This document shows, one piece after another, positions 1 through 64,000 of a stretch of 64,000 nucleotides of DNA (the first letter of the stretch is position 1; each line of letters starts with the position of its first letter). The notes under the pieces were generated by a model. It searched no databases and was not told the DNA's origin. It saw only the letters and a list, made by a program, of their open reading frames with translations. This DNA is from Variovorax sp. OAS795 (lineage in GTDB: Bacteria > Pseudomonadota > Gammaproteobacteria > Burkholderiales > Burkholderiaceae_C). The stretch is taken from assembly GCF_040546685.1 (NCBI RefSeq), contig NZ_JBEPOH010000001.1:4092001-4156000 (forward strand). The letters are read 5' to 3'. A program made the position numbers and the translations under genes.

Positions 1-2432
1 TGGGCGGTGAAGTCGACCACTTCTCCCGGCAATTCGGCGACCTGCCAGAGCACGTCCTGGAGCGAACGGCCCGTGTCCAGCACCTGAATGCGGTTGCCGC
101 GCACCACGGTCCAGCTGTTGCCGTCGAACTCACCAGAAAAATGGCTGATCTCGGACAAGCCCAAGTCATCGATGCGGCGCTGCATCAGGTCCAACCGGCT
201 GACCCGCCACAACCCGTCGCGCTGCGCCAATGCCAAGGCGACCCGGCCGCTGCGGGCCGGAACCAGGCGGTACGCCGGCACTGCGAAGCGGGCCAGCACA
301 CCGCCAGCGCTGTCGGTCATGACGGCACCGGCCTCGCCCAGCGCAAGCAAATAGCGCCCGTCTTCGAGCAAGGCTGCATCGTGGATCGCATGCGCCCCCC
401 TGGATGGGACATCGAGTGTCAACAACGAAGACTGCTTGGCGAGGGGCCGGGTCTCGAAACCCGGCATCTCGCTGCCCGGCATGTCGAGCCTGAGCAGCGG
501 GTCCGCATCGAGGCGCATCAGCGCCTGGAAGGCCCGCTTGTGCATCCGCCCGTGGCTTCCCGAATGATCGGCGAGCAGCGCCGGGGCGAGAACGGAGATC
601 AAGCCGCGCGAGCTCGCGTTGTGGCCCGATACTGCAAGCAACTCGCTGGCGAGTGCAGCCCGTTCGCGGTGCAGCAGCGGATCGTCGCGCAAAGCCCGGA
701 GGCGTTCCGCGCAGGCGCCCAGTGTGTCGGGCAACAGGAGCGCGCGCTGCACAAGCGCCCGTGCGGCGAGTCGTCCGTCAGCGCTCTCGGCCGCAAGCAG
801 CCACGCTACGGCCTGCTCCCGGGCCGCGACCACGGGCCAGACGGCGTCGACTGCCCGAAGCCATTCGCCTTTCTGCGCCAGCAACTGACCCCACTCTTCA
901 CGCAGCCGGTTCGCCATCTCGGGCCACTTGGGCTGCAATTGCAGAACCGCATTGGCAAAGGCGTCGTCACGGCGGGCGACTGCAATCGCGCGACGCCAGT
1001 CGCCGGCCAGGCACAGGAGCCGCACGATGATCTCGGGCGGACGATCCCAGGCAAGCGCGAGTTCGGCGGCCTGGGCGTAGCGCTGGTGCTTTTCGAGGTA
1101 GTCAAGTGCTTCCTGCCTCGACTGGAGCAACTCGGCAAGAACGAACACCGCCTCGTCGGTGCGCCCCTCGCGGTCCAGTTTCTCGAAGCTTCTTCGGTAA
1201 AGCTGCCTTAGGTGATTCTCGAAGCCTTCGTCCAGATAGATGCTTGAACTCGATCCAAGCGATTGGCTGAGTGCCAAGCTGTCGCGCCGGCCCGGGCTTC
1301 CGAAGGCCTGCCCCGCATCCGCAGCTTCACCGCCCAACGGAATGGCATGTCGCAGCGCCTCCATGAGATCACCTTCGTCGAACATCCTCAGCATGCGCCG
1401 CATGTAGGCCGCTTGCTGACGCCCCAGCAACTTTGAAAAGCGCGAAGCCACTGCCATTCGCACGATCCAGTCGCGCCAGCGCGAGCGCAACGTCCGCCCA
1501 CTGCCGCGCGGTCTCATCGAAGAAGACGGCGAAGTTGCCGTGCCGCTGGAACCTTCATGCGCCGTTTGCGGCGCAGCCACCGGCTCGCCAGACTTCGACC
1601 GGCGTGCGCGGCGCGATTCGACGCGGGTCACCGCCCAGATCACCAAGGCTGCCAGCAGCAGCGTGACAAGTCCCACGTAGATCGAGGACGCATTCAGTGG
1701 CGCAAAAAAACTGCGGCCTGTTGCGGCGGACTTCGGCAGCAAAACCGGGGGCAGCAGGCCTGGGGTCCATCCCCCGCGAAGCAGGCTCAGCACGATGAGC
1801 GCGAGCCCGGCCCCACCCCACCATCCCTTGAAGCCGCCACCGGGCGCGGTTCCCGGGGGTCTTCCGGTTGCACGCGCACGGGCCGCCATGGCCTTCAGGA
1901 ACTCGCGCTGCTCCTCGCTGGCCGGCGGGATTGCGTCGCCCAGCAGCTCTCGCACACCATGCCCCTCCGCGTCGAGCAACACCGGCTCGGGCAAGGTCTG
2001 GCGGCAATCGAAAGTGTCGAGCATGGCGGGCCCGGCGTCGAGCCACGTCGATGCATCGAAAAGCGCCGCCTGCGAGAGCTGCAACGCAAGCACCTCGCCG
2101 CCTTGCACGAGCCAGAGGTCGGCCACTGGCAGCGCAGCGCGCTCTTCAGGGCCAAGCTCGGCCGAGCACAGCGTGGTGCCTTCGGACCGAAGCGGCCAGC
2201 CGGCGAGTTGGTTGCAGTCGAGCGAGACCGGATTCGCGAACCTCAACAGGTCGCCATGAGCGAAACGAAACAGCTGCGCCCCCGCACGCCAACCCTCGAC
2301 GATGCGTCGCGCCCGCACCGACCCGGTCAGCCATTCGGATGGAAACCACAGCCCCGATACCGGTTGCCACCCCTTGAGCACCGGATGGCGAACCTGCGCC
2401 GCGGGCATGCGCGCCGGGTCAGGCAACTGCAT
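1..2432 (-). CDS. bpX6-like beta-propeller membrane protein of a MoxR-vWA ternary system (partial, 3' end outside window)
   Basis: The frame is open from an ATG at 2432 to the window edge (about 810 codons, no stop seen), so the C-terminus is missing. The N-terminus has the HPVLKGW...GLWFPSEW pattern that I associate with the bpX6 family. Two hydrophobic segments lie near residues 204-220 and 250-268. A basic linker and a long helical region follow, rich in RR/EAL/AQAAELAL-type repeats. From about residue 640 there are beta-rich repeats (LLALGEAGAV, RVALALAQ, SWTVVRGNRIQVLD) typical of propeller blades. The start overlaps the end of the upstream vWA gene by 14 nt, so it is the fourth cistron of the operon. 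The role is inferred from family context: an NTP-dependent sensing or conflict complex at the membrane. No enzymatic motif was seen. Confidence 0.7.
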   Translation of the reverse strand, partial: MQLPDPARMPAAQVRHPVLKGWQPVSGLWFPSEWLTGSVRARRIVEGWRAGAQLFRFAHGDLLRFANPVSLDCNQLAGWPLRSEGTTLCSAELGPEERAALPVADLWLVQGGEVLALQLSQAALFDASTWLDAGPAMLDTFDCRQTLPEPVLLDAEGHGVRELLGDAIPPASEEQREFLKAMAARARATGRPPGTAPGGGFKGWWGGAGLALIVLSLLRGGWTPGLLPPVLLPKSAATGRSFFAPLNASSIYVGLVTLLLAALVIWAVTRVESRRARRSKSGEPVAAPQTAHEGSSGTATSPSSSMRPRGSGRTLRSRWRDWIVRMAVASRFSKLLGRQQAAYMRRMLRMFDEGDLMEALRHAIPLGGEAADAGQAFGSPGRRDSLALSQSLGSSSSIYLDEGFENHLRQLYRRSFEKLDREGRTDEAVFVLAELLQSRQEALDYLEKHQRYAQAAELALAWDRPPEIIVRLLCLAGDWRRAIAVARRDDAFANAVLQLQPKWPEMANRLREEWGQLLAQKGEWLRAVDAVWPVVAAREQAVAWLLAAESADGRLAARALVQRALLLPDTLGACAERLRALRDDPLLHRERAALASELLAVSGHNASSRGLISVLAPALLADHSGSHGRMHKRAFQALMRLDADPLLRLDMPGSEMPGFETRPLAKQSSLLTLDVPSRGAHAIHDAALLEDGRYLLALGEAGAVMTDSAGGVLARFAVPAYRLVPARSGRVALALAQRDGLWRVSRLDLMQRRIDDLGLSEISHFSGEFDGNSWTVVRGNRIQVLDTGRSLQDVLWQVAELPGEVVDFTA

Positions 2433-4257
2433 CGCCAGCTCCTTCGCCGTGCAGCACGGCGCGCAAAGCCCGCTCCGGCACCATGTAGAGAATGATCTTC
2501 TTGTGCATGGTCAACATGACCGCCAGCCCGGTGTTGGGACAAACGCTGATCTTCTCGATCCGCTCGGGGGCGGTGTAGACCGTTTCGGGATGGTGGCCGT
2601 TCGAATGCAGCGTCAGCGTGGTTCGCTCGGGCGACAGGCTCAACATGGCGAAGCGCGCATTCTTCGTGTCGTGGACCAAGGCAATGCCGCCTCGAATGCT
2701 CAGATCGAACCCGGTCCAGGACAGGATGGGCTCGTAGATGCGCCACTTCTCGAGTTCCTTGTCGGAAGAGGAAAGGCGCACCGCGCAGCCGCCGAGCCCG
2801 TGCTTCCATAGCCTGCCGCCCGCAAAGTGGACGACCGGCTCCTCTACGCTCGCGCATATGGTGAGGGCGGTCGAGGGCATCGAATCGATTCCCAGGCGGC
2901 ACAGCACCAGCTGGTTCGAGCGCACAGCCGCGTAGACAAGACCGCCATCGGACCACTGCGCCATGCCGGCCACCTGCCGGTCGATGGTCCGAAAGGACCC
3001 TTCATCGGGCAACGGCGCGCCGTTTCTCGAGGCCTCCCACGCCACGAGCTGCCCATCGCGGTCGAGCACGCACACACATAGCTTTTGTGCGCTGTACAGC
3101 CACGCCGACGGCAGCCAGGCGCCGAGGCCGGGCGGTGCGCGGAACACTTCGGGATCCGGTGCCAAGAAACTGTTCAGTCCCGGGATTTGCCAGAAGTACA
3201 TTGAACGCTCGAAGCTCAGCAACGCACCGACGCGCTTGCCGCGGAACATGACGGACAGTGGTTCCAGGCGTTCTCCCCAGCGTTGGTACCTTGGGCGGCC
3301 CTTCTGCTTGGCACTGGCGGCAACCGGGAAAACCATCACACCGGGTTCGTCGAGCAATTGCACCGCCACGTGCGTGCCTTGCACCGAGATCAAGGGTTGC
3401 CGCTGCAGCGCAATCCTGCCCCTGTGGTGCTGGTGCAAGGCGTCCGGTGCCACCGCGATGAACTCGCCTCTCAGCAGCGGCATCGCGACCTTCGCTGCCG
3501 GCAACGGCAACGCCGCGTGTCGCACCGAGACCTGCCCATCCAGCGACACTTCAAGGGCCTCGCCGTGCACTGCGCGGCGCAAACAGATGCGATGGCTGGT
3601 CCATCGCTGCGCCACAGGCTGTTCGGCCGATGAGGCTCCGATCAGCCAGCTTTCACCCGGAGGGTGCGGCAACTCGGCCAGCGCCTGCGCCCAGGCTTTC
3701 GTGTGCCCGGCGTCTCCGACCACGAAGCTGCGACTCTTCATGAGGGCCTTGAGTTGGCGCACGCCGTCGGCGGCGTGCAATTTGCCAGGCGCCTGCAGCA
3801 CTCCCCACTGGAGCGCTCCGCCGGTCTCCGCGGCGCGGCGTGCCAGCAAGATCCACAACGCAAGCTGCCCCACGCGCGGCGCACCGAGCTGCAACGGGCC
3901 CGAGTCGAAGATCGCGACGATGCCTTTGCGGGCTTCGCGAACCCTTGGTCGCGGTGCGAGGAAAAGATGCTCGCTGGAAGCAGCGCGCCGCAGGAACTCG
4001 TCGGGAAGTTCCTCGGCCAGCAGCCACTCAGTGGACAAGAGTCGCTCATAGCGGCCCCGCCTGCGAAGGTCGTCCAGGCCGTGCGGCTCTGCTTGCCCGC
4101 CGCGGACCTCACCCTGGAAACGTCCGAGCATCGGTTGTATGCGCCGAATCAGGGTGCCGAGTTCGACGGCCAGTTCAGATTCAAACCATTGGAGCCATGA
4201 ATGCCAGGGCTTGAGCCCGTCGGGCAGTTCCATGGAGGCGGAGCCGGGGCTGCTCAT
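2419..4257 (-). CDS. vWA-like / beta-propeller protein of MoxR ternary system
   Basis: A 612-residue protein read from the ATG at 4257, which overlaps the stop of the preceding cistron as ATGA. Residues about 65-100 carry RRGRYERLLSTEWLLAEELP...EHLFL, a conserved lead-in for these proteins. Residues about 110-195 look like a von Willebrand A fold (GIVAIFDSG followed by an LALWILLARRA helix), but the MIDAS DxSxS is degenerate (DSGPL). From about residue 225 to the end the sequence is beta-rich and repetitive, consistent with propeller blades. Family knowledge: MoxR ATPases act as chaperones on vWA partners, so this is the probable client of the MoxR at 4698-5825. Many longer in-frame starts exist upstream, but they overlap the other cistrons; the ATGA coupling decides the start. 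Specific function unknown. Confidence 0.72.
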   Translation of the reverse strand: MSSPGSASMELPDGLKPWHSWLQWFESELAVELGTLIRRIQPMLGRFQGEVRGGQAEPHGLDDLRRRGRYERLLSTEWLLAEELPDEFLRRAASSEHLFLAPRPRVREARKGIVAIFDSGPLQLGAPRVGQLALWILLARRAAETGGALQWGVLQAPGKLHAADGVRQLKALMKSRSFVVGDAGHTKAWAQALAELPHPPGESWLIGASSAEQPVAQRWTSHRICLRRAVHGEALEVSLDGQVSVRHAALPLPAAKVAMPLLRGEFIAVAPDALHQHHRGRIALQRQPLISVQGTHVAVQLLDEPGVMVFPVAASAKQKGRPRYQRWGERLEPLSVMFRGKRVGALLSFERSMYFWQIPGLNSFLAPDPEVFRAPPGLGAWLPSAWLYSAQKLCVCVLDRDGQLVAWEASRNGAPLPDEGSFRTIDRQVAGMAQWSDGGLVYAAVRSNQLVLCRLGIDSMPSTALTICASVEEPVVHFAGGRLWKHGLGGCAVRLSSSDKELEKWRIYEPILSWTGFDLSIRGGIALVHDTKNARFAMLSLSPERTTLTLHSNGHHPETVYTAPERIEKISVCPNTGLAVMLTMHKKIILYMVPERALRAVLHGEGAGDAVA

Positions 4258-4701
4258 GCAGATGTCGCGTCCCATTGCGCCTCGATGCGGGCCAGCAACG
4301 CGGAGGACAACGGCAGCAGCCTGTCGAGCGGCACGATGGCTTCGGGCCGCGGCCACAGCAAGAGGGGCTGGCGGCCCGGATGACGCCGCTGCAGGCTGCG
4401 AGCGATCAATTCGGTGGGAAGGTCGGGTGCCGCCAGCGTCGGCAGCCACAGACCGGGTGCTTCGCTGCAAGGACCGGCGTAGGCGGTGCCATCGACCCAT
4501 GGCAGGGTCCCCTGTCTCCCCCACGACGATCAAAAGATCGCGGCTGGCGGTGGCCGAGAGGCCGGACTGCTGTCCAGGCTCGATCTGCTGCAATCGAAGA
4601 TGCAGCGCACGCGCCGCCCTGCCCCAGGCCACGGCCGCCTTTGCGGGCAACGGCTCGGTGCGGGCCTGCCAACGCCAGGTGAACGGCGTGGCCAGGTTCA
4701 T
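4254..4701 (-). pseudogene. small bpX-type ternary-system protein, disrupted by a +1 frameshift
   Basis: The ATG at 4701 overlaps the MoxR stop as ATGA. The frame reads sensibly to LLIVVG and then turns into low-quality sequence. Removing one G from the run of five (plus-strand CCCCC at 4518-4522) switches to a frame that reads GRQGTLPWVDG...APGLWLPTLAAPDLP and ends in a TGA at 4254-4256, which overlaps the next ATG exactly. The span of 448 nt is one base more than 149 codons. LPWVDG and LWLPT look like the conserved core of this small family, whose function is unknown. It may be a real lesion, a programmed or phase-variable slip, or a sequencing error in the homopolymer. The two preserved ATGA junctions argue that the intact product is about 148 residues. 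Confidence 0.7.
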
Positions 4702-5825
4702 GTTGGCGCGACGACCAAGCGATCGACCAGTTGGCTCCGCAACCCGCTCAATGGATCGGGCAAGTCTTCGCTGTTGAAGTTGGCGTCGATCTCGCGCAGC
4801 ACGCTCTCGGCTTCGACGCGCGCCGAATCGGGCGCGGAACCGAGGCAGGCGCGTGCCGCTTCGGCCAGCCGTGCGGCGCGTGAGAGCGGCTGCAGGGTTG
4901 CCTCTTCCACGGCGCTCAGCAAGTGCGGGTGGCAGGCGTTGGCGAAGGCATCGCGCAGCACGTCGCGCGCGCTCTGCTGCGCCTCCTGGGTGGGCAGCAC
5001 GTAAAGCAGCGGCCACAGATCAGCCTCGGAGGTTTCAAGGCGGCCGGCCAGGACGGCCGCGGCCGCAAGCAAGCGCTGCGACTTCACGATGCGACGGTCC
5101 GACAACTGCACGCCGGACTGCCGCAGCTTGCGGATCGCATTGGCCAAAGCCGGCTGCACACCACCGAGGTCGACTTGCTTGAGTTGCTGGCACAGAACGT
5201 CGAGGTCCGCAAGCGCGGTGCCCATGCCGCCAGGGGCATGGTCCGAGCGCCAACCCCCGCTGAGCATGGCTTCAAGCTGGTGGTCAGGCAGGGATTCGAC
5301 GAACACGTGCAGCAGGAAGCGGTCGCCGAAGGCCGCCAGCCCTTCGTCATCGGGCAAGGCGTTGGCGGCGCCCACGCACACGCGCAGCGGGCACTGCAGT
5401 TGCGTGTGGCCGCGCCGGAAACGACGCTCGTTGAGCACGCCAAGCAAAGTGTTCAGGATCGCGGTCGATCCGAGGAATACCTCGTCGAGGAAGGCCACAT
5501 CGGCCTCGGGCAACATGCCAGTCACGTCGGTTTCGACGGTACCGGCGCGCAGCTTGTTGAGATCCACCGGTCCGAACAGCTCGGAAGGTTCGGTAAATCG
5601 CCCGAGAAGGTACTCGAAGTACCTTCCGCCGAGGCTCTGCGCCACCCGGCGCACCACCGCGCTCTTGGCAGTACCCGGCGGTCCGACCACCAGCAGGTGC
5701 TCCTGCGCGACGGCAGCGAGCACGATCAGTTCGGCCAGTTGCTCCCGCCCGATCAAGCCGGTGGTGGATGTGCGAATCGCCTCGCGCACACGTTCTGCGG
5801 AAGCGTGAAGGGTATGTGTGGTCAT
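4698..5825 (-). CDS. MoxR-family AAA+ ATPase of bpX ternary system
   Basis: A 375-residue ATPase starting at MTTHTLHASAERV. An in-frame upstream extension to 6104 is arginine-rich, non-conserved and overlaps a divergent gene. Walker A GPPGTAKS lies at about residues 48-55 and Walker B AFLDEVF at about 111-117, with GRFTEPSELFGPVDL and FGDRFLLHVF typical of the MoxR clade. The C-terminal lid half is helical. It is the first gene of the four-cistron minus-strand operon and couples to the next by an ATGA overlap. The family remodels vWA-domain partners using ATP, and the downstream vWA-like protein is the expected substrate. It differs clearly from the second MoxR at 15163, which belongs to a DUF58/TgpA operon. 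The 146-nt gap to the divergent DUF2167 gene must hold its promoter. Confidence 0.85.
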   Translation of the reverse strand: MTTHTLHASAERVREAIRTSTTGLIGREQLAELIVLAAVAQEHLLVVGPPGTAKSAVVRRVAQSLGGRYFEYLLGRFTEPSELFGPVDLNKLRAGTVETDVTGMLPEADVAFLDEVFLGSTAILNTLLGVLNERRFRRGHTQLQCPLRVCVGAANALPDDEGLAAFGDRFLLHVFVESLPDHQLEAMLSGGWRSDHAPGGMGTALADLDVLCQQLKQVDLGGVQPALANAIRKLRQSGVQLSDRRIVKSQRLLAAAAVLAGRLETSEADLWPLLYVLPTQEAQQSARDVLRDAFANACHPHLLSAVEEATLQPLSRAARLAEAARACLGSAPDSARVEAESVLREIDANFNSEDLPDPLSGLRSQLVDRLVVAPT

Positions 5826-5971
5826 CGAGGAAAAACATCGCTCCAAGTCATGCGCAGAGTTTGCCGCAGCCCTTGTGCAGAGCCGCGAAACACAATGCGC
5901 ATTCCTGCTCAGGTTGCGCCGATAAACTCCTCGCGTCTCACAAGAACCGACAACAACCGAGGAGAGAGAAC

Positions 5972-6901
5972 TTGCGTATTCACACCCCTTCGGCCCGCCT
6001 GACGGCCGGCCTGCTGCTCGCGTGCGCCCTGGCGTCCGCCAACATCGGCAACGCGGCGGCGCCCGACGAGCCGGCGGCTTCCGCCACCTCCACCGCCAAC
6101 GCACTGGAAGCCGAACAGCAGGCGGCGTTCAAGGCCGCCAAGGCCGTGCAGAAGGCCGGGCCCGCCGAGATCGCCCTGCGCGACCAGGCGCACCTTCACT
6201 TGCCGGCCGGCTACGTCTGGGTACCGACGCCGGCCGCCGCGCAGCTCATGCGCAGCATGGGCAACCGGACCGACGACAGCTTCATCGGCGTGATCTTTCC
6301 CGCGGACGATGCCGACTGGATGGCGGTGGTCAAGTTCGTCAAGGAGGGCTACATCAAGGACGACGACGCGAAGGACTGGAACGCCGACGACCTGCTCAAG
6401 AGCCTGAAGGAAGGCACCGAGGCTGCGAACGAGGAGCGGGCCAAGCGCGGCATTCCCGGCATCGAGGTCACGGGCTGGGCGCAGAAGCCGCAGTACGAAG
6501 CCTCGACGCACCGGCTGGTGTGGTCGGCCCTGTCCAGGAACAAGGGCAGCAGCGGCGAGAACCAGGGCGTCAACTACAACACCTACGCGCTGGGGCGCGA
6601 CGGCTACCTGAGCCTGAACCTCATCACCAACGCGAACGAGCTCGACAAGTACAAGCCCGATGCGGCCAAGCTGCTCGGCGCGCTGCAGTACGACGACGGC
6701 AAGAAGTACGCGGACTTCAATTCGTCCACCGACAAGGTCGCAGCCTACGGCCTGGCTGCGCTGGTGGCCGGCGTGGCGGTGAAGAAGCTGGGCTTCTTTG
6801 CACTCGCCCTCGCCTTCCTGGCCAAGTTCGCGAAGATCGCGGTGGTGGCGGGCGGCGCGGCGCTCTGGGGCATTGCCAAGCTCTTCAAGAAGAAGACCTG
6901 A
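5972..6901 (+). CDS. DUF2167 family membrane-anchored protein
   Basis: The predicted product is 309 residues from a TTG start at 5972, placed 6-7 nt behind a strong GGAGAGAG Shine-Dalgarno. No ATG exists near the mature N-terminus. Residues 1-30 form a signal peptide (LTAGLLLACALASANIGNAAA). The central part has the DUF2167 pattern (LPAGYVWVP, GVIFPADDADWMAVVKFVKEGYIKDDDAKDW, GIPGIEVTGWAQKPQYE, LVWSA, YNTYALGRDGYLSLNLI). The C-terminus, from about residue 258, is hydrophobic (AAYGLAALVAGVAVKKLGFFALALAFL) and ends in a basic KKKT tail. So it is an envelope protein, probably periplasmic with a C-terminal anchor. The biochemical role of DUF2167 is unknown. It is transcribed divergently from the bpX operon; no functional link is shown. 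Confidence 0.85.
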   Translation: MRIHTPSARLTAGLLLACALASANIGNAAAPDEPAASATSTANALEAEQQAAFKAAKAVQKAGPAEIALRDQAHLHLPAGYVWVPTPAAAQLMRSMGNRTDDSFIGVIFPADDADWMAVVKFVKEGYIKDDDAKDWNADDLLKSLKEGTEAANEERAKRGIPGIEVTGWAQKPQYEASTHRLVWSALSRNKGSSGENQGVNYNTYALGRDGYLSLNLITNANELDKYKPDAAKLLGALQYDDGKKYADFNSSTDKVAAYGLAALVAGVAVKKLGFFALALAFLAKFAKIAVVAGGAALWGIAKLFKKKT

Positions 6902-6913
6902 GCGCGGCCCGGC

Positions 6914-8020
6914 TCACCAGGAAACGAGCCACCCGCTGAGCAGCAGCGCGGCGAACAGCGCGGCCACCGCGCGCCACGAAGCCGGGCGCACTTCGACCCA
7001 GCGGTACAGCAGCAGCGCCGCCGCCACCGAGAGGCCGAAGGTGGCGGCCAGGCCCAGGCCGTCGATCCAGGCCGCATGCGGACCCAGCCGCCCCATGGCG
7101 GCGTTGGTGGCCAGAAGCACCGGAAAGTGGATCAGGAACAGCGAGTAAGAGATGCGGCCCAGACGCTGCAACGGCAAGGCCGCATCGGGCCAGCGCGCCA
7201 TCGAGAGCCAGTCTTGCCGCTGCGCCAAGGCAATGAGCAACGCGCTCACCAGCGCGGTGGCGATGCGGCTGCGCCAGTCGAGGGCCAGCGCGCCCGCCCC
7301 CGCCAGCACGAGCAGCACGATGGCGCCCTGCCAGGTGCTCGCACGCGTGGCGCGCCCGATCCAGAACACCAGCATGCCGAGGCCGTAGGCGCCGAAGAAA
7401 TAGAAGGCCGTGGCGTCGAGTTCGCTGTGGCGGTTGAACAGCGCCAGCGAGGCCAGGGCCACGGCCAGCACCAGCGCCACGGGGACCCAGCGCTCGCGCG
7501 AACGTGGCTCGGCCGGCGTTCGGCGCCACAGGGCCGGCAGTCCCATGAGCGTCAGCGCCAGCACGAAGAGCTGGAAATCGATGGCCACGTACCACACGCC
7601 GGTGGACAGGGCCTCGTAGCCGAGCAGGTCCTGCATCAGCAATCCGTGCGCGAGCAGCTGGCCGATGCTGGGCGCCGCGGGCACGTCGTCGTTGCCGATC
7701 CACGGCCGCACGACCGCAGCGACCAGCACGCAGACGGTGAGCGCCGCCAGGTACGGCATCACCAGCCGTCCGTAGCGCTGGAGGATGCGCGCCAGCGGCC
7801 GATCCACCCGCAGCACGCCGTCGGGCGCCAGGCTGGAGGCTGCCAGGAAACCGGCAATCACCAGGAATACCTGCACGGCCAGGCGGCCGTTGTCGGCCAG
7901 CCAACCGAGGAAATCCGGTGCCAGCGCAAAGGCCCCTGCCGGCATCGCGCCATAGCGCGACAGGTGGTGCCCGACGATGACCGCGCAGGCGAGGCCTTTT
8001 GCAATGTCCAGCAGCGGCAT
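6914..8020 (-). CDS. acyltransferase 3 family membrane protein
   Basis: A 368-residue polytopic protein. LLDIAKGLACAVIVGHHL at residues 3-20 is the family opening, with the essential His near the end of the first helix. About ten hydrophobic segments follow, and LGRISYSLFLIHFPVL near the C-terminus is the second family hallmark. The family transfers acyl groups to sugars of lipopolysaccharide, glucans or other envelope glycans; the substrate here cannot be told. ATG 8020 was chosen because the family motif begins within three residues. A longer form starting from a TTG at 8074 would overlap the stop of the upstream nitronate monooxygenase gene and is possible. The gene converges on the DUF2167 gene with 12 nt between the stops. 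Confidence 0.82.
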   Translation of the reverse strand: MPLLDIAKGLACAVIVGHHLSRYGAMPAGAFALAPDFLGWLADNGRLAVQVFLVIAGFLAASSLAPDGVLRVDRPLARILQRYGRLVMPYLAALTVCVLVAAVVRPWIGNDDVPAAPSIGQLLAHGLLMQDLLGYEALSTGVWYVAIDFQLFVLALTLMGLPALWRRTPAEPRSRERWVPVALVLAVALASLALFNRHSELDATAFYFFGAYGLGMLVFWIGRATRASTWQGAIVLLVLAGAGALALDWRSRIATALVSALLIALAQRQDWLSMARWPDAALPLQRLGRISYSLFLIHFPVLLATNAAMGRLGPHAAWIDGLGLAATFGLSVAAALLLYRWVEVRPASWRAVAALFAALLLSGWLVSW

Positions 8021-8070
8021 CCGCCCGCGCGGCGCGGGCTGTGCGGCATGCGCGGGATTGCGCGGGCCGT

Positions 8071-9033
8071 TCAAAGTGCGAGCCGCTGCCTTGCTTCCTG
8101 GTACTCGCGCTTGAGCTTTTCGATGAACGCCGCCGCGCTGGCCACTTCGGTCACGGCGCCGATGCCCTGGCCCGAGCCCCAGATGTCTTTCCAGGCCTTG
8201 GCCTTGCTGCCGTCGCCGCCGCCGAAGTTCATGGTCTTCACGTCGCCTTCGGGCAGGTTGGCCGGGTCCATGCCGGCCTTGACGATGCTGGGCGCCAGGT
8301 AGTTGCCGTGCACGCCGGTGAAGAGGCTGGAGTAGACGATGTCGTCCGAGTTGCCATCGACGATGGCCTGCTTGTAGTCGTCGCTGGCACGCGCCTCTTC
8401 GGTCGCGATGAAGGCGGTGCCGATGTACGCGAAGTCGGCGCCCATCGCTTGTGCGGCCAGCACCGCGCCGCCGGTGGCGATGGAGCCCGACAGCGCGATG
8501 GGGCCGTCGAACCACTGCCGGATTTCCTGCACCAGCGCGAACGGGCTCTTCACGCCTGCATGGCCGCCGGCACCGGCCGCCACGGCGATGATGCCGTCGG
8601 CGCCCTTCTCGATCGCCTTCTGCGCGAACTTGTTGTTGATGATGTCGTGCAGCGTGACGCCGCCGTAGCTGTGCACCGCGTCATTCACGTCGGTGCGTGC
8701 GCCCAGCGAGGTGATGACGATCGGCACCTTGTACTTCACGACCATTTCCATGTCGTGATCGAGCCGGTCATTGCTCTTGTGCACGATCTGGTTGATGGCG
8801 AACGGGGCGGCGGGCTTGTCCGGATTGGCCTTGTTGTAGGCCGCGAGCTCCTCGGTGATTTCGGCCAGCCAGTCTTCCAGCTGTGCCGCGGGGCGCGCGT
8901 TGAGTGCCGGCATCGAACCGACCACGCCTGCCTTGCATTGGGCGATCACGAGCTTCGGGTTGCTGATGATGAACAGCGGCGAGCCGATGATCGGCAGCGG
9001 CAGGTTGGCGAGCACGGGGGGCAGCTTGGACAT
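8071..9033 (-). CDS. NAD(P)H-dependent flavin oxidoreductase / nitronate monooxygenase
   Basis: A 320-residue TIM-barrel flavoprotein. The N-terminus reads LPLPIIGSPLFIISNPKLVIAQ. The phosphate- and flavin-binding part reads GADGIIAVAAGAGGHAG, with the His used as base in nitronate monooxygenases. The segment IALSGSIATGGAVLAAQAMGADFAYIGTAF lies near residue 200. Members oxidise alkyl nitronates with FMN, but many homologues have other substrates, so the reaction is inferred only. It lies 82 nt downstream of the acyl-CoA dehydrogenase on the same strand, with a strong hairpin in between, so it may have its own promoter (TATAT/TATAA-rich stretch at 9058-9068). Confidence 0.85.
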   Translation of the reverse strand: MSKLPPVLANLPLPIIGSPLFIISNPKLVIAQCKAGVVGSMPALNARPAAQLEDWLAEITEELAAYNKANPDKPAAPFAINQIVHKSNDRLDHDMEMVVKYKVPIVITSLGARTDVNDAVHSYGGVTLHDIINNKFAQKAIEKGADGIIAVAAGAGGHAGVKSPFALVQEIRQWFDGPIALSGSIATGGAVLAAQAMGADFAYIGTAFIATEEARASDDYKQAIVDGNSDDIVYSSLFTGVHGNYLAPSIVKAGMDPANLPEGDVKTMNFGGGDGSKAKAWKDIWGSGQGIGAVTEVASAAAFIEKLKREYQEARQRLAL

Positions 9034-9074
9034 TTCGTCTCCGGAATAGGGTGTCGGTTTTATATAAGAGGAAG

Positions 9075-9105
9075 GCCGTATCGCCCGTCAGGTGGGCGAC
9101 ACGGC
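9075..9105 (-). terminator. intergenic stem-loop downstream of acyl-CoA dehydrogenase gene
   Basis: The two 12-nt arms 9075-9086 and 9094-9105 pair completely on the minus-strand transcript if one G-U wobble is allowed, with a 7-nt loop. The following sequence is CTTCCTCTTATAT, pyrimidine-rich but not a clean U-tract. It sits 11 nt past the dehydrogenase stop, so a terminator or 3'-end stabiliser is likely. Confidence 0.5.
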
Positions 9106-9115
9106 GGGCCGTCGG

Positions 9116-10906
9116 TCAGAACGCGTCGAGCGCCAGCGCCGTCACGCTCTCCGCACCCTCGACGATGCTGTCGCGCATCCCCGGCACCTTGTTCAGGATG
9201 TGCTCGGCATAGAAGCGCGCCGTGGCCACCTTGGCCTGCATGAAAGCGGTATCGACGTTGCGCGAGGCCAGGTCTTCCGCGATGACCAGCGAGCGTGCGA
9301 GCTGCCAGCCGGCCATGAGGTTGCCCGCGAGCATCAGGTAGGGCACGCTGCCCGCGAACACCGCGTTCGGCGATGCCTTGGTCTGTCCCGCGACGAAATC
9401 GACCACCTGCACGAAGGCCTCGCGCGCGGCCTTCAGGCGCTTCCGCACCGCCGCGGCCGCCGCGCTGTCGTGCTTCGCAAGCTCGCCCTCGGTCTTCTCG
9501 ATCTGCGCGGCAATGGCCTTGGCCGTCTGCCCGCCGTCGCGCGCCGTCTTGCGGCCCACGAGGTCGTTGGCCTGGATCGCGGTGGTGCCTTCGTAGATCG
9601 TCAGGATCTTGGCATCGCGGTAGTACTGCGCCGCGCCGGTCTCCTCGATGAAGCCCATGCCGCCGTGCACCTGCACGCCCAGCGAGGTCACTTCCAGGCT
9701 CATCTCGGTGCTGTAGCCCTTGACCAGCGGCACCATGAATTCATAGAACGCCTGGTTCTGCTTGCGCGCGTCCGCATCGGGGTGATGGTGCGCGGCGTCG
9801 TAGGCGGCGGCAGCCACGCTCGCCATGGCGCGGCAGCCTTCGGTACAGGCACGCATGGTCATCAGCATGCGCTTGACGTCGGGGTGGTGGATGATCGGCG
9901 CGCTGGCGTTGATCGAACCGTCGACCGGGCGGCTCTGCACGCGGTCCTTGGCGTAGGCCACGGCGTGCTGGTAGGCGCGCTCGGCAATGGCGATGCCCTG
10001 CATGCCCACGGCATAGCGGGCCGAGTTCATCATGATGAACATGTACTCGAGGCCGCGGTTCTCCTGGCCGACGAGATAACCGACGGCGCCACCGTTGTCG
10101 CCGTACTGCAGCACTGCCGTGGGCGAGGCCTTGATGCCCATCTTGTGCTCGATGCTCACGCAGTGCACGTCGTTGCGCTCGCCCAGGGACCCGTCCTTGC
10201 CGACGATGAACTTGGGCACCACGAACAGGCTGATGCCCTTCACGCCTTCGGGCGCACCGGTCACGCGGGCCAGCACCAGGTGCACGATGTTCTCGGCCAT
10301 GTCGTGCTCACCGTAGGTGATGAAGATCTTGGTGCCGAACACCTTGTAGGTGCCATCGGCCTGGGGCTCGGCGCGGCTGCGCACCATGGCCAGGTCGCTG
10401 CCGGCCTGCGGCTCGGTGAGGTTCATGGTGCCGGTCCACTGGCCGCTCACCAGCTTCTCCAGGTACACCGCCTTCAGTTCGTCGGAGCCGGCTGTGAGCA
10501 GCGCCTCGATGGCGCCGTCGCTCAGGAGCGGGCACAGCGCGAAGCTCATGTTGGCCGAGTTGAGCATCTCGCCGCAGGCCGCGCCGATGGTCTTGGGCAG
10601 GCCCTGGCCGCCGAAGTCCGCCGGATGCTGCAGGCCCTGCCAGCCGCCCGACACGTACTGCGCAAACGCTTCCTTGAAGCCCGGCGTGGTCACGACCTCG
10701 CCGTCCTTGAAGGACGACGGGTTGCGGTCGCCCGCCACGTTCAGCGGCGCAACCACGTCCTGGTTGAAGCGCGCGCATTCCTCGAGCACGGCCTGCGCGG
10801 TCTCGAGGCCGGCGTCTTCGAAGCCGGGCAGCCTGGCGATCTCGCCGATGTTGGCCAGGTGCTCGATGTCGAACAGCATGTCCTTGAGGGGGGCGGTGTA
10901 GCTCAT
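9116..10906 (-). CDS. acyl-CoA dehydrogenase (long, about 600-residue DmdC/FadE5-like type)
   Basis: A 596-residue FAD enzyme, longer than the 380-residue canonical family and typical of the type with an N-terminal extension (MSYTAPLKDMLFDIEHLANI) and an extra C-terminal helical domain. TEPQAGSDL (about residue 161 onward) is the flavin/substrate signature of the middle domain. GGMGFIEETGAAQYYRDAKI and IYEGTTAIQANDLVGRK contain the FAD contacts and the catalytic Glu region. It alpha,beta-dehydrogenates an acyl-CoA and passes electrons to ETF. The etfA and etfB genes lie directly upstream on the same strand, which supports that. Chain length and exact substrate are not determined by sequence reading. 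Confidence 0.9.
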   Translation of the reverse strand: MSYTAPLKDMLFDIEHLANIGEIARLPGFEDAGLETAQAVLEECARFNQDVVAPLNVAGDRNPSSFKDGEVVTTPGFKEAFAQYVSGGWQGLQHPADFGGQGLPKTIGAACGEMLNSANMSFALCPLLSDGAIEALLTAGSDELKAVYLEKLVSGQWTGTMNLTEPQAGSDLAMVRSRAEPQADGTYKVFGTKIFITYGEHDMAENIVHLVLARVTGAPEGVKGISLFVVPKFIVGKDGSLGERNDVHCVSIEHKMGIKASPTAVLQYGDNGGAVGYLVGQENRGLEYMFIMMNSARYAVGMQGIAIAERAYQHAVAYAKDRVQSRPVDGSINASAPIIHHPDVKRMLMTMRACTEGCRAMASVAAAAYDAAHHHPDADARKQNQAFYEFMVPLVKGYSTEMSLEVTSLGVQVHGGMGFIEETGAAQYYRDAKILTIYEGTTAIQANDLVGRKTARDGGQTAKAIAAQIEKTEGELAKHDSAAAAAVRKRLKAAREAFVQVVDFVAGQTKASPNAVFAGSVPYLMLAGNLMAGWQLARSLVIAEDLASRNVDTAFMQAKVATARFYAEHILNKVPGMRDSIVEGAESVTALALDAF

Positions 10907-10936
10907 CTCATGTCTCCAGATACAGCGGATACGAAA

Positions 10937-10958
10937 AGGGCATCGCGAACGATGCCCT
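10937..10958 (-). terminator. hairpin between etfA and the acyl-CoA dehydrogenase gene
   Basis: A perfect 9-bp stem (10937-10945 with 10950-10958) closes a 4-nt loop that reads TTCG on the minus strand, and is followed there by TTTTCG. It could be a weak intrinsic terminator or attenuator that lets etfBA be expressed more strongly than the downstream dehydrogenase. Confidence 0.55.
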
Positions 10959-10980
10959 CTGGCTCAGTGCGGCAATCGCG

Positions 10981-11913
10981 TCAGAGCGCCTTCACCAGTT
11001 CCGGCACGGCCGTGAACAGGTCGGCCACCAGGCCGTAGTCGGCCACCGAGAAGATCGGCGCCTCTTCGTCCTTGTTGATCGCCACGATCACCTTGGAGTC
11101 CTTCATGCCGGCCAGATGCTGGATCGCGCCCGAGATGCCCGCGGCGATGTACAGCTGCGGCGCGACGATCTTGCCGGTCTGGCCCACTTGCCAGTCGTTG
11201 GGCGCGTAGCCCGCATCGACGGCCGCGCGGCTGGCACCCAGGCCTGCGTTGAGCTTGTCGGCCAGGGGCGCCATCACTTCGGTGAACTTCTCGGCGCTGC
11301 CCAGGGCCCGGCCGCCCGAGACGATGATCTTGGCTGCGGTCAGTTCGGGGCGTTCGCTCTTGGTGACCTCGCGGCCCACGAAGCTGGACTTGCCGCTGTC
11401 GGCCACGCCTTCGGCGGTTTCAACGGCTGCGCTGCCGCCGGTGGCAGCGGCGGCGTCGAAGCCGGTGGTGCGCACGGTGATCACCTTGGTGGCATCGCTG
11501 CTCTGCACGGTGGCAATGGCGTTGCCGGCGTAGATCGGGCGCTCGAAGGTGTCGGGGCTCACGACCAACGTGATGTCGGAGATCTGCGCCACGTCCAGCT
11601 TGGCGGCCACGCGCGGGGCGACGTTCTTGCCGTTGGCGGTCGAGGGGAACAGGATGTGGCTGTAGTTGGCCGCGATGGCCAGCACCTGGGCAGCAACGTT
11701 CTCGGCCAGGTTCTCGGCCAGGCTCGGGCTGTCGGCCACGATGACCTTGGCCACGCCCGCGATCTGCGCGGCAGCCTTGCCGGCTTCGGCGGCATTGGCA
11801 CCCGCGACGAGCACATGCACGTCGCCGCCGCAGGCAAGCGCTGCGGTCACGGTGTTGAGGGTCGCGGGCTTGACGGTCGCGTGGTCGTGTTCGGCAATAA
11901 CTAGTGCGGTCAT
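10981..11913 (-). CDS. etfA: electron transfer flavoprotein alpha subunit
   Basis: The predicted 310-residue protein begins [25 protein letters not shown]. The C-terminal FAD domain is clear: [51 protein letters not shown] and [24 protein letters not shown]. The alpha and beta subunits form a soluble heterodimer carrying FAD and AMP, which collects electrons from acyl-CoA dehydrogenases and delivers them to ETF:quinone oxidoreductase. It follows etfB with a 13-nt gap in one transcription unit and precedes the dehydrogenase at 9116-10906. All key regions are intact. Confidence 0.95.
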
Positions 11914-11926
11914 GTCGTTATGTTCC

Positions 11927-12676
11927 TCAGATCACTTTGGCTTCGTTCTTGAGCTTGTCCACCAGGGTGGCGACGTCGGGCACCTTGATGCCGGCGCCGC
12001 GCTTGGGCGGCTCGCTGACCTTGAGGGTCTTCAGGCGGGGCTTGACGTCCACGCCCAGGTCTTCGGGCTTGAAGATGTCGAGCTGCTTCTTCTTGGCCTT
12101 CATGATGTTGGGCAAGGTGACGTAGCGCGGCTCGTTCAGTCGCAGGTCGGTGGTGATGACGGCCGGCAGCGTGAGGGAGATGGTTTCCAGGCCGCCGTCG
12201 ACTTCGCGCGTGACGGTGGCCTTGCCGTCTGTCACTTCGACCTTGGAGGCGAAGGTGGCTTGCGGCAGGTCGGTCAGGGCGGCGAGCATCTGGCCGGTCT
12301 GGTTGGCGTCGTCGTCGATGGCCTGCTTGCCCAGGATGACGAGCTGGGGCTGTTCCTTCTCGACCAGCGCCTTGAGCAGCTTGGCGACGGCCAGGGGTTG
12401 CAGCTCTTCGGTGGTCTCGACCAGGATGCCGCGGTCGGCGCCGATGGCCATGGCGGTGCGCAGGGTTTCCTGGCACTTGGCATCGCCGCACGACACGGCG
12501 ATGACCTCGGTGACCACGCCCTTCTCTTTGAGGCGCACCGCTTCTTCCACGGCGATCTCGTCGAAGGGGTTCATGCTCATCTTGACGTTGGCAATGTCCA
12601 CCCCGGTGCCGTCGCTCTTCACGCGCACCTTCACGTTGTAATCGACGACCCGTTTGACAGGCACTAGAACCTTCAT
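11927..12676 (-). CDS. etfB: electron transfer flavoprotein beta subunit
   Basis: A 249-residue protein starting [20 protein letters not shown] at the ATG at 12676. The 15-codon in-frame extension upstream is not conserved-looking and was discarded. Family marks: [18 protein letters not shown], the AMP-binding [24 protein letters not shown] segment, and [28 protein letters not shown], the recognition-loop region that docks onto partner dehydrogenases. It forms the ETF heterodimer with the product of the gene 13 nt downstream. A TATAAT-containing promoter candidate lies about 140 nt upstream. Confidence 0.95.
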
Positions 12677-12813
12677 TGACTTGACTCCATTGGGATTGCA
12701 GAAAGGGGGCTTCGGGGGCAACCGGTCATTTTAGAGTCCAGCCTCTGCCGGCTCCGCGTTCGTATCGGCATGTACCGCGGTGCAACAAAAACGAACGGTC
12801 GTGCTTTTTCGAG

Positions 12814-12843
12814 ATTATACGGCAGCATCGCGCGGCGCGGAAA
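12814..12843 (-). promoter_or_regulatory. candidate sigma-70 promoter for etfBA
   Basis: Read on the minus strand, a perfect TATAAT (12819-12814) is preceded by TTTCCG (12843-12838) with an 18-nt spacer. The -10 overlaps the TAA stop of the mscS-like gene. The -35 is weak, so confidence is modest. The remaining gap to etfB, about 137 nt, has no other feature I recognise. Confidence 0.35.
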
Positions 12844-14095
12844 CCCCCGGCGGCAAGGATTCCACCCGCAGCACGCGCTGGGGATACGGAATGTCCACCC
12901 CCGCGCTACGCAGGCCCTCGAGAATGGCGATGTTGATGGCCGAGCGGACGTTGTCCTTTCCCTTGTCAGGGTCGGCCACCCAGAAGTTCAGGACAAACTC
13001 GAGTCCATCGGGCGCAAAGCTGGCAAGAAAGGTCACGGGCTCCGGGTCGGTCATGACGCGCGGCTGCGACTTGGCGGCGCCGCAAAGAATGGACTGCACC
13101 TTCGCCACGTCGCTGTCGTAGCCCACCACGATGCTGGTCGTGATGTTGAACTTGCGGTCCGCCATTGAGAGGTTCTCGACCCGGCTGGTGATCAGCGATT
13201 CGTTCGGAACGATGGCTTCGCGCCCGTTGCCTGCACGGATGAGCGTGTAGCGCGTCTTGATGTCGGTGATCCGGCCCTCGAAGGTATCGACCTTGACGTT
13301 GTCGCCGATTCGGATGGAGCGTTCGAGCAGGATGACGAAGCCGCTCACGTAGTTGGCCGCCAGCTTCTGCAGCCCGAAGCCCAGGCCCACGCCCAGTGCG
13401 CCGCCGAGCACCGAGAGCGCCGTGAGGTCGACCCCCACGGCCGACAGCGCGAACAGCAGCCCGACCAGCAGCAATATGGCGCGCACCGCATTGGACGCGA
13501 CCTTGCGCATCGACAGATCGGTCACGGCCTCGAGCAGGATGCGCTTCTCGATGGTGGCGGCGATCCACAGCGCGAGCACCAGCACCAGCCCGGCCGAGAG
13601 CGCACCCTGGATGATGGTCTGCAGGCTCACGCTCGTCTTGCCGAACGAGAGCGTGATGTTGTCGAGCTCGGCCAGCACGGGCGGCAGCAGCCCGACGATC
13701 CAGAGAATGGCCGCGATCCAGGCCAGCCAGGAGATCGTGCGCTCCAGCAGGCGCACCAGGTTGGAGGCCGGGAACACCGCCCGCATCACGCGCGCGAACA
13801 GGCGGATGACCAGCAGCGAAAGAAAGACCGACACCGCGATGCGCAGCACCAGCACCGGCTGGAAGCCGCTCACGCCGCGGCGCGCCAGTTCGGTGAAGAC
13901 CAGCGCCAGCAGCGGGAACAGCACGCCGTCGAAGGTACGCTCGCCGAACCAGATCGAATCCTTGGGCTGGTCGCGCCCGAACCAACGGCTCGCCACCCAG
14001 GCCAGGGCCAGGCAAGCCACCAGTGCCGCCAGTTCGATGCCAAGGCCGCGCGCGTCGACCTGGCCCAGGCGTTGTGTGAAATCGTTGAAGTTCAT
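12815..14095 (-). CDS. mechanosensitive channel, MscS family
   Basis: A 426-residue inner-membrane protein. Start MNFNDFTQRLGQVDARG at 14095 is preceded by an AAGAGA ribosome-binding site; a start at 14134 would add an arginine-rich tail. Five or six hydrophobic helices cover residues about 20-230, more than the three of E. coli MscS. The pore helix and beta domain are typical: GGALGVGLGFGLQKLAANYVSG, then LLERSIRIGDNVKV...GRITDIKTRYTLIRAGNGREAIVPNESL. The channel opens under membrane tension and releases solutes during hypo-osmotic shock. It is 39 nt downstream of the HDAC-like gene on the same strand. No regulatory nucleotide-binding domain is present. Confidence 0.88.
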   Translation of the reverse strand: MNFNDFTQRLGQVDARGLGIELAALVACLALAWVASRWFGRDQPKDSIWFGERTFDGVLFPLLALVFTELARRGVSGFQPVLVLRIAVSVFLSLLVIRLFARVMRAVFPASNLVRLLERTISWLAWIAAILWIVGLLPPVLAELDNITLSFGKTSVSLQTIIQGALSAGLVLVLALWIAATIEKRILLEAVTDLSMRKVASNAVRAILLLVGLLFALSAVGVDLTALSVLGGALGVGLGFGLQKLAANYVSGFVILLERSIRIGDNVKVDTFEGRITDIKTRYTLIRAGNGREAIVPNESLITSRVENLSMADRKFNITTSIVVGYDSDVAKVQSILCGAAKSQPRVMTDPEPVTFLASFAPDGLEFVLNFWVADPDKGKDNVRSAINIAILEGLRSAGVDIPYPQRVLRVESLPPGVSAPRDAAV

Positions 14096-14134
14096 CTCTT
14101 GGGACAACAGGTCGCCGCGTAGGCGCCGGCGCAA

Positions 14135-15088
14135 CTACAGGTCGGCAAGGACGCGGATATGGGCTTCCACGCTGCGGGCCAGCGCGTCGAGGTTGTAGCC
14201 GCCCTCGAGCATCGAGACGATGCGGCCGCGCGAATGGCGCCGCGCAACGTCCCGGATGCGGCCGGTGATCCAGGCGAAGTCGTTCTCGGTCAGGCCGAGC
14301 TGGCCCAGGTCGTCCTCGCGGTGGGCATCGAAGCCCGCGCTCACGAAGATCATCTCGGGCGCGAACTCCTCGAGCCGGGGCATCCAGATGGCCTCGATCA
14401 GCTCGCGCACGTCCATGCCCCGCGTGTAGGCCGGGATCGGCAGGTTCAGCATGTTCGAGGCCGGATACTGGGTGCCGCTGTACGGATAGAACGGATGCTG
14501 GAAGAAGCCCACCATGAGCGCGCGCGGATCGTCCGAAAGGATGTTCTCGGTGCCGTTGCCGTGGTGCACGTCGAAATCGACGATGGCCACGCGCTCCAGG
14601 CCATGCACTTCGAGCGCATGCCGCGCCGCAATGGCCACGTTGTTGAGAAAGCAGAAGCCCATGGCCTGCTCCCGGCAGGCATGGTGACCGGGCGGACGCA
14701 CCGAGCAGAACGCGTTCTCTATCTCACCGGCCATGACCGCGTCGGTCGCGGCGATGGCGGCCCCGGCGGCGCGGCGCGCGGCCAGCAGGGTGTACCGGGT
14801 CAGGATGGTGTCGGGGTCGAGCTGAGCATGGTCGGGGCCACCGGCCGGTTCGTCGGCTACCAGGCGCTGGTGAAGCTCTTCGAGGTGTTCGAGGTGCGCC
14901 TCGCTGTGCGCCCGGGTGATCTGTGCAAGGGTGGCGAGCGGCACGTCACGGTGTTCCAGCGCATCGCCCACGCCGCTGAGCAGCAGCCTGTCTTCAATGG
15001 CATCGAGCCGTTCGGGACATTCGGGATGGCCCCGGCCCATGTCGTGCTTCCAGCAGTCGCGATGTGTGAAGTACCCGGTCTTGCCCAT
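14135..15088 (-). CDS. histone deacetylase family protein (class II-like bacterial deacetylase)
   Basis: A 317-residue arginase/deacetylase-fold enzyme. SVRPPGHHACREQAMGFCFL contains the tandem His pair. VDFDVHHGNGTENI supplies Asp and His zinc ligands, SAGFDAHREDDLG the third ligand, and SMLEGGYNLDAL the Tyr loop. These are all catalytic elements of the family, so it should be an active zinc-dependent deacylase. Bacterial members deacetylate polyamines (AphA type), acetyl-CoA synthetase (AcuC type) or remain unknown; sequence reading does not separate them. The gene is divergent from the MoxR-DUF58-TgpA operon with a 74-nt gap that must carry both promoters. Confidence 0.88.
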   Translation of the reverse strand: MGKTGYFTHRDCWKHDMGRGHPECPERLDAIEDRLLLSGVGDALEHRDVPLATLAQITRAHSEAHLEHLEELHQRLVADEPAGGPDHAQLDPDTILTRYTLLAARRAAGAAIAATDAVMAGEIENAFCSVRPPGHHACREQAMGFCFLNNVAIAARHALEVHGLERVAIVDFDVHHGNGTENILSDDPRALMVGFFQHPFYPYSGTQYPASNMLNLPIPAYTRGMDVRELIEAIWMPRLEEFAPEMIFVSAGFDAHREDDLGQLGLTENDFAWITGRIRDVARRHSRGRIVSMLEGGYNLDALARSVEAHIRVLADL

Positions 15089-15162
15089 CTCTTTGCCGTG
15101 TCTCTGTCGTATCTAGACCTCACACGGCATGGGGCCGGGCGGTCTTACGGTATCGTTTGCAT

Positions 15163-16095
15163 ATGGATACAAATATGGACGTCGCTGCGAAGCTTGCCAC
15201 TTTGCTGAGTCAGCTTAACACGGTGATCGTGGGCAAGGAGCCCCAGGTTCGGGACTGCGTCGCATGCCTGCTCGCGGGCGGCCACCTCCTGATCGAGGAC
15301 GTGCCGGGCGTCGGCAAGACCACCCTCGCCCATGCGCTTTCGCACACCTTCGGCCTGCAGTTCTCGCGCGTGCAGTTCACCGCCGACCTGATGCCGGGCG
15401 ACTTGTCGGGCGTGGCCATCTACGACCGGGGCCAGCAGGCCTTTGTGTTCCACCCGGGTCCGATCTTCGCGCAGGTGCTGCTGGCGGACGAGATCAACCG
15501 CGCCAGCCCCAAGACGCAGAGCGCGCTGCTCGAGGCGATGGAAGAAAAGCAGGTCACCATCGAGGGCGAGACCCGGCCGCTGCCCACGCCGTTCTTCGTG
15601 ATCGCCACGCAGAATCCGCAGGACCAGCTCGGCACCTTTGCCCTGCCCGAGTCGCAGCTCGACCGCTTCCTGATGCGTATTTCGCTCGGCTATCCCGACC
15701 GCGCCGCGGAGCGCGAACTGCTCGCCGGCGCCGACCGCCGCGAGATGCTCGCCACCCTGCCCGCCATGCTGACCGCGGGCGAGCTGACGGCGCTGCAGCA
15801 GCGTGTACAGCAGGTGCATGCGGCCGAGCCGCTGTTGAACTACGTGCAGGACCTGATCGCCGCCACGCGGTCCGGCCGGTGGTTCCTGCAAGGCCTCTCG
15901 CCACGCGCCGGCATTGCCGTGCTGCGTGCCGCCAAGGCACAGGCGCTGCTGGCCAACCGCAGCTATGTCGCGCCCGACGACGTGCAGTCGATATTGCCGC
16001 AGACGGTTGCGCACCGCCTCACACCGGTGGGCGATGCCGGCCGCGGCGCCGTGGAGCAGGTGCGCGCAATGATCGCCGACGTGCCGCTGCCCTGA
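15163..16095 (+). CDS. MoxR-family AAA+ ATPase (DUF58/TgpA operon)
   Basis: An approximately 310-residue ATPase. ATG 15163 and ATG 15175 are both plausible starts, and a TTG six bases earlier is also in frame. Walker A EDVPGVGKTTLAHAL is near residue 45. ADEINRASPKTQSALLEAMEE is the Walker B and sensor region, and VIATQNPQDQLGTFALPESQLDRFLMRI is the MoxR-proper signature. The C-terminal lid begins at LTAGELTAL. It probably remodels the DUF58 partner encoded 25 nt downstream. The three-gene order MoxR, DUF58, TgpA is a very common conserved operon, of uncertain physiological role in envelope assembly or stress. Confidence 0.9.
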   Translation: MDTNMDVAAKLATLLSQLNTVIVGKEPQVRDCVACLLAGGHLLIEDVPGVGKTTLAHALSHTFGLQFSRVQFTADLMPGDLSGVAIYDRGQQAFVFHPGPIFAQVLLADEINRASPKTQSALLEAMEEKQVTIEGETRPLPTPFFVIATQNPQDQLGTFALPESQLDRFLMRISLGYPDRAAERELLAGADRREMLATLPAMLTAGELTALQQRVQQVHAAEPLLNYVQDLIAATRSGRWFLQGLSPRAGIAVLRAAKAQALLANRSYVAPDDVQSILPQTVAHRLTPVGDAGRGAVEQVRAMIADVPLP

Positions 16096-16120
16096 AGATG
16101 AACCAGCCTTCTTGCCCACG

Positions 16121-17092
16121 ATGATCGCGTCGCTGCGCTCGCGCATCGACGGCTGGTTTTTGTCGCGCCGGCCGCCTTCGGACACGCTGGAACTCACGCA
16201 GCGCAACGTCTATATCGTGCCCACGCGCGCGGGCTGGCTGCTGGGCGCCACGCTGCTGGTGCTCCTGGTCGCGTCGATCAACTACCAGCTCAATCTCGGC
16301 TACCTGCTCACTTTCATGCTGGCGGGCAGCGTGGCCGTCGGCATGCATGTGTGCCATGCCACCCTGCGCGGGCTGGCCATGCACCTGATGCCGCCCGAGC
16401 CGCACTACGCAGGCGCCGCCGCGGTCTTCCGGGTGGTGCTGCACAACACGCGGCGCAGCGTCAGGTACGGCATCGGCATGGCCGTGCGCGGCAGCGGCCA
16501 CTGGGCCTGGACCGACGTGCCGGCCCAGGGCAGCGCCACGGTCGAGATCGCGTTCCAGCCCGAAAGGCGCGGGCTTCATCCGGTGCCCGCGCTCACCGCC
16601 GAGACCCGTTTTCCGCTCGGCACCTTCCGCGTCTGGACGGTGTGGCGTCCCGCAGCGCAGATGCTGGTCTACCCGACCCCCGAACCCCATCCGCCGCCGC
16701 TGCCGCCCGGCGAACCGCTGTCGGGGCCGGCGGCCACATCGGCCGCCCTGCGCGCGCAGGCCGCGGGGGAGTACGACGGCCTGCGGGCGTATCGCCGTGG
16801 CGACCCGCTCAAGCTCGTGGTCTGGAAAAAGGCGGCCCGCGCGCAAGCCACGGGATCGGAGGACCTGGTGAGCCGCGACACGCAGCAGGCGCAGCGCGAA
16901 GAGCTGTGGCTCGATGTGCAGGCGGCCAACCTGGCCGACACCGAGGCGCGTCTTTCGAGGCTCTGCGCCTGGGTGCTGATGGCCGACCGCCTGGGCGTGG
17001 ACTATGGCATCCGCGTGGCCGCACGGGTGCTGCAGCCGTCGCAGGGGGAGGCCCATCGCAGGGCCTGCCTGGAAGCGCTGGCCCTATGCTGA
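16121..17092 (+). CDS. DUF58 domain-containing membrane protein
   Basis: The product is 323 residues starting MIASLRSRIDGWFLSRRPP. Two adjacent hydrophobic segments (residues about 33-75) anchor the N-terminus. An immunoglobulin-like beta region follows. The DUF58 motif GEYDGLRAYRRGDPLKLVVWKKAAR lies near residue 210, and the C-terminal part leads toward a vWA-like fold. Family members are the presumed partners of MoxR ATPases. Position between moxR (25 nt upstream) and tgpA (31 nt downstream) supports cotranscription. No catalytic residues are expected or seen. Confidence 0.88.
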   Translation: MIASLRSRIDGWFLSRRPPSDTLELTQRNVYIVPTRAGWLLGATLLVLLVASINYQLNLGYLLTFMLAGSVAVGMHVCHATLRGLAMHLMPPEPHYAGAAAVFRVVLHNTRRSVRYGIGMAVRGSGHWAWTDVPAQGSATVEIAFQPERRGLHPVPALTAETRFPLGTFRVWTVWRPAAQMLVYPTPEPHPPPLPPGEPLSGPAATSAALRAQAAGEYDGLRAYRRGDPLKLVVWKKAARAQATGSEDLVSRDTQQAQREELWLDVQAANLADTEARLSRLCAWVLMADRLGVDYGIRVAARVLQPSQGEAHRRACLEALALC

Positions 17093-17123
17093 GCGCCCTC
17101 TCTTTCCGCCCGGAGCCCCGCGC

Positions 17124-19142
17124 ATGAACAAGTTCCTGCGCGAGATTTCGTCGCTGCCCCGGGACGCGAGGGACACGCTGTTCCTGCTGATCGTCATCGC
17201 GCTGATCGTGCTGCCCCAGGCCGAGAACCTGCCATGGTGGTGCACCGCCATCACGGCCATGGTCCTGGTGTACCGCGGCATGCTGGCCATCGACGCGCGC
17301 CCGCTGCCGGGCCGGTGGGCACGCGTGGGCCTGCTGCTGCTGACGCTGACCGCCACCTTCGCCACGCACCGGACCCTGTTGGGCCGCGACGCCGGCGTCA
17401 CGCTGGTCGTGATCCTGCTGGCGCTCAAGACGCTGGAGCTGCGCGCCCGCAGGGACGCCTTCGTGCTGTTCTTCCTGGGCTTCTTCGCGATGCTCACCAA
17501 CTTCTTCTATTCGCAGTCGCTGATGACCGCGGTCACCATGCTGCTGGCGCTGCTGGGCCTGCTCACCGCGCTGGTGAATGCGCACATGCCGGTGGGCAAG
17601 CCGCCCCTGATGCTGGCGGCACGCACCGCCGCCTGGATGGCGCTGCTCGGCGCGCCCATCATGCTCGCGCTGTTCCTGCTATTTCCGCGCTTCGCGCCGC
17701 TGTGGGGCACGCCCACCGATGCCATGGCCGGCCGCACGGGCCTGTCGAACACCATGCGCGTGGGTACCATCGCGCAGCTGGCGCTGGACGACGGGATCGC
17801 GGCGCGCATCAAGTTCGAGAACGACCGCGCGCCGCCGCAAAGCCAGCTCTATTTCCGCGGCCCGGTGCTCGCGCAGTTCGACGGGCGCGAGTGGACGGCG
17901 CTGCCCTCCTGGGCGCGCGGCGGCACTGCGCCGGACAACCTGCGCACGAGCGGCGAGCCGGTGCGCTACGAGGTCACGCTCGAACCCAGCCAGCGTCCGT
18001 GGCTGCTCACGCTCGATGCGGCGCAAACGCCGCCCGACGTCCCCGGCTTCGGCGTCGTGGGCACGCCCGACCTGCAATGGCTCGCGAGCCGCCCGATCTC
18101 CGACCTGGTGCGCTACCGGGCAGAAAGCTACACGCAGTTCCAGAGCGGCCCGCTGCGGCAGACGGCCGCGCTGCGCCCGTACCTTGCGCTGCCGCCCGGA
18201 TCGAACCCGCGCACCGCTGCGCTGGCCGCGGAGATGCGCGCCCAGCCCGACCTGGCCAATGCCGACACGCAGGCCTTCGTTCGCGCCGCCCTGCAGCGGC
18301 TGCGCACCGGCGGCTACACCTACACGCTGGAGCCCGGCTTCTATGGCAACGAGACGGCCGACGAGTTCTGGTTCGATCGCAAGGAAGGCTTCTGCGAGCA
18401 CATCGCCTCGGCCTTCGTGGTGCTGATGCGCGGGCTCGGCATCCCGGCGCGCATCGTGACCGGCTACCAGGGCGGAGAACTCAATGGCGTCGACAACTTC
18501 TGGGTGCTGCGCCAGAGCGATGCGCACGCCTGGGCCGAGGTCTGGCAGCAGGGCGTGGGCTGGATGCGCGTCGATCCCACCGGCGCGGTGTCGCCGGGCC
18601 GGGTCGGCCAGTTCCAGCGGCTGGTGCCGCCGCCGGGCCTGTTTGCCGGCGCCATCGGCGCCGTGAGCCCGACGCTCGCGCAGAACGTGCGCGCCGCGTG
18701 GGAAGCCGTGAACAACGGCTGGAACCAGTGGGTGCTCAACTACACCCAGAGCCGGCAGCTCAACCTGTTGAAGAACCTGGGCTTCGATGCGCCGAGCCTC
18801 GAGGACCTGGCCTACGTGCTGCTCTACCTGCTGGTGGGCGCGAGCCTTGCCGGCGCGGGATGGGCCTTGTGGGAACGCAGCCAGCACGACCCGTGGCTGC
18901 GGCTGCTGGCCCAGGCGCGCACACGGCTCGCCAAGGCCGGGCTCCAGCTGCCCGAGACAGCACCACCGCGGCAGATGGCCGCGCAGGCCGAGGCACGCTT
19001 CGGCCCTTCGGCCCAGGCGGTGCGCGACTGGCTGCTGAAGCTCGAGGCCCAGCGCTACGCCCCGGCTTCGCCCACCTCGCTCGCGGCCCTGCGCGCCGAG
19101 TTCCGGCGGCTGGACTGGCCGGTTGCGAGATCCGTGCACTAA
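17124..19142 (+). CDS. tgpA: TgpA-like membrane transglutaminase (DUF3488 + transglutaminase core + DUF4129)
   Basis: A 672-residue protein from the ATG at 17124. Five or six transmembrane helices occupy residues about 15-190 (DUF3488), then a periplasmic domain. The transglutaminase core has GFCEHIASAFVVLMRGLGIPAR (Cys424), DAHAWAEVW (His468) and MRVDPTGA (Asp484), a complete catalytic triad. A further transmembrane helix (LAYVLLYLLVGASLAGAGWAL) and a DUF4129-like tail close the protein. In Pseudomonas TgpA has protease-like/transglutaminase activity in the periplasm and matters for viability; that role is transferred by family only. It is the third gene of the MoxR operon. Confidence 0.9.
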   Translation: MNKFLREISSLPRDARDTLFLLIVIALIVLPQAENLPWWCTAITAMVLVYRGMLAIDARPLPGRWARVGLLLLTLTATFATHRTLLGRDAGVTLVVILLALKTLELRARRDAFVLFFLGFFAMLTNFFYSQSLMTAVTMLLALLGLLTALVNAHMPVGKPPLMLAARTAAWMALLGAPIMLALFLLFPRFAPLWGTPTDAMAGRTGLSNTMRVGTIAQLALDDGIAARIKFENDRAPPQSQLYFRGPVLAQFDGREWTALPSWARGGTAPDNLRTSGEPVRYEVTLEPSQRPWLLTLDAAQTPPDVPGFGVVGTPDLQWLASRPISDLVRYRAESYTQFQSGPLRQTAALRPYLALPPGSNPRTAALAAEMRAQPDLANADTQAFVRAALQRLRTGGYTYTLEPGFYGNETADEFWFDRKEGFCEHIASAFVVLMRGLGIPARIVTGYQGGELNGVDNFWVLRQSDAHAWAEVWQQGVGWMRVDPTGAVSPGRVGQFQRLVPPPGLFAGAIGAVSPTLAQNVRAAWEAVNNGWNQWVLNYTQSRQLNLLKNLGFDAPSLEDLAYVLLYLLVGASLAGAGWALWERSQHDPWLRLLAQARTRLAKAGLQLPETAPPRQMAAQAEARFGPSAQAVRDWLLKLEAQRYAPASPTSLAALRAEFRRLDWPVARSVH

Positions 19143-19221
19143 TCCGCGCGCTGAAGCCGCGCGCTGAAACCGCATGTGTCCCGCGCCGGCGGTCCGGCGC
19201 CTGGACGGCACAATCGCGCCC

Positions 19222-20313
19222 ATGCGATTTTTTCAATCTGCGCCGCAGCGCGCCGCCGCCGCCCTCCTGCTCTGCGCCTGCTGCGCCTGGTCCATGGGCG
19301 CGCAAGCCCAGAAAACCGCCAACGGCCGCGCGGTGAAACCCGTGGCCGGCAGCACGTCGTACGCGGCGCGCGACGACGCCATGCGCTTTGCCGACGAGGT
19401 GGCCGAACGCCGCGGCATCGACCGCCAATGGGCGCGCACCACCATCGGCAGCGCCCGCTACCTGCCCGGCGTACCGCGCCTGATGCTCCCGGGCCCGGTG
19501 GGCACGGTCAAGAACTGGCAGGCCTACCGCAGCCGCTTCATCGATGCGACACGCATTGCGGCCGGCGTGCGCTTCTGGCGCGCCAATGCCCAGACGCTCG
19601 CACGGGCCGAGGCAATGTACGGCGTCCCGGCCGAAATCATCGTGGGCATCATCGGTGTCGAGACCATCTACGGCCGCAACATGGGCAACTTCCGCGTGAT
19701 CGATGCGCTCGCCACGCTGGCCTTCGACTTTCCGCAGGCCCACCCGCGCGCGGCCGAGCGGCAGGCCTTCTTCCGCGGCGAGCTCGAGAGCTTTCTCAGC
19801 ACCGAGAGCCGCACCGCCGAAGACCCCCTGCGTCCCGTGGGCAGCTATGCAGGCGCCATGGGCATGCCGCAGTTCATGCCGAGCAGCATCGCCAAGTACG
19901 CAGTCGATTTCGACGGCGACAGCCGCATCGACCTGGTCGACAACCCCGCCGACGTGATCGGCTCGGTGGCCAACTACTTCAAGGCCTTCGGATGGACGCC
20001 GGGCATGCCCGCGGTCTATCCCGTGCGCTTCGAAGAGGCCCGCCTCAAGAAGGCCGTGCTGCTCGCGCCCGACATCCTGCCGAGCTTCAGCGCAGACAGC
20101 TTCGTGGCGGCCGGCGCGGTGCCCGAGGGCGAAGGCATCCGGCACAAGGGCCTGCTCGCACTCATCGAGCTGCAGAACGGCGCCGACGCGCCGCCGACCT
20201 ATGTGGCGGGCACGCGCAATTTCTACGTGATCACGCGCTACAACTGGAGCAGCTACTACGCGATGTCGGTGCTCGACCTCGGCCAGGAGGTCAAGGCCGC
20301 GATGGAGCCATAA
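19222..20313 (+). CDS. lytic murein transglycosylase B-like
   Basis: The 363-residue product starts at ATG 19222. Residues 1-30 are a signal peptide with two cysteines (LLLCACCAW), but no clean lipobox, so it is probably soluble in the periplasm. Catalytic Glu147 lies in IVGIIGVETIYGRNMG. YAGAMGMPQFMPSSIAKYAVDFDGDSRIDL and ADVIGSVANYFKAFGW are the conserved MltB substrate-cleft blocks. TRNFYVITRYNWSSYYAMSVLDLG near the C-terminus completes the family pattern. The enzyme cleaves peptidoglycan glycan strands to give 1,6-anhydromuramyl ends. It follows tgpA by 79 nt and overlaps nothing. Confidence 0.92.
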   Translation: MRFFQSAPQRAAAALLLCACCAWSMGAQAQKTANGRAVKPVAGSTSYAARDDAMRFADEVAERRGIDRQWARTTIGSARYLPGVPRLMLPGPVGTVKNWQAYRSRFIDATRIAAGVRFWRANAQTLARAEAMYGVPAEIIVGIIGVETIYGRNMGNFRVIDALATLAFDFPQAHPRAAERQAFFRGELESFLSTESRTAEDPLRPVGSYAGAMGMPQFMPSSIAKYAVDFDGDSRIDLVDNPADVIGSVANYFKAFGWTPGMPAVYPVRFEEARLKKAVLLAPDILPSFSADSFVAAGAVPEGEGIRHKGLLALIELQNGADAPPTYVAGTRNFYVITRYNWSSYYAMSVLDLGQEVKAAMEP

Positions 20314-20317
20314 CGCC

Positions 20318-20944
20318 GTGGCACCTGCCGCATTGCTCGCCAACTGGAATGCCGCGTGGCGTGCGCTGGGCCTGGCCTCCGCCGACGAGGCGCTGTGCAC
20401 CGAGCTCCAGCGCCGCTACGGCGAGCCGCAGCGCCACTACCACACGCTGCAGCACCTCGGCGAATGCCTCGCGTGGTTCGAGCGCGAGCAGGCGCTGGCC
20501 GAGCGCCCGGGCGAGGTAGCGATTGCACTCTGGTTCCACGATGCCGTCTACGACGTGCATGCCCATGACAACGAGGCACGCAGCGCCGAGTGGGCGCGCG
20601 GCGCAATGCTTGCGGCCGGTGCGCAACCCGAAGCGGCCGAACGCGTGCACGCGCTGGTGATGGCCACGCGGCACGACGCCGTGCCCGAGGGCCTCGACGC
20701 CGAACTGCTGATCGACATCGACCTGTCGATCCTCGGCGCGGAGCAACAGCGTTTCGACGAATACGAACGGCAGGTGCACGCCGAATACGCCTTTGTGCCC
20801 GAGGCGGTGCGCTTGCCGCGCCGCCGCGCGATCCTGCAGCGCTTCCTCGCGCGCGAGGCGATCTACACCACGCCGCGGATGCATGCGCTGCTCGAGCTGC
20901 GGGCCCGCGCCAACCTGGCCCGGTCGATCGCCGCGATGGCCTGA
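20318..20944 (+). CDS. HD-superfamily metal-dependent hydrolase-like protein
   Basis: A 208-residue protein with a GTG start at 20318, 4 nt after the transglycosylase stop, so probably translationally coupled. RRYGEPQRHYHTLQHLGECL (residues about 33-51) and ALWFHDAVYDVHAHDNEARSA (70-90) give the His and HD metal ligands. VMATRHDAVPEG and LLIDIDLSILGA carry the further His/Asp positions of the HD fold. Related proteins are annotated as predicted metal-dependent phosphohydrolases, with no substrate established. The conserved residues look intact. Confidence 0.8.
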   Translation: MAPAALLANWNAAWRALGLASADEALCTELQRRYGEPQRHYHTLQHLGECLAWFEREQALAERPGEVAIALWFHDAVYDVHAHDNEARSAEWARGAMLAAGAQPEAAERVHALVMATRHDAVPEGLDAELLIDIDLSILGAEQQRFDEYERQVHAEYAFVPEAVRLPRRRAILQRFLAREAIYTTPRMHALLELRARANLARSIAAMA

Positions 20945-20962
20945 TCGCGCAGCGACGGCCGC

Positions 20963-20996
20963 AAAAAAAAGGGCCGCACCTTTCGGCGCGGCCCTT
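20963..20996 (-). terminator. Rho-independent terminator of the glycerol ABC operon
   Basis: A perfect 9-bp stem pairs 20969-20977 with 20988-20996 around a 10-nt loop. On the minus strand it is followed by eight T residues (plus-strand A-run 20963-20970, partly in the stem). It stands 30 nt past the glpV stop, and it also lies just beyond the convergent HD gene. Confidence 0.85.
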
Positions 20997-21025
20997 CGTG
21001 GAACACTGTTCGACAAACCGGGCGC

Positions 21026-22756
21026 TCAGCGCACCTTGCCTTCCTTCCACGCCGCCAGCATCTTGCTGTACTCGATGGTCTCGCCCTTGGGCTTTTCGTT
21101 GGCCAGCTTCTTCCAGGGCGCGTTCTTGTCGCTCAGCCACTTGTTCGGATCGCCCTTGGCATTGAGCTTGGGCGCGCAATGGGCCATGCCGGCGCGCTCG
21201 AGGCGAGCCATCACGTTGTCCATCTCCTCGGCCAGGTTGTCCATCGCCTTCTGCGGGGTCTTCTCGCCCGTCACGGCCTCGGCCACGTTCTTCCACCAGA
21301 GCTGCGCGAGCTTCGGATAGTCGGGCACGTTGGTGCCGGTGGGCGTCCATGCCACGCGGGCCGGGCTGCGATAGAACTCGACCAGGCCGCCGAGCTTGGG
21401 CGCCAGGTCGGTCATGGCCTTGCTCTGGATATCCGACTCGCGGATCGGCGTAAGACCGACGATGGTCTTCTTCAGCGACACGCTCTTGGCCGTGACGAAC
21501 TGGGCGTAGAGCCAGGCCGCGGCGGTCTTGTTGGCGTCATGGGCACTGAAGAAGGTCCACGAGCCCACGTCCTGGTAGCCGTTCTGCATGCCCTGCTTCC
21601 AGTACGGGCCGTTCGGGCCGGGCGCCATGCGCCACTTGGGCGTGCCGTCCTCGTTCACCACAGGCAGGCCCTTCTTGGTCATGTCGGCCGTGAAGGCCGT
21701 GTACCAGAAGATCTGCTGTGCGATCTGGCCCTGGGCCGGCACCGGCCCGGCTTCGCCGAAGGTCATGCCTGTGGCTTCCTTGGGCGCGTACTTCTTCATC
21801 CAGTCGATGTACTTGGTGAGCGCATAGACCGCGGCCGGCGAATTGGTGGCGCCGCCGCGCGAGACCGAGGCGCCGACCGGCGTGCACTTGTCGTCGCCCA
21901 CGCGGATGCCCCATTCGTCGATCGGCATGCCGTTCGGAATTCCGACGTCCGCCGTGCCTGCCATCGAGAGCCAGGCATCGGTGAAGCGCCAGCCGAGCGA
22001 CGGGTCTTTCTTGCCGTAGTCCATGTGGCCGTAGATCGGCTTGCCGTCGATGGTCTTCACGTCGACGCTGAAGAACTCGGCGATGTCCTCGTAGGCGCTC
22101 CAGTTGAGCGGCACGCCCAGGTCGTAGCCGTACTTGGCCTTGAATTTGTCCTTCAGGTCCTTGCGGTCGAACAGGTCGGCGCGGAACCAGTAGAGGTTGG
22201 CGAACTGCTGGTCGGGCAACTGGTAGAGCTTCTTGTCCGGCGCCGTCGTGAAGCTGGTGCCGATGAAGTCCTTGATGTCCAGACCCGGATTGGTCCATTC
22301 CTTGCCCGTCCCGGCCATGTAGTCGGTCAGGTTCATGATCTTGCCGTAGCGGTAGTGCGTACCGATCAGGTCGGAGTCGGAGATCCAGCCGTCGTAGATC
22401 GACTTGCCCGACTGCATCGAGGTCTGCAGCTTCTCGACCACGTCGCCTTCCTGGATCAGGTCGTGCTTGACCTTGATGCCGGTGATCTCCTCGAAGGCCT
22501 TGGCCAGCGTCTTCGACTCGTACTCGTGCGTGGTGATGGTTTCCGACACCACCGAAATCTCCTTGACGCCCTTCGCCTGGAGCTTCTTGGCGGCATCGAT
22601 GAACCACTTCAACTCTGCGGTCTGCTGATCCTTGGTCAGGGTCGACGGCTGGAATTCGCTGTCGATCCACTTCTTGGCTTCGGCTTCGCCTGCCGAAGCG
22701 CCTTGCGCGGCGAACATCGCCGCAGCCAGTGCCAGTGCCGTGTAGCGCATCTTCAT
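21026..22756 (-). CDS. glpV: glycerol ABC transporter, periplasmic substrate-binding protein
   Basis: A 576-residue protein beginning MKMRYTALALAAAMFAAQGASAGEA, with a signal peptide cleaved after about residue 22 and a GAGGAGA ribosome-binding site. It is larger than common sugar-binding proteins but matches the family-1 solute-binding type used by the rhizobial GlpV importer. Blocks include VVSETITTHEYESKTLAKAFEEITGIKV, YDGWISDSDLIGTHYRYG and QLPDQQFANLYWFR. It is the last gene of the glpD-S-T-P-Q-U-V transcription unit and is followed by a strong terminator. The substrate assignment rests on operon context with glpD, glpR and glpK. Confidence 0.87.
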   Translation of the reverse strand: MKMRYTALALAAAMFAAQGASAGEAEAKKWIDSEFQPSTLTKDQQTAELKWFIDAAKKLQAKGVKEISVVSETITTHEYESKTLAKAFEEITGIKVKHDLIQEGDVVEKLQTSMQSGKSIYDGWISDSDLIGTHYRYGKIMNLTDYMAGTGKEWTNPGLDIKDFIGTSFTTAPDKKLYQLPDQQFANLYWFRADLFDRKDLKDKFKAKYGYDLGVPLNWSAYEDIAEFFSVDVKTIDGKPIYGHMDYGKKDPSLGWRFTDAWLSMAGTADVGIPNGMPIDEWGIRVGDDKCTPVGASVSRGGATNSPAAVYALTKYIDWMKKYAPKEATGMTFGEAGPVPAQGQIAQQIFWYTAFTADMTKKGLPVVNEDGTPKWRMAPGPNGPYWKQGMQNGYQDVGSWTFFSAHDANKTAAAWLYAQFVTAKSVSLKKTIVGLTPIRESDIQSKAMTDLAPKLGGLVEFYRSPARVAWTPTGTNVPDYPKLAQLWWKNVAEAVTGEKTPQKAMDNLAEEMDNVMARLERAGMAHCAPKLNAKGDPNKWLSDKNAPWKKLANEKPKGETIEYSKMLAAWKEGKVR

Positions 22757-22851
22757 GAGTCTGTCTCCTCGGTTGAAAGCTTCCCCGGTCTTTTCGATCG
22801 CGGCTCCGGGGAGGCGGAGAGCCGGTCGCGTCTGAAAACGAATTCCTGGGC

Positions 22852-23160
22852 CTAGCCCTTGCGCATCACAAGCGCCAGAAGCAGCATCGACAGCACGAAG
22901 CTGACCCAGATCGAGGGCTCGGCTTGAAGGCCCAGCCATTCCTGGAACTTGCCCGCCAGGCCAATGAAGACCAGGTTGAGGTACGCCGCCGAGAGCAGCC
23001 CGATGAAAAGCCGGTCGCCGCGCGTCGTGGCAATGGGCAGCCAGCCGCGACGCATCGTCGTGGGCGACTTGAACTCCCACACCGTCATGCCGACCAGCAT
23101 GAGCGCGATGCAGCTGAAGAAAACCGCCACGGGGGTGGTCCAGACCATCCAGTCGAACAT
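22852..23160 (-). CDS. glpU: DUF2160 small membrane protein of glycerol ABC operon
   Basis: A 102-residue protein with three hydrophobic helices (VFFSCIALMLVGMTVW, RLFIGLLSAAYLNLVFIGLA, IWVSFVLSMLLLALVM) and the motif WLPIATTRGDRLFIGLL. DUF2160 proteins are found almost only inside glycerol ABC operons between permease glpQ and binding protein glpV, and that is exactly its place here (50 nt after glpQ, 95 nt before glpV). Its job is unknown; an accessory transporter subunit is the simplest guess. Confidence 0.85.
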   Translation of the reverse strand: MFDWMVWTTPVAVFFSCIALMLVGMTVWEFKSPTTMRRGWLPIATTRGDRLFIGLLSAAYLNLVFIGLAGKFQEWLGLQAEPSIWVSFVLSMLLLALVMRKG

Positions 23161-23210
23161 TTCTCAACTCCTTTTCTTTTCCCTCTCCCTGAGGGAGAAA
23201 GAGCCAATAC

Positions 23211-24023
23211 CTAGACCCGCCCCATCGCGAATCCCTTCGCGATGTAGTGCCGCACGAACCAGATCACGATCGCGCCCGGCACGATGGTGAGCACGCCCGC
23301 CGCGGCCAGCGTGGCCCAGTCCATGCCCGAGGCGCTCACCGTGCGCGTCATCGTCGCGACGATCGGCTTGGCGTTCACGCTGGTCAGCGTGCGGGCCAGC
23401 AGCAGCTCCACCCAGCTGAACATGAAGCAGAAGAACGCCGCCACGCCCACGCCAGCCTTGATGAGCGGCAGGAAGATCCGGATGAAGAACTTCGGAAAGC
23501 TGTAGCCGTCGATGTACGCCGTCTCGTCGATCTCGCGCGGAATGCCGCTCATGAAGCCTTCCAGGATCCACACCGCGAGCGGCACGTTGAACAGCAAGTG
23601 CGCAAGCGCCACCCCCAGGTGCGTGTCCATCAGGCCGACGGTGCTGTACAGCTGGAAGAACGGCAGCAGGAACACCGCGGGCGGCGTCATGCGGTTGGTG
23701 AGGAGCCAGAAGAACACGTGCTTGTCGCCCAGGAACGAATAGCGCGAGAACGCATAGGCCGCGGGCAGCGCCACGGTGAGCGAGATCACCGTGTTGATTG
23801 CCACGTAGATCAGGCTGTTGATGTAGCCCGAGTACCACGACTCGTCCGTGAAGATGCGCGCGTAGTTGGCCCAGGTGAGCTCGTGCGGGAAGAACGAGAA
23901 GCTCGATACGATCTCCTCGTTCGTCTTGAAGCTCATGTTGACCATCCAGTAGATGGGCAGCAGCGCGAACAGGATGTACAGCACCAGGAAGATGCTGCGC
24001 TTGCGAAAGCGCTTCTCAGGCAT
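23211..24023 (-). CDS. glpQ: glycerol ABC transporter permease (second)
   Basis: A 270-residue carbohydrate-type (MalG-like) permease. Start MPEKRFRKRSIFLVLYILFALLP at 24023; the in-frame extension to 24068 reads through an intergenic palindrome and is rejected. Six transmembrane helices are visible. The EAA-type coupling loop is GIPREIDETAYIDGYSFPKFFIRIFLPLIKAG, which contacts the ATPases. It pairs with GlpP as a heterodimeric channel. It is preceded by a 72-nt gap filled with C/G-rich inverted repeats and followed by glpU after 50 nt. Confidence 0.9.
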   Translation of the reverse strand: MPEKRFRKRSIFLVLYILFALLPIYWMVNMSFKTNEEIVSSFSFFPHELTWANYARIFTDESWYSGYINSLIYVAINTVISLTVALPAAYAFSRYSFLGDKHVFFWLLTNRMTPPAVFLLPFFQLYSTVGLMDTHLGVALAHLLFNVPLAVWILEGFMSGIPREIDETAYIDGYSFPKFFIRIFLPLIKAGVGVAAFFCFMFSWVELLLARTLTSVNAKPIVATMTRTVSASGMDWATLAAAGVLTIVPGAIVIWFVRHYIAKGFAMGRV

Positions 24024-24095
24024 GTTGACCCCCTTGGCGCTGTGCGCCTTCCCCCCGAGGGGGAGCATCCGCCTTGAGGCGGCTCGGCGACGGAT
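24024..24095. repeat. C/G-rich palindromic intergenic element between glpP and glpQ
   Basis: The gap is made of consecutive inverted repeats: GGCGC-TGT-GCGCC, a CCCCC-GAG-GGGGG block (24052-24063), and a perfect CCGCC-TTGA-GGCGG hairpin (24069-24082). Such blocks are widespread in Comamonadaceae intergenic regions. Inside an operon it may stabilise or attenuate the mRNA, and its G-run also supplies the purine-rich leader of glpQ. Confidence 0.6.
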
Positions 24096-24982
<887 letters not shown>

Positions 24983-24986
<4 letters not shown>

Positions 24987-26053
24987 GCGACCAGCTCCTC
25001 GTCCTTGTAGTAGCAGGTGTGGGTGTCGAGCACCCGCAGCCACACGGTGTCGCCCACCCCTGGCGGCTGGTCTTCCGAGTGCAGCCGCACCTTGACCACG
25101 CCGCCGTCGACTTCAGCGCTCAGCATCGCGTGCGTGCCGACGTCCTGCACCTGCCTCACCAAGGCCGGCACCGCACCCGCGGCGCCGGCGTTCGAAAGAC
25201 GCAGGTACTCGGGCCGGATGCCGATCTTGAGCGCGCCCTGCGGCAGTTCGCGCGTGGGCACGAGCGGCGTGCCCGCGACCTCGAGCGCGCCGTTCGCGTT
25301 CTTCGCAGAAAGAAAGTTCATGCCGGGCGAACCGATGAAGTGGCCGACGAAGGTATGGGCCGGACGCTCGAACAGCGCCTCGGCGCTGCCCACCTGCACG
25401 GCCTTGCCACGCGTCATCACGACCACTTCCTCGGCAAAGGTGAGCGCCTCGACCTGGTCGTGCGTCACGTAGATCAGCGTGAGCTTGAGCTCGCGGTGGA
25501 TCTGCTTGAGCTTGCGGCGCAGCTGCCATTTGAGGTGCGGATCGATCACCGTCAGCGGCTCGTCGAACAGCACCGCGGACACGTCGCTGCGCACCAGTCC
25601 GCGGCCGAGCGAGATCTTCTGCTTGGCGTCGGCCGCAAGGCCCGCGGCGCGCTGGTTCAGCTGGCCGCTCATGTCGAGCATCTCGGCGATCTCGCCCACG
25701 CGCTTCCTGATCTGGTCTTCGGGCACCTTGCGGTTGCGCAGCGGGAACGCGAGGTTCTCGGCCACGGTCATGGTGTCGTAGATCACCGGAAACTGGAACA
25801 CCTGCGCGATGTTGCGCTCCTGCGGCGTGGCGCGCGTCATGTCGCGGCCGTCGAACTTGACCATGCCCTGCGAAGGCACCAGGAGGCCCGAGATGATGTT
25901 GAGCATGGTCGTCTTGCCGCAGCCCGAGGGGCCGAGCAAGGCATACGCGCCGCCGTCGCGAAAGCTCATCTGCAGCGGCAGCAGCGCATAGTCGCTGTCC
26001 TGCGTGGGGTTGGGCCGGTAGGCATGGGCCAGGTCGAGATCGATGCGAGCCAT
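24983..26053 (-). CDS. glpT: glycerol ABC transporter ATP-binding protein with degenerate signature motif
   Basis: A 356-residue protein starting MARIDLDLAHAYRPNP. Walker A GPSGCGKTT, Q-loop AQVFQFPVIYDTMTV, Walker B AVLFDEPLTVIDPHLK and the switch histidine (IYVTHDQVEAL) are intact. The place of the ABC signature LSGGQ reads LAADAKQK, so the signature is lost. A C-terminal TOBE-like beta domain follows (IGIRPEYLRL). Paired with GlpS it should build one consensus and one degenerate ATP site. It lies 2 nt after glpS and overlaps glpP by four bases. Confidence 0.9.
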
Positions 26054-26055
26054 AG

Positions 26056-27128
<1,073 letters not shown>

Positions 27129-27129
<1 letters not shown>

Positions 27130-28733
27130 CAGCGCTTCCCGTTGATCATGTGGAGGTTGTTCTTCGAGGACGCCTGCAGCCAGGCATCCACTTGCGCGCG
27201 TTCTTCCGGCGTGTAGCGCAGGCCGAGCTTCGACCGGCGCCAGAGCACGTCGTCGGCCGTCACGGCCCATTCCTCGTCCTGCAGGAAGCGCAGCTCACGC
27301 TCGTGAAGTCCCGGCGCCACGGCGTCGCCCATGTCGGCCATCGATTGCGCATCGCCGAGCAGCCCGGCCACGCGTGCACCGTAGGCACGTGCCAGCCGCC
27401 GCGCGAGCCTGGCATCGAGCCAGGGATGGCGCATCCGTACCTCGGCCACGAAGCGTTCGAAGTCGTCGTCGGGCCGCTTGGCGGCGCCGATCCACGCGGA
27501 CAGGTCGCCGCCGGCCAGGAAGGCGCCGTCGGTCCAGGGCGGGCGCTGCGCGCTGGGCTGGCCGAGCATCTTGCCGACCTCGTCGGCCGCGTCTTCGGCG
27601 AGCTTGCGGAAGGTCGTGATCTTGCCGCCCCAGACGGAGAGCAGCGGCGCCGCGGTGGTGTTCGACTCGAGCATGTAGTCGCGCGTGACGGCGGAGGGAT
27701 CGCCCGAGGCATCGTCGAGCAGCGGACGCACGCCCGAGTAGGTCCAGACCACGTCGGCCGGCACGATGGGCTTGTCGAAATAGCGGCTCGCCTGGGTGCA
27801 GAGATACGCGATCTCTTCGTCGGCGATGCGCGCCGCGCCGGGATCGTCGCCGTTCAGCTCGATGTCGGTGGTGCCGATCAGCGTGAACTCGTCCTGGTAC
27901 GGAATTGCGAAGATGATGCGCTTGTCGGGGTTCTGGAAGATGTAGGCGTGGTCATGCTCGAACAGGCGCCTCACCACGATATGGCTGCCCTTGACCAGCC
28001 GCAGATGGCGCGTGGCGAGCGCCTCGCCCTTGGCCGATTGCGCCACGCCGCGCAGGAACGATTCGGCCCACGGGCCCGCGGCATTGACGACTGCGCGTGC
28101 ACGCACCACGCGAATGCCGCCGTCCGCGGCTTCGAGCGTGGCGGTCCAGCCGTCGGCATCGCGCTGCGCGTGGACGCAGCGGGTGCGCGTGAGCACCTCG
28201 GCGCCGCGCGACCGGGCGTCGATGGCGTTGAGCACCACGAGCCGGGCATCGTCGACCCAGCCGTCGGAATAGACGAAGCCGCGCTTGAACTGCGGCTTGA
28301 GCGGCGCGCCGGCCGCGTGGCTTCGCAGGTCGATGCTGCGCGAGCCCGGCAGCACTTCGCGCCTGGCAAGGTGGTCGTACATGAAAAGGCCGATGCGGAT
28401 CATCCAGCCCGGCCGCATCGACGGGTCGTGCGGCATGACGAAGCGCAGCGGCCACATGATGTGCGGCGCGCTCTTGAGCAGCACTTCGCGCTCCTGCAGC
28501 GCCTTGCGAACGAGCGAGAACTCGTAGTACTCCAGGTAGCGCAGACCGCCGTGGATGAGCTTGGTCGACGAGGACGACGTGTGCGAAGCGAGGTCGTCTT
28601 TCTCGCACAGCACCACGCGCCAGCCCCTGCCCGCCAGGTCGCGCGCAATGCCGCAGCCGTTGATGCCGCCACCGACGATCAGCACGTCGCAATCGGTGGC
28701 CTGCGAAGGCGGATTGGAGGAGAAGTCGCTCAC
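27129..28733 (-). CDS. glpD: aerobic glycerol-3-phosphate dehydrogenase
   Basis: The predicted protein has 534 residues. The FAD-binding Rossmann motif CDVLIVGGGINGCGIARDLAGRGWRVVLCEKDD is at residues about 15-46. SSSTKLIHGGLRYLEYYEFSLVRKALQERE is the classic GlpD block, with ITTFRKLAEDAADEVGKMLG and the C-terminal DAO_C domain (RRSKLGLRYTPEE) later. It oxidises glycerol-3-phosphate to dihydroxyacetone phosphate and reduces quinone at the inner membrane. It heads the minus-strand glp operon and is divergent from glpR across a 189-nt AT-rich region. It acts on the product of glpK, which lies on the other side of glpR. Confidence 0.96.
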
Positions 28734-28922
28734 AGAAGATGGCCCATGGAATCGTGACTTCGGTCACGGAAGGGCGCCATTGTATTTTCGCGTTTTTTCA
28801 TTTGGGTTCCTTTTGACGCGATTTTCCTCCGAGTTTTCCCTTAGCTATCTTCGTTTTCTTTCGTTTTAAAGTGGCGCGGCCTGTACTCTCCAAAGAGTCT
28901 TCACGTTCTTTGCGACGCCCCT
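28734..28922. promoter_or_regulatory. divergent glpD-glpR control region with TTCGTTTT direct repeats
   Basis: This 189-nt gap is strikingly AT-rich for the window. Two direct repeats TTCGTTTT at 28850-28857 and 28860-28867 are exactly 10 bp apart, one helical turn. A related TTCGCGTTTTTT sits at 28787-28798. GlpR-type DeoR regulators bind TTCG-containing repeats, so these are good operator candidates. A perfect GTGAC-TTCG-GTCAC hairpin (28754-28767) lies in the predicted glpD leader. Individual -35/-10 boxes could not be assigned with confidence. Confidence 0.5.
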
Positions 28923-29690
28923 GTGAACTCCAATCCGCGCCAGATCAACCTTCTCGATACCGTTCGCACGCGCGGCTCCGTCACTGTGGAGCAGCTGGCC
29001 GACATGCTGGGCGTGACGCTGCAGACGGTGCGGCGCGATGTGCAGCGGCTGGCCGACGAAGGCTTGCTCACGCGCTTTCACGGCGGCGTGCGCGTGCCGA
29101 GTTCGACCACCGAGAACATCGGCTACCAGCAGCGCGAGACGCTGCATGCCGAAGGCAAGGCGCGCATTGCGGGGCGCGTGGCCGAACTGGTGCCCAACGA
29201 CTGCTCGCTGATCCTGAACATCGGCACCACCACCGAAGCGATTGCCAAGGCGCTGATGCGGCACACGGGGCTGCGCGTGATCACCAACAACCTGAACGTG
29301 GCGACGATCCTGAGCGGCAACAATTCGTGCGAGGTGATCGTGGCGGGCGGGTCGGTGCGGGCGCGCGACCGCGCGATCGTGGGCGAGGCAACGATCGATT
29401 TCATCCGGCAGTTCAAGGTCGACATCGCGTTGATCGGCGTCTCCAGCATCGAGGCCGACGGGTCGCTGCGCGACTTCGACTTGCGCGAGGTGAAGGTGGC
29501 GCAAACCATCATCGCGCAGGCCCGCGAGGTGTGGCTCGCGGCCGATGCGAGCAAGTTCAACCGGCCGGCGATGATCCAGCTCGGCACGCTCTCTCAGATC
29601 GACCGGCTGTTCACCGATGCGGAGCCGCCGCCACCTTTTGCCGACCTGCTGCATGCGGCGCAAGTCCGTCTTGAAATTGCGCGTGACTGA
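28923..29690 (+). CDS. glpR: DeoR-family transcriptional repressor of glycerol genes
   Basis: The product is 255 residues from a GTG start (MNSNPRQINLLDTVRTRGSV). The N-terminal DeoR helix-turn-helix is VTVEQLADMLGVTLQTVRRDVQRLADEGLLTRFHGGVRVP at residues about 20-59. The C-terminal effector domain carries ILNIGTTTEAIAKAL and RVITNNLNVATIL, the sugar-phosphate binding fold typical of DeoR proteins, which in GlpR senses glycerol-3-phosphate. The location, divergent from glpD and upstream of glpK, makes glycerol regulation very likely. TTCGTTTT repeats in the shared promoter are the probable targets. Confidence 0.9.
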   Translation: MNSNPRQINLLDTVRTRGSVTVEQLADMLGVTLQTVRRDVQRLADEGLLTRFHGGVRVPSSTTENIGYQQRETLHAEGKARIAGRVAELVPNDCSLILNIGTTTEAIAKALMRHTGLRVITNNLNVATILSGNNSCEVIVAGGSVRARDRAIVGEATIDFIRQFKVDIALIGVSSIEADGSLRDFDLREVKVAQTIIAQAREVWLAADASKFNRPAMIQLGTLSQIDRLFTDAEPPPPFADLLHAAQVRLEIARD

Positions 29691-29738
29691 GATGAGGGTT
29701 CGTCGTCTTGTTCATTGCCGCTGGGGTCGTTCAGGGCG

Positions 29739-29834
29739 CGCTCGCGCCGACGGGGTGCCTTGCTCCGCGAATGTCCCCCGGGCTTCGCCCTCCTCCTTTA
29801 TTTCGCTGCGCAAGGCACCCCGCCAGCGCGAGCG
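29739..29834. repeat. palindromic intergenic repeat, copy 1
   Basis: Outer arms 29739-29762 and 29811-29834 are 24-nt inverted repeats with two mismatches. They enclose a 48-nt core (29763-29810) that contains GGGC-TTCG-CCC-type pairing and the strand-asymmetric TCCTCCTTTATTTCG. The same core recurs in inverse orientation in copy 2, but with different arms. The organisation resembles REP/MITE-like intergenic elements. No coding potential is apparent. Confidence 0.8.
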
Positions 29835-29881
29835 TGATTCAGAGCGGTGGTTGATCGAACGGAACAAGAGCTGCGCCTGGT

Positions 29882-29975
29882 GTGCACAGGGCGCCGGGTG
29901 CTCCCCGCAGCGAAATAAAGGAGGAGGCGAAGCCGGGGGACATTCGCGGAGGGGAGTACCCGGTGGCCTGTGCAC
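29882..29975. repeat. palindromic intergenic repeat, copy 2 (inverted)
   Basis: Outer arms 29882-29906 and 29951-29975 are 25-nt inverted repeats with three mismatches. The 44-nt core 29907-29950 is the reverse complement of the copy-1 core, except for two 1-nt differences that shorten both sides of the same small stem (GGC/GCC instead of GGGC/GCCC). The arms share only a GGGTGC-like piece with those of copy 1. Confidence 0.8.
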
Positions 29976-30060
29976 GCGCCCTGAACAAGCGCCCTGAACA
30001 AGACAACAGCGCCCAGAACACAAGACACGCATCGAACAGACTCCAAGGAACATCCAAGCC

Positions 30061-31554
30061 ATGACCTACCTGCTAGCACTCGACCAGGGCACTTCGAGCT
30101 CACGCAGCATCGTGTTCGACCGCGAAGGCCACATCGTCGCCATCGCGCAGAAGGAACTCACGCAGATCTATCCGCAACCCGGCTGGGTCGAGCACGATCC
30201 GATGGAAATCTGGAACAGCCAGCTGGCCACCGCGCGCGAAGTGCTCGCCAAGGCCAAGCTCCAGCCCGCCGACATCCACGCCATCGGCATCACCAACCAG
30301 CGCGAGACCACCGTGCTGTGGAACCGCAAGACCGGCCAGCCCGTGCACCACGCCATCGTCTGGCAGGACCGGCGCGCCGAGCCCCTGTGCGCGAAGCTGC
30401 GCGACGAAGGCATGACCGGCACCATCCAGGAAAAGACCGGGCTGGTGATCGATGCGTATTTTTCCGGTACCAAGCTGCGCTGGCTGCTCGACAACGTTCC
30501 AGGCGCCCGCGCGCAGGCCGAGCGCGGCGAACTCGCCTTCGGCACCGTCGACAGCTGGCTCATGTGGCAGCTGACGGGCGGCAAGGTCCATGTGACCGAC
30601 GTGAGCAACGCGTCCCGCACGATGCTCTTCAACGTGCACCGCAACGAATGGGATGCGGACCTGCTCAAGGTGCTCGACATTCCCGCCGCGCTCATGCCGA
30701 AGGTGCAGCCGTCGAGCTCGCACTTTGCCGACACCGACGCCGCGCTGCTCGGCCGCACGCTGCCCATCGGCGGCGTGGCCGGCGACCAGCAGAGCGCCCT
30801 CTTCGGGCAGGCCTGCTTCGCGGCCGGCATGGCCAAGAATACCTATGGCACTGGCTGCTTCCTCCTGATGCACACGGGTGCGGCGTTCCAGCCCTCGCAC
30901 AACGGCCTGCTGGTGACCAGCGCCGCGCAGACCGACGCCACGCCGCAGTACGCGATGGAAGGCAGCGTCTTCGTCGGCGGCGCCGTCGTGCAGTGGCTGC
31001 GCGACGGACTCAAGGCCATCAAGGGCAGCGCCGAAATGCAGTCGCTCGCCGAAAGCGTGCCCGATGCGGGCGGCGTGATGATGGTGCCGGCGTTCACCGG
31101 CCTCGGCGCGCCCTATTGGAACGCCGATGCACGCGGCACCATCACCGGCCTCACGCGCGGAACCACCGTGGCGCACATCGCGCGCGCCGCCTTGGAGAGC
31201 ATCGCCTACCAGAGCGCCGCGCTGCTGCAGGCCATGAGCCGCGACGCGGTCGCCGCCGGCGGCACGCCCGTGGCCGAGCTGCGCGTGGATGGCGGCGCGA
31301 GCGTGAACGACCTCCTGATGCAGTTCCAGGCCGACCTGCTGGGTATTCCGGTGGTACGTCCCGAAGTGATCGAGACCACTGCGCTGGGCGCCGCCTACCT
31401 GGCCGGCCTCTCGACCGGGGTCTACAGCGATGCGCGCCAGCTCTCGAAGCTGTGGAAGGTGGAGCGGCGCTTCATGCCGACCATGGCCCGCGCGCAGGCC
31501 GAGGAAGCCATGGCGCGCTGGGAGCGCGCGGTGCGGCAGGCCACCGCGACTTGA
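30061..31554 (+). CDS. glpK: glycerol kinase
   Basis: The predicted product has 497 residues, the usual family length. [21 protein letters not shown] is the N-terminal phosphate-binding motif, with [55 protein letters not shown] and YGTGCFLLM following in order. [25 protein letters not shown] near the C-terminus is the FGGY signature region. It phosphorylates glycerol to glycerol-3-phosphate, which GlpD then oxidises. It is separated from glpR by 370 nt of repeats, so it likely has its own promoter. It is convergent with the hypothetical gene at 31581. Confidence 0.97.
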
Positions 31555-31580
31555 GGTCGCCGCGCCAGCACTGGCATCTT

Positions 31581-32225
31581 CTATTTCTTGGTGACTTCCT
31601 CTGGCCCGGAGTAGGTGTACGACTCGACCTTTTGACCCTTGCACAGCGATTGCAGGTCGCGCGCGACGGCTGGCAGGAGGTTGTTCAAGCCGTAGTTCAG
31701 CGTCGTCACGTACTCCGAATCCGCCCCCCACATGTTGGACTTGTCGCCATGGGCTCGGTAGTACTTTTCTTGCAGCACTCCGTTGCGGTCAATGAATTGG
31801 GCCTTGAGCGCCACCATGCTGAAAATCTTGACACTGAGATGCCAAGTGTAGGCACGGGTCACGCTGGTCCTGATCGTGATGCCAGCAGCCGGTGGCTCCA
31901 GGCTGTTGGTTTCATCGACCGCATAGCCGTAGTCCTTGAGCGCGATAAACCCGTCGGCCACCCAGCGGCTGACGTCGTCGGCAAGGAGTGCTCCGCTACC
32001 TGACTGTCCAATGGTCTCCTTGTTCTGGCGAGCGTCCTCCGTGAGCACGATATGTACCGGGCAAGCGCTCTGGTACGGTTGGAGCGCATAGTTCTCGCGC
32101 GCGCTCCGGTCGTATTTCATGTCGACTTTCGAGCCGTAGTCGGTGGTGTTTGCAAATGCAGCAGACGCAATGCCGAACAGCAGCGCGGCCACAGGGCGCC
32201 GGGCGGTGAAGACGTATTTGTTCAT
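31581..32225 (-). CDS. hypothetical periplasmic protein
   Basis: The 214-residue product was not recognised as any named family. Residues 1-26 form a signal peptide (PVAALLFGIASAAFANTT). The mature part has YDRSARENYALQPYQSACPVHIVLTEDARQNKETIG, then ADGFIALKDYGYAV and LSVKIFSMVALKAQFIDRNG, a mixed alpha/beta pattern without repeats. Its base composition is visibly more AT-rich than the neighbours. It follows the lipoprotein gene by 13 nt on the same strand, so the two probably work together. Conserved LTEDARQN and VALKAQF might suit an envelope-assembly or resistance accessory protein, but that is a guess. Confidence 0.7.
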   Translation of the reverse strand: MNKYVFTARRPVAALLFGIASAAFANTTDYGSKVDMKYDRSARENYALQPYQSACPVHIVLTEDARQNKETIGQSGSGALLADDVSRWVADGFIALKDYGYAVDETNSLEPPAAGITIRTSVTRAYTWHLSVKIFSMVALKAQFIDRNGVLQEKYYRAHGDKSNMWGADSEYVTTLNYGLNNLLPAVARDLQSLCKGQKVESYTYSGPEEVTKK

Positions 32226-32238
32226 GTTGACTCTGCGA

Positions 32239-33138
32239 TCATTTGGCTGCGGCAGTGCTCGCGGAAGCGCTTGTTCTTGGGAGTGAGTAAAGCTTCTGAT
32301 CGCTGGCGAGCAGGATCGTGCGCGTATCGCCGCTCTTTACAACCTGGCCCTTCAGCTTTGTGGTGATTGCGCCGTTGTTAAAGGAAAACTCCTCTTGAAG
32401 ATTTCCTGCCTTGGCCGACGGTTCCGTTGCCACGTCGAGATCGATCATCGCCATGCGAAGAGTCTCGGTGATCGACTCGCGCAGGGTGCTGCGAAACAAG
32501 GCGGCGTTGTCGGCTCCCCAAATGTCCAGCGATTTCCTGCCGCCCATGCCGACGGACTGCGATTGAAAGTAGAGCACGCTGCGCTGGATGGGTCTGTTCA
32601 TCCCGCCGGAAGAGCTTGGGCTGTCAGATCGGGTCCACATCGAAACTTGCGACTCGACATCGAAATTCCGGAAATCCGCTGTCAATGAATAGCGCGGATA
32701 GATCAGGAGCAAGGCCTGGCCGGATGGAAGCTGGTTGCGCAGCTTGGTAAGGATGTCCATGTTCAAAGCGCGCGGGGTGGTCGTGACAGTGGCCACCTTG
32801 ATCTGGTAATTGGCCAACTCACTGCGGATTGCTTCGTTGAATTCCTTTCGGTAATCCACATCCTCGATCACGGTGTAGAACGAGCCAAGCGCTTGCTGGG
32901 ATTCCTTGACGCGGCTGTTGGCGATCGACGCATCGATCATGGCGCCAATCAGCCCACCACCCGAAGCAGCGCCGACCGTGGGCGCTTGAACGGCAGCGAT
33001 CACCTCGTCCTGCACCACGACAACGTGAGCTGCAAGCGCAGTGATCTTGCTTCGCTCTTCCGGCTCCAGCCCGATTCGCATGGGCATTGCGCAAGCGCCC
33101 AGCAGCAGCGCCATGGAAAACGATATGAAAACGCGCAA
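32239..33138 (-). CDS. hypothetical lipoprotein
   Basis: A 299-residue predicted lipoprotein: signal MRVFISFSMALLLGAC with lipobox LGAC (Cys16). The mature protein has KITALAAHVVVVQDEVIAAV, a glycine-rich GAASGGGLIGAMIDASIANSR turn that could insert in a membrane, and a C-terminal alpha/beta domain. A family could not be named. It is the upstream member of a two-gene, AT-richer pair with the periplasmic protein at 31581, and its own leader (33139-33200) is AT-rich. Function unknown; an outer-membrane-tethered partner of the second protein is plausible. Confidence 0.72.
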   Translation of the reverse strand: MRVFISFSMALLLGACAMPMRIGLEPEERSKITALAAHVVVVQDEVIAAVQAPTVGAASGGGLIGAMIDASIANSRVKESQQALGSFYTVIEDVDYRKEFNEAIRSELANYQIKVATVTTTPRALNMDILTKLRNQLPSGQALLLIYPRYSLTADFRNFDVESQVSMWTRSDSPSSSGGMNRPIQRSVLYFQSQSVGMGGRKSLDIWGADNAALFRSTLRESITETLRMAMIDLDVATEPSAKAGNLQEEFSFNNGAITTKLKGQVVKSGDTRTILLASDQKLYSLPRTSASASTAAAK

Positions 33139-33300
33139 CAGCCGCGTTGAAATAGTCGCATTGAATCCTCCCTGTTATTCACCCAATGTATTAAGGATGA
33201 TACGGGAGGGCTTCAAATTTCCAACACTAGTGCAACTACCTGTGCCGCGATCCGCTGCCCTCGAAGCAGCGACTTTGGCACCTCGCGGCGCGGCTTCGCC

Positions 33301-34257
33301 TCACTGCGCCGGAACCAGGAAGTCCTGGCTGATCCGCCCGCCGAGCTCGTTCACACGATCGAGGAACTGCGTGAGATACGCATGCAGCCCGGTCGCGAGG
33401 ATTTCGTCGACCCGCGCGTACTGCAGGTCGGCCAGCAGCTTGCCGGCGCGGCGCTGGGTTTCGGCGCTCTGCTCGTTCTGCACCTTGGCGAGGTTGTTCA
33501 CCACCTCGACCAGGCTCGCATGCAGCGAGCGCGGCATGTCGGCGCGAAGAATCAGCAGCTCGGCCACGCGCTCGGGCTTGATCACGTCGCGGTAGACCTT
33601 GCGGTACACCTCGAAGGCCGAGACGCTGCGCAGGATGGCGCTCCAGTGATAGAAGTCGTACTCTTGGTCTTCCTCGGTGGCGGTACCGAAGAACTCGCTG
33701 TTGAGCGCGTGGAACTTCACGTCGACCAGCCGCGCGGTGTTGTCGGCGCGCTCCAGGAAGGTGCCCAGGCGCGAGAAGTAGAAGGCCTCGTCCTGCAACA
33801 TGGTGCCCAGCGTGACGCCGCGCGACAGGTGCGAGCGGAACTTGACCCATTCACAGAACTGGGCCGGGTCGCGCTCGAAATCGCCGGCGCGCAGCATGCG
33901 GTTGACTTCGAGCCAGGTGGTGTTCTGGGTTTCCCACGCCTCGGTGGTGAGTGCGCCGCGTACGGCGCGCGCGTTTTCCCGCGCGGCCTTGAGGCACGAG
34001 ACGATCGAAGACGGATTGCTTTCGTCCTTGACCATGAACTCCATCACGTCGTGCGGCGTGATCTGCTCGTACTTCTTGTTGTACGAGGGCAGCAACTCGC
34101 TGATGGACAGCACGCCCTGCCAGCCGTACTTGGCCACTTCGGCCGATTGCGGCAGGAGCGAGGTCTGGTAGTTGACGTCGAGCATGCGCGCGGTGTTTTC
34201 CGCGCGTTCGGTGTAGCGCGACATCCAGTAGAGGTGGTCGGCGGTGCGTGACAGCAT
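33301..34257 (-). CDS. alpha-E domain protein
   Basis: The product has 318 residues, nearly all alpha-helical. MLSRTADHLYWMSRYTERAENTARMLDVNYQ is the diagnostic N-terminus of the alpha-E family. RLGTFLERADNTARLVDVKFHAL and LILRADMPRSLHASL are further conserved blocks. These proteins are encoded next to circularly permuted ATP-grasp enzymes and transglutaminases, and are predicted (Iyer and Aravind's amidoligase survey) to belong to a peptide-synthesis or protein-tagging pathway; none has a settled biochemical role. It is 43 nt after the ATP-grasp gene on the same strand. Confidence 0.9.
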   Translation of the reverse strand: MLSRTADHLYWMSRYTERAENTARMLDVNYQTSLLPQSAEVAKYGWQGVLSISELLPSYNKKYEQITPHDVMEFMVKDESNPSSIVSCLKAARENARAVRGALTTEAWETQNTTWLEVNRMLRAGDFERDPAQFCEWVKFRSHLSRGVTLGTMLQDEAFYFSRLGTFLERADNTARLVDVKFHALNSEFFGTATEEDQEYDFYHWSAILRSVSAFEVYRKVYRDVIKPERVAELLILRADMPRSLHASLVEVVNNLAKVQNEQSAETQRRAGKLLADLQYARVDEILATGLHAYLTQFLDRVNELGGRISQDFLVPAQ

Positions 34258-34300
34258 CGTGGTTCTCCTGATTCCTTGCTTGCTTCTTGCGTGCCTGCCA

Positions 34301-35803
34301 CTAGGCCGACTGCGACTGGCTTTGCGTCCCGCCCGCCGCCTTGGGCTTCGGGCTGCGGTCCGCCTCGAGGATCCAGGTGTCCTTGGTGCCGCCGCCCTGC
34401 GACGAATTGACCACCAGCGAGCCCTCCTTGAGCGCCACGCGCGTGAGGCCGCCGGGCACCATCTGCACTTCCTTGCCGGAGAGCACGAAGGGGCGCAGGT
34501 CGATGTGGCGCGGCGCAATGCCGGCATCGACGAAGGTGGGCGAGGTGGAAAGGCTCAGCGTCGGCTGGGCGATGTAGCCGTCGGGCTTGGCGATCACGGC
34601 CTTCTTGAACTCCTCGATCTCGGCCAGCGTGGCGGCCGGGCCAATCAGCATGCCGTAGCCGCCGGCGCCGTGCACCTCCTTGACGACCAGGTCCTTCATG
34701 TTGTCGAGCGTGTATTGCAGCTCGTCCTTGTTGCGGCACATGTAGGTCGGCACGTTCTTCAGGATCGGCTGCTCGCCGAGGTAGAACTCGACCATCTTCG
34801 GCACGTAGGGGTAGATCGACTTGTCGTCGGCCACGCCGGTGCCCACCGCATTGCAGATGACGACGTTGCCGTCGCGGTAGGCGCGCATCAGGCCGGCGCA
34901 GCCCAGCGTGGACGTCGGGCGGAACACCTCGGGATCGAGGAAGTCGTCGTCCACGCGGCGGTAGATCACGTCCACCCGCTTCGGTCCGCGCGTGGTGCGC
35001 ATGTAGACGAAGTTGTCCTTCACGAACAGGTCCTGCCCTTCGACCAGTTCCACGCCCATCTGCTGCGCGAGGAAGGCATGCTCGAAGTAGGCGCTGTTGT
35101 ACATGCCGGGCGTGAGCACCACCACCGTGGGCTCGGCCGTGGCGGCCGGCGCGCTGGCGCGCAGGGTTTCGAGCAGCAGGTCGGGGTAGTGCGCCACGGG
35201 CGCGATGCGGTTCTGGTTGAACAGCTCGGGGAAGAGCCGCATCATCATCTTGCGGTTCTCCAGCATGTAGCTCACGCCGCTGGGCACGCGCAGGTTGTCC
35301 TCGAGCACGTAGTACTCGCCGTTGCCCTGGGCGTCGGGCGCCCGGACGATGTCGATGCCGGAGATGTTGGAGTAGACGTTGTGCGGCACGCTGACGCCCA
35401 TCATCTCGGGGCGGAACTGCGCGTTGTTCAGGATCTGCTCGGCCGGGATGATGCCGGCCTTGATGATTTCCTGGTCGTGGTAGACGTCGTGCAGGAAGCG
35501 GTTGAGCGCCGTGACGCGCTGCACCAGGCCTTTTTCCATGCTCTCCCACTCATGGGCGGGAATGATGCGCGGCAGCAGGTCGAACGGAATGAGCCGCTCG
35601 GTGCCGGAGCCGTCCTCGTCCTTGGCGCCGTACACCGCAAAGGTGATGCCGACCCGGCGAAAAATCATCTCCGCCTCTTCGCGGCGCGCCCGCATCACCT
35701 CGCCGGGCTGCTTCGCAAGCCATTGGTCGTAGCGCTTGTAGTGTTGCCGGATCGCAGCCCCCGCATAGGGCAACTGCTCATACATCTCGTCGAATTTGTG
35801 CAT
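34301..35803 (-). CDS. circularly permuted ATP-grasp protein (stand-alone)
   Basis: The product has 500 residues from MHKFDEMYEQLPYAGAAIRQHY; the longer in-frame extension to 36166 overlaps comEC and was rejected. RRVGITFAVYGAKDEDG, LIPFDLLPRIIPAHEWE, DNLRVPSGVSYMLENRKMM, LTPGMYNSAYFEHAFLAQQMGVELVEG and VVKEVHGAGGYGMLIGP are the conserved blocks of the permuted ATP-grasp family. They contain the acidic magnesium ligands (VLEDN) and the ATP-binding Lys/Glu. The predicted reaction is ATP-dependent peptide or amide ligation with an unknown substrate. The partner is the alpha-E gene immediately downstream. Confidence 0.9.
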   Translation of the reverse strand: MHKFDEMYEQLPYAGAAIRQHYKRYDQWLAKQPGEVMRARREEAEMIFRRVGITFAVYGAKDEDGSGTERLIPFDLLPRIIPAHEWESMEKGLVQRVTALNRFLHDVYHDQEIIKAGIIPAEQILNNAQFRPEMMGVSVPHNVYSNISGIDIVRAPDAQGNGEYYVLEDNLRVPSGVSYMLENRKMMMRLFPELFNQNRIAPVAHYPDLLLETLRASAPAATAEPTVVVLTPGMYNSAYFEHAFLAQQMGVELVEGQDLFVKDNFVYMRTTRGPKRVDVIYRRVDDDFLDPEVFRPTSTLGCAGLMRAYRDGNVVICNAVGTGVADDKSIYPYVPKMVEFYLGEQPILKNVPTYMCRNKDELQYTLDNMKDLVVKEVHGAGGYGMLIGPAATLAEIEEFKKAVIAKPDGYIAQPTLSLSTSPTFVDAGIAPRHIDLRPFVLSGKEVQMVPGGLTRVALKEGSLVVNSSQGGGTKDTWILEADRSPKPKAAGGTQSQSQSA

Positions 35804-35894
35804 GGAACGACCAATCTCCTTGAGCCATAGCTTAGCAAGTTCGAGGCCAGTGAAAGCCCTATGTTGGCGCGGTTTCCGGCCCGCTGGCCAACTT

Positions 35895-38399
35895 TCAGGG
35901 CAGGCGATGGTGCCAGTAGCGTGCGTTGCGCTCGCGTTCGCAGCCGACTTCGCCGGGTGCCTCGCTGCGCCATGACACGGCGCCGCAGGGCACGTTCTCG
36001 ACCAGCCGCACGCCGTGCGCGGCATAGCGCCCGACCACCTCGGGCGCCGGATGCCCGAAGCGGTTGCGGTAGCCCGCCTGGACCAGCGCCAGGCGCGGGC
36101 GCACCGCATCGAGCAGCACGGCGCTCGACGAGGTCTTGCTGCCGTGGTGCGGTGCCAGAAGCACATCGGCGCGCAGGGCCGGGGTTCGCGAGACCAGCGC
36201 CGCCTCCTGCAGGCGCTCGATGTCGCCGGCCAGCAGCACCGTGGCGCGTCCGTTGCCGATGCGCAGCACGCAGGAAACGGCGTTGGGCTTGGTGAAGGAG
36301 AGGTAGTCGGCCGCCACGGGATGAAGGATCTCGAAGTCCACGCCGTCCCAGGTCCACCGCTGGCCAGCCTCGCAGCGCCGGGCGGGGCGCAACGATTGAA
36401 GCGGGTGAGCGGCTTCGATCGAGCTCAGGAGCTCGGCCTTCGGCTGCATCGCGAGCACCGCCACAGCGCCGGCGGTGTGGTCGATGTCGCGGTGGCTCAG
36501 CAGCAGCATGTCGAGCCGCTCGTCGAGCGCGCGCAGCAGGGGAACGAGCACGCGATGGCCGGCGTCGCTTTCCAGGCTGTAGCGCGGACCCGCGTCGTAC
36601 AGCAGGCTGTGCGACGCGGTGCGCACCAGGACCGCGTTGCCCTGCCCGATGTCCGCGGCCAGCAGCGCGAACTCCCCCATGGCCGGCCGTGGCGCCTGCC
36701 AGAGCAGCACCGGCAGCAGGAACGGCAGGCCCAGCGTTCGCAGCGACCACGGCAGCTGCATGGCCAGCAGAACGCCGCCAGCCACGCCGCAGGCCGCCAT
36801 CCACACGGGTGGCGCAGCCATCGAGAGCGTGGCATACGGCAATGCGGCGAGCCAGCGCAGCAGCACGGCCAGTGCCTGCACGGCCCAGGCTGCCAGGTCC
36901 CAGAGCGGCGCTATGGCGGTGCCCAGCATGGCCAGCGGCGTGATGACCAGCGTGACCCAGGGAATCGCAACGGCATTGGCCAGCAGGCCGACCACGGAGA
37001 CCTGCTGGAACAGCAGCAGGCTGAGGGGCGTGAGTGCCAGCGTGATCACCCATTGCTCGCGAAAGAACGCAAGCAGCCGCGCCGCTGGGCCCGTCTTCTC
37101 GCCGGCGGGCCGCATGAAGCCGGTCGTGAACAGCACGCCGACCGCGACGAAGCTGAGCCAGAAGCCGGCCTGCATCAGCGCCCAGGGATCGATCGTCACC
37201 ACCACCGCCGCGATCAGCAGCCACACATGCGGCCACGGCCAGCGCCGCCCCGTGAGCCGCAGCAGCGCCGCGGTGGCCAGCATCCAGACCGTGCGCTGCG
37301 ACGGCACGCCCCATCCACTGAAAAGCGCATAGAGCCCGGCCAGCAGCACGCCGCCCACCAGCGCGGCCTGCGGCGCCGGAACACGCAGCATCAGCTTGCC
37401 GCTGCGGCGCCACAGCGCCCCCACCGCGTGCGCCGCGAGCCAGGCGAACATGGTGATGTGCAGCCCCGAGATCGACATCAGGTGCGCCACGCCGGTGGCG
37501 CGAAAGATATCCCAGTCGCTGCGCTCGATGGCGCCCTGGTCGCCGGTGACGAGGGCCGCGATCACGCCCGCCTGCCGCGCGTCGGGCACGCGCTCGAACA
37601 CCGCGTCGCGCACCGCCTCGCGCGCCCGCTCGATGGGATGCTGCCAGGTGGCCTGCAGACGCGCCGGCGCCGCGTCGCGCGCACCCGTGCGCACATAGCC
37701 GCTGGCATGCACGCCCTGCTCCCAGAGCCACAGTTCGCTGTCGAAGCCATGCGGATTGAGATTGCCGTGCGGCGCCTTGAGCCGGACCGTGAGGCGCCAG
37801 CGTTCGCCCGCATGCAGCGGCGCAGCGGCACCTGCACTTGCCGCGGCCCGCCCTTCCGGCGCACGGCCCCGGAGGCTGGCGTCGTCGCGATACCAGCCGA
37901 GCGCGATGCGCGATGGAACGCGCGGCGCAGGCGCTCCGGTGGCATCGGCCCAGTGCGCCGATTCCACGTCGAGCCGGAACCGGGTGCCGCCGTCGCTGCG
38001 CTGCGGCATCTGCCCCACCACGCCCACCACCTGCAGGTCTCGTCCTTCGAGGGCCGGATCCAGTGCGCCCTTGGCATAGGCGCACGCCCGCCAGCCTGCG
38101 AGCCCGCCGCCGGCAAGGGTTCCGAAGACCAGGGCCGCGAAAAGCGGCACGCTGGCGAACAGGGGTGATGCGGGAAGTCCGCGGAACTTCGGCCATCGGC
38201 GCGACAGCAAGGCGAGCCCCGCAAGCCCCGCGACCAAACAGGCCGCATAGGCACCCGCGCCCCACAAGCGCGGCTGCTGCAGCTGCAATGCGGCGCCGAG
38301 CAGCGTTCCGCCCAGCGCGGCAAAGGCCCACGACCCGGCCGCAACACCGCCGGACGCGCGCACGGCCGTCAACGGCAAACTCCGGAACACATGCGGCAA
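35895..38399 (-). CDS. comEC: DNA internalisation competence protein ComEC/Rec2
   Basis: An approximately 834-residue polytopic protein. The start is uncertain: TTG 38399 gives the longest product and GTG 38390 is an alternative; no ATG exists near. An N-terminal DUF4131-like domain is followed by the competence domain with VAHLMSISGLHITMFAW and about eight transmembrane helices. The C-terminal metallo-beta-lactamase domain has LLSHRDIDHTAGAVAVL, with the His/Asp ligand set, and VLLAPHHGSKTSSS. It forms the inner-membrane channel for single-stranded DNA in natural transformation. It sits alone between two alpha-E/ATP-grasp loci. Confidence 0.93.
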   Translation of the reverse strand: MPHVFRSLPLTAVRASGGVAAGSWAFAALGGTLLGAALQLQQPRLWGAGAYAACLVAGLAGLALLSRRWPKFRGLPASPLFASVPLFAALVFGTLAGGGLAGWRACAYAKGALDPALEGRDLQVVGVVGQMPQRSDGGTRFRLDVESAHWADATGAPAPRVPSRIALGWYRDDASLRGRAPEGRAAASAGAAAPLHAGERWRLTVRLKAPHGNLNPHGFDSELWLWEQGVHASGYVRTGARDAAPARLQATWQHPIERAREAVRDAVFERVPDARQAGVIAALVTGDQGAIERSDWDIFRATGVAHLMSISGLHITMFAWLAAHAVGALWRRSGKLMLRVPAPQAALVGGVLLAGLYALFSGWGVPSQRTVWMLATAALLRLTGRRWPWPHVWLLIAAVVVTIDPWALMQAGFWLSFVAVGVLFTTGFMRPAGEKTGPAARLLAFFREQWVITLALTPLSLLLFQQVSVVGLLANAVAIPWVTLVITPLAMLGTAIAPLWDLAAWAVQALAVLLRWLAALPYATLSMAAPPVWMAACGVAGGVLLAMQLPWSLRTLGLPFLLPVLLWQAPRPAMGEFALLAADIGQGNAVLVRTASHSLLYDAGPRYSLESDAGHRVLVPLLRALDERLDMLLLSHRDIDHTAGAVAVLAMQPKAELLSSIEAAHPLQSLRPARRCEAGQRWTWDGVDFEILHPVAADYLSFTKPNAVSCVLRIGNGRATVLLAGDIERLQEAALVSRTPALRADVLLAPHHGSKTSSSAVLLDAVRPRLALVQAGYRNRFGHPAPEVVGRYAAHGVRLVENVPCGAVSWRSEAPGEVGCERERNARYWHHRLP

Positions 38400-38511
38400 A
38401 CCCTCCCAGGCCCACGCTCAATGGCGCGTTAATTGCTTTGCTTCTCGGCTAGTATGCGTCTCACAAGAGACATCTTTTCGATGCAATCTCGCAGTACTGC
38501 ACACAAAACGC

Positions 38512-41500
38512 ATGTCCATTCACGCCGCACTCCACCACGTCACCCATTACAAATACGACCGCCTGGTGCAGCTGGGCCCGCAGGTCGTGCGCTTGCGTCC
38601 CGCGCCGCATTGCCGCAGCAAGATCATTTCGTATTCGCTGCAGGTCGAGCCGACCGAGCACTTCGTCAACTGGATGCAGGATCCGTTCGCCAACTACCAG
38701 GCGCGGCTCGTGTTTCCGGAGAAGACGCGTGAGTTCAAGGTCACGGTCGACCTCGTGGTCGAGATGGCGGTCTACAACCCCTTCGACTTCTTTCTCGAGC
38801 CCCAGGCCGAGAACTTTCCATTCAAGTACACCGCTTCGCAGGCCGAAGAGCTCGCGCCCTACCTCGTCACCGAAGAGGCCACGCCGCTGCTGTCGGCCTA
38901 CCTCGACAAGATCGAGCGCAAGGAGCAGCGCACCATCGACTTCCTGGTCGGTCTCAACCAGCAGGTGCAGCAGGACGTCAACTACCTGATCCGCATGGAG
39001 CCCGGCGTGCAGACGCCGGAGGAAACGCTCACCAACGGCAGCGGCTCCTGCCGCGACTCCGGCTGGCTGCTGGTGCAGCTGCTGCGCCACTGCGGGCTGG
39101 CGGCGCGCTTCGTCTCGGGCTACCTGATCCAGCTCACGCCCGACGTGAAGGCGCTCGACGGCCCGAGCGGCACCACGGTCGACTTCACCGACCTGCATGC
39201 CTGGTGCGAAGTGTTCCTGCCCGGCGCGGGCTGGGTCGGCCTCGACGCCACCTCGGGCCTCATGGCCGGCGAGGGCCACATCCCGCTCGCCTGCACGCCC
39301 ACGCCGTCGAGCGCGGCGCCCATCGAAGGCGGCGTCGACGACTCCGAAGTCGAGTTCGGCCACGAAATGAAGGTCACGCGCATCTACGAATCGCCGCGCG
39401 TCACCAAGCCCTACACCGAGGAACAGTGGGCCGAAGTGCTCGCGCTCGGCGACGCGGTCGATGCGCGCCTGAAAGCCGGCGACGTGCGGCTCACGATGGG
39501 CGGCGAGCCCACCTACGTGGCCACCAGTGACCGCGACGCGCCCGAGTGGAACACCGACGCGCTCGGCCCCACCAAGCGCGGCTATGCCACCGAGCTCGTC
39601 CACAAGCTGCGCGCCGAATACGGCAGGGGCGGCTTCCTGCACTTCGGCCAGGGCAAGTGGTACCCGGGCGAGCAGCTGCCGCGCTGGGCCCTGTCGATCT
39701 TCTGGCGCGCCGACGGCCAGACGCTCTGGCACAACCCCGATCTCTTCGCCGACGAGCGCGTGCCCACGCACTACACCAGCGAAGACGCGCGCCGCTTCAC
39801 CACCGTGCTGGCGCACAAGCTCGGCATCACCGAGCGCTATGCGCAGGCCGGCTACGAAGACGTCTACTACTACCTCTGGCGCGAACGCCGCCTGCCGGTC
39901 AATGTCGACCCCTTCGAATCGAAGCTCGACGACGAGCTCGAGCGGGTTCGCCTGCGCCGCGTGTTCACGCAAAAGCTCGATGCCGTCATCGGCTACATGC
40001 TGCCGCTCGAACCCGCCAATGCCGACGTCGATGCACCGGCGCTCGAAGGCCCGGGCTGGAAGACCGGCCCCTGGTTCCTGCGCGACGACCGGCTCTACCT
40101 GATCCCGGGCGACTCGCCCATGGGCTACCGCCTGCCGCTCGATTCGCAGCCCTGGGCCAGCAAGGGCGACTACCCCTACCTGGTCGAGCGCGACCCGACC
40201 GCACCGCGGACCGCCTTGCCGAGCTCGGCCGACTACCGCGCACGCTACGCCGTGCCCGCCGACGGCGCGATGGGTGCCGACCTTGGCGCGGTGCCCTATG
40301 AATTCGGTGCCCCGCCCGTGGTGCCCGCGTCCCTGCGCATGCAGGCGCCGGGGGGCGCTGCCAACGCGGCTGACGCCACGGCCGCAGGCGATGGCAAGGG
40401 CAAGCCATCGCCAGCCGATGCAGCCGACAGCGCGGCGACGCCGGCCACGCGCCAGCCGCTGCGCGGCGAGTCGGCCCACTGGGTCACGCGCACGGCGCTG
40501 TGCGTCGAAGTGCGCGACCCGCGCCGCGCCAACGGTCCCGCGGCGGAGAAGAAGGGCAGCGCCTCGGGCGTGCTCTACGTCTTCATGCCGCCGCTCGCGC
40601 GCCTTGAAGACTACCTGGACCTAGTTGCGGCCGTCGAAGCCACGGCGCAGCAGCTGGGCATGCGCATCGTGATGGAAGGCTATCCGCCCCCGCGCGATCC
40701 GCGCCTGAAGATGCTGGCCGTGACCCCCGATCCGGGCGTGATCGAAGTCAACATCCATCCGGCCCACGACTGGAAGGAACTGGTCGACCACACCGAGTTT
40801 CTCTACAACGCCGCATTCGAGACCCGCCTGTCGGCCGAGAAGTTCATGACCGACGGGCGGCACACCGGCACCGGCGGCGGCAACCACTTCGTGATGGGTG
40901 GCGCCACGCCCGCGGACAGCCCGTTCCTGCGCCGGCCCGAGTTGCTCGCGAGCCTGCTGCTCTACTGGCACAACCATCCGTCGCTGAGCTACCTGTTCTC
41001 AGGCATGTTCATCGGACCGACGAGCCAGGCGCCGCGCGTGGACGAGGCGCGCAACGACCAGGTCTACGAACTCGAGATCGCGCTGAAGGAAATCGCGAAA
41101 AGCCGCGAGATCCACGGCCAGAACATGCCCGCATGGCTGGTCGACCGCACGCTGCGCAACATCCTGATCGACGTCTCGGGCAACACGCACCGCAGCGAGT
41201 TCTGCATCGACAAGCTCTATTCGCCCGACTCCAGCACCGGCCGCCTGGGCCTGCTGGAACTGCGCGCCTTCGAGATGCCGCCGCATGCGCGCATGAGCAT
41301 TGCACAGCAGCTGCTGATCCGCGCGCTGGTGGCGCGCTTCTGGGACGACCCCTACAAGGCGCCCGTCACGCGCTGGGGCACCGAGCTGCACGACCGCTTC
41401 CTCTTGCCGACCTTCGTCAAGATGGACTTCGACGACGTGATCAGCGAGATGCGGCAGGCCGGCTTCGCCTTCGACATCGACTGGTTCGCGCCGCATTTCG

Positions 41501-42057
41501 AGTTCCGCTTTCCGCTGGTGGGCCAGGTGCAGGCCATGGGCGTGGAGCTGTCGCTGCGCAACGCGCTCGAACCCTGGCACGTCATGGGCGAGGAAGGCTC
41601 GGCCGGCGGCACGGTGCGCTATGTCGACTCGTCGCTCGAACGCATCGAGGTGCGCGTCACCGGCCTGAACGAAAGCCGGCACGTGATCACCGTCAACGGC
41701 AAGGTGCTGCCGCTGCAGCCCACCGGCACCGTGGGCGAGTTCGTCGCGGGCGTGCGCTACAAGGCATGGAACCCGCCCTCGGCGCTGCATCCGAGCATCG
41801 ACGCCCATGCGCCGCTGACCTTCGACATCGTCGACACCTGGATGAAGCGCTCGCTGGGCGGCTGCCAGTATTTCGTGGCCCACCCGGGCGGGCGCAACTA
41901 CGACACCTTCCCGGTCAATGCCTACGAGGCGGAAAGCCGGCGCATGTCGCGCTTCACCGAGATGGGCCATACGCCGGGCCTGATGCGCACGCCACCGGCC
42001 ACCATCGAGCTCGCGGGCAGCCGCGAATTTCCTTTCACGCTCGATTTGCGGCGGTGA
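38512..42057 (+). CDS. transglutaminase-like protein fused to DUF2126
   Basis: The product is 1181 residues. An N-terminal bacterial transglutaminase-associated beta domain (residues 1-85) precedes the transglutaminase core with Cys180 (NGSGSCRDSGWLLVQLLRHCGLAARFVSG), His229 (FTDLHAWCEVFLPGAGW) and Asp245. From about residue 325 the large DUF2126 part begins (DVRLTMGGEPTYVATSD) and continues to the end, including TGGGNHFVMGGATPADSPFLRRP. An alanine/proline-rich linker lies around residues 605-650. The domain has a glutamine-synthetase-like fold in the Aravind classification. It is the first gene of the plus-strand alpha-E/ATP-grasp/transglutaminase operon, and its promoter must lie in the 112-nt gap after comEC. 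Confidence 0.9.
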   Translation: MSIHAALHHVTHYKYDRLVQLGPQVVRLRPAPHCRSKIISYSLQVEPTEHFVNWMQDPFANYQARLVFPEKTREFKVTVDLVVEMAVYNPFDFFLEPQAENFPFKYTASQAEELAPYLVTEEATPLLSAYLDKIERKEQRTIDFLVGLNQQVQQDVNYLIRMEPGVQTPEETLTNGSGSCRDSGWLLVQLLRHCGLAARFVSGYLIQLTPDVKALDGPSGTTVDFTDLHAWCEVFLPGAGWVGLDATSGLMAGEGHIPLACTPTPSSAAPIEGGVDDSEVEFGHEMKVTRIYESPRVTKPYTEEQWAEVLALGDAVDARLKAGDVRLTMGGEPTYVATSDRDAPEWNTDALGPTKRGYATELVHKLRAEYGRGGFLHFGQGKWYPGEQLPRWALSIFWRADGQTLWHNPDLFADERVPTHYTSEDARRFTTVLAHKLGITERYAQAGYEDVYYYLWRERRLPVNVDPFESKLDDELERVRLRRVFTQKLDAVIGYMLPLEPANADVDAPALEGPGWKTGPWFLRDDRLYLIPGDSPMGYRLPLDSQPWASKGDYPYLVERDPTAPRTALPSSADYRARYAVPADGAMGADLGAVPYEFGAPPVVPASLRMQAPGGAANAADATAAGDGKGKPSPADAADSAATPATRQPLRGESAHWVTRTALCVEVRDPRRANGPAAEKKGSASGVLYVFMPPLARLEDYLDLVAAVEATAQQLGMRIVMEGYPPPRDPRLKMLAVTPDPGVIEVNIHPAHDWKELVDHTEFLYNAAFETRLSAEKFMTDGRHTGTGGGNHFVMGGATPADSPFLRRPELLASLLLYWHNHPSLSYLFSGMFIGPTSQAPRVDEARNDQVYELEIALKEIAKSREIHGQNMPAWLVDRTLRNILIDVSGNTHRSEFCIDKLYSPDSSTGRLGLLELRAFEMPPHARMSIAQQLLIRALVARFWDDPYKAPVTRWGTELHDRFLLPTFVKMDFDDVISEMRQAGFAFDIDWFAPHFEFRFPLVGQVQAMGVELSLRNALEPWHVMGEEGSAGGTVRYVDSSLERIEVRVTGLNESRHVITVNGKVLPLQPTGTVGEFVAGVRYKAWNPPSALHPSIDAHAPLTFDIVDTWMKRSLGGCQYFVAHPGGRNYDTFPVNAYEAESRRMSRFTEMGHTPGLMRTPPATIELAGSREFPFTLDLRR

Positions 42058-42107
42058 ATGCAGGACACCTGCCGTCCGCATGACGGCGGTGTGACAATCC
42101 ACACCCT

Positions 42108-44861
42108 GTGGAACCCCTGAACGAATCCCTGTTCGACGCCCAGGCGCTGGAATTTCCGGCCGCCCTGGCGTCGGCGCTCGCCCCGGCCGCCCTGCCCGGC
42201 CATTTCGACGAGCTGCGTGGACAGGCCACGCCCACGGCACTTGCGCGCCCCGCCATGGGCCTGCCGCCCATGGCCCCGATGCCGCCCCTGCTCTACGACG
42301 CCGCGGCGGAGCGACCGGCCTCGGGGCCGGCCACGCAGTCGCAGGCTCAGTCCCAATCGCAGGCCCAGGCACCCGCGCAGGCCAGCCAGCCCTCGCAAGA
42401 AAAGCCGCCCCTCACGCCATCGTGGAACGCCTTCTTCGACCAGCTCGGGCCGGGCGGCTTCGGCGACCTGCCGCGGCGCGCGGTCAGCCTGGAGCGGCAG
42501 ATCCGCGACAACGGCGTCACCTACAACGTCTATGCCGACGCCAACGGGCCGCAGCGCCCCTGGTCGCTCGACCTGTTTCCGTTGATCGTCTCGCCCGAGA
42601 GCTGGAACCAGATCGAGGCCGGCGTGCTGCAGCGCGTGCGCGTGCTCGACCGCGTCATGGCCGACGTCTATGGACCGCAGCAGCTGCTGGCCGAGGGGCT
42701 GTTGCCCGCGGCGCTGGTGCGCGGCCACCCCGGCTACCTGCGCGCCCTGCACGGCGTGAAGCCGCCGGGCGACACCTGGCTGCACATCGCGGCCTTCGAC
42801 CTCGCCCGCGGGCCCGACGGCAACTGGTGGGTGGTGTCGCAGCGCACGCAGGCCCCCTCGGGGCTGGGCTACCTGCTGGAGAACCGGCTCGCCATCACGC
42901 GCCAGTTTCCGCAGGCCTTCGAGGCGCTGCACGTGCAGCGCCTGGCCGCGACCTACAGCGCCATGATGGACGGCCTGCAGCACATGTGCCCGGCCGGCGT
43001 GCCGCCGCACATCGCGCTGCTGACCCCGGGGCCCTACAACGAGACCTACTTCGAGCACGCGTACCTCGCGCGCTACCTGGGCGTGACGCTGGTCGAGGGC
43101 AGCGACCTCACCGTGCGCGACCAGCGGCTCTATCTCAAGACCCTGCAGGGGCTGCGGCCTGTGCACGGGCTCATCAAGCGGCTGGACGACCAGTTCCTCG
43201 ACCCGCTCGAACTGCGGCCCGATTCCACCCTCGGCGTGCCGGGTCTGCTTCAGGCGATTCGTGCCGGCAACGTGCTGGTGGCCAACATGCCGGGCTCGGC
43301 GTTCCTCGAGTCGCCCGCGCTGCTGGGCTTTCTGCCCGGCCTCGCGCGCCGGCTCATCGGCGAGAAGCTCAAGCTGCCGGCATTGCCGACCTGGTGGTGC
43401 GGCGAGCGCGCCGCGCTCGAAGCAGTGCTGCCCCAACTCGGCGACTGCGCCATCAAGCCGACCTACCCCGGCTCCGACGGACAGACCAGCTTCGACGCGG
43501 TGCTCGGCAGCGAGCTGAGCCGCCGCCAGCTCGACGAATGGGCCGGCCGCATCGTGCGCGAGGGCGAAGCCCACACGATCCAGAGCTACCTGCCACTGTC
43601 GCAGATGCCCACCTGGGCCAACGACCTGGGCCCGGGCCACATCGCGCCGCGCGCGGTGCTGCTGCGCGTGTTCGCCGTGAGCGACGGCGCGCAGTCGTGG
43701 CGCGTGCTGCCCGGCGGCCTCGCACGGCTCGCGGGCCGCGATGCGCAGATCGCCTCCATGCAGCGCGGCGGCAGCAGCGCCGACGTGTGGGTGCAGACGC
43801 ATGGCGAGGTCGACCGCACCACGCTGCTGCAGCCGCATGCCACGCCCGCCTCGCTGGCGCGGCACCGTGCGCCCGTGACCAGCCGCGCTGCCGAGAACAT
43901 GTTCTGGCTCGGCCGCTACACCGAGCGCGCGGAGAACGCGGTGCGGCTCGCGCGCCTCACGCTCAACCTGCTGGGCAGCGAAGACCAGTCGTCGCGCCCG
44001 CTGCTCGACTGGCTGCACCGCATGGCGCTGCGCAACGCGCTCGTGCCGGCCGGGGTGCCCAGCGCGCCGCAGTCGCGCCGCGTGTTCGAACGCGCGCTGA
44101 TCGCCGAACTCGGCGACGTGGAGCACGGCGGCAGCGTGGGCTTCAGCCTGCTGTGCATCCGGCAGGCCGCGGCGGCGGTGCGCGAGCGGCTGTCGCAGGA
44201 CAACTGGAACCAGATCGTGCGCGCCGAGGCCGAATTCCTGCGGCGTGCGGCCGAGCAGGCCGGCGAAGGCAGCTTTGCCACCGGAGCGGCCTTGCGGGCG
44301 CTCGAGACGGCGAGCACCGCGCTCGCCGCCATGACCGGCGCCCAGACCGACCGCATGACGCGCGACGACGCATGGCGCCTGCTGTCGATCGGCCGCCACA
44401 TCGAACGCCTGGGCTTCCTGGCCAGCGCGCTGGAGGCCGGTTTCGACGGCGGTGCGGTGCACGAAGTGAGCGGCTTCGAGGCCATGGTGGCGCTGTTCGA
44501 CAGCACCATCACCTTTCACGCGCGCTACCAGCAGCGACGCGACGTCGCCACGCTGGTGGACCTGCTGGTGCTCGACGCCGAGAACCCGCGCTCTCTCGCG
44601 TGGGTCACGCAGACGCTGCGCGGGCGCATCGCCCGCTTGGCGGGCAGCGCGCCCGGCAAGCTCACCGCGCTGTCGTACGAACTGCCCGACCCGGCCACCT
44701 GGACGCTGGAGCATCTCTGCGCCCCCGGCGCCGATGCGAGCTACCCTGCGCTCGTCGAGCTCCTGGCCAGTTGCGAGACGGCGGCCTACCATGTGTCCGA
44801 CGCCATCGGCACGCGCTATTTCACGCTCACTTCCGAATCGCTGCGCTCCGTCGGGGCCTGA
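42108..44861 (+). CDS. fused circularly permuted ATP-grasp / alpha-E protein
   Basis: The product is 917 residues from a GTG start. A 100-residue Gln/Ala/Pro-rich N-terminal tail is followed by the permuted ATP-grasp domain (residues about 105-570): YNVYADANGPQRPWSLDLFP, GLGYLLENRLAI, LTPGPYNETYFEHAYLARYLGVTLVEG and DFxDPLELRPDSTLGVPGLL-type blocks. An alpha-E domain fills the rest, starting at SRAAENMFWLGRYTERAENAVRLARL. It is therefore the fused counterpart of the two separate genes at 33301-35803. It lies 50 nt after the DUF2126 gene and 48 nt before the second transglutaminase, consistent with one operon. Confidence 0.9.
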   Translation: MEPLNESLFDAQALEFPAALASALAPAALPGHFDELRGQATPTALARPAMGLPPMAPMPPLLYDAAAERPASGPATQSQAQSQSQAQAPAQASQPSQEKPPLTPSWNAFFDQLGPGGFGDLPRRAVSLERQIRDNGVTYNVYADANGPQRPWSLDLFPLIVSPESWNQIEAGVLQRVRVLDRVMADVYGPQQLLAEGLLPAALVRGHPGYLRALHGVKPPGDTWLHIAAFDLARGPDGNWWVVSQRTQAPSGLGYLLENRLAITRQFPQAFEALHVQRLAATYSAMMDGLQHMCPAGVPPHIALLTPGPYNETYFEHAYLARYLGVTLVEGSDLTVRDQRLYLKTLQGLRPVHGLIKRLDDQFLDPLELRPDSTLGVPGLLQAIRAGNVLVANMPGSAFLESPALLGFLPGLARRLIGEKLKLPALPTWWCGERAALEAVLPQLGDCAIKPTYPGSDGQTSFDAVLGSELSRRQLDEWAGRIVREGEAHTIQSYLPLSQMPTWANDLGPGHIAPRAVLLRVFAVSDGAQSWRVLPGGLARLAGRDAQIASMQRGGSSADVWVQTHGEVDRTTLLQPHATPASLARHRAPVTSRAAENMFWLGRYTERAENAVRLARLTLNLLGSEDQSSRPLLDWLHRMALRNALVPAGVPSAPQSRRVFERALIAELGDVEHGGSVGFSLLCIRQAAAAVRERLSQDNWNQIVRAEAEFLRRAAEQAGEGSFATGAALRALETASTALAAMTGAQTDRMTRDDAWRLLSIGRHIERLGFLASALEAGFDGGAVHEVSGFEAMVALFDSTITFHARYQQRRDVATLVDLLVLDAENPRSLAWVTQTLRGRIARLAGSAPGKLTALSYELPDPATWTLEHLCAPGADASYPALVELLASCETAAYHVSDAIGTRYFTLTSESLRSVGA

Positions 44862-44909
44862 CGCGGCGCTCTTCGCGCGCTTGCACCGAAGCGGCCCAAG
44901 GAAATTTCC

Positions 44910-45896
44910 ATGCTTCTCCACGTCACCCACGAAACCCGCTACGAGTATTCACCTCCGGTCGAGACGGCGCAGCACCTGGCCCACCTGAAGCCGCTCGCCA
45001 CCGGCTCGCAGCAGCTGGTGAGCCACAGGCTGTCGATCGAGCCGCAGCCCGCGCAGCGCAGCGAACAGCCAGACGTCTACGGCAACACGCGCGCGTTCTT
45101 CGCGCTCGAATCCACGCACGACAGCCTCGTCGTCACGGCCGAAAGCGTGGTCGAGACCTCGACGCCGCTGCTGGCGCCGGGCATTGCCCGCGACATGCCC
45201 TGGGAGGCCGTGCGCGAGCGCTTCCGCTACCGCAAGGATGCCACCTTCGACCCGGCCTCCGAGTTCGTTTTTCCGTCGCCCTACGTGCCGCGCCACGGCG
45301 ACTTCGCAGCCTATGCGCGCGCGAGCTTCGCGCCCGAGCGGCCGACCTTCGACGTCGCGATGGATCTCACGGAGCGCATGTACCGCGACTTCGCCTACGA
45401 CGCCGACAGCACCGAGATCAACACGCCCGCGGTGGAAGCGCTTGCGCAGCGCAAGGGCGTGTGCCAGGACTTCGCCCACATCATGATCGCCTGCTTCCGC
45501 GTCATGGGCCTGCCGGCGCGCTACGTGAGCGGCTACCTGCTCACGCAGCCACCGCCGGGCCAGCCGCGGCTGGTGGGCGCCGATGCCTCGCACGCCTGGG
45601 TGTCGGTGTACCTGCCCGGTGAAAGCGACGGCGATGGACCCGATGGCGCCGGCGGGTGGGCCGAGTTCGATCCCACCAATGGCCGCCAGCCCGGCGAAGA
45701 CTACGTGGCGCTCGCCATCGGCCGCGACTATTCCGACGTGTCGCCGATGCGCGGCGTGCTGCACGGCGGCGCGCGCCACACGCTCAAGGTGGGCGTCACG
45801 GTGCGCCCCATCGAAGAGCTGCAGGCCGAAGCCGCGGAAGCGGCGCAGTCACAATCACGAATTCAACCGCAACTCCAGGACAAGGACCTCCCATGA
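44910..45896 (+). CDS. transglutaminase family protein
   Basis: A 328-residue protein. The N-terminal beta domain LLHVTHETRYEYSPPVETAQHLAHL is the Bact_transglu_N type. The catalytic core has Cys185 (RKGVCQDFAHIMIACFRVMGLPARYVSG), His228 (GADASHAWVSVYLPG) and Asp254 (WAEFDPTNG), a complete triad. These proteins are probably cysteine peptidases or amidases in the same pathway as the alpha-E and ATP-grasp genes. The stop overlaps the start of the RidA gene (ATGA). The C-terminus ends in a short Gln/Ser-rich tail. Confidence 0.9.
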   Translation: MLLHVTHETRYEYSPPVETAQHLAHLKPLATGSQQLVSHRLSIEPQPAQRSEQPDVYGNTRAFFALESTHDSLVVTAESVVETSTPLLAPGIARDMPWEAVRERFRYRKDATFDPASEFVFPSPYVPRHGDFAAYARASFAPERPTFDVAMDLTERMYRDFAYDADSTEINTPAVEALAQRKGVCQDFAHIMIACFRVMGLPARYVSGYLLTQPPPGQPRLVGADASHAWVSVYLPGESDGDGPDGAGGWAEFDPTNGRQPGEDYVALAIGRDYSDVSPMRGVLHGGARHTLKVGVTVRPIEELQAEAAEAAQSQSRIQPQLQDKDLP

Positions 45897-46351
45897 GCGT
45901 TTACGACAAGCTTTCCAGCCTCGGCATCACCCTGCCCCCGGTGGCCGCACCCGCCGCCGCCTATGTGCCTTTCGTGCGCACCGGCAACCTGGTCTTTCTC
46001 TCGGGCCACATCGCCAGGAAGGACGGCAAGGTCTGGGCCGGGCAGCTCGGCGCCGGCATCGGCACCGAAGAAGGCAAGCAGGCCGCGCGCGCCATTGCCA
46101 TCGACCTGCTGGGCACGCTGCACGCGGCCGTGGGCGACCTGAACAAGATCACGCGCATCGTCAAGGTCATGAGCCTGGTCAATTCCGTGGGCACCTTCAC
46201 CGAGCAGCACCTGGTGACCAACGGCGCGAGCGAATTCTTCGCTGAAGTGTTCGGCCCCGAGAAGGGCGCCCATGCGCGCAGCGCATTCGGCGTGGCGCAA
46301 GTGCCGATGGGCGCCTGTGTCGAGATCGAGCTGATCGCCGAAGTCGGCTGA
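45893..46351 (+). CDS. RidA family protein
   Basis: A 152-residue member of the YjgF/RidA family, slightly longer than archetypal RidA. VPFVRTGNLVFLSGHIARKDGKVWAGQLG and GAHARSAFGVAQVPMGACVEIELIAEVG are the recognisable halves; the latter holds the Arg-containing strand. Archetypal RidA hydrolyses reactive enamines/imines from PLP enzymes; this subfamily may differ. The ATGA overlap with the transglutaminase gene shows coupled translation, which suggests a role in the alpha-E/ATP-grasp pathway rather than isolated housekeeping. Confidence 0.87.
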   Translation: MSVYDKLSSLGITLPPVAAPAAAYVPFVRTGNLVFLSGHIARKDGKVWAGQLGAGIGTEEGKQAARAIAIDLLGTLHAAVGDLNKITRIVKVMSLVNSVGTFTEQHLVTNGASEFFAEVFGPEKGAHARSAFGVAQVPMGACVEIELIAEVG

Positions 46352-46376
46352 CCCACGCACGCAACGCAGCCACACC

Positions 46377-46757
46377 ATGAGCGTGCAGGCCCTGCGCTCG
46401 TCCTTCGGCAGCAACTGCCACTGGTGCGGGTTGCCGATGGACTTCGCGGAACCTCGCAGCACGCCCGAGTCGGCCACCATCGAGCACCTGAACGATTCGA
46501 CGCTGGGCGGCGTGCGCAAGCAGAAGCACCGGCGCCTGGCCCACGCGGTCTGCAACCAGGCCCGCAACGAGTTCAAGCTGCAGGCCGAGCGCGGCTTCCA
46601 GCGCTGGATCGCCGAGCGCGTCGAGGCCGGCCTCGTCCACGCTTCGGGCCCTCTGGTCACGCCGGCCGGGACGAGCCCCGCACCACCAGTTGTCCCGGCA
46701 GCAACAGTTGCCGCGGCGGCGCATCCAGCCCCTGCAGCCGTTCGATCAGGCAGTTAG
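46377..46757 (+). CDS. HNH-nuclease-like small protein
   Basis: The predicted product is 126 residues. NCHWCGLPM supplies a CxxC pair, ATIEHLNDSTLGG the central His, and LAHAVCNQARNEFK the last His/Cys/Asn, in the order of an HNH or treble-clef nuclease. The last 35 residues are Ala/Pro-rich and lie in the 101-bp stretch that overlaps the convergent ptxS gene, so they may be non-essential. It begins 25 nt after RidA. Nuclease activity is inferred from the motif only; a zinc-binding structural role is the alternative. Confidence 0.7.
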   Translation: MSVQALRSSFGSNCHWCGLPMDFAEPRSTPESATIEHLNDSTLGGVRKQKHRRLAHAVCNQARNEFKLQAERGFQRWIAERVEAGLVHASGPLVTPAGTSPAPPVVPAATVAAAAHPAPAAVRSGS

Positions 46758-47682
46758 CGGCCGAGCGGCCGATGGCATCGGTCGGCTGCGCCACGGTGCT
46801 GAGGCCGGGGCCGATCAGCGAGGCCCATTCGGGATCGTCGAAACCGACGAATCCCAGGTCATGCCCGAACTGCCAGCCCAGCCGCGCCATCGATTGCGCG
46901 ACGCGCAGCGTGACGACCGCATTGCCGGCCACCACCGCGGCGCGGCGCCCTCGCTTCGCGCGCTGCCGCAGCGCACGCAAGGCTTCGTCGAGCGCATCGC
47001 CGCCGGCCTCGACACTCTCGAACACCTCGCCCGACACGCGCGGCTCATGCGCCGCCACGCAAGCCCCGAAGGCGGCCGTGCGTTCGCGCCGCGAGCTCAC
47101 GCCCTTCTGCGGCTCGGTCACGTAGAGCAGCTCGCGAAAGCCGCCTTCGACCAGGTGGCCGCAGGTGTCGCGCATGGCCGAGTGGTTGTCGAGCGCGACG
47201 AAGTCGGTGTGCATGCCGGCATGGCGGCGATCGACCAGCACCGCGGGCTTGCCGTGCAGCGTGACCGCGTCGACCACGTTGCTGCCGCGTCCCAGCGTGT
47301 TGAGGATGAAGCCATCGACCTGGTAGCCCGCGAGCGCATCGATGGCCTCGCGCTCGCGTTCGCTCTCGTTGCCGAGGTTGAACAGCATCACCAGGTAGCC
47401 GGCGTCCTGGCAGGCCTTCTCGGCCCCGCGCAGCACCGCCACCGAATAGGGATTGGTGATGTCCGCCACGATCAGGCCGATGAGCCGCGAGCGCCCGCGG
47501 CTCAGCGCCTGCGCCATCGGACTCGGGGTGTAGGCCAGCTTGGCGATGGCCGCCTCCACGCGCGCCGCGATGTCGCGGCTCAGGAGCCGGTCGCGGTGGT
47601 TGAGGAAGCGCGAGACGGTGGCCTTGGAGACGCCTGCGGCCTCGGCGACATCGGCGATGGTGGCGCGGCCGCTCGGGTTCAT
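46657..47682 (-). CDS. ptxS: LacI-family repressor of 2-ketogluconate utilisation (PtxS-like)
   Basis: A 341-residue LacI-type regulator. The N-terminal helix-turn-helix TIADVAEAAGVSKATVSRFLN (residues 8-28) and hinge SPMAQALSRGRSRLIGLIVADITNPY are typical; the periplasmic-binding-like effector domain follows. Context makes the PtxS assignment strong: it lies beside kguE-kguK-kguD homologues, and the operon promoter at 53557-53570 carries TGAAACCGGTTTCA, the palindrome reported for Pseudomonas PtxS. 2-Ketogluconate would then be the inducer. The gene is on the same strand 124 nt after kguD, and its 3' end overlaps the convergent HNH gene by 101 bp. Confidence 0.82.
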   Translation of the reverse strand: MNPSGRATIADVAEAAGVSKATVSRFLNHRDRLLSRDIAARVEAAIAKLAYTPSPMAQALSRGRSRLIGLIVADITNPYSVAVLRGAEKACQDAGYLVMLFNLGNESEREREAIDALAGYQVDGFILNTLGRGSNVVDAVTLHGKPAVLVDRRHAGMHTDFVALDNHSAMRDTCGHLVEGGFRELLYVTEPQKGVSSRRERTAAFGACVAAHEPRVSGEVFESVEAGGDALDEALRALRQRAKRGRRAAVVAGNAVVTLRVAQSMARLGWQFGHDLGFVGFDDPEWASLIGPGLSTVAQPTDAIGRSAANCLIERLQGLDAPPRQLLLPGQLVVRGSSRPA

Positions 47683-47691
47683 GGATTTGCT

Positions 47692-47788
47692 CCTTCCCCC
47701 TCCGGGGGAAGGCTGGGATGGGGGCAGGCAGAGCGCCCAATGGATACGCCGCTTGCCCCCACCCCTGCCCTCCCCCGGAAGGGGAGGG
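47692..47788. repeat. inverted pair of C/G-rich intergenic repeats between kguD and ptxS
   Basis: Two 38-nt units (47692-47729 and 47751-47788) are near-perfect reverse complements, differing at about seven positions. Each also contains a small hairpin (CCCCC-TCC-GGGGG type). The transcript of this gap would fold into one long stem. It may insulate ptxS from the kgu operon, or terminate it partially. The family is common in Comamonadaceae intergenic DNA. Confidence 0.7.
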
Positions 47789-47806
47789 AGAAAATCCTCG
47801 GGCCTG

Positions 47807-48790
47807 TCATGCAGCTGCCGTATCGTACGCCGCCGTCGGCGTCTCGCCAGCCAGCACCTGCAGCAGATTCGTCGTCGCCAGCTCTGCCATGGCATGCCGC
47901 GTCTCATGGGTGGCCGAGCCGATGTGCGGCAGCGGCGTCACGCGCGGATGGGTGCGCAGGGGCGAATCGGCGGGCAGCGGCTCCTTCGCGAACACGTCCA
48001 GGCCCGCGGCGCGCAGCGTGCCGTGGTCCAGGGCGTGCAGCAGGGCCGCTTCGTCCACCGTGGCGCCGCGGCCGCCGTTGATGAACGCGGCCCCGGCCTT
48101 CATGCGCGCGAAGAAGGCAGCGTCGATCATGCCGCGGGTCGCGTCGGTCAGGGGCAGCATCGCCAGCACGATGTCCGACCGCGCGAGCAGTGCATCGAGC
48201 GGCGTGTGCGTGGCACGGCCTTGCAGTTCGGGCGCCTGCGCGGCCAGGTCGACGGGCCTTCGCGAGTGATAGAGCACCGGCATGCCGAAGCCGAGCGCAG
48301 CGCGGCGTGCCACGGCCTGGCCGATGCGGCCGAAGCCCAGGATGCCCAGCGTCTTGCCATGCACGTCGGTGCCGAAGAGCTCATCGCCGATGTTCTTCGT
48401 CCAGCGGCCTTCGCGCACGAGGTTCGAAAGCTCGACCACGCGTCGCTGCGTGGCCATCAGGATCGCGAACACCGTGTCGGCCACGGTTTCGGTCAGCACG
48501 TCGGGCGTGTGGCACAGCACGATGCCGCGCTTGTGCAGTTCCGCCAGTGCGTAGTTGTCGACGCCGACCGAGATGCTGGAGATCACCTCGAGCGCAGGCG
48601 CCGCGTCCAGCAGCGCGGCATCGACCGTGTGGCTTGCGCCAATCAGGCCGTTCGCCGTGCCGAGCGCAGCGGCAAAAGCCTCGGGCTCCTTGCGCGGATC
48701 GGCGACGGTGACATGGTGCGCGGCCTGGAGGCGCGCCAGCTGGTCCTCGGGCAAGGGCCGGAAGACGAGCACGTTCTTTTTAGTCGTCAT
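47807..48790 (-). CDS. kguD: 2-keto-gluconate-6-phosphate / 2-ketoaldonate reductase (D-isomer 2-hydroxyacid dehydrogenase)
   Basis: A 327-residue protein. The NAD(P)-binding motif GILGFGRIGQAVARRAALGFGMPVLYHSRRP ends with paired Arg, favouring NADPH. Catalytic Arg, Glu and His lie in NGGRGATVDEAAL, LDVFAKEPLP and LPHIGSATHETR. The N-terminal SSISVGVDNYALAELHKRGI and NTPDVLTE-like HTPDVLTETVAD blocks fit the KguD/GhrB subfamily. In the kgu pathway it reduces 2-keto-6-phosphogluconate to 6-phosphogluconate, feeding the Entner-Doudoroff route. It sits 2 nt after kguK. Confidence 0.87.
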   Translation of the reverse strand: MTTKKNVLVFRPLPEDQLARLQAAHHVTVADPRKEPEAFAAALGTANGLIGASHTVDAALLDAAPALEVISSISVGVDNYALAELHKRGIVLCHTPDVLTETVADTVFAILMATQRRVVELSNLVREGRWTKNIGDELFGTDVHGKTLGILGFGRIGQAVARRAALGFGMPVLYHSRRPVDLAAQAPELQGRATHTPLDALLARSDIVLAMLPLTDATRGMIDAAFFARMKAGAAFINGGRGATVDEAALLHALDHGTLRAAGLDVFAKEPLPADSPLRTHPRVTPLPHIGSATHETRHAMAELATTNLLQVLAGETPTAAYDTAAA

Positions 48791-48792
48791 GG

Positions 48793-49746
48793 TCAGAGTC
48801 CTGCTTCTTCAAGTTGTGCGCGGGTGGGCAGCCCTTCAGTGTCACCCAATACCTGCACCGCGCGTGCGCCGATCCAGGCGCCGCGGCGCACCGCCTCGGG
48901 CACGCTCCGGCCTTCGAGCAGGGCGCTCACCACGCCGGCCGCGAAGCCATCGCCCGCACCCACGGTGTCGATCACTTCCTTCACCGGGAAGCCTTCGACG
49001 CGGCCGGTGCCGGCCACGTCGCTGTCGTAGTAGGCGCCTTCGGCGCCGAGCTTGACGACCACCAGCTTCGCACCGCGCTCGCGATAGAAGCGCGCCACAT
49101 CCTCGGGCCGGCTGTGGCCCGTGAGCAGCAGGCCTTCCTCGATGCCGGGCAGCACCCAGTCGGCGCGCGAGGCCAGCTCGTTGACCCAGTGGCGCATCGT
49201 GTCGGTCGAAGGCCACAACGTCGGCCGAAGGTTGGTGTCGAACGAGATCGTGCGGCCGGCCGCGCGCATCACGTCCATGCTCTTGAGCGCGGCCTGCAGG
49301 CTGGTGTCCGAGATGGCCGCGAACACGCCCGTGGCATGCAGGTGCCGCGCCGAGCGCAGCCAGGCCTCATCGACGTCGGCCGGGCCCATCTGGCTCGCAG
49401 CCGAGCCCTTGCGGTGGTATTCGACGGGCGGGTCGCTGCCGTCGGTGACGCGGCCCTTGAACTGGAAACCCGTGCGCTGCGCCGGATCGCAGATGACGTG
49501 CGAGCAATCGATGCCCTCGGCCCTCATGGCGGCGATGAGATAGCGTCCCATCGAGTCGGTGCCGAGCCGGCTGGCCCAGCCCACCTGGAGCCCCAGGCGT
49601 GCCAGGCCGATGGCCACGTTGGTCTCGGCGCCGGCCGTGCGCTTGTGGAACGACTCTGCGTCCTCCAGCGGACCGGGCCGGTCGGCCACCAGCAGCAGCA
49701 TGGCTTCGCCGAACAGCGCGACATCGAAAGCGGTGGGTTCTGTCAT
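48793..49746 (-). CDS. kguK: 2-ketogluconate kinase (PfkB family)
   Basis: A 317-residue PfkB sugar kinase. FKHRTAGAETN-type substrate motif appears as FHKRTAGAETNVAIGLARLG (residues about 33-52). The second PfkB signature DTVGAGDGFAAGVVSALLEG holds the catalytic Asp and the anion hole. VVVKLGAEGAYY precedes it. KDG kinases look very similar; the neighbouring KguE, KguD and PtxS homologues make 2-ketogluconate the better substrate. It phosphorylates 2-ketogluconate for the KguD reaction. The gap to kguE is 14 nt. Confidence 0.85.
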   Translation of the reverse strand: MTEPTAFDVALFGEAMLLLVADRPGPLEDAESFHKRTAGAETNVAIGLARLGLQVGWASRLGTDSMGRYLIAAMRAEGIDCSHVICDPAQRTGFQFKGRVTDGSDPPVEYHRKGSAASQMGPADVDEAWLRSARHLHATGVFAAISDTSLQAALKSMDVMRAAGRTISFDTNLRPTLWPSTDTMRHWVNELASRADWVLPGIEEGLLLTGHSRPEDVARFYRERGAKLVVVKLGAEGAYYDSDVAGTGRVEGFPVKEVIDTVGAGDGFAAGVVSALLEGRSVPEAVRRGAWIGARAVQVLGDTEGLPTRAQLEEAGL

Positions 49747-49760
49747 GTGTGTGCTTCTGC

Positions 49761-50504
49761 CTACGCCCGTGCGGCGCGGATGAAATCGATCTGCGTGCGC
49801 GTGACGGCCAGAAGGTCGTCGCCTGCCAGGGGGTATTCGATGGCGTGCGGCACATCGGCGGGCAGTGCGCGCAGCACCGCGCGCCATGGCGCGGCCGAGT
49901 CGCCCAGCGGCACCGCCACCCACTTGCCCGGCAGGCGCTGCACGCCCTTGCAATGCACGTAGCGCACGCGGCGGCCCAGCGCCTGTGCAGCTTGCAACGG
50001 GCACTCGCCGACCCAGTGCCAGTTGCCCATGTCGAAGGTCATGCCCAGCTCGACGCCCGCGCGGTCGGACGCGTCGAAGAAGGCCTGCAGCGCGGGCAGC
50101 GTACCGGCGCGCACCGTCTGGTCGTTCTCGATCAGCAGCTCGACTCGCGTCTCGGCCAATTGCACCTTGAGGCCCCAGAGCGAGCCGTGCGAAGAAGGCT
50201 GGAAATCGCCGATGGACATCTTGAGCCGCTTCGCACCGACGCGCGTTGCTGCGGCGATGCCGCGCTTGAGCGCCGCGCCGTCGAGCCAGCCGCCTTCGGC
50301 CCAGAGGCCTTCGGGGCTGGAGTACACGGAAGCGAGACCGTTCAACGCAGGCAGTTCGGCATCCGCATCGCGCAGCATCTCGCCACGCACTTCAACGGAA
50401 TCGGCGCCCGCTGCCGATGCCAGCCGCGCGCACCAGAGCTGGCCGTGCCGCCCCACCTCGGCCGCGCCGAAGGACGACAGAGAAATCAGAACGGAAAAGG
50501 ACAT
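49761..50504 (-). CDS. kguE: KguE-like xylose-isomerase-type TIM barrel protein
   Basis: The product is 247 residues, opening with VLISLSSFGAAEVGRHGQLWCARLASAAGADSVEVRGEML, the KguE-like start. TIM-barrel metal and base positions are suggested by LLIENDQTVRAG, MTFDMGNWHWVG and RYVHCKGVQ. Family enzymes are sugar epimerases/isomerases using a divalent metal, and the exact reaction of KguE in 2-ketogluconate catabolism is not settled. The start lies directly against the stop of the ABC ATPase gene, placing catabolic and transport genes in one transcript. Confidence 0.83.
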   Translation of the reverse strand: MSFSVLISLSSFGAAEVGRHGQLWCARLASAAGADSVEVRGEMLRDADAELPALNGLASVYSSPEGLWAEGGWLDGAALKRGIAAATRVGAKRLKMSIGDFQPSSHGSLWGLKVQLAETRVELLIENDQTVRAGTLPALQAFFDASDRAGVELGMTFDMGNWHWVGECPLQAAQALGRRVRYVHCKGVQRLPGKWVAVPLGDSAAPWRAVLRALPADVPHAIEYPLAGDDLLAVTRTQIDFIRAARA

Positions 50505-51260
<756 letters not shown>

Positions 51261-51295
51261 GCCAGGATTCCTTGTTCGTCTTCAGCCTCGGCGGC

Positions 51296-52093
51296 TCACT
51301 GCATCTTCGGCAGGTCGGCCTGCAGCCACTTCTGGTAGAGCTTGTTCAGCTCGCCGTTGGCGGTGTTCCTGGCAACGAACTCGTTGACCGCCTTGTGCAG
51401 CTCGTCCTGGCCCGGGCGCATCGCGATGCCCATGGATTGCTGCACCAGCGTGAACTTGTTTTCGTAGGTGCCGGCGGGCACGCGCTTGGCGATCTGCGCG
51501 GCCACGGTCACCGAGCAGCCGATGGCATCGACCTGGCCCGAGATCAGCGCCTGCATGGCCGAGGCGTCGTCGTCGAAGCGGCGGATCTCGGTGCCTTCGG
51601 GCGCGGCCTTGGTCACGGCCACGTCCTGCGTGGAGGCGCGTGCCACGCCCACGCGCAGGCCCTTCAGGTCGGCTGCGGCCTTGATGGGCGTCTTGGTGGC
51701 GCCGTACAGCACGATGGTGGCGGCCGCGTAGGGCTGCGAGAACTGCACCTGCTTGGCGCGCTCGGGCGTGATGGCAAGCGATGCGACCAGCAGGTCGACC
51801 TTGTTGGTCAGCAGGAAGGGAATGCGGTTCGGGCCGGTCACCGGCACGATGTTGGCCTTGACGCCCCATTCCTTGGCCAGCAGCTTGGCCACGTCGGCGT
51901 CGTAGCCGTCGGGCTGGTTCTGCGCATTGGTGGTGCCGTAGGGCGGAAAGTCAACCAGCATGCCGATGGTGATCTCGCCCTTCTTCTTGATGTCGGCCAC
52001 GGACTGTGCCGAGGCGAAAGGTGCGAACACGGTGAGCGCGGCGCCAAGGCCGAGGGCTGCGAGCGCAGCGCGGCGGGTGGGGGTACGGGTCAT
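51296..52093 (-). CDS. ABC transporter periplasmic substrate-binding protein, family 3
   Basis: A 265-residue protein from MTRTPTRRAALAALGLGAALTVF, a twin-arginine-like or Sec signal with RR at residues 7-8, cleaved near FASAQS. GEITIGMLVDFPPYG, YDADVAKLLAKEWG and LLVASLAITPERAKQVQFSQPY are the family-3 blocks. The usual ligands are polar amino acids, but the kgu context suggests a sugar acid. The Arg that binds the ligand carboxylate in this family would suit 2-ketogluconate too. It is followed by the ATPase gene at 35 nt. Confidence 0.87.
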   Translation of the reverse strand: MTRTPTRRAALAALGLGAALTVFAPFASAQSVADIKKKGEITIGMLVDFPPYGTTNAQNQPDGYDADVAKLLAKEWGVKANIVPVTGPNRIPFLLTNKVDLLVASLAITPERAKQVQFSQPYAAATIVLYGATKTPIKAAADLKGLRVGVARASTQDVAVTKAAPEGTEIRRFDDDASAMQALISGQVDAIGCSVTVAAQIAKRVPAGTYENKFTLVQQSMGIAMRPGQDELHKAVNEFVARNTANGELNKLYQKWLQADLPKMQ

Positions 52094-52142
52094 GGGATGT
52101 GTCTCCTGGAAATGAAGGGATGCGACGAAGAAGAAAAGGTAA

Positions 52143-52796
52143 TCAACGGGCCAGGGCCTGGGCGCGCCTGCGCTCCATGCGGGCCGCGAGCAATGAGAGC
52201 GGCCAGCAGATCGCGAAGTAGATGGCGGCCACCACCGAGAACACGACCAGCGGCTGGAAAGTGGCGTTGTTGATGATCTGGCCCGCGCGGGTGACTTCGG
52301 TGAAGCCGATGATGGCCGCGAGCGACGTGCCCTTGATGATCTGCACCAGGTAGCCCACCGTGGGCGCAAGCGCGATCTTGAAGGCCTGCGGCAGCACCAC
52401 GTCGCGCATGCGTGCGCTGTAGCCGAGGCTCAGCGCCTCGGCGGCTTCCCACTGGCCGCGCGGAATGGCCTGGATGCAGCCGCGCCAGATCTCGCCCAGG
52501 AAGGCCGCGCTGTTGAGCACCAGTGCCACGCCCGCGGCGATCCAGGGGTTGATGTCCAGCCCCAGCACCGGCGCGCCGAAGAAGATCAGGAACAGCTGCA
52601 GCAGCAGCGGCGTGCCCTGGAAGACCTGGATGAACACCGTCGACACGGTGCGCGCCCAGCCCGATTCGGAGGTGCGCATGAGCGCGATCGCCAGCCCCAG
52701 GATGGCGCCGCCGACGAAGGCGATGGCCGACAGAGCGAGCGTCCACTTGGCCGCTTCGAGGATGAAGAGAAATTCGGGAAAGCCGAAAGTGCGCAT
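52143..52796 (-). CDS. amino acid-type ABC transporter permease (second)
   Basis: A 217-residue HisM/GlnP-type permease. EFLFILEAAKWTLALSAIAFVGGAILG opens the first helix and VFQGTPLLLQLFLIFFG is the signature after the second. The EAA loop is SIPRGQWEAAEALSLGYSARM-like (AIPRGQWEAAEALSLG...LPQAFKIALAP). It pairs with the permease at 52823-53494, which is 26 nt upstream. Both are short single-domain permeases of the polar-amino-acid family. Confidence 0.88.
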   Translation of the reverse strand: MRTFGFPEFLFILEAAKWTLALSAIAFVGGAILGLAIALMRTSESGWARTVSTVFIQVFQGTPLLLQLFLIFFGAPVLGLDINPWIAAGVALVLNSAAFLGEIWRGCIQAIPRGQWEAAEALSLGYSARMRDVVLPQAFKIALAPTVGYLVQIIKGTSLAAIIGFTEVTRAGQIINNATFQPLVVFSVVAAIYFAICWPLSLLAARMERRRAQALAR

Positions 52797-52822
52797 GATG
52801 GTTTGTGCTCCGTGCGTGCCTG

Positions 52823-53494
52823 CTAGCGGCGATCCGGGTAGTTGAGCGTGCGCTTGTAGATGAGCTTGAACAGCGCCGAGAAAGCCAGCGCCAGCGCCAG
52901 GTAGATGGCAGCGACCACGATGTAGATCTCGAAACTGCGGAAGGTCTGCGACTGCAGGTTGGCGGCCACCGACGTCAGGTCGTCGGCCGAGATGACCGAC
53001 ACCACGGCCGAGCTCAGCATCAGCAAGATGAATTGGCTCGTGAGCGCCGGGTAGATGGCCTTGAGCGCGGGCTTGATGATCACGAAGCGGAAGATCTCCC
53101 AGGGCTTGAGGTTCAGCGCCCTGCCCGCCTCGATCTGCCCCTTGGGAATGGACTCGATGCCGGCACGGATGATCTCGGTCGCGTAGGCGCCGAGGTTCAC
53201 CACCATGGCCACCAGCGCCGCAGTTTGCGGGGACCAGCGCAGGCCGATGGCCGGCAGTGCGAAGAAGAAGAAGAACAGCTGGACCAGGAACGGCGTGTTG
53301 CGGATCACCTCGATGTACGCATTGACGATGAAGCGCAGCCACCCCGGGCCCGAGGTCTTGCCCCAGGCACAGAAGATGGCAACCACCAGGCCGATCAGCG
53401 TGGCGGACAGCGAGAGCTGGACCGTGATCCACGTGCCCTTGAGCAGCAGCGGCCAGGCAGCGAACACGGCGTCGAATTGGAACTGGTAATTCAT
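52823..53494 (-). CDS. amino acid-type ABC transporter permease (first), head of kgu operon
   Basis: A 223-residue permease starting MNYQFQFDAVFAAWPLLLKGTW. VIRNTPFLVQLFFFFFALP is the family signature, and ESIPKGQIEAGRALNLKPWEIFRFVIIKPALKAI the EAA loop. It is the first gene of a seven-gene minus-strand operon (two permeases, binding protein, ATPase, kguE, kguK, kguD). The promoter and a perfect PtxS-type operator lie 63-76 nt upstream of its ATG. Confidence 0.88.
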   Translation of the reverse strand: MNYQFQFDAVFAAWPLLLKGTWITVQLSLSATLIGLVVAIFCAWGKTSGPGWLRFIVNAYIEVIRNTPFLVQLFFFFFALPAIGLRWSPQTAALVAMVVNLGAYATEIIRAGIESIPKGQIEAGRALNLKPWEIFRFVIIKPALKAIYPALTSQFILLMLSSAVVSVISADDLTSVAANLQSQTFRSFEIYIVVAAIYLALALAFSALFKLIYKRTLNYPDRR

Positions 53495-53556
53495 GGGTGC
53501 GGCAAAACACGGCGAAGGGCCGCGCACATGCCTGAAAGCAATGCTTGCAGCTTATA

Positions 53557-53570
53557 TGAAACCGGTTTCA
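53557..53570 (-). promoter_or_regulatory. PtxS-type operator overlapping the kgu operon promoter
   Basis: The sequence is TGAAACCGGTTTCA, a perfect 14-bp palindrome with the central CG typical of LacI-family sites and identical to the motif reported for Pseudomonas PtxS. On the minus strand it is followed directly by TATAAG, a likely -10, so a bound repressor would block RNA polymerase. A second perfect inverted repeat, CCTAGGG-ATTG-CCCTAGG (53577-53594), lies just upstream. Confidence 0.85.
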
Positions 53571-53631
53571 GGAAAACCTAGGGATTGCCCTAGGTCAGCC
53601 TTTCGGCCGCCCTTCTGCCTACACTGGCGCG

Positions 53632-55353
53632 ATGCTGAATACACCCGAGGTCCCCCTTCGCGCAGCGCCGGGCGCATCCCTGGCGGGTGTGGCCGCGGCA
53701 CCGGCCGTGCAGCATTTCAGGCAGGCCCTGCTCTGGCCCCTGCGGCTCATGCCCGCCGCGGATGCCAAGCCCGCGCACCACGGCCCATGGCATGTGCTGC
53801 GCGAGATGGGCGATGCCTCGCCCTGGCGCGAAGAGATCGACGAATACACCGGCGACAGCAGCCGCTTCCACGAGCGGCACTACAACGAGTTCGTGAGCTT
53901 CCTGCCCTATGTGCAGCGCTTTCTCTACGGCGAGGGCCGCTCCCGCAGCAAGGACGGCGCGGCAACAGGCAGCGACCGCGACTCGCCGATGCGCGTCTTC
54001 CGCCGCCACGACATCGCGGCGGTGCGCGTGGTCGCGCAGGCCGGCGATGCGCCCATCACGCTCGACGTGGTGCATTGCGACCTGTACTTCTTCTTCGACA
54101 TCGACGTGGTGCTGCTGAACCTGGAGGTGGGCGCCGACCACCTGAGCCTCGCGCAGGCGCAAGACCTGCTCTATCGCTTCGGCCGCGCCTATCCGGCCGG
54201 TTGGGACACCGGGGGCAGCGCGCTGCATTGCATGGCCAGCGTCGAGTGGCTGGCCCCGGACGGCAGCGTGCTGGCGCGTTCGGATGCGCAGCAGCGCGAG
54301 GCCTTCCTCTCGCACGTGGCGCAGCACCGCGCGCCGCGCATTTCGGCCCACTGGGCCTACCTGATGCAGCCGCTGGTGAGCGACCATTCCGACGACCCCG
54401 GCGTGCTGCGCTACCGGCAGATCGAGTACTACCGCATGCCGGTGATGGCCTACCTTTCGCTCGACGATCCCAAGCGCCTTTCGCGCAACGACTTCATCCG
54501 GCTCGGGCTGGTCACCGGCGCCGCCGAGGCCGACGCGGCGCAGCATGCGCACCTGCCCTATGCCGACGAACATCTGGCCGACTTCGAGCATCGCTATTGC
54601 TACGACCGCTTCTGGGTCGATGCGGGCGCGGCGCCGAACACGCGCTATCTCTGCAACGGCCATGCACTCATCGTGGTGGGCGATGCGCGCTCCGAATTCT
54701 TCTGCTGCCGCGACCGCGGCGTGCTCGCGCAGTTCAGGCACCAGCACTTCCTGCTGTTCCTGATCGCGCATTTCCAGAAGGCTTCGCTCCTGATGTTCTC
54801 GGACCAGCTGGTGGAGGCTTTGGAGCGCCTCGACATCCGCAGCACGCCGAGCGTGAAGCAGTTCAAGCGAGCGATCCGCGCGAGCTTCGAGCGCTTCCTG
54901 CGCTTCACGCACCGCTACTGGTTCCACGAGATCTCGGAGCAGGCGCAGGTGCGTGCGCTCTCCCACATGTGCGCCAGGCACCTCGGGCTCGATCCGCTCT
55001 ACGACGAGGTCAAGGCGCGCATCGCCGACATGAACACCTACCTCGATGCGGACAGCCTGCGCCGACAGGCCAGCACCGTGGTGCGGCTCACGGTGGTCAC
55101 GCTGTTCGGGCTGATCGGCACCGTGACGACGGGCTTCCTCGGCATGAACCTGCTGGCCGAGGCCGAGGCGCCGCTGTGGCGCAAGGCGCTCTGGTTCGGC
55201 GTGGTGTTCATCTTCACGACCTGGCTCACCATCTACACCATGGTGAAGTCGCAGCGGCTGTCCGACTTCATCGATGCGCTCTCGAACGACCGGCTGAGCT
55301 TGCGGGGCAAGCTGGCCGCGCTGGCGCGCGTGTGGCGGCCGGGCGCCGACTGA
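53632..55353 (+). CDS. CorA-like divalent cation transporter with long N-terminal domain
   Basis: A 573-residue protein, clearly longer than the 320-370 residues of classical CorA. The C-terminal membrane part has two helices with the family motif: VVRLTVVTLFGLIGTVTTGFLGMN, then KALWFGVVFIFTTWLTIYTM. The GMN motif is intact. The large soluble N-terminal part (residues about 1-490) is acidic and aromatic-rich, with DVVHCDLYFFFDIDVVLLNLEV and helices before the membrane. Magnesium or another divalent ion is the probable substrate. It is divergent from the kgu operon and converges on the next gene with 4 nt between stops. Confidence 0.82.
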   Translation: MLNTPEVPLRAAPGASLAGVAAAPAVQHFRQALLWPLRLMPAADAKPAHHGPWHVLREMGDASPWREEIDEYTGDSSRFHERHYNEFVSFLPYVQRFLYGEGRSRSKDGAATGSDRDSPMRVFRRHDIAAVRVVAQAGDAPITLDVVHCDLYFFFDIDVVLLNLEVGADHLSLAQAQDLLYRFGRAYPAGWDTGGSALHCMASVEWLAPDGSVLARSDAQQREAFLSHVAQHRAPRISAHWAYLMQPLVSDHSDDPGVLRYRQIEYYRMPVMAYLSLDDPKRLSRNDFIRLGLVTGAAEADAAQHAHLPYADEHLADFEHRYCYDRFWVDAGAAPNTRYLCNGHALIVVGDARSEFFCCRDRGVLAQFRHQHFLLFLIAHFQKASLLMFSDQLVEALERLDIRSTPSVKQFKRAIRASFERFLRFTHRYWFHEISEQAQVRALSHMCARHLGLDPLYDEVKARIADMNTYLDADSLRRQASTVVRLTVVTLFGLIGTVTTGFLGMNLLAEAEAPLWRKALWFGVVFIFTTWLTIYTMVKSQRLSDFIDALSNDRLSLRGKLAALARVWRPGAD

Positions 55354-55357
55354 CCGG

Positions 55358-55888
55358 TCAGAAGGCGATGCCGGCCGAGTCCACGGCGCGGATCGGCACG
55401 CCGAAGCTCGTGATGTCCGCCAGCGTGGCGTTGTGGTGCGCCCGGATGAAGGCGCCCGTGGCATGCGGCTTGTCGTGCGAGGTGTGGGCATCGGCCGCGA
55501 GCACCACCTCGTAGCCCAGTGCCGCGGCGCGCCGCACGGTGGTGTCCACACAGAACTCCGACGAGTAGCCGCAGACCACCACCTGCCGTACCGCCTGCCC
55601 GGCCAGCCAGGCCTCGAGAGGCGTGCGCAGGAAGGAGTCGGGCGTGGTCTTGCGGATCTTGGTGTCGCCGGCATCGACGTGCAGCGCATCGGCGAGCTGC
55701 CAGCGCTCGGAATCGAATTCGAGGTCGACGTCGTTCTCGTGCTGGATGAAGGCCACCGGCACGCCCGCGGCGCGCGCGCGTCCGGTGAGTGCATTGATTC
55801 GCTGCACCACGTCGGCCGCCTCGTGGGGGCGAGGTGGATCGTCGCAGAGCCCACGCTGCATGTCGATGACGAGTACGGCAGTTTTCAT
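55358..55888 (-). CDS. cysteine hydrolase, isochorismatase family
   Basis: The product has 176 residues. TAVLVIDMQRGLC gives catalytic Asp9, the KIRKTTPDSF segment the Lys (about residue 80), and VVCGYSSEFCVDTTVRRAAALGYEV the nucleophile Cys113, followed by the aligned helix. VLAADAHTSHDKPHATGAFIRAHHNATL is the C-terminal His-rich stretch. This subfamily includes nicotinamidases and other amide hydrolases; the substrate is not predictable. It stands alone on the minus strand, 67 nt from the lipase-like gene. Confidence 0.87.
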   Translation of the reverse strand: MKTAVLVIDMQRGLCDDPPRPHEAADVVQRINALTGRARAAGVPVAFIQHENDVDLEFDSERWQLADALHVDAGDTKIRKTTPDSFLRTPLEAWLAGQAVRQVVVCGYSSEFCVDTTVRRAAALGYEVVLAADAHTSHDKPHATGAFIRAHHNATLADITSFGVPIRAVDSAGIAF

Positions 55889-55955
55889 GATGGCTGTGAG
55901 GCAGGAGCTTGGGTCACCGAGTATGGCGCCGCAGCCGGCCTTCCGGGCGCCCGCT

Positions 55956-57548
55956 TCAGCTCCAGGCGCTCACCTCGAGCCGCACCTTGCCGCTGATGCC
56001 CGGCGCCGCCGGTGCCGCGCCCAGGCTGGAGAGCGGCACGATGAACTGCAGCTTGCCATTGGCCAGCTGCTTCGGGCTGATCGGCAGCGACGCCTGCCCC
56101 GCGGTGTCGGTCTGCCAGCCGTACTTGACGTTCCAGTTCTGCGCCGGATCGTCGGCCTGGGGCGGCCCGATCTCGATGACCAGCGTGTCGCGGAACAGCG
56201 AACTGCCTTCGTAGTGGCCGTCGAGCCAGAACTTCTTGTTCACCTGGTAGTCAGGCACCCGCACGCCCAGCGTCATGGCATAGGCCAGCGTCGGCCGGTC
56301 CTGCTTCACGCGGGCCTTGTTGGCCAGGAACACGGTCGACAGATAGATCGAACGGCGCTCGGCCTTGGCCGGATCGGTCAGCTCCTTGTGAGTGCGGCAG
56401 GCGGGCGAGTCTTCCTCGGCCACGCGGCGGCTCAGGTACCAGCGCTTGCCGCGCGGCGCGGCGAGCAGCTCGACCTGGTAGAGCGCATCGACGTCGGCGT
56501 CCTTGGGCAGGTCGGGCGGCAGCGTGACGCCGTCCACGTCGAACCACAGGTCGACGCGCACGTCGCCGAACAAAAAGCGCACGAGGTTCTGGTAGGCCTC
56601 TTCGGAGTTGACGATGCCGAAGTAGCCCGAGTGCGAGCGGAAGGCATAGGCGGTGGCCACGGGCCTGCTGCGCCTGGCCTCGTCGACCGACCACAGCGAG
56701 GCGTTCTCGATGCGCACCAGCCCGTCGCTGCCGTGGCCCGCGAACATGCGCGACAGGCCCTTGGCCGCTTCGTAGTCGCCGCGGTTGGAGCCCACCATGC
56801 AGAAGAAGCGCTCGGCCGGAAAGGCCGCGGCCGGCAGGTAGTCCATGCGGCCGTCGACCGGCGCCGTGTCCAGGAACTCCGACATCTTCTCGCGGTTGAA
56901 GGTGTTCATCTCGTTGGCCGTGAGCCAGGCCGGCACGTTGACGCCGCCCATGTCGATGCCGTTGTGCGGCGTGGCATAGGTGAACACCTTGTCGACGCAC
57001 GCGCGCGCCGCCGCATCGCCGAGCGCGGGGTTCTGCAGGAAGGCCCGCACCACCAGGCCCCCCATCGAATGCGCCACCAGGTAGCAGCGAAAGTCCGCGG
57101 GCGAGAAAGCCGGCCCTTCGCGCTGCGCCACCAGGTCGCGCACGCGCAGGATCAGCTTGCTCAAGCCCTGCGCGTAGATCTTCACGTCGCGCGACTTGCC
57201 GTCGCCGAGCAGTTCGGAGCCGCTGTCGTAGTAGCGGTAGATGACGATGCACGCAGCCGGGATGCCGTCCACGTCCTTGCCGGTTTCGTCGGGCGAGGGC
57301 TTCCAGTCGTTGTCCAGGATGTCCAGGCCGTTCTGGTAGACGCTCTGGTACTGGTAGTCGGCCAGGAGGCGCACCACGGGGGATTCGAAGACGAACTTCT
57401 GCGCCGGCGCGTCCTTCTTGACGGTGGCGCGGTACACGGTGGAGCCCACGTTGAAGCCGCAGAACGGATCGGCGGCGGTGTCGTCGCGCTCGGCTTCGGT
57501 CATCGCGTAGCCGCGCACGTAGATGATGGGATAGCGGTTGCTGCTCAT
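55956..57548 (-). CDS. lipase-like alpha/beta hydrolase
   Basis: A 530-residue protein starting MSSNRYPIIYVRGYAMTEAERDD; an in-frame extension from 59141 is a reading through other genes and was rejected. The nucleophile elbow is CYLVAHSMGGLVVRAFLQNP (Ser161), with PIIYVRGYA as the oxyanion-side strand and DGLVRIENA as the probable acid-loop region. No signal peptide is visible. The C-terminal 180 residues form a beta-rich domain of unknown kind (VDLWFDVDGVTLPPDLPKDADVDALYQVEL, then WLDGHYEGSSLFRDTLVIEIG). Similar proteins are annotated as triacylglycerol-lipase or effector-type hydrolases. No secretion cluster is nearby. Confidence 0.75.
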   Translation of the reverse strand: MSSNRYPIIYVRGYAMTEAERDDTAADPFCGFNVGSTVYRATVKKDAPAQKFVFESPVVRLLADYQYQSVYQNGLDILDNDWKPSPDETGKDVDGIPAACIVIYRYYDSGSELLGDGKSRDVKIYAQGLSKLILRVRDLVAQREGPAFSPADFRCYLVAHSMGGLVVRAFLQNPALGDAAARACVDKVFTYATPHNGIDMGGVNVPAWLTANEMNTFNREKMSEFLDTAPVDGRMDYLPAAAFPAERFFCMVGSNRGDYEAAKGLSRMFAGHGSDGLVRIENASLWSVDEARRSRPVATAYAFRSHSGYFGIVNSEEAYQNLVRFLFGDVRVDLWFDVDGVTLPPDLPKDADVDALYQVELLAAPRGKRWYLSRRVAEEDSPACRTHKELTDPAKAERRSIYLSTVFLANKARVKQDRPTLAYAMTLGVRVPDYQVNKKFWLDGHYEGSSLFRDTLVIEIGPPQADDPAQNWNVKYGWQTDTAGQASLPISPKQLANGKLQFIVPLSSLGAAPAAPGISGKVRLEVSAWS

Positions 57549-57749
57549 GGCCTGTGCGCCTCCTGGTTGCCCGCGAAACATGGCGCTTTCCAGTGTGCCG
57601 CGGCATGCCGGCGCCATCCATAGAACGCATGGCATACGACAGGCGGCAGGCGGCAGGAATGCCCCTTTGGCCCGAATGTTTCTGCCGCTGAAACCATTGG
57701 GCGCGGCGTGCGGGCTAAGCTCGCGCCGCAAAACCCGACAACACCCGCC

Positions 57750-58871
57750 ATGAACGACGATGCCCGCCCCTCGAATCTCCTGAAGCGCAGCTTTCGCCGC
57801 TATGGCACCTTGCTGCTCGCGGCCAGTTGCACCCTGGTGGCCGCCTGCACGAGCAACAGCGGATGCGAGGCACGCTACGACGCATCGCCGCAGTTCAAGG
57901 GCTGCACCTTCCAGAACCTGCCCAATCCCGATCTCCTGCCTTCCGCCGCCGCATGGCGGATCTGGTCGCGCTTCATCGTGGGCAGCAAGATCGACACCGT
58001 GCCGGTCGACCCGATCCCGGTGCGCATGCTGAACACCGCCGACCTGGACGCGCTCGACGCCAAGGCCAACCACGTGGTGCGGCTCGGCCACTCGTCGCAC
58101 CTGCTCAAGCTGCAAGGCAAATACTGGCTGATCGACCCGGTCTTCAGCGAGCGGGCCTCGCCGTTCAGCTTTGCCGGGCCCAAGCGCTTCCACCAGCCCC
58201 CGCTCAAGCTGGAGCAGCTGCCGCCCATCGAAGGCCTGATCCTCTCGCACGATCACTACGACCACCTCGACGTGGCGACCATCGAGTACCTCGCGCGCCG
58301 CGTGCAGCACTACTTCGTGCCGCTGGGCGTGCGCGCGCGGCTGGTGGCCATGGGGGTGCCGGCCGAGCGCGTGACCGAGCTCGACTGGTGGCAGGGTGGC
58401 GAGCACGACGGCGTGAAGCTCACCGCCACGCCGGCGCAGCACTTCTCGGGCCGCACGCTCAACGACCGCGACCGCACGCTGTGGGCCTCGTGGGTGGTGC
58501 AAAGCGGCGACCAGCGCATCTTCTACAGCGGCGATTCGGGCTACTTTCCGGGCTTCAAGCAGATCGGCGAGCGCTTCGGCGGCTTCGACCTGGCGCTGAT
58601 GGAAAACGGCGCCTACGACCCCTATTGGCCCGCGGTGCACATGACGCCCGAGCAAAGCGTGCAGGCCTTCGAGGACCTGCGCGGCAAGGTGCTCTATTCG
58701 GTGCACAACAGCACCTTCGACCTTGCCTTCCACACCTGGCACGATCCGCTGGACCGCATCGCCAACCTGTCGGAAGCCAGGAAGATCGAACTCGCGACGC
58801 CGGTGATCGGCGAAGTGCTGACGGTCGGCAAGGCGCGCACCAACGTGCGCTGGTGGCAGGGCCTGCACTGA
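57750..58871 (+). CDS. MBL-fold hydrolase lipoprotein (NAPE-PLD/UlaG-like)
   Basis: The product has 373 residues from ATG 57750. The N-terminal signal ends in a lipobox VAAC (Cys33), so it is probably an envelope lipoprotein. The metal site is LSHDHYDHLDV (His-x-His-x-Asp-His), with ATPAQHFSGR, IFYSGDSGYF and LYSVHNSTF giving further ligands. KYWLIDPVFSERASPFSFAGPKRFHQPP is the NAPE-PLD-like substrate-side segment. It probably hydrolyses a phosphodiester lipid or a related molecule. The gene is divergent from the lipase-like gene and converges on the small membrane protein gene. Confidence 0.85.
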   Translation: MNDDARPSNLLKRSFRRYGTLLLAASCTLVAACTSNSGCEARYDASPQFKGCTFQNLPNPDLLPSAAAWRIWSRFIVGSKIDTVPVDPIPVRMLNTADLDALDAKANHVVRLGHSSHLLKLQGKYWLIDPVFSERASPFSFAGPKRFHQPPLKLEQLPPIEGLILSHDHYDHLDVATIEYLARRVQHYFVPLGVRARLVAMGVPAERVTELDWWQGGEHDGVKLTATPAQHFSGRTLNDRDRTLWASWVVQSGDQRIFYSGDSGYFPGFKQIGERFGGFDLALMENGAYDPYWPAVHMTPEQSVQAFEDLRGKVLYSVHNSTFDLAFHTWHDPLDRIANLSEARKIELATPVIGEVLTVGKARTNVRWWQGLH

Positions 58872-58888
58872 GGCCCGCCGCAGAAGCT

Positions 58889-59077
58889 CTAGCCGCGTTC
58901 CTTGCGCTCGCGCGCCCGGCGCTGCTGCCGCGTCTCGGTGGCCTGCGCCGCGATGCGGTCTTTCTCGCGCTGCCTGGCCCCGCGTTTCAGGCGCATGCGG
59001 CGCCCGAACCAGAAACTGCCGATGCCCGTGACAACCGCGATGACGAGGCCGATGACGCTGATGTCGAAACCGCCCAT
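58889..59077 (-). CDS. small membrane protein downstream of parC
   Basis: A 62-residue protein: one hydrophobic helix (DISVIGLVIAVVTGIGSFWFG) followed by a strongly basic, charged tail (RRMRLKRGARQREKDRIAAQ). Its ATG overlaps the parC stop as TGATG, so it is translationally coupled to parC. The family was not recognised. It could anchor or regulate something at the membrane, but nothing in the sequence tells what. The coding case rests on the coupling and on the clean transmembrane/basic-tail pattern. Confidence 0.6.
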   Translation of the reverse strand: MGGFDISVIGLVIAVVTGIGSFWFGRRMRLKRGARQREKDRIAAQATETRQQRRARERKERG

Positions 59078-61470
59078 CACAGCACCCGCACGATGCTGGC
59101 CGGCTTGAAGCCGAGGTCGGCCGCCTTGCCCTTGCGCGCACGGCTGCCGCGCGCGTTGTTGAGCGTGCGGATCTCCAGCGTCTCGTCGCGCTCCTTGCCG
59201 CCGCGTCCGATGCCCTCGATCTTCACGCTGCGCGTGTAGGCCGCGGCGCCCGCCAGCGTGTCCTTCGCTTCCAGGTCGATCAGCGTGAGGCCGCGGCCGC
59301 CCTTGGGCAGGCTCTTGAGCTCGCCGATGTCGAAGGTCAGGATGCGGCCGCCGGTCGAGGCGCAGGCCACGTGCGTGGCGGCCGGCATCGGCTCGGCGCC
59401 GCTCGCGCCGCCCACCAGCGACGGCCGGCAGAGCTGCTCGCCCTCGCCCACGTCGATGAAGGCCTTGCCGCCGCGCTGGCGCGACATCATGTTCTCGACC
59501 GTGGCAATGAAGCCGTAGCCGCCGGTGTTGGCCAGCAGCACGCTCGCGCCCCCCGGGCCCGCGAAGAAATGCGTCACGTGCGTGCCGGCATCGAGTTCGA
59601 TGAGCGTCGTCACGGGCTGGCCGTCGCCGCGCGCACCGGGCAGCGACGCCACGGGCACCGTGTAGACACGCACCGATTTGTCCTTGGCGCTGCCGAAGAC
59701 CAGCAGCGTGTCGACGCTGCGGCATTCGAACGCGCCGTAGAGCGTGTCGCCGGACTTGAAGCTGTATTCGGGCGCGGCCGAACCGTTGCCGCCGTTCTTC
59801 TCGCTGGCCCAGCCTTTCTGCGCGCGAACCCAGCCCTTCTGCGACACGATGACCGTGACCGGCTCGTCGACCACCTTGACTTCGGCCACGGCACGCTTCT
59901 CGGCCTGGATCAGCGTGCGGCGCGGGTCTTCGAAGGTCTTGGCGTCGGACTCGATTTCCTTCACCAGCAGGCGGCGCAATGCAGCGGGGCTGGCAAGGAT
60001 GTCTTCGAGCTTCTTCTGCTCTTCGCGCAGGCCCTTGAGCTCCTGCTCGATCTTGATGGCTTCGAGCCGCGCGAGTTGGCGCAGCCGGATTTCGAGGATG
60101 TCCTCGGCCTGGCGTTCGCTCAGGTCGAAGCGCGCGATGAGCGCGGCCTTCGGGTCTTCCGCCGCGCGGATGATCGCGATCACCTCGTCGATGTTCAGCA
60201 GCACCAGCTGCCGGCCTTCGAGGATGTGCATGCGGTCCATCACCTTGCCCAGCCGATGCTGCGAGCGCTTCTCGACCGTGACCGCGCGGAACGCGATCCA
60301 CTCGTTGAGCATCTGGCGCAGCGACTTCTGCGTGGGCTTGCCGTCGATGCCCACCATGGTGAGGTTGATGGGCGAAGAGGTTTCCAGCGAGGTCTGCGCG
60401 AGCAGCGTGGTGATGAACTCTTCCTGGCTGATGCGCGAGGTCTTGGGTTCGAACACCAGGCGCACCGCGGCGTCCTTGCTGGATTCGTCGCGCACCACGT
60501 CGAGCACCGAGAGCATCGCGGCCTTGAGCTGGGTCTGCTCGGCACTGAGCGCCTTCTTGCCGGCCTTGACCTTCGGGTTGGTGATTTCCTCGATCTCTTC
60601 GAGCACCTTCTGCGTGCTGACGCCCGGCGGCAGCTCGTTGACCACCAGCTGCCACTGGCCGCGCGCGAGGTCTTCGATCTTCCAGCGCGCGCGCACCTTG
60701 AGCGAGCCGCGGCCGGTGCGGTAGGCCTCGGCGATATCGGCCGGGCCGCTGATGATCTGGGCGCCGCCGGGGTAGTCGGGGCCGGGCACGATCTGCAGCA
60801 GTTCCTCGTCGCTGAGCTTGCCGTTGGCCTTGATCAGCGCCACGCAAGCATCGGCGATCTCGCGCAGGTTGTGGCTCGGGATCTCGGTGGCCAGGCCCAC
60901 GGCGATGCCGCTCGCGCCGTTGAGCAGCGTGAACGGCAGGCGCGCGGGCAAGAGGCGCGGTTCTTCGGTGCTGCCGTCGTAGTTGGGAATGAAGTCGACC
61001 GTGCCCTCGTCGATCTCGTCGAGCAGCAGGCTGGTGATGCGTGCGAGCCGCGCCTCGGTGTAGCGCATGGCCGCGGCGCCGTCGCCGTCGCGGCTGCCGA
61101 AGTTGCCCTGGCCGTCGACCAGCGGATAGCGCTGCGAAAAATCCTGCGCCATGCGCACCAGTGCGTCGTAGGCGGCCTGGTCGCTGTGCGGATGGAAGCG
61201 GCCGAGCACGTCGCCCACCACGCGCGCGCTCTTCACGGGCTTGGCGCCCACGGTGCCGTTGGCGCCGCCGAAGCCCAGGCCCATGCGCGACATCGAATAG
61301 AGAATGCGCCGCTGCACCGGCTTCTGGCCGTCGGACACATCGGGCAGTGCGCGGCCCTTGACCACGCTGAGTGCGTATTCGAGGTAGGCGGTTTGTGCGT
61401 AGTCGGCCAGCGTGAGGGTGGTGTCGCCGTCGGTGGGACCCTGGAGATCGAGCGGAGGTTGGGAGTCCAT
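59077..61470 (-). CDS. parC: DNA topoisomerase IV subunit A
   Basis: The product has 797 residues. [26 protein letters not shown] is the N-terminal family block, the active-site Tyr137 lies in [11 protein letters not shown], and the quinolone-determining region reads [20 protein letters not shown] (91-110). C-terminal beta-pinwheel repeats ([25 protein letters not shown]) complete it. With ParE it decatenates daughter chromosomes. The positions equivalent to E. coli Ser80 and Glu84 are Gln98 and Asp102, and Gly78 is Ser96. It lies two genes from parE, separated by the broken SLT gene, and overlaps the small downstream gene. Confidence 0.95.
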
Positions 61471-61557
61471 GGAGAAGAGAGAAAGAGAAACAGTTGCGGG
61501 CCGTGCGCTTGCGCGTTCAGCCTGGAGTGAAAGCCTCGAGAAGGCGCGGATGCGGCA

Positions 61558-62449
61558 TCAGGACACCGGCGTCTCGGCCGTGGCGTCCGGCACCGGCGGC
61601 TGCTCCGGGGCACGGGGCATCGCCGGCATGCTGCCCGGCGAATCGGGCGGCATGTTGCCGCGGCCCAGGGCACCGCCCTTGGGCACCACCAGTTCCATGC
61701 GGATGCGTCCGGGCGCCCGGCCGCCCCGCGCGGCGCTGCCGCTGCCGCCGCCCGCCGCCACGGAGGGCTTGAGGTAGGCATAGAGCTGCAGCACCGTCTG
61801 CACGTAGTTCTGCGTTTCCTTGTAGTTGGGGATCTTGTTGCCCGCGCGCTGCACCGCGCCTTCGCCCGCGTTGTAGGCGGCCAGCGCCAGTTCGATCTGG
61901 CCCGGGAACATGGCGATCAGGTCGCGAAGGTAGCGCGAGCCCGCGGCGATGTTGATGCGCGGATCGAACAGCTTCTTCTCGATGCTGCTGCGCTTGTCCG
62001 CCGAGACCGCCATAGCGCTGGGCCGTGGCCGGCATGAGCTGCATGAGGCCCATCGCACCCTTGGGCGAGACGGCCTGCGCGTCAAAGCCCGATTCGGTGG
62101 CGATCAGCGCCTGTAGAAGTTCATAGTCGATCGAATGCTTGTCCGCCGCATCGCGCAGCGCGGCCTTGGCGGTCTTGTAGCTGGGCGAGGCCTCGAACAG
62201 CGCGAGCAGGGTCTGGGACGCGGGCGGCACCTTGCCGTCGAGCTTGCGGCCACCGCGCCCGAGCGGCGAGATGCCCTGCGAGGTGTCGAAGCTCTGTCCG
62301 CCGCGAAAGAAGATCTGGTAGCGCTCGTCGATCTTTTCGGATGCGAAATGGGCCACGCCCTTGGTGTCGATGTAGCCGTAGATGTCAGCGGCGTGCGCCA
62401 GCCCGTGCTGCGCGCAGAGCAGCAGCAGGGCCAGGAACAACGGACGCAT
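61558..62449 (-). pseudogene. SLT-family lytic transglycosylase, disrupted by a single-base frameshift
   Basis: The N-terminal frame reads a signal peptide (MRPLFLALLLLCAQHGLAHA), then IYGYIDTKGVAHFASEKID (DUF4124-like) and the SLT core with ATESGFDAQAVSPKGAMGLMQLMPATAQRYG. It then shifts into a wrong frame. A frame starting VSADKRSSIEKKLFDPRINI and continuing ALAAYNAGEGAVQRAGNKIPNYKETQNYV completes the SLT domain to the stop at 61558. One extra G around 62005-62012 explains the shift (892 nt, one more than 297 codons). The catalytic Glu (ATESGF) and NAGEGAV are intact. An assembly error is as likely as true inactivation. It starts 26 nt after the parE stop. Confidence 0.75.
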
Positions 62450-62475
62450 GAAATCTGGGATTTTCACGAGGGTGG

Positions 62476-64000
62476 TCAAACATCGATGTCGACATCGTCG
62501 GCGCGCAATTCCATCAGCTCGCGCCGCGCGGCTGCCTCGCCCTTGCCCATGAGCTTGGTGATCTCTCCCTGGGTGGACGTGAAGTCGAAGCGCCCCAGCT
62601 GCACTTTCATGAGGCGCCGGGTATCGGGATTGAGCGTGGTTTCCCACAATTGTTCCGCGCTCATTTCGCCCAGGCCCTTGAAGCGGCTGATGCTCCAGGC
62701 GCCTTCGCGAACGCCGTCCTTGCGCAATTTGTCGAGCGTGGCGGTCAGTTCGCCCTCGTCCAGCGCATAGACCTTGGAGGCCGGCTTCTTGCCCCGCGCA
62801 GGGGCATCGACGCGAAAGAGTGGCGGCTTTGCGACATAGACGTGGCCGGCTTCGATGAGCTTGGGAAAGTGCCGGAAGAACAGCGTGAGCAGCAGCACCT
62901 GGATGTGCGAGCCGTCGACGTCGGCGTCGGAAAGGATGCAGACCTTGCCGTAGCGCAGCCCGCTCATGTCGGGCGAATCGTTGGGGCCATGCGGATCGAC
63001 GCCCACGGCCACCGAGATGTCGTGGATCTCGGTGTTGGCAAACAGCCGGTCGCGCTCGACCTCCCAGGTGTTCAGCACCTTGCCGCGCAAGGGCAGGATG
63101 GCCTGGCTCTCCTTGTCGCGGCCCATCTTGGCGCTGCCCCCGGCCGAGTCGCCCTCGACCAGGAAGACCTCGTTGTGGCTGATGTCCTTGCTCTCGCAAT
63201 CCGTCAGCTTGCCGGGCAGCACGGCCACGCCGGAGCCCTTGCGCTTCTCGACCTTCTGGCCGGCACGCTGCCGCGTCTGTGCGGCCTTGATGGCCAGTTC
63301 GGCGAGCTTCCTGCCGTAGTCGACGTGCTGGTTGAGCCACAGCTCGAGCGCGGGCCGCACGAAGCTGGACACCAGCCGCACGGCGTCACGCGAATTGAGG
63401 CGCTCCTTGATCTGGCCCTGGAACTGCGGGTCGAGCACCTTGGCGCTCAGCACGTACGAGGCACGCGCGAACACGTCTTCCGGCAAGAGCTTCACGCCCT
63501 TGGGCAGCAGCGAGTGCAGTTCGATGAAGCCCTTCACCGCCGTGAAGAGGCCGTCGCGCAGGCCGCTTTCATGCGTGCCGCCGGCGCTGGTGGGAATCAG
63601 GTTGACGTAGCTCTCGCGCACCGGCTGGCCGTCTTCGGTGAAGGCCACGCACCAGTCGGCGCCCTCGCCTTCGGCGAAGTTGTCGGCGTTCTTGTCGGCA
63701 TGGCCGCTGCCTTCGAACAGCGGAATGACGGGATCGCCGCTGAGCGTCTGCATCAGGTAGTCGCTCAGGCCGCCCTTGTAGAGCCACTGCTGCGTTTCCT
63801 TGGTCTTCTCGACCGTGAGCGTGACGCTCACGCCGGGCATCAGCACGGCCTTGCTGCGCAGCAGGTGCGTGAGTTCGCCCATCGGCAGCGCGGCGGTCTC
63901 GAAGTACTTCGCATCGGGCCAGGCGCGCACGGTGGTGCCCTGCTTGCGCTCCCCGGCTTCGAGCTTGCGGATTTCCAGCGGCTCGATCACGTCGCCCGCG
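62476..64000 (-). CDS. parE: DNA topoisomerase IV subunit B (partial, 5' end outside window)
   Basis: The 3' part of parE, about 508 codons, ending LRADDVDIDV with the stop at 62476; the start is beyond the right edge. The TOPRIM region EVFLVEGDSAGGSAKMGRDKESQAILPLRGKVLNTW, the DADVDGSHIQVLLLTLFFRHFPKLI metal site and ISRFKGLGEMSAEQLWETTLNPDTRRL are all present. ParE supplies the ATPase and half the cleavage site of topoisomerase IV. It is the upstream member of a parE-SLT-parC arrangement. Confidence 0.95.
   Translation of the reverse strand, partial: AGDVIEPLEIRKLEAGERKQGTTVRAWPDAKYFETAALPMGELTHLLRSKAVLMPGVSVTLTVEKTKETQQWLYKGGLSDYLMQTLSGDPVIPLFEGSGHADKNADNFAEGEGADWCVAFTEDGQPVRESYVNLIPTSAGGTHESGLRDGLFTAVKGFIELHSLLPKGVKLLPEDVFARASYVLSAKVLDPQFQGQIKERLNSRDAVRLVSSFVRPALELWLNQHVDYGRKLAELAIKAAQTRQRAGQKVEKRKGSGVAVLPGKLTDCESKDISHNEVFLVEGDSAGGSAKMGRDKESQAILPLRGKVLNTWEVERDRLFANTEIHDISVAVGVDPHGPNDSPDMSGLRYGKVCILSDADVDGSHIQVLLLTLFFRHFPKLIEAGHVYVAKPPLFRVDAPARGKKPASKVYALDEGELTATLDKLRKDGVREGAWSISRFKGLGEMSAEQLWETTLNPDTRRLMKVQLGRFDFTSTQGEITKLMGKGEAAARRELMELRADDVDIDV

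Follow-up and report, generated by a model that had tools for sequence, protein, structure and literature searches.

The closest described system to the locus analysed here is the kgu operon of Pseudomonas (ptxS, kguE-kguK-kguT-kguD), in which the MFS pump KguT accompanies KguE, KguK, KguD and the repressor PtxS. In P. plecoglossicida this operon needs its importer, since the deletion of kguT nearly abolished the use of 2-ketogluconate. The Pseudomonas repressor is released from DNA by 2-ketogluconate (PMC11678583, PMC5902321). The second relevant group are the PAAT/HAAT importers such as GlnHPQ and HisJQMP, which consist of a TIGR01726 permease pair, a family-3 binding protein and a GlnQ-like ATPase. 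In amino-acid binders an Asp holds the alpha-amino group, and we take R75 and D157 of GlnH and R77 and D161 of HisJ to be the Arg/Asp pair for the alpha-carboxylate and the alpha-amino group. Family-3 binding proteins with unusual ligands are NocT and OccJ (opines), SocA (deoxyfructosyl-glutamine) and SAR11_1068 (sulfobetaine), whose ligands carry a nitrogen; 2-ketogluconate appears in none of the titles of the papers on them. Among the literature surveyed, mostly represented by titles and the beginnings of abstracts, no paper could be recognised that reports uptake of 2-ketogluconate by an ABC importer. The main texts of the LacI and Proteobacteria regulon papers contain no mention of ketogluconate or kgu (PMC4052901, PMC5343134), and ketogluconate is likewise not mentioned in PMC9007349.

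The window, a stretch of 64,000 nucleotides, comes from the soil bacterium Variovorax sp. OAS795 with a genome of 6.09 Mb (GCF_040546685.1, NZ_JBEPOH010000001.1, 4,092,001-4,156,000). On its minus strand it contains an operon in the order operator, permease-permease-binding protein-ATPase-kguE-kguK-kguD-ptxS (Table 1). Orthologues of KguK and KguD occur here with a PtxS-type repressor, KguE is present too, and these four proteins and an identical 14-bp operator are common to the window and Pseudomonas. However, a four-gene ABC importer heads the operon instead of KguT, and ptxS lies at the tail, a position it shares with ptxS of most named loci from Variovorax and Acidovorax but not with that of Pseudomonas. 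The first seven genes are separated by 0-49 bases, kguD and ptxS by 124 bases, and the operon is presumably read as one transcript. The only relative of KguE in the PDB at E<=0.01 is 1yx1, PA2260 (E 8.5e-43); the KguE of the window is 34-42% identical to KguE from KguT loci, and its KguD is 46-56% identical to KguD adjoining KguT. The operon holds no kguT, and the best hit of a KguT query among the MFS proteins of the whole genome reached only 32%, so that no orthologue was found and the idea of one located elsewhere in this genome was rejected. With the other kgu parts present, this points to a kgu operon with another importer. The sequence-only reading had already named all eight genes, the lack of KguT and the palindrome identical to the Pseudomonas PtxS site, and each of these claims held at the positions listed in Table 1 or in the genome-wide search.

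Table 1. Features of the putative 2-ketogluconate operon in the window.
Feature	Positions	Strand	Evidence
PtxS operator TGAAACCGGTTTCA, palindrome	53557..53570	-	exact 14-mer, published PtxS site
TATAAG, possible -10 hexamer	53551..53556	-	directly after operator; sequence
ABC permease 1, polar-amino-acid type	52823..53494	-	TIGR01726 101.2 bits (cut-off 42.2), PF00528
ABC permease 2, polar-amino-acid type	52143..52796	-	TIGR01726 101.8 bits (cut-off 42.2), PF00528; scanned as 52143-52790
Periplasmic binding protein, SBP family 3	51296..52093	-	PF00497; Arg112 kept, Ser194 at GlnH Asp157 position
ABC ATPase, GlnQ-like	50505..51260	-	PF00005; top NCBIfam model GlnQ, score under cut-off
kguE, xylose-isomerase-like TIM barrel	49761..50504	-	PF01261 just passed (31.5 vs 31.1)
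kguK, 2-ketogluconate kinase (PfkB)	48793..49746	-	PF00294
kguD, 2-keto-6-phosphogluconate reductase	47807..48790	-	PF02826, PF00389
ptxS, LacI-family repressor	46657..47682	-	PF00356, PF13377

The operator matches the published PtxS site (PMC11678583, PMC5902321). Its 14-mer has one exact copy in the 6.09-Mb genome, and the reversed control has none. Only this exact copy is counted, because a search with three mismatches, carried out in the window only, gave 2 matches against 0.97 expected. Of 91 loci with the window's importer type, referred to as type A, 88 have the core AAACCGGTTT within 450 bases upstream of the first gene, and 84 of these 88 carry the exact 14-mer; for the remaining three the upstream stretch is absent from the available sequence. 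The ptxS product combines a LacI fold with this operator ahead of its operon and shares 41-44% identity with PtxS from Pseudomonas-type KguT loci (helix VSKATVSR versus VSKASVSR); no NCBIfam equivalog model matched it at or above its cut-off. Not all kgu operons have this operator: the 14-mer was found in 0 of 14 Herbaspirillum-type loci and is also missing from 19 of the 27 KguT loci. Downstream of the operator, 53/88 type-A loci have a TATA-like stretch, and TATAAG in the window is a weak candidate for a -10 hexamer because the consensus scan gave no sigma-70 promoter.

By sequence, the importer belongs to the PAAT family with respect to its permeases, binding protein and ATPase, and all family models that matched name amino-acid transporters. 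These scores would also fit an ordinary amino-acid transporter caught in the operon, with an unrelated protein importing 2-ketogluconate, and so would three Variovorax genomes that retain kguE-kguK but have neither the ABC importer nor, at another site, an orthologous binding protein. We nevertheless regard this explanation as very improbable in view of the missing KguT orthologue, the binding pocket, the distribution of transporters among kgu loci and the gene linkage. Unlike in GlnHPQ and HisJQMP, the binding protein of the window lacks the Asp and its genes lie within a sugar-acid operon. The Arg is kept in 88/88 aligned type-A binding proteins, with Ser (87) or Pro (1) at the Asp site. In the second kgu importer type, type B, the carboxylate Arg is also kept and Pro occupies the Asp site in all aligned rows, so that the signature Asp is replaced by Ser or Pro in all aligned kgu binding proteins; the E. 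coli binders compared have the Asp in 5/5 cases. The absence of Asp is not specific, because 13 of 26 paralogous binding proteins lack it too, and it was rejected as a unique mark of kgu binding proteins.

The 161 typed kgu loci, a biased set with repeats in which at least three loci are duplicated (L020/L067, L021/L102, L045/L204), comprise 96 with type-A ABC, 30 with type-B ABC, 27 with KguT and 8 with neither, and in none do ABC and KguT occur together. The named loci are the 80 best out of 361 that matched an alignment of Comamonadaceae KguE and therefore lean to Variovorax and Acidovorax; from the 23 f7 genomes with KguE, 20 were added, G310 was already included as L177, and G858 and G885 were left out. 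On the enzyme tree the transporter type changed at least three times. This tree (61 loci, quick method) has six label changes in total, three of them from three rows labelled “none”, and type B occurs on two distant branches. Two of the three Variovorax genomes without the ABC importer retain kguEKD-ptxS and the operator, and one of the ABC-less strains, which include Variovorax sp. Root318D1 and MHTC-1, has no KguT match at E<=1e-10 either, namely MHTC-1. These strains may have lost 2-ketogluconate uptake, or they have another importer or an internal source. A late insertion of the ABC importer in Variovorax was rejected for the locus L061, where a deletion is likelier because its promoter leader is very like that of the window and it nests beside the window on the tree.

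The linkage was examined in 150 genomes of the family, of which 22 contain the type-A permease (E<=1e-80), 18 contain kguE and 16 contain both (Fisher p 8e-15, uncorrected for relatedness). In 19 of the 22, kguK adjoins the permease; in the other three a contig end truncates or divides the locus. Some ABC-type kgu operons lack kguE; in five of the six permease-positive, kguE-negative genomes kguK is adjacent, and in the sixth the contig ends within the binding-protein gene.

Type-B importers show the gene order SBP-permease-permease-ATPase and were found in Herbaspirillum-like genomes and Cupriavidus. Like the importer of the window they lie within a kgu operon, but they differ in gene order and in having Pro rather than Ser at the Asp site, and the type-B importer of L177 is 44-54% identical to type A. 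In the binding-protein tree, which carries a long-branch warning and contains many type-B homologues of unknown genome context, types A and B are sister clades (support 95/84), no other sampled sequence falls between them, and independent recruitment of the two types is therefore not supported. One locus, L303, is type B by construction, because the search that led to it used the binding protein; among 200 genomes sampled from its family, one contains a type-B binding protein (E<=1e-60). For Cupriavidus, 60 genomes of the genus were searched with the start sequence of kguK, and the 14 with a match supplied 14 loci. A type-B operon of Cupriavidus includes a kguK gene that contains both of the primer sequences published for H16 kguK, and the product of this gene is 68% identical to KguK of the window. 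2-Ketogluconate use is reported for Cupriavidus strains except JMP134, KguK of C. necator H16 is proven, and the importer named for this genus in the kinase paper is KguT (PMC6651773). The same source lists 2-keto-3-deoxygluconate, 2-ketogulonate and 2-keto-3-deoxygulonate as further substrates of this kinase, so the ligand of the importer may be wider. It could carry other sugar acids (2-keto-D-gulonate, 2,5-diketogluconate, gluconate or 2-keto-3-deoxygluconate), with 2-ketogluconate at best one among several, and a related importer in a Herbaspirillum-like genome adjoins galactarate-dehydratase-like, AraD1-family, SDR and SMP-30 genes. However, H16 KguK favours 2-ketogluconate over 2-keto-3-deoxygluconate (kcat/KM 16,770 versus 7,370 per second per molar; PMC6651773), the operator belongs to a repressor that is known to respond to 2-ketogluconate (PMC11678583, PMC5902321), and the KguD substrate is 2-keto-6-phosphogluconate, which makes this wider reading unlikely. 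An evenly balanced proposal is that types A and B and the importer from the Herbaspirillum-like galactarate/AraD1-type cluster belong to a sugar-acid branch of the polar-amino-acid ABC family, in which Asp gave way to Ser or Pro with Arg kept, and which was repeatedly exchanged with MFS pumps.

The comparison of loci makes it highly probable that the operon imports and degrades 2-ketogluconate under repression by PtxS, and that the ABC importer is a non-orthologous replacement of KguT. The earlier proposal that an importer of amino-acid type stands in for KguT and transports a sugar acid thus gains support from the mutual exclusion, the kguK linkage and the missing Asp, and the pattern extends beyond that single operon across Burkholderiales. 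The exact ligand would be 2-ketogluconate or a close 2-ketoaldonate. The binding protein would catch 2-ketogluconate with the C1 carboxylate on Arg112 and no alpha-amino partner, and the two GlnP/EhuC-like permeases and the GlnQ-like ATPase would drive it inward at the expense of ATP. KguK would then convert it to 2-keto-6-phosphogluconate, and KguD would reduce this to 6-phosphogluconate for the Entner-Doudoroff route, with a helper role for KguE. PtxS bound at the single operator would keep the operon repressed, and binding of 2-ketogluconate to PtxS would lift this repression.

A Gluconate_2-dh3 protein (PF13618) was not found in the Variovorax genome, which rejects a hidden gluconate 2-dehydrogenase of this type and implies that the substrate comes from outside or via another enzyme. 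Together with an ATP-driven importer, this suggests that Variovorax scavenges 2-ketogluconate made by its neighbours. If the proposed function is true, the importer missing from the 2-ketogluconate catabolism of these bacteria is supplied, and a direct test of a family-3 pocket change from amino acids to sugar acids becomes available. That the importer stands where an unrelated pump is usually found suggests that the label “amino acid transporter” is wrong for it. Because current protein names denote amino-acid transport, annotations of Variovorax, Acidovorax, Herbaspirillum and Cupriavidus, and probably also that of the production strain C. necator H16, likely overlook uptake of sugar acids and credit these bacteria with too much uptake of amino acids. 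JGI calls these proteins “polar amino acid transport system substrate-binding protein” or “permease”; NCBI uses “amino acid ABC transporter permease” and, as a neutral name, “transporter substrate-binding domain-containing protein” for the binding proteins.

The host genome comprises 6.09 Mb in two contigs with a completeness score of 100%; its nearest named relatives are Variovorax. In the window the kgu operon contains, in order, two permeases of the polar amino acid type, a family-3 binding protein, a GlnQ-like ATPase, KguE, KguK, KguD and a LacI-family repressor. The intergenic gaps amount to 0-49 bases as far as kguD, which favours a single transcript. The sequence-only reading had described this operon correctly, as all the gene families it listed and the operator palindrome are present, and its interpretation, that an amino-acid-type ABC importer would carry a sugar acid here, is well supported by the comparisons below. 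Between kguD and ptxS, a GC-rich imperfect repeat pair of the CCTCCCCTTCCGGGGGAGGG type was observed (two matches at ≤3 mismatches vs 0.02 expected).

Positions of the features discussed in the window and in two fetched loci
Feature	Sequence	Positions	Strand
kgu operon	window	46657-53570	minus
GC-rich imperfect repeat pair	window	47693-47787	
PtxS operator palindrome	window	53557-53570	
Inverted repeat CTAGGG-N4-CCCTAG	window	53578-53593	
Divergent gene (573-aa protein)	window	53632-55353	
kguEKD with operator-like sites	L035	8164-12841	
Sugar-acid gene cluster of G310	L304	2625-12732	

The window's family was sampled with 150 genomes, and 18 of them have KguE. The four-gene importer as in the window, referred to as type A, is complete in the window and in 13 of the 17 KguE-bearing relatives; in two others it is cut by a contig end, one locus (L024) carries another ABC importer and one (L035) none. 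Among the named loci, which are the best 80 of 361 matches to a KguE alignment, type A occurs in 77 (3 cut) and none of the typed importers in 3. The ABC-bearing operon is thus more general than the single case first described: the 161 typed loci, a biased set with repeats, comprise 96 of type A (5 cut), 30 of type B, 27 with the MFS importer KguT and 8 with neither, and ABC and KguT occurred together in 0 of the 161.

Type B has the order binding protein-permease-permease-ATPase, and its proteins in locus L177 are 44-54% identical to those of the window. It is carried by Herbaspirillum-like genomes and a second genus of their family (f7), by L024 from the window's own family and by Cupriavidus, the lineage labels of the G-numbered genomes being our own reading from sizes and named homologues (for example Herbaspirillum, Cupriavidus). 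The 20 loci fetched from f7 include 13 of type B, 5 with KguT and 2 of type A. In Pseudomonas-like, Enterobacterales-like and Burkholderia-like genomes, KguT (PF07690) lies between kguK and kguD; two KguT queries were used, and each protein matches one or the other at 73-100% identity. In a tree of KguE, KguK and KguD from 61 loci, constructed with a quick method, type B falls on two distant branches, one adjoining type A and one adjoining KguT. The importer type changes six times on this tree, three of these being the loci with neither ABC nor KguT, with a possible minimum of 3 and a mean of 31 after shuffling, so that the importer has been swapped while the three enzymes stayed.

At L035, neither ABC nor KguT is present. 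Two genes were seen downstream by eye, one shikimate-dehydrogenase-like and one for a TRAP-type binding protein; the locus may have an importer of a third kind. In L303, too, kguD is followed by a shikimate-dehydrogenase-like gene. Three kguE-kguD loci of one family of the same class (L200, L201, L202), at which kguK and KguT were unmatched, perhaps represent a reductase-only route.

The type-A permease is present in 22 of the 150 family genomes, 16 of which also have KguE (Fisher p 8e-15, kinship not corrected for); in two genomes, G061 and G068, the permease is on one contig and kguK on another, which begins at the ATPase. Five of the six permease genomes without KguE have ABC-kguK loci lacking kguE (L356, L357, L359, L360, L361; kguD in 3, ptxS in 4), while in the sixth the contig ends inside the binding-protein gene. 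Importer and 2-ketogluconate kinase are therefore the constant pair, and KguE can be absent, even though kguE deletion is reported to slow 2-ketogluconate use in P. plecoglossicida (PMC11678583).

A connection to experiment is offered by Cupriavidus. The purified kinase of Cupriavidus necator H16 is reported to phosphorylate 2-ketogluconate (PMC6651773), and use of this compound is described for Cupriavidus strains other than JMP134, a non-user in which the kinase gene is absent (PMC2842291). In the kguK of genome G1157, all 22 bases of the published forward primer are present, as are all 18 of the reverse primer's gene-specific end, and its product of 33.7 kDa is, with a tag, consistent with the reported 35.7 kDa (PMC6651773). 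This kguK, whose product is 68% identical to KguK of the window, sits in a type-B operon, and no KguT was found in the 17 kb covered. The introduction of the kinase paper gives KguT as the importer (PMC6651773).

Three Variovorax loci without ABC (L061, L086, L082) appear to have lost it, and are natural tests of the importer claim. In L061, the operator and a leader very like that of the window lead straight into kguE, in L086 the operator lies upstream of kguE, and in L082 kguD, ptxS and operator are also absent. A search of the rest of these genomes found no orthologue of the binding protein (best match 34%).

A relative of the kgu importers occurs in Herbaspirillum-like G310, in a cluster of LysR, AraD1, ABC importer, galactarate-dehydratase-like, SDR and SMP-30 genes. 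Its permeases and ATPase are 58-66% identical to type B and its binding protein 44% to type A, with Pro at the position that holds the alpha-amino group in amino-acid binding proteins (Asp site); in the binding-protein tree it falls in a neighbouring group outside A plus B. This renewed association with sugar-acid genes suggests a putative sugar-acid branch within the polar-amino-acid ABC family.

The palindrome TGAAACCGGTTTCA, of which the genome has a single copy, lies 62 bases upstream of the operon's first start codon. Its proposed identity with the Pseudomonas PtxS site was borne out, the same 14-mer being given, with 2-ketogluconate as effector, in PMC11678583 and PMC5902321. Of 91 type-A loci, 88 have the AAACCGGTTT core ≤450 bases upstream of their first importer gene, the sequence of the remaining three not including this stretch, and 84 have the exact 14-mer. 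The operator forms a tandem pair in all 15 Cupriavidus type-B loci, has two near-exact copies in L024, was found in 0 of 14 Herbaspirillum-type B loci and is exact in 8 of 27 KguT loci. Among 11 repressor N-termini compared, the helix reads VSKATVSR or VSKASVSR in 8/8 from site-bearing loci and SKTSVSR, GKTSISR or GKTSVSR in 3/3 from loci without the site, a pattern in these 11 rows that fits co-evolution of PtxS and its site.

About 8 bases ahead of the operator lies the inverted repeat. Of the 91 type-A loci, 45 share it in a loosened form, as do two ABC-less loci, most of them from Variovorax. The fetched DNA (3.7 Mb, overlapping loci counted) has 24 exact copies, all at this site. The repeat perhaps serves a further regulator, acting on kgu or on the divergent gene, with which the operon shares a 137-base intergenic region. 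The divergent protein has no Pfam match at E≤1e-4 and, by eye, hydrophobic C-terminal segments; its gene still adjoins the kgu genes in the three ABC-less Variovorax.
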